From NCBI GenBank assembly GCA_015657395.1, contig JADLKI010000002.1, positions 80,978 through 93,824 on the forward strand: DNA of 12,847 nt, in the 5' to 3' direction. Both the position numbers and the translations under genes were made by a program. Shown one piece after another: positions 1 to 12,847 of the stretch. The stretch's first letter is position 1. Each line of letters starts with the position of its first letter. The notes beneath the pieces were generated by a model. It saw only the letters and a program-made list of their open reading frames with translations. It was not told where the DNA came from and made no database searches. This stretch comes from Spirochaetales bacterium (GTDB lineage: Bacteria; Spirochaetota; Spirochaetia; Treponematales; Rectinemataceae).

Positions 1-2247
<2,247 letters not shown>

Positions 2248-2281
2248 TGTGGCGTTCCTCTGGGAAATAAGATTGTTGAGA

Positions 2282-2302
2282 GCGGCCCTGGAATGAGGCC
2301 GC
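2282..2302 (-). promoter_or_regulatory. GC-rich dyad at the nifJ transcription start
   Basis: A perfect 6-bp inverted repeat (GCGGCC, 9-nt loop, GGCCGC) begins about 5 nt downstream of the nifJ -10 box and so overlaps the predicted first transcribed bases. It could be a 5' stabilising stem-loop or a repressor operator. No U-tract follows, so it is not a terminator. The dyad is seen; the role is inference. Confidence 0.4.
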
Positions 2303-2306
2303 AGTA

Positions 2307-2335
2307 ATCCTACAACCATTTGCCAGATATTTCAA
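2307..2335 (-). promoter_or_regulatory. Sigma-70-type promoter of nifJ
   Basis: On the minus strand TTGAAA (2335-2330) and TAGGAT (2312-2307) are separated by exactly 17 bp, matching five and four of six consensus positions. The predicted start near 2300-2305 gives a 5' leader of about 53-58 nt ending in a good ribosome binding site for nifJ. This is the most consensus-like promoter in the window and supports transcription of nifJ independent of the upstream leu-ilv operon. Confidence 0.65.
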
Positions 2336-2349
2336 TAGCGATGCGAAAG

Positions 2350-2385
2350 GGCCGGGACATGTTCGATTTTTATGCATTCCCGGCC
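2350..2385 (-). terminator. Inverted repeat, possible end of the leu-ilv operon
   Basis: Perfect 8-bp arms (GGCCGGGA at 2350-2357 and TCCCGGCC at 2378-2385) flank an AT-rich 20-nt interior that can add three more pairs. It sits between the ilvD stop and the nifJ promoter, where a terminator is expected. It lacks a real U-tract (only CTTTCG follows on the minus strand), so intrinsic termination is uncertain. Confidence 0.4.
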
Positions 2386-2392
2386 GGTTCTG

Positions 2393-2419
2393 CGCGGTGC
2401 TGCACGATTCTGCGCCGCG
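2393..2419. repeat. GC-rich inverted repeat directly after ilvD
   Basis: Arms CGCGGTGC (2393-2400) and GCGCCGCG (2412-2419) pair over 8 bp with one G-U when read on the plus strand; on the minus strand the same position is a C-A mismatch. It starts 4 bp past the ilvD stop and, with the neighbouring 2350-2385 repeat, forms a tandem hairpin zone. It may contribute to termination or protect the operon's 3' end. Confidence 0.3.
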
Positions 2420-2422
2420 ACA

Positions 2423-4084
2423 TTATTCGAGCACTGCGCCACTCATGCCCGACGTGACGACTCTCCGGTACCGGCTGAGGAAAGGGCTGTCGACAGCCTG
2501 CACATATGGTTTCCACGCGGCGCGGCGGCGGGCGAGTTCGGCTTCATCCACCAGGAGATCGATTTTTTTGCCGGGGATATCGATGTGGATCGGGTCGCCT
2601 TCCCGCACGAGGGCGATGGGCCCGCCCGCCGCCGCTTCGGGCGAGATGTGGCCGATCGACGCGCCGCGCGATGCGCCGGAGAATCTGCCGTCGGTGATGA
2701 GCGCGACGGTCTTGTCCATGCCCATGCCGGCCAGCGCCGACGTCGGGCTGAGCATCTCGCGCATGCCCGGGCCGCCCTTGGGGCCTTCGTAGCGGATCAC
2801 AAGGACGTCGCCCTCGACGATCTTCCGCGCCTGGATGGCCGCGAAGGCCTCTTCTTCGCTGTCGAAGACTCTTGCAGGGCCCGTGTGCACGAGCATCTCG
2901 GGCGCCACGGCCGACTGCTTCACGACTGCGCCGTCGGGGGCGAGGGAGCCGCGGAGAACCGCGAGTCCGCCCGTCGCGTGATAGGGCCTGTCCAGCGGCC
3001 TGATGACCTCGTCGTCCACGACGCGCGCGCCTGCGATGTTCTCCCCCTGTGTCGCGCCGGTGACCGTGAGGCAGTTTTCGTGGAGCAGGCCTCCGCGCGC
3101 GAGGCGGGCCATCACGGCCTGCACGCCGCCCGCCCGGTACAGGTCCTGGATATGGTAGGAGCCTCCCGGCGACATGCTGCAGATGTGCGGCACCTTTCCG
3201 CCCAGTTCGTTGAAGAGCTCGAGGTCGAGGCTCAGACCCGCGGCCCAGGCGATGGCGGGGAGGTGGAGGGCGGTGTTCGTGGACCCTCCCAGGGCGAGGT
3301 CGACGGCCACGGCGTTCTCGAAGGCCTCGCGGGTGAGGATGTCGCGCGGCTTTATGTCCTTCTCGATGAGGGCCATCACCGCCCTTCCCGCGTCCTTCGC
3401 GAGCCTCTCCCGCTCGGCGTGCACGGCCGGAATGCTCCCGTTGCCGGGCAGGCCCAGTCCGAGCGCTTCCATCATGCAGTTCATCGTGTTGGCGGTGAAC
3501 ATGCCCGCGCATGAGCCGCAGCCGGGGCATGCCGCATTCTCGACTTCCAGGAGGTCGGCGTCGCTCGCCTTCCCCGCGATGTGCTTGCCCACGGTCTCAA
3601 AGACGGTGTTGAGGTCGATTTCTCTTCCATGCAGCGTTCCCGTGAGCATCGGCCCACCCGATATGACGATGGAGGGGATGTTCAGCCTGGCCGCGGCCAT
3701 CGCCATGCCGGGGATGATCTTGTCGCAGTTCGTCACGAGCACGAGGGCATCGAAGGCATGTGCCTGCGCCATCACTTCGATCGAGTCCATGATGAGCTCG
3801 CGCGACGGCAGGGAGAATTTCATGCCGAGGTGGTTCATTGCGATGCCGTCGCATACGCCGATGGTCGGGAACTCGATGGGCAACCCTCCTGCGGCGTAGA
3901 TGCCGGCCTTCACCGCTTCGGTGATCCGCCTGAGGTGGACGTGGCCCGGAATGATCTGGTTGTACGCGTTGGCGACGCCGACCCATGGCCGCTCGATTTC
4001 CCAGTCGCAGTATCCGGCGGCCTTGAGCAGTGACCTGTGCGGCGCCCTCTCGGGTCCCGTTTTTGCTCTATCGCTTCTCATCAT
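2423..4084 (-). CDS. ilvD: Dihydroxy-acid dehydratase (553 aa)
   Basis: Iron-sulfur dehydratase converting 2,3-dihydroxy-isovalerate and 2,3-dihydroxy-3-methylvalerate to the 2-keto acids that lead to valine, leucine and isoleucine. Seen: ERAPHRSLL near the N-terminus, [10 protein letters not shown] at 42-51, [10 protein letters not shown] at 76-85, TNCDK with Cys120, CPGCGSC with Cys192, [15 protein letters not shown] at about 265-279, and GRFSGASRG near the C-terminus. The length fits the compact bacterial/archaeal form; E. coli IlvD is about 616 residues. The start at 4084 lies 3 nt after the leuB stop and its ribosome binding site, GAGAGGTG, is inside the end of leuB, so the two are coupled. 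A second in-frame ATG at 4081 is also possible. The PGH at the first cluster-ligand position resembles E. coli IlvD rather than the PCN of plant and mycobacterial 2Fe-2S enzymes; this comparison is from memory. Confidence 0.97.
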
Positions 4085-4087
4085 AGT

Positions 4088-5164
4088 TCACCTCTCGATG
4101 GCCCGGACCACGGCTTCGCCCATGGCGCGCGTACCGAGCACGATCTCTCCGGCCGCTCCCGTGGCGATATCGGCGCAGCGGCGGCCGGCCGCCAGGACCG
4201 AAGAGACCGCCCGCTCGATCAGCGCCGCCTCGGCGCCGCGCCCCAGGCCGTAGGATAAGAGCATTGCAGCCGAAAGGATGGTGGCGAGAGGATTGGCCTG
4301 GTCTTTGCCCGCAAGATCGGGGGCCGAACCGTGGATCGGCTCGAAGATGCCGGGGCCGGCGTCGCCGATGCTTGCGCTCGGCAGCATCCCGATGGAACCC
4401 GTGATCATACTGGCCTCGTCGGACAGAATGTCGCCGAACATGTTGCTCGTCGCGATGACGTCGAACTGACCGGGATTGCGGACAAGCTGCATGGCGCAGT
4501 TGTCGACATACATGAAGCTCGTCTCGACGTCGGGGTAGCGGGCGGCGACATCCCGGGCTCTCTGACGCCAGAGCCGGCTCGACTCGAGCACATTCGCCTT
4601 GTCGACGACGCACAGTTTTCTTTTTCTCGATCTGGCCGCGCGGTAGGCGATGTCGAGCAGTCGCTCGATTTCAGCCTTGGTATAGCGCTCGGTGTCCCAT
4701 GCGGCTTCGCCGTCGGGGCTTGTGCCGCGCTCGCCGAAGTAAATACCGCCCGTGAGTTCCCTCACGATGAGCAGGTCCAGCCCTCCGGCTATGATTTCGG
4801 GCTTCAGGGGGCAGGCCGCCGCAAGCTCGGTGAATATCCTGGCGGGCCTCAGATTGGCATAGACGCCCATGGCGGCGCGAAGGCCGAGGAGGCCCGCTTC
4901 CGGGCGCAGATTGCCGGGAAGGCTGTCCCAGCGCGGGCCGCCGACCGCGCCCAGAAGGACCGCATCGGCAGAGCGGCAGGCCTCCAGGGTCGACTCCGGC
5001 AGCGGGGAGCCCGTAGCGTCGATGGCCGCGCCGCCCATAGGCGACGCTACAAACTCGACGGTGAAGCCCGAGACCCTCGCGACGGTCCGGAGCACTTTTA
5101 CCGCTTCGGCGACGACGTCCGGGCCTATGCCGTCCCCGGAAATGGTTGCGATTGTACACTTCAT
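4088..5164 (-). CDS. leuB: 3-isopropylmalate dehydrogenase (358 aa)
   Basis: NAD-dependent oxidative decarboxylation of 3-isopropylmalate to 2-ketoisocaproate, the third step of leucine synthesis. Seen: ISGDGIGPDVV at 8-18, substrate-binding arginines in GLRAAMGVYANLRPAR (Arg96, Arg106) and RELTGG (Arg135), Tyr142, Lys189 in VVDKANVLESSRLW, metal-binding Asp221 (YVDNCAMQL) and Asp245/Asp249 (NMFGDILSDEASM), and the NAD-site motif GSAPDLAGKDQANPLA. I chose the ATG at 5164 over the upstream ATG at 5188. It gives a family-standard N-terminus (MKCTIATISGDGIGP), and AAGGAG lies 6 nt before it, inside the last codons of leuD, whose stop ends one base away. The longer form would overlap leuD by 23 nt and add eight unconserved residues. 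Confidence 0.97.
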   Translation of the reverse strand: MKCTIATISGDGIGPDVVAEAVKVLRTVARVSGFTVEFVASPMGGAAIDATGSPLPESTLEACRSADAVLLGAVGGPRWDSLPGNLRPEAGLLGLRAAMGVYANLRPARIFTELAAACPLKPEIIAGGLDLLIVRELTGGIYFGERGTSPDGEAAWDTERYTKAEIERLLDIAYRAARSRKRKLCVVDKANVLESSRLWRQRARDVAARYPDVETSFMYVDNCAMQLVRNPGQFDVIATSNMFGDILSDEASMITGSIGMLPSASIGDAGPGIFEPIHGSAPDLAGKDQANPLATILSAAMLLSYGLGRGAEAALIERAVSSVLAAGRRCADIATGAAGEIVLGTRAMGEAVVRAIER

Positions 5165-5165
5165 C

Positions 5166-5696
5166 TCAGTCTCCTTCCTGTCTGACACCGGTACGGGCGC
5201 CGGAGTTCAGCAGTTTTTTCCTGGTGTAGGGTATGAGGCCCCCCGTGGCCATGATATCCCGCACGAATGGAGGGAAGAGCGCTGCCCGATACTGCCTGTC
5301 CCGGGTCAGGTTGTGAATTTCACCCGACTCGAAGTCCACGCTGAGCATGTCGCCGCTCTGGATCTCCGCAGCGGCCTGCGGACATTCGAGTATCGCGAGG
5401 CCGATGTTGATGGCGTTGCGGTAGAAGATGCGCGCAAAGCTGCCTGCGATGACGCATGCGACACCCGAGGCCTTTATCGCGATGGGGGCGTGCTCCCGCG
5501 ACGAGCCGCAGCCGAAATTCTCGCCGGCGACGATGATGTCGCCCTGTAAAACTCCCGCAGCAAAGCCGGGGTCGATATCTTCCATGCAGTGTGCGGCGAG
5601 CTCCGCCGGATCGCTTGTCGTCAGGTACCTTGCGGGCACGATGACGTCGGTGTCCACGTTATCCCCGTATTTCCAGACTCTACATCCTTGTTTCAT
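5166..5696 (-). CDS. leuD: 3-isopropylmalate dehydratase small subunit (176 aa)
   Basis: Small (swivelling) subunit of isopropylmalate isomerase, which pairs with LeuC to interconvert 2- and 3-isopropylmalate. Seen: [15 protein letters not shown] at 11-25, [10 protein letters not shown] at 36-45, [21 protein letters not shown] at 58-78 and [14 protein letters not shown] at 87-100. Length is typical of the short LeuD class. The frame is open 33 codons further upstream to 5795, but that part is arginine-rich, overlaps leuC and is unconserved. The ATG at 5696 follows AAAGGAAGG, which itself overlaps the leuC stop, so the start is well supported. The YLTTSDP loop matches the usual bacterial leucine-pathway form (YLNTSDP) as I remember it, rather than the YLRT of methanogen homoaconitases. 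Confidence 0.97.
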
Positions 5697-5707
5697 GGTC
5701 CCTTCCT

Positions 5708-7012
5708 TTACGCTTTCGCAGTCGTTTCGAAGTAGCCGCGCGGGGGAGCTGGGGCGATCTCGCCGGGATCGACGATGCAGCCCGCGAGGGCGCACGCGGC
5801 GGCGGTCGCCGGGCTGGCCAGATACACCTCGGAGCCGGGGTGGCCCATGCGGCCCACGAAGTTCCTGTTGGTCGTGGCCACCGCGCGCTCGCCGTCGGCG
5901 AGTATGCCCATGTGACCGCCGAGACAGGGCCCGCAGGTCGGCGTCGACACCACGGCGCCGGCCTCTATGAAGGCATCGACGAGGCCCTCGCGGACAGCCT
6001 GCCTGTAGATCTGCTGGGTGGCGGGGATGACGATGCAGCGGATACCGGGAGCGACCGACCGGCCCTTCAGGAGAAAGGCAGCCGCGCGAAGGTCTTCGAT
6101 GCGTCCGTTGGTGCAGGAACCGATGACGACTTGGTCGATCGGCGTTCTCTCCGCGCCGGCCGCCGGCCGCGCATTGGAGGGCAGATGGGGAAAGGCGATC
6201 TGCGGTCTGATCGAAGTCAGGTCGATGGCGATCGTCCGTTCGTATTCGGCGTCGGAGTCGGCCGCATATTCCCTGTAGCTCCGGGCAGAGACCGATGCGG
6301 CCCAGGCGCGCGTCCTCGCGTCGACCGCGAAAATTCCATTCTTTGCGCCGGCCTCTATGGCCATATTGGCGATCGTGAAGCGTTCATCCATCGAGAGCGT
6401 CGCGACGCCCGGCCCGTCGAATTCCATGGACCGGTACAGGGCACCGTCGACTCCGATCGCGCCGATGACGGACAGGATCAGGTCCTTGCCGCAGGCCCAT
6501 CCACCCAGCGCTCCGTTCAGGACGAAGCGTATGGCCCCGGGCACCTTGAACCACGCGGTTCCCGCAGCCATGGCGGCCGCCATATCGGTGGAGCCGATGC
6601 CGGTGGAAAAGGCGCCGACAGCCCCGTAGGTGCAGGTGTGCGAATCGGCTCCTATGACGAGCTCCCCGGGCAGCACGAGTCCCTGCTCGGGGAGGAGAGC
6701 GTGCTCGATGCCCATGCGGCCGATCTCGAAATAGTGCTCGATCTCGCGGTTTCTGGCGAAGTCGCGCATAATCTTGCACTGCTCGGCCGATTTGATGTCT
6801 TTGTTTGGCGCGAAGTGGTCCGGCACGAGGGCGATCCGCCGCTGGTCGAAGACCTCCGCGACACCGATCTTCTCGAATTCTCTGATCGCGACGGGGGCCG
6901 TCACATCGTTGCCCAGAACGAGGTCCACCTGCGCCTCGATGAGCTGGCCCGCTTCCACGGAGGCCAGGCTGGCGTGGTCCGCAAGGATCTTCTGAGTCAT
7001 CGTCATTGGCAT
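5708..7012 (-). CDS. leuC: 3-isopropylmalate dehydratase large subunit, short (LeuC2/HacA-like) class (434 aa)
   Basis: Catalytic aconitase-fold subunit with a 4Fe-4S cluster; works with LeuD in the second step of leucine synthesis. Seen: [12 protein letters not shown] at 29-40, [16 protein letters not shown] at 63-78, [24 protein letters not shown] at 120-143, and the three cluster cysteines Cys300 (GSCTNGR), Cys360 and Cys363 ([11 protein letters not shown]). At about 430 residues it belongs to the short class, not the roughly 465-residue E. coli class. An upstream in-frame extension to 7483 is a read-through of leuA in another frame and is not real. The ATG at 7012 overlaps the leuA end by 10 nt and has AAAGGAG 6 nt upstream. 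ATGs at 7006 and 7000 are alternatives with poorer spacing. Confidence 0.96.
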
Positions 7013-8673
7013 TGGGCGCTCCTTTCTGTTTCGGCAAGGGCGCGAGAGGTGCCCCGCCCGTTCGCCGTGTCTTCCGGCGGCCTTGTTTCGGCGGCCGCTG
7101 CTCCGACCGCCGGCCCGCGGTCGGCCACGCCGGCACGCGCACCGTCGCCGATTACGGCGTTGATCGCGTCGAGGTAGGCCCGGACGCTTGCCTCGACGAT
7201 GTCGGTGGAGACTCCACGGCCGTTGTACATTCGATCGGCCAGCCGTATCCTGACCCGGGCCTCGCCCTGGGCATCCTTGCCGCCCGTCACGGAATCGAGA
7301 GAGAAATCTTCGAGGACCGGTTTCACGTCGACAATCTTGTCGATGGCATTGAAGGACGCATCGATGGGACCGTCGCCGATCGCCACCTGCTCGCATGTCT
7401 GCCCAGCGGCGGACACGAGACATACCGCGCTCGTCGACGCAATCGTGCTGCCCGAGTTGATGATGAAGCGCTCCATCCGCCACGCGGCCGGCCGCTCAGG
7501 GGCCGCACCCCGTGCCAGGGCCTCGAGATCGCGGTCGGTCACCACTTTCTTCTTGTCGGCCAAGGCCTTGAAAGCCTCGAAGAGGCGCGCTTCACGATCC
7601 GCGTCCAGATGGAAGCCGAGCTCTTTCAGGCGCTCGTCGAAGGCGTGTCGGCCCGAATGTTTGCCGAGCACTATCTTGTTTCGGGGCAGCCCGATCGACT
7701 CGGGCGTCATGATCTCGTAGGTCTCGCGGTTCGCGAGGACGCCGTGCTGGTGGATGCCGGACTCATGGGCGAAGGCGTTCTCGCCGACGATGGCCTTGTT
7801 GGCCTGAACGCGGGAGCCGGTGACCGTCGAGACGAGGCGCGAGGCTGCGTAGATCCTGGTGGTATCGACGTTGCAGCGCAGGTCCGTGCCGCAGACGGAG
7901 CGAAAGTAGTCTGCCCGCGTGCGCATGGCCATCACTATCTCTTCGAGGGCCGCGTTGCCGGCGCGTTCGCCGATGCCGTTTATTGTACACTCCACCTGGT
8001 CCGCGCCGGCCTCGATGGCCGCCAGGCTGTTGGCGACGGCAAACCCGAGGTCGTCATGGCAATGCACCGACAGAACGGCTCCATCGATGTTGGGCGTGCC
8101 TGCGCGGATGGAGCGGATCAGCGAACCGAACTCGCCGGGCATGGCATACCCGACGGTATCCGGCACATTCACCGTCGACGCGCCCGCCTCGATGACGGCG
8201 CTGAGAATTCTGCAGAGGAACGCAGGGTCGGAGCGCGACGCGTCTTCCGCCGAGAATTCGACATCGGGACAGCGTTTTTTCGCGTACCTGACCATGGCGG
8301 CGGCCTTTGCGATGACCTCGTCCGGTTTCATGCGCAGTTTGTATTTCATATGGATGGGGGACGTGGCGATGAAGACATGGATGCGCGGCCTTTCCGCGCC
8401 GCGCAGGGCATCCCACGAAGCGTCGATGTCGAGTTCGACCGCACGCGACAGGCTTGCGATAATCGGCCCGCGCACGGTGCGCGCGATCTCATGTACCGAA
8501 GCGAAATCTCCGGGACTGGCGATCGCGAAACCAGCCTCGATGACATCCACACCGAGCGATTCGAGAACCCTGGCGACCTCGAGCTTTTCCGCCTGGTTCA
8601 TGCTGCAGCCCGGTGCCTGTTCTCCATCGCGGAGTGTCGTATCGAAAATGCGGATGATGCGGGGAATATTCAT
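7003..8673 (-). CDS. leuA: 2-isopropylmalate synthase (556 aa)
   Basis: Condenses acetyl-CoA with 2-ketoisovalerate, the committed and normally leucine-inhibited step of leucine synthesis. Seen: [13 protein letters not shown] at 10-22 (catalytic Arg15, metal Asp16), [15 protein letters not shown] at 99-113, the metal-binding [13 protein letters not shown] at 204-216, NGIGERAGN at 232-240, HESGIHQHG at 303-311 and GKHSGRHAF at 338-346. These match LeuA rather than citramalate or homocitrate synthase. Residues about 395-512 form the C-terminal allosteric domain, including [16 protein letters not shown]. The last 44 residues (513-556) are an Ala/Gly/Arg/Glu-rich tail beyond the usual LeuA end. 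The start at 8673 has AAGGAG 8 nt upstream plus an adjoining AAGGAAGG. First gene of the operon, 110 nt after a probable leader peptide. Confidence 0.97.
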
Positions 8674-8782
8674 CCTTCCTTCTCCTTCCTTGTATCGAAT
8701 TTGGTCGTGCGCGGAGGACTTATGCCTGTAAGCGTCGCGACGCGGGGGCGGCCTTTGGATTCAGGCTCTCTCCGCGCGGCCG
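8674..8782 (-). promoter_or_regulatory. Probable attenuator/leader RNA between leader peptide and leuA
   Basis: 109 nt with no gene but several competing pairings on the minus-strand RNA. GCGCGGAG (8777-8770) is perfectly complementary to CTCCGCGC (8716-8709). The AAGGCC segment (8755-8750) can pair with GGCCTT inside the leader frame (8809-8804), and the overlapping GGCCG (8753-8749) with CGGCC just after the leader stop (8782-8778). The first and second pairings would cross, so they probably exclude each other. A 12-bp palindrome lies at 8732-8743. No hairpin is followed by a U-tract, so a classical rho-independent attenuator is not demonstrated; control could act on rho-dependent termination or on leuA translation. 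Confidence 0.45.
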
Positions 8783-8899
8783 TCAGACAACGGAAGAGCC
8801 AGGAAGGCCCAGGGTAAGCAGGAGGATGGAAATGATAATGACGATGGAAATGGAGACTATACGGGAAGTGGCAGAGGCAGAGACGGCGCGCCGGGCCAT
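8783..8899 (-). CDS. Candidate Ile/Val/Leu-rich leader peptide (38 aa) for the leu-ilv operon
   Basis: Minus-strand frame ending 110 nt before leuA. From the ATG at 8899 it encodes 38 residues, and 16 of the last 25 are Ile (7), Leu (5) or Val (4), including IVIIISILLLTLGL. This resembles the E. coli ilvGMEDA leader in composition. It fits the operon, because IlvD serves Ile, Val and Leu while the Leu genes serve Leu. The frame stays open upstream to ATGs at 8968 and 8983. The predicted promoter starts RNA near 8967, and none of these ATGs has a strong ribosome binding site, which is the main weakness. Alternatives: a small one-helix membrane protein, or the shadow of a Met-rich plus-strand frame (8832-9017) that does have AGGAGG. 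The gene is inferred; the codon run is seen. Confidence 0.5.
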   Translation of the reverse strand: MARRAVSASATSRIVSISIVIIISILLLTLGLPGSSVV

Positions 8900-8973
8900 C
8901 TCGCTGTTCGGACCGATGGGCCGAATGGAGAGGCTTGAATCCCTGACAGGAAGCGCTGCGAACGTCATGGGAG

Positions 8974-9003
8974 TATCTAGCATGCGTCGAATGTCGATGT
9001 CAA
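8974..9003 (-). promoter_or_regulatory. Probable promoter of the leader-leuACDB-ilvD operon
   Basis: On the minus strand a perfect TTGACA -35 (9003-8998) is followed after 18 bp by TAGATA (8979-8974), preceded by TGC as in an extended -10. Predicted transcription start is near 8967, about 294 nt before the leuA start, leaving room for a translated leader and attenuator. The -10 is weak (three of six), so the call rests on the -35, the extended -10 and the position. Confidence 0.5.
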
Positions 9004-9014
9004 GCTGCTATCGG

Positions 9015-9031
9015 TAGAATCATATAAAAAA
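9015..9031 (+). promoter_or_regulatory. AT-rich -10 region for the nucleotidyltransferase gene pair
   Basis: TAGAAT (9015-9020) and TATAAA (9025-9030 region) lie in a short AT-rich island about 50 bp before the 9082 start. No convincing -35 is seen 16-18 bp upstream. It sits back-to-back with the leu promoter, whose -35 is about 12 bp away, so the two promoters would compete for space. Placement is by composition and context only. Confidence 0.3.
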
Positions 9032-9059
9032 TGCGCCGGTCTGCGCTTGACCGACCGGC
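9026..9059 (-). terminator. Intrinsic terminator reading leftward, just upstream of the leu promoter
   Basis: On the minus strand a perfect 7-bp stem (GCCGGTC / GACCGGC) with an 11-nt loop is followed by GCA and six T residues, the classical intrinsic terminator layout. No minus-strand gene ends nearby; the closest upstream one ends at 10787. It may block antisense transcription through the 9082-10721 genes from entering the leu control region. The same dyad would form a 5' leader hairpin in the rightward transcript. Confidence 0.5.
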
Positions 9060-9081
9060 CCTGCGCGAGCATCATGCAAGC

Positions 9082-9993
9082 ATGAGACTTCTTGTGCTCG
9101 CTGCCGGCATAGGCTCGCGGTTCGGCGGCGTAAAACAGGTCGCGGGCGTAGGACCGCATGGCGAAACGCTGCTGGAGTACTCGCTCTTCGACGCACTCCG
9201 CTCGGGGTTCGACCACATTGTCTTTCTGATCCGTCCGGAGATCGAGGAGGATTTCAGGACAAACATCCTTGCGCGGCTTCCCGCTTCGGTTCCTTATTCG
9301 TTCGCGTATCAGACATCGGAGTCTCTGCTGGGCGGAGAGGCGCGCGCCAGGCTCGGGGAAAGCGGACGCACGAAACCCTGGGGCACGGGGCATGCGCTCC
9401 TCTGCGCCCGGGAGCAGCTCGAGCATGCGGGTCCTTTTGCGGTGGCCAATGCGGATGACTTCTATGGCCTTTTGGGATTCAAAAAGGTCGGCGCGCGGCT
9501 CTCCTCGAATCCCGGCGAGTTCTGTTTCCCCGGATACAGGCTCGACGATGTCGTGCCGGAGAGCGGTCCGGTCTCGCGGGCGATATGCAGCATCGATGCG
9601 CAGGGCTATCTCGAAGAGATTGTGGAACACAAGAGGGTGTGGCGCGAGGATGGTCATCTTCTTTCCCGGCGGGAGGGAGGAATCGTCGAGTTGTCGCCCG
9701 AGGCGGTGGTTTCGATGAACCTCTGGGGATTCAATACCTCGATATTCGACTGCGCCGATCGCCTGTGGAAGGATTTTCTCTCTGATCCCGCCAATTTCGA
9801 GTCCAGGGAATTCTTCCTGCCGGAGATTGTAGAGTCCATGATGAGGGAGAAGACCATAAGGGTGAAGATGCTCCCTGCGAGCGCGCAAAGTTTCGGCCTC
9901 ACAAACCCGGGTGACCTCCGGGAGACCAGGCGCCGGATTTCGGGTCTCGTCCTGCAGGGAGCATATCCGTCGCCTCTCTGGGAGAGAGCATGA
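9082..9993 (+). CDS. Sugar-phosphate nucleotidyltransferase family protein (303 aa)
   Basis: GT-A-fold NTP-transferase expected to make an NDP-sugar from a sugar-1-phosphate and an NTP. Seen: the nucleotide-binding loop LAAGIGSRFGGVKQ at 6-19, GPHGETLLEYSLFDA at 24-38, KPWGTGHALL at 98-107, the metal-binding NADDFYG at 123-129, and FGLTNPGDL at 271-279. The loop has GGVKQ where RmlA/GalU enzymes have a Pro-x-x-K form, which marks a less studied family found in anaerobes; the substrate is unknown to me. I place the start at the ATG at 9082 because the family N-terminus begins there. An upstream ATG at 9031 adds 17 Arg-rich residues and falls in the terminator dyad. Neither has a clear ribosome binding site. 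It overlaps the next gene by 4 nt (ATGA). Confidence 0.85.
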   Translation: MRLLVLAAGIGSRFGGVKQVAGVGPHGETLLEYSLFDALRSGFDHIVFLIRPEIEEDFRTNILARLPASVPYSFAYQTSESLLGGEARARLGESGRTKPWGTGHALLCAREQLEHAGPFAVANADDFYGLLGFKKVGARLSSNPGEFCFPGYRLDDVVPESGPVSRAICSIDAQGYLEEIVEHKRVWREDGHLLSRREGGIVELSPEAVVSMNLWGFNTSIFDCADRLWKDFLSDPANFESREFFLPEIVESMMREKTIRVKMLPASAQSFGLTNPGDLRETRRRISGLVLQGAYPSPLWERA

Positions 9994-10721
9994 ACCCTGA
10001 AGAAAAAGACATATCTGCGGAGTCTCCGAAGTGGTCGTCCGGGCGTTTCCCGGCCCTGTGGGATTTCAGACACAGCGAATTCTCCGGGCTTTTTGAGAAA
10101 GCCGAGTTCCCCTGGGACCTGCTTAAATTGCTGGATACGTACCTGAACTCGAAGCTCGAAGCCCTGTCCGGGCCCAAAATCCGCTCGTCCGTCCCGGCTG
10201 GCGTCCACATCGAAGGCGATGTGTTTATCGATGAGGGCTGCACCGTCGAGGAGGGCTCCTATATCCGCGGCCCGGCATGGATCGGCAGAGGCTGCGAGAT
10301 ACGGAGCGGCTGCTATATCCGCGGAGGAGTGCTCGCGGGCGAGGGAGCCGTGCTTGGGCATTCGAGCGAATTCAAGCACTGCATACTGTTCGGACTCGCG
10401 CAGGCGCCCCATTTCAATTACGTGGGCGATTCGGTCATGGGCCGTCACGCCCACATCGGGGCGGGGGTCATCCTCTCGAATTTCAGGCTCGACGGAAAAG
10501 CCGTGCCGGTGCGGGCCTTGGGCTCGAAGGGCAGAATCGACTCGGGCCTGCCCAAATTCGGGGCGCTGATCGGCGACGGAAGCGAGATCGGCTGCAATAC
10601 GGTGCTCAACCCCGGCACGATTCTGGGAGAGGGCAGCGTCGTGATGCCTCTGTCCCTGGTGTCGGGGACCTGGCCGCGCGGGAGCCGCATCGAAAATCAG
10701 GCCATGAGGCGCCCGAGCTGA
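9990..10721 (+). CDS. Left-handed beta-helix acyltransferase, GlmU C-terminal-like (243 aa)
   Basis: Hexapeptide-repeat protein. Residues 1-60 are a non-repeat segment with PWDLLKLLDTYL. From about 68 to 235 there are Ile/Val/Leu-spaced hexapeptides (for example AGVHIEGDVFIDEG, GAWIGRGCEI-like turns, ALIGDGSEIGCNTV). The stretch APHFNYVGDSVMGRHAHIGAGVILSNF (139-165, quoted in parts: APHFNYVGDS, HIGAGVILSNF) parallels the acetyltransferase site of GlmU (GHLTYLGD and NIGAGTITCNY), with His141 at the catalytic-base position and Asn164 conserved. That suggests N- or O-acetylation of an amino-sugar phosphate, and the preceding overlapping gene would supply the uridylyl (or other nucleotidyl) transfer step. 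Its start ATG overlaps the previous stop, so translation is coupled. Exact substrate unknown. Confidence 0.82.
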   Translation: MNPEEKDISAESPKWSSGRFPALWDFRHSEFSGLFEKAEFPWDLLKLLDTYLNSKLEALSGPKIRSSVPAGVHIEGDVFIDEGCTVEEGSYIRGPAWIGRGCEIRSGCYIRGGVLAGEGAVLGHSSEFKHCILFGLAQAPHFNYVGDSVMGRHAHIGAGVILSNFRLDGKAVPVRALGSKGRIDSGLPKFGALIGDGSEIGCNTVLNPGTILGEGSVVMPLSLVSGTWPRGSRIENQAMRRPS

Positions 10722-10739
10722 AAGGATATTAGATATTAT

Positions 10740-10800
10740 GGCGCCCGCCGGCCGGTTCCAGATGGCCGGTCGCCATGGCCGGCGCCCTACTGGAGGGCGC
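10740..10800. terminator. GC-rich nested inverted repeats between convergent genes
   Basis: Three dyads are packed into 61 bp: outer GGCGCC arms (10740-10745 and 10781-10786), an inner CCGGCC/GGCCGG hairpin (10748-10753 and 10764-10769, 10-nt loop), and GCGCCCT/AGGGCGC (10782-10788 and 10794-10800, 5-nt loop), which covers the stop of the minus-strand gene. The plus-strand gene ends at 10721, so this is the natural place for a bidirectional terminator. No U-tracts are present on either strand. Confidence 0.45.
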
Positions 10801-11569
10801 GCACCGCGCACGAGAACAGCGTCTCCAGCCCCTGCACCGTCGGCTCCGCGTGGAACTCGGGCCTCCACTCCAGATATGCCAGCGTGTCCGAAACCGAAAA
10901 ACACGATGCGATCCGCGCTCCCCGGTACTGTGCCACCGCGAACAGGGCCGCGGCCTCCATCTCCACGACGAGCGCCCCCTGCTCCCGAAAATGCCGCACT
11001 TCGAGCGGCGTCTCGCGGTAGATCGCATCGGTGGTCCAGGTCGGCCCCTTTGCGTACGACAGCCCGGCGTCCCCGAGCGCGACTTCGAGCCGGCACGTGA
11101 GCGCCGGATCAGGGAGGACAGGGACATCTCCCCCGATGTAGTGGTGCGATGTGCCTTCGTCGCGAAAAGCTCCGTCGCACACCACAAGCGATCCGGGAGG
11201 CAGGTCTTCGCTCAGCGAGCCGGCCAGCCCCATCGAGACAAATTCCTTTACTCCCCAGGCTATGAGCTCTTCGAGCATCACCGCCGCAGCCGGAGCACCG
11301 ACGCCGAAATCCGCGGCGATCGCGATGGACCGTGTGCTGTCCGGCAGGTCGATATAGTGGATGAATCGGCCGAAGTAGCCTTTCGCGCGCTCGCAGGGGT
11401 ATGTCTGGAGCACATGCTCGGAGAGGCTCTTCTGATAGCTCAGGATGACGGCGTCGGGCGCCGGCCTGTGCGAAACGGCGATGCCGATTCGCCCGAGGTA
11501 GGCCAGAAAATCCGCAGGCCGGAACAGGGCCTCACTGTCGATTTTCTTCGGCACATTGGGTATGGGCAT
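10787..11569 (-). CDS. Nucleoside phosphorylase, PNP/UDP family (260 aa)
   Basis: Phosphorolysis of a purine or pyrimidine nucleoside to free base and (deoxy)ribose-1-phosphate, for nucleoside salvage. Seen: ADFGVGAPAAAVMLEELIA at about 86-104, MGLAGSLSEDLPPGSLVVCD around 113-132 (the phosphate/ribose-site GxAGxL element), RDEGTSHHY at about 136-144, VVEMEAAALFAVA near 206-218 (ribose-binding Glu-Met-Glu), and the catalytic Asp in FSVSDTL near 228-234. Length is normal for the family. The ATG at 11569 has AAGGAG 7 nt upstream. Substrate preference (uridine, inosine or adenosine) cannot be read from these motifs. It is a single-gene unit, convergent with the nucleotidyltransferase pair and divergent from nfnA. 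Confidence 0.9.
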   Translation of the reverse strand: MPIPNVPKKIDSEALFRPADFLAYLGRIGIAVSHRPAPDAVILSYQKSLSEHVLQTYPCERAKGYFGRFIHYIDLPDSTRSIAIAADFGVGAPAAAVMLEELIAWGVKEFVSMGLAGSLSEDLPPGSLVVCDGAFRDEGTSHHYIGGDVPVLPDPALTCRLEVALGDAGLSYAKGPTWTTDAIYRETPLEVRHFREQGALVVEMEAAALFAVAQYRGARIASCFSVSDTLAYLEWRPEFHAEPTVQGLETLFSCAVRALQ

Positions 11570-11615
11570 TCGGACTCCTTCTTCTAGTGTGCTATTTTCT
11601 CCTTAAAGCCGGGGC

Positions 11616-11621
11616 ATTGTA
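11616..11621 (-). promoter_or_regulatory. Possible -10 box of the nucleoside phosphorylase gene
   Basis: TACAAT on the minus strand matches five of six -10 positions and lies 47 bp before the start codon. No recognisable -35 is found 16-18 bp upstream, so this is a weak call. Confidence 0.25.
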
Positions 11622-11685
11622 CAGCCGTGCCGACTGCGCCCATATGCCGCACTGCATTTTATTCGCCTAAATGCGTTTCTTTTGG

Positions 11686-11715
11686 TGGACAAAGATCTGA
11701 AAACACCGCTACAAT
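11686..11715 (+). promoter_or_regulatory. Sigma-70-type promoter of nfnAB
   Basis: TGGACA (11686-11691) and TACAAT (11710-11715), each five of six to consensus, are separated by 18 bp. Predicted start is near 11722, giving a 5' leader of only about 10 nt that contains little more than the GGAG ribosome binding site before the 11732 ATG. Confidence 0.6.
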
Positions 11716-11731
11716 ACCTCCGGAGTCAAAG

Positions 11732-12630
11732 ATGCACGGTACCCACAGAATAGTCGCTAAAAGCCAGCTTTCGGAAGAAGTGTTCCGCATAGAAGTGAGG
11801 CGCCCCTCGTCGCCCGGGAACGAAAGGCGGGACAGTTTGTCATCGTGATGTACGATGAGGATTTCTCCTGAGCGCATTCCGCTCACCATTGCAGACGCGG
11901 ACCCCGTCCGCGGTACGGTGACGCTCATATTTCAGACTGTCGGGGCGAGCACGCACAGGCTTGCGCTCAAAAATCCCGGAGACTCCATTGTCCTTCTGGG
12001 TCCTCTGGGGAACCCGACCCACATAGAGCGCTTCGGGTGGGCAGTCTGCGTCGGCGGCGGCATAGGGCTCGCACCGCTGCATCCCATCGCGAAGGCCCTC
12101 AAAGAAGCCGGGAACAGGGTGACGGTCATATCGGGCGCGCGCACGAAGGACCTCCTCATCATGCAGGATGAACTCGGTGCGATCGCCGATGAGCACATCG
12201 TCGTGACCGATGACGGCTCCTTCGGGAGAAAGGCGCTGGTGACCGAGCCCCTGGGCGAGCTGTGCAGAAGGTTCCCCCGCCCGACATCGCGGTGACGATC
12301 GGCCCGCCCGTCATGATGAAGTTCTGCGCGGAGACCACCCGACCCTACGGCATAAAGACGCTCGCCTCTCTCAACACGATCATGATCGACGGCACGGGCA
12401 TGTGCGGCGGCTGCCGCGTCTCGATCGGCGGCAAGACAAAGTTCGTGTGCGTGGACGGCCCGGAATTCGATGCGCATCTCGTCGATTGGGACGGGATGCT
12501 GATGCGTCTCGGCACGTACAGAGAGATCGAAAAAGAGGCCCACGACCGCTGCCATCTGGAGATGCAGATAGAAAAGCTCGGGGCACAGGGAAACGGCGCC
12601 CGCGTACCGGAAAAGGAGTCTGCAAAATGA
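11732..12630 (+). pseudogene. nfnA: Ferredoxin:NADP+ transhydrogenase subunit NfnA-like, broken by three single-base frameshifts
   Basis: FAD- and NAD(H)-binding subunit of NfnAB, which couples NADH and reduced ferredoxin to NADP+ reduction; related to PyrK and annotated in older records as sulfide dehydrogenase beta. Pieces in order: HRIVAKSQLSEEVFRIEV (from 11732), KAGQFVIVMYDE (in another frame, ending at 11872), ERIPLTIADADP to ALVTEPLGELC (frame of 11855-12295), then PDIAVTIGPPVMMKF to the stop at 12630. The C-terminal part has DGTGMCGGCRV and FVCVDGPEF; the Asp-x4-Cys-x2-Cys-x11-Cys spacing equals the known Asp/Cys3 ligation of the NfnA 2Fe-2S cluster. Repaired length is about 299 residues. 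Breaks are near 11803-11806 (one C too few), 11864-11869 (one base too many) and 12274-12278 (one C too few). All motifs are otherwise intact, so sequencing error or very recent decay is likely. GGAG precedes the start. Confidence 0.85.
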
Positions 12631-12847
12631 GCCACAAGGAAGAATGCACCATGGACAATGCGGAAATGGAACTTGCCCGGCTTCGCTCGGCCCCGATCAC
12701 CCCCAAAGTGAGAATGCAGATACCTCCGCAGGACATGCCGATCCAGGACCCGTTGGAGCGGCGCCACAATATGGACGAGGTTGCCCTGGGCTATTCTCCT
12801 GCCCAGGCGATGCTCGAAGCGCAGCGCTGTCTCCAGTGCAAGAATGC
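12627..12847 (+). CDS. nfnB: NfnB / glutamate synthase small-subunit-like flavoprotein, first 73 codons (3' end outside window)
   Basis: Larger NfnAB subunit carrying FAD, two 4Fe-4S clusters and the NADP(H) site; sequence-related to GltD and often misannotated as NADPH-dependent glutamate synthase. Seen in the partial protein: RMQIPPQDMPIQDP, then NMDEVALGYSPAQAMLEAQRCLQCKN with the first two cluster cysteines at 68 and 71. This is the standard N-terminal cluster domain. The start overlaps the nfnA stop (ATGA) and AAGGAG lies 8 nt upstream, inside nfnA. The nfnA neighbour makes NfnB much more likely than a true GltD. The frame is open to the window edge. Confidence 0.88.
   Translation, partial: MSHKEECTMDNAEMELARLRSAPITPKVRMQIPPQDMPIQDPLERRHNMDEVALGYSPAQAMLEAQRCLQCKN

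Follow-up and report, generated by a model that had tools for sequence, protein, structure and literature searches.

Organization of the locus

The window, that is the whole stretch of 12,847 nucleotides analysed here, carries on its minus strand the operon leuA-leuC-leuD-leuB-ilvD, which lies downstream of a short leader reading frame. The five genes were identified with NCBIfam, every one of them over cut-off, and agree with the operon content given in an initial annotation of this DNA. The first gene, leuA (7003..8673), matches NF002086 and TIGR00973 and is followed by leuC (5708..7000; TIGR02083), for which only a predicted start codon is given. For leuD the reading frame as listed covers 5166..5795 and TIGR02084 is matched from residue 39; the true start is probably downstream of the listed one. 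The genes leuB (4088..5188; TIGR00169) and ilvD (2423..4084; TIGR00110) complete the operon.

The leader (8783..8968, minus strand) encodes MTFAALPVRDSSLSIRPIGPNSEMARRAVSASATSRIVSISIVIIISILLLTLGLPGSSVV in 61 codons plus a stop, from the ATG at 8968 to the TGA at 8783..8785. The initial annotation, which placed it at 8783..8899, had the stop end right but not the extent of the frame, and its distance of 110 nt between stop and leuA is borne out by the 109 nt counted to the leuA start at 8673. Ile, Leu and Val account for 16 of the last 25 codons, as had been annotated; this is the highest count in the window, where the next best of the 226 stop-ended frames with 25 codons or more has 12, and single-base shuffling of the stretch did not reach it once in 20,000 trials. 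The regulatory run of Ile, Val and Leu codons (8801..8860, minus strand) ends before the helix P1 described below, is C-rich and G-poor and represents a candidate Rho loading tract.

Upstream of the leader are the -35 box TTGACA (8998..9003, minus strand), noted already in the initial annotation, and, after a spacer of 18 nt, a putative -10 box TAGATA (8974..8979, minus strand) identified by eye; a generic promoter scan of the window did not list this pair. The conserved box ATTCTACCGATAGCAGC (9004..9020, minus strand; consensus TTCTAYnnATAGYARC) is located directly 5' of the -35 box and is possibly an extended promoter element or the operator of a common regulator. The ATG at 8968 follows the first base of TTGACA by 35 nt, which is about where the transcript should begin. 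Between the leader (8783) and leuA (8673) no hairpin with a T-run was found on the minus strand. Rfam 15 delivered no match over the gathering score in the window; for 8600-9060 at E values up to 5 there was only one weak match to a miRNA family (E 0.59, far under cut-off), and over 16 relative loci only rRNA in L125 was matched.

Conservation of the leader frame

Aligning related genomes had been proposed in the initial annotation as a check of the leader. Among ten genomes sampled from the genus, five have a close leuA: the window's own genome and four others, whose leuA is 80-88% identical. Leader frame, codon run and promoter are kept in all five. The leader also precedes leuA in G062, a genome of another family. 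The phase of the frame is preserved through indels of 1, 9 and 10 codons. Almost no amino-acid constraint is seen in the first 34 of the 62 aligned codons (differences by codon position 0.35/0.33/0.44), and the region around the stop codon is the best-conserved part of the leader.

Third positions of the conserved run codons differ at 11.5% (13/113) as compared to 37% in leuA, where only 3 of 464 windows have a third-position difference as low as the codon run. Relative to genes, the run favors CTC/CTT for Leu (odds 2.8) and TCC/TCT for Ser (odds 4.8), as well as TTT (odds 7.7), TAT (4.2) and ATT (3.7); the choice of Val codons is borderline (p 0.056) and Ala codons show no bias. This synonymous choice results in a C-rich, G-poor tract, the C-richness of which follows in part from the amino acids.

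Two further genomes of the genus, G002 and G006, possess a distant leuA (65-68%) preceded by a different, Leu-only leader with another hairpin, and are uncounted here. These leaders (L098, L105) end in SPLLLSLRKGL and a stop, which is located at the strong hairpin GGGTCTTTG...CAAAGACCC (-31.5 and -27.3 kcal/mol) with no evident U-tract, and thus form a second leader type within the genus. No match to leuA was obtained in G004, G007 and G008, of which G004 and G007 are more than 90% complete; leucine synthesis may have been lost in part of the genus.

Copies of the element and their downstream genes

Covariance models and a pattern, followed by inspection, delivered 31 copies of the element in 24 genomes from two spirochaete families, comprising 12 of the 30 genomes searched of the window's own family and 12 of 23 of family f4. 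The first covariance model reached family f4, and two wider models together with the pattern added further copies. Of the 21 sites matched by the pattern in 390 genomes, 17 are elements and four are not; the reversed pattern matched nine times. Outside these two families no copy was confirmed, neither within the order (390 genomes altogether, with weak matches opened or screened in part) nor, past the limits of the order, in two samples of the phylum (392 and 228 genomes, both also with members of the order).

Weak matches that turned out to have no leader on opening are G026:C360, G026:C217, G083:C4, G010:C90, G037:C2, G126, G311, G071:C134, G071:C88 and G013:C81, and L142 sits in ordinary frames. 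G013:C122 and, in other genomes, 17 weak matches of the first model (L141, L143-L146, L148-L155 and L157-L160) were discarded by a script screen, with no promoter box or codon run, L146 having one marginal FY count of 5.

The leaders of the copies fall into three classes. Ile/Leu/Val leaders, 13 in number, stand before leuA, ilvN or ilvE. Phe/Tyr leaders, such as MATEQQVPTTLPGGDTSAPSSFYFYFYYKL, occur 16 times; aro genes are found downstream in nine and are out of view in seven. Six of the nine are directly before aroF (G077, G043, G065, G013, G012 and G026), and three (G040, G048 and G062) precede the same aro operon from behind an aminotransferase gene on the opposite strand. Two poly-Ser leaders, one from G065 (MGRVDVAGITKPSSSSSSSRG...) and one from G043, are located before serS and look like serine-sensing control of seryl-tRNA synthetase, as judged from their sequences. 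The serS of G065 and the aroF of G077 match NCBIfam families over their cut-offs, whereas the family matches of the G077 genes pheA and tyrA and of the G040 aminotransferase stay below cut-off; other gene names in the relatives were assigned by eye from N-termini.

The class of the leader fits the next genes in all 24 copies with genes in view (13 Ile/Leu/Val, 9 Phe/Tyr and 2 Ser). The probability of this match by chance was 2e-8 when 23 copies, before the addition of G026, were shuffled as independent items; since the copies share ancestors, the fair claim is that there are three classes, each matched to its genes, in two families. G026:C441 (L195), a true Phe/Tyr copy directly 5' of aroF, came from a late screen and is counted among the 31. 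The statistics on 29 copies given below leave out G080 and G026, and the alignments leave out G026. In G080 (L209, G080:C312) a palindromic insertion of about 130 bp splits the Phe/Tyr leader, which ends in SFYFYTLYAY and a stop, from P1, and this copy was for that reason kept outside the statistics.

The matched classes also bear on the suggestion, raised in the initial annotation, that the run is part of a membrane helix, so that the frame would encode a small membrane protein. The hydrophobicity of the run is sufficient for a helix, but the first 34 aligned codons are nearly free of constraint and Phe/Tyr or poly-Ser codons replace the hydrophobic run in other copies of this RNA, which makes this reading extremely improbable. 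Multivalent sensing of Ile, Val and Leu, as originally proposed, is favored by the kept frame and run and by the Phe/Tyr and Ser cousins with their matching genes.

The box TTCTAYnnATAGYARC before TTGA is common to 26 of the 31 copies, all with Ile/Leu/Val or Phe/Tyr leaders. Joined to CTTGA, the end of the box has 27 distinct occurrences in the 1.15 Mb of loci examined, a set with overlaps and an excess of these elements; the script marked 23 as promoters of the element, three were assigned by eye and one is a mirror-image site in L208, apart from which the box was seen nowhere else in these loci. Variants of the box are present in G083 and G016; it is absent from the two Ser copies and was not detected by the script in G026. 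As -35 box, relatives with Ile/Leu/Val or Phe/Tyr leaders have TTGAC or TTGAT; both Ser copies have TTGCC.

In L180, L181 and L182 (G040, G048 and G062, respectively) an aminotransferase gene of opposite orientation clearly separates the Phe/Tyr leader from aroF-aroB-aroC-pheA-tyrA. The same layout is probable, by eye, in L183, L205, L208, L209, L213, L192 and L194. With this orientation the leader transcripts would be antisense to the aminotransferase gene, and leader and aro genes possibly form a non-contiguous operon.

Conserved RNA around the stop codon

Four conserved arms surround the leader stop on the minus strand. The 5' arm of helix P1, GGCTCTTCCG (8791..8800), codes for Gly-Ser-Ser-Val here and is non-coding in several relatives; its 3' arm, CGGAGAGAGCC (8764..8774), has one bulged base. 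The leader stop is located inside the P1 loop, as is the 5' arm of helix P2, GACGGCC (8778..8784), and the 3' arm of P2, GGCCGCC (8747..8753), provides five good pairs and weak ends in this genome. The consensus is GGCTCYTCCG with CGGAnAGAGCC for P1 and GACGGCC with GGCCGTC for P2. The arms follow each other in the order 5' P1, 5' P2, 3' P1, 3' P2, and being four separate arms they have the layout of an H-type pseudoknot. The conserved RNA is probably such a pseudoknot: the crossing complementary arms are kept and their co-formation is predicted.

Across 16 sequences, five Phe/Tyr cousins included, 94.4% of cells pair versus at most 47% when slid. Covariation in P1 and P2 is modest. The six closest sequences have no two-sided base change in P1 or P2, and the 11 Ile/Leu/Val sequences have one two-sided pair, no better than shuffles. 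The set of 16 has four two-sided pairs, three of them in P2, a number reached by 1 of 500 shuffles; the overall covariation score was reached by 57 of 500, and according to the tool's own warning such shuffle counts are not probabilities. G026, with CCGGTCC and GGATCGG in P2, adds by eye one more compensated helix. The single-sequence fold of the leader is of ordinary stability, not above shuffles (z 0.40).

RNAalifold, which is unable to draw crossing helices, favors a nested alternative made of P1 and a stem P0 (GGGCCTT with AAGGCC), which shares an arm with P2. P0 was set aside as a conserved stem; its pairing fails in G009 and is preserved poorly across family f4.

The very strong sequence conservation of the arms, and a common promoter box that might bind a regulator, would suit a binding site for a protein or ligand, the leader being a by-product; a protein was also favored for the actinobacterial LEU element by its authors in 2005, according to the available text (PMC1262725). 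However, one and the same RNA carries different leader codons depending on the pathway downstream, and the indels keep the frame. A binding site needs neither, which makes this explanation distinctly improbable.

Probable leaderless start and predicted position of the ribosome

In 27 of the 29 copies measured, 35-40 nt separate the -35 box from the ATG. The exceptions, G010, G023 and, as a 30th copy judged by eye, G026, all belong to the window's family. From this spacing the leader mRNA is probably leaderless, with the ATG at or adjacent to the predicted transcription start. That no good ribosome binding site precedes the leader, correctly observed in the initial annotation, would then probably be due to the position of the ATG at or beside the transcription start.

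Taking the leading edge of the ribosome as 12 nt, which is an assumption, 264 of 282 regulatory codons are located at least 12 nt before P1. The stop codon lies between 8 nt before and 60 nt after the start of P1, and with this leading edge a ribosome terminating there enters or covers the 5' arm of P1 in all 29 copies. The positions of run and stop relative to P1 suggest that starvation lets the knot form and that plenty opens it.

C-rich tract and proposed termination

The 90 nt before P1 stand out in the window, since only one of 5104 windows sampled on both strands, the tract itself or one overlapping it, was as rich in C over G. For the 60 nt before P1 in the 29 copies the median percentile is 0.7%, with 16 of the 29 in the top 1%. 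A weaker excess is found in the two Ser copies (4-6%), which are not G-poor, and in three Phe/Tyr copies (5-9%). As negative control, five ilvB leaders from this genus with Ile/Leu/Val codons and a U-tract terminator are at percentiles of 24-69%. Rho is encoded in 7 of the 10 genomes of the genus, including G000, and in all six of those that are at least 90% complete. Given a bare C-rich run and rho in the genome, loading of Rho would be the most economical OFF step.

The ilvB operon leader of G000, VIIINLLLLGLIIVRVIRHV (L168/L125, G000:C14:20952-22604 plus upstream), has Ile, Leu and Val codons, a Shine-Dalgarno sequence and a U-tract terminator. Such a classical-looking ilvB attenuator is present in five genomes of the genus (also L122, L123, L124 and L126), and no such leader was seen at the ilvB of G002.

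Classical attenuation with an intrinsic terminator in the style of ilvGMEDA, the likeness drawn in the initial annotation, holds for the sensor and not clearly for the switch. These ilvB leaders, with their run, Shine-Dalgarno sequence, GC hairpin and U-tract, have the look of the classical form within the genus, and P0 and P2, sharing an arm, could resemble its alternative hairpins, but the pairs of P0 are broken in some sequences. Leader and leuA have no intrinsic terminator between them on the minus strand, no U-tract terminator was seen by eye after P2 in the relatives, and the best-conserved helices, P1 and P2, cross without a shared arm. This form of control is very improbable here.

Proposed mechanism

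Consistent with the frame, the codon run, the crossing arms, the promoter-to-ATG spacing, the match of codons to pathway and the lack of a U-tract terminator, the element is likely a ribosome-sensing attenuator of leuACDB-ilvD in which the pseudoknot acts as the switch and Rho is the candidate terminator. The firmest part is the sensing core: it is very likely, on sequence grounds, that the leader codons sense the supply of Ile, Val and Leu via the ribosome. The weakest step is the identification of the terminator as Rho, for which we consider the chances to be even.

Transcription would begin at or adjacent to the leader ATG, so that a ribosome loads at the 5' end and trails the RNA polymerase. 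A lack of charged Ile-, Val- or Leu-tRNA would stall the ribosome in the run, mostly at least 12 nt before P1, leaving P1 and P2 free to form the pseudoknot, presumably the ON state, while the pyrimidine-rich run is covered. If all three tRNAs are charged, the ribosome would reach the stop and sit on the 5' arm of P1, blocking the pseudoknot; after its release the bare C-rich run would load Rho, and transcription would end before leuA.

Translational attenuation, partly as considered for the LEU element, would place the switch at the first gene instead: run or fold hides the Shine-Dalgarno sequence of this gene, and a stalled ribosome frees it. Several observations point in this direction. The run of most Ile/Leu/Val copies contains CTCCT, which is complementary to AGGAG, and in the window the single-sequence fold pairs the leader with the Shine-Dalgarno sequence of leuA. 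A base stem of this type is described for the LEU element in the available text of PMC1262725, and mycobacterial leaderless poly-Cys leaders regulate translation according to the part of a review available (PMC9031893).

The pairing was compared with synonymously recoded runs and with the sites of other species; 18 of the 29 copies were submitted and 17 answered, among them G013, which was read in the wrong frame. Only 1 of the 17 loci fell below p 0.05 against recoded runs, and in 15 of the 17 the sites of other species do as well; in the other two, G001 and G062leu, no foreign site pairs with the run as well as the cognate one does. Sequestration by the run thus lacks support as a general rule, with these two loci as exceptions. 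The modelled openness of the first-gene start in the stalled state rises by 0 to 0.17 and never falls in 14 loci, but the changes are too small for the main case, and in 2 of the 14 the larger opening comes from a ribosome at the stop. Moreover, in the three Phe/Tyr copies behind the opposite-strand gene the first gene on the same strand is more than 1.2 kb away. Translational control is rather unlikely, and termination governed by the leader ribosome is preferred.

More generally, the copies may represent a spirochaete platform consisting of promoter box, leaderless leader, a run serving both as sensor and as Rho loading site, and a ribosome-controlled pseudoknot, which a swap of the codon run re-targets to branched-chain, aromatic or serine genes; the LEU element may use the same trick, independently or by distant relationship. 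We regard this extension as tentative, somewhat more doubtful than not. Leader codons that track the pathway on one and the same RNA amount to a natural swap, which is evidence that specificity lies in the translation of the leader and not in a protein or ligand. The leaderless start would gain a function, as ribosome and polymerase start together.

Comparison with known systems

The enteric ilv, leu and trp attenuators sense charged tRNA by leader codons and work with alternative hairpins and an intrinsic terminator. Codon sensing is alike in the element described here, whereas their intrinsic terminator was not found. The E. coli tna operon is Rho-dependent and is induced by free tryptophan by way of an arrest peptide. 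There, as proposed here, a ribosome on or off the Rho loading site decides on termination, but here the ribosome would stall on hungry codons. The ilvB attenuator of the same genus likewise has an Ile/Leu/Val leader before a branched-chain operon, and differs by its Shine-Dalgarno sequence, its U-tract terminator and the absence of a C-rich run. Attenuation across bacteria was reportedly treated by Lopatovskaya in 2010.

Searches of the open PMC literature delivered no report of this element. For Spirochaetales a statistical excess of short leader genes is described in the available text of PMC4833913. Spirochaete precedent for candidate branched-chain leaders, compared by description, is given by the Leptospira ilvB motif, with seven representatives, whose candidate upstream reading frames are rich in branched-chain codons and are described as threonine-rich as well (PMC10272879, in the part available). 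The ilvB-OMG motif likewise has candidate upstream reading frames rich in branched-chain codons before ilvB (PMC8632094, in the part available). Both motifs concern ilvB only and one amino-acid class, and the available descriptions mention no pseudoknot. With aromatic and serine genes and a switch lacking a terminator hairpin, the copies described here would widen the codon sensing so far proposed for spirochaetes from the candidate Leptospira ilvB leaders.

Precedents for a start at or next to the leader ATG come from C. glutamicum and mycobacteria. The ilvBNC attenuator of C. glutamicum starts one nucleotide from the leader ATG and, unlike the element here, works with alternative hairpins and an intrinsic terminator, according to the text available (PMC11857589). 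The mycobacterial poly-Cys attenuators (Canestrari 2020, as cited in PMC9031893 and PMC13236596) are also leaderless short reading frames, in which the sensed codon is repeated ahead of an operon; as far as the available parts of these texts describe them, they sense Cys only and regulate translation, and a pseudoknot is not mentioned.

By described layout, the nearest published relative is the LEU element found before leuA in Actinobacteria, with a Leu leader, a pseudoknot and a base stem (Seliverstov et al. 2005, PMC1262725, in the part available). Shared features are the leader reading frame with a run of codons of the product, the position before leuA and, in the available description, no terminator; the predicted pseudoknot here would correspond to the conserved one there. 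The LEU element has a Leu run and a base stem that joins this run to the Shine-Dalgarno sequence; the element described here, compared by description, occurs in another phylum, has an Ile/Val/Leu run, three classes matched to their genes and leaderless spacing, and a base stem is unsupported. The mechanism of the LEU element was left open by its authors, who favored a protein because codon mutations in S. coelicolor did not fit attenuation, and who also named the tna operon (PMC1262725, available text). The three gene-matched classes argue for codon sensing, and the element is filed as a form of ribosome-mediated attenuation and not as a LEU element. The mechanism proposed here gives a hypothesis, accessible to experiment, for how the LEU element of 2005 with its pseudoknot may work, and the platform reading, if true, would account for its unsolved mechanism.
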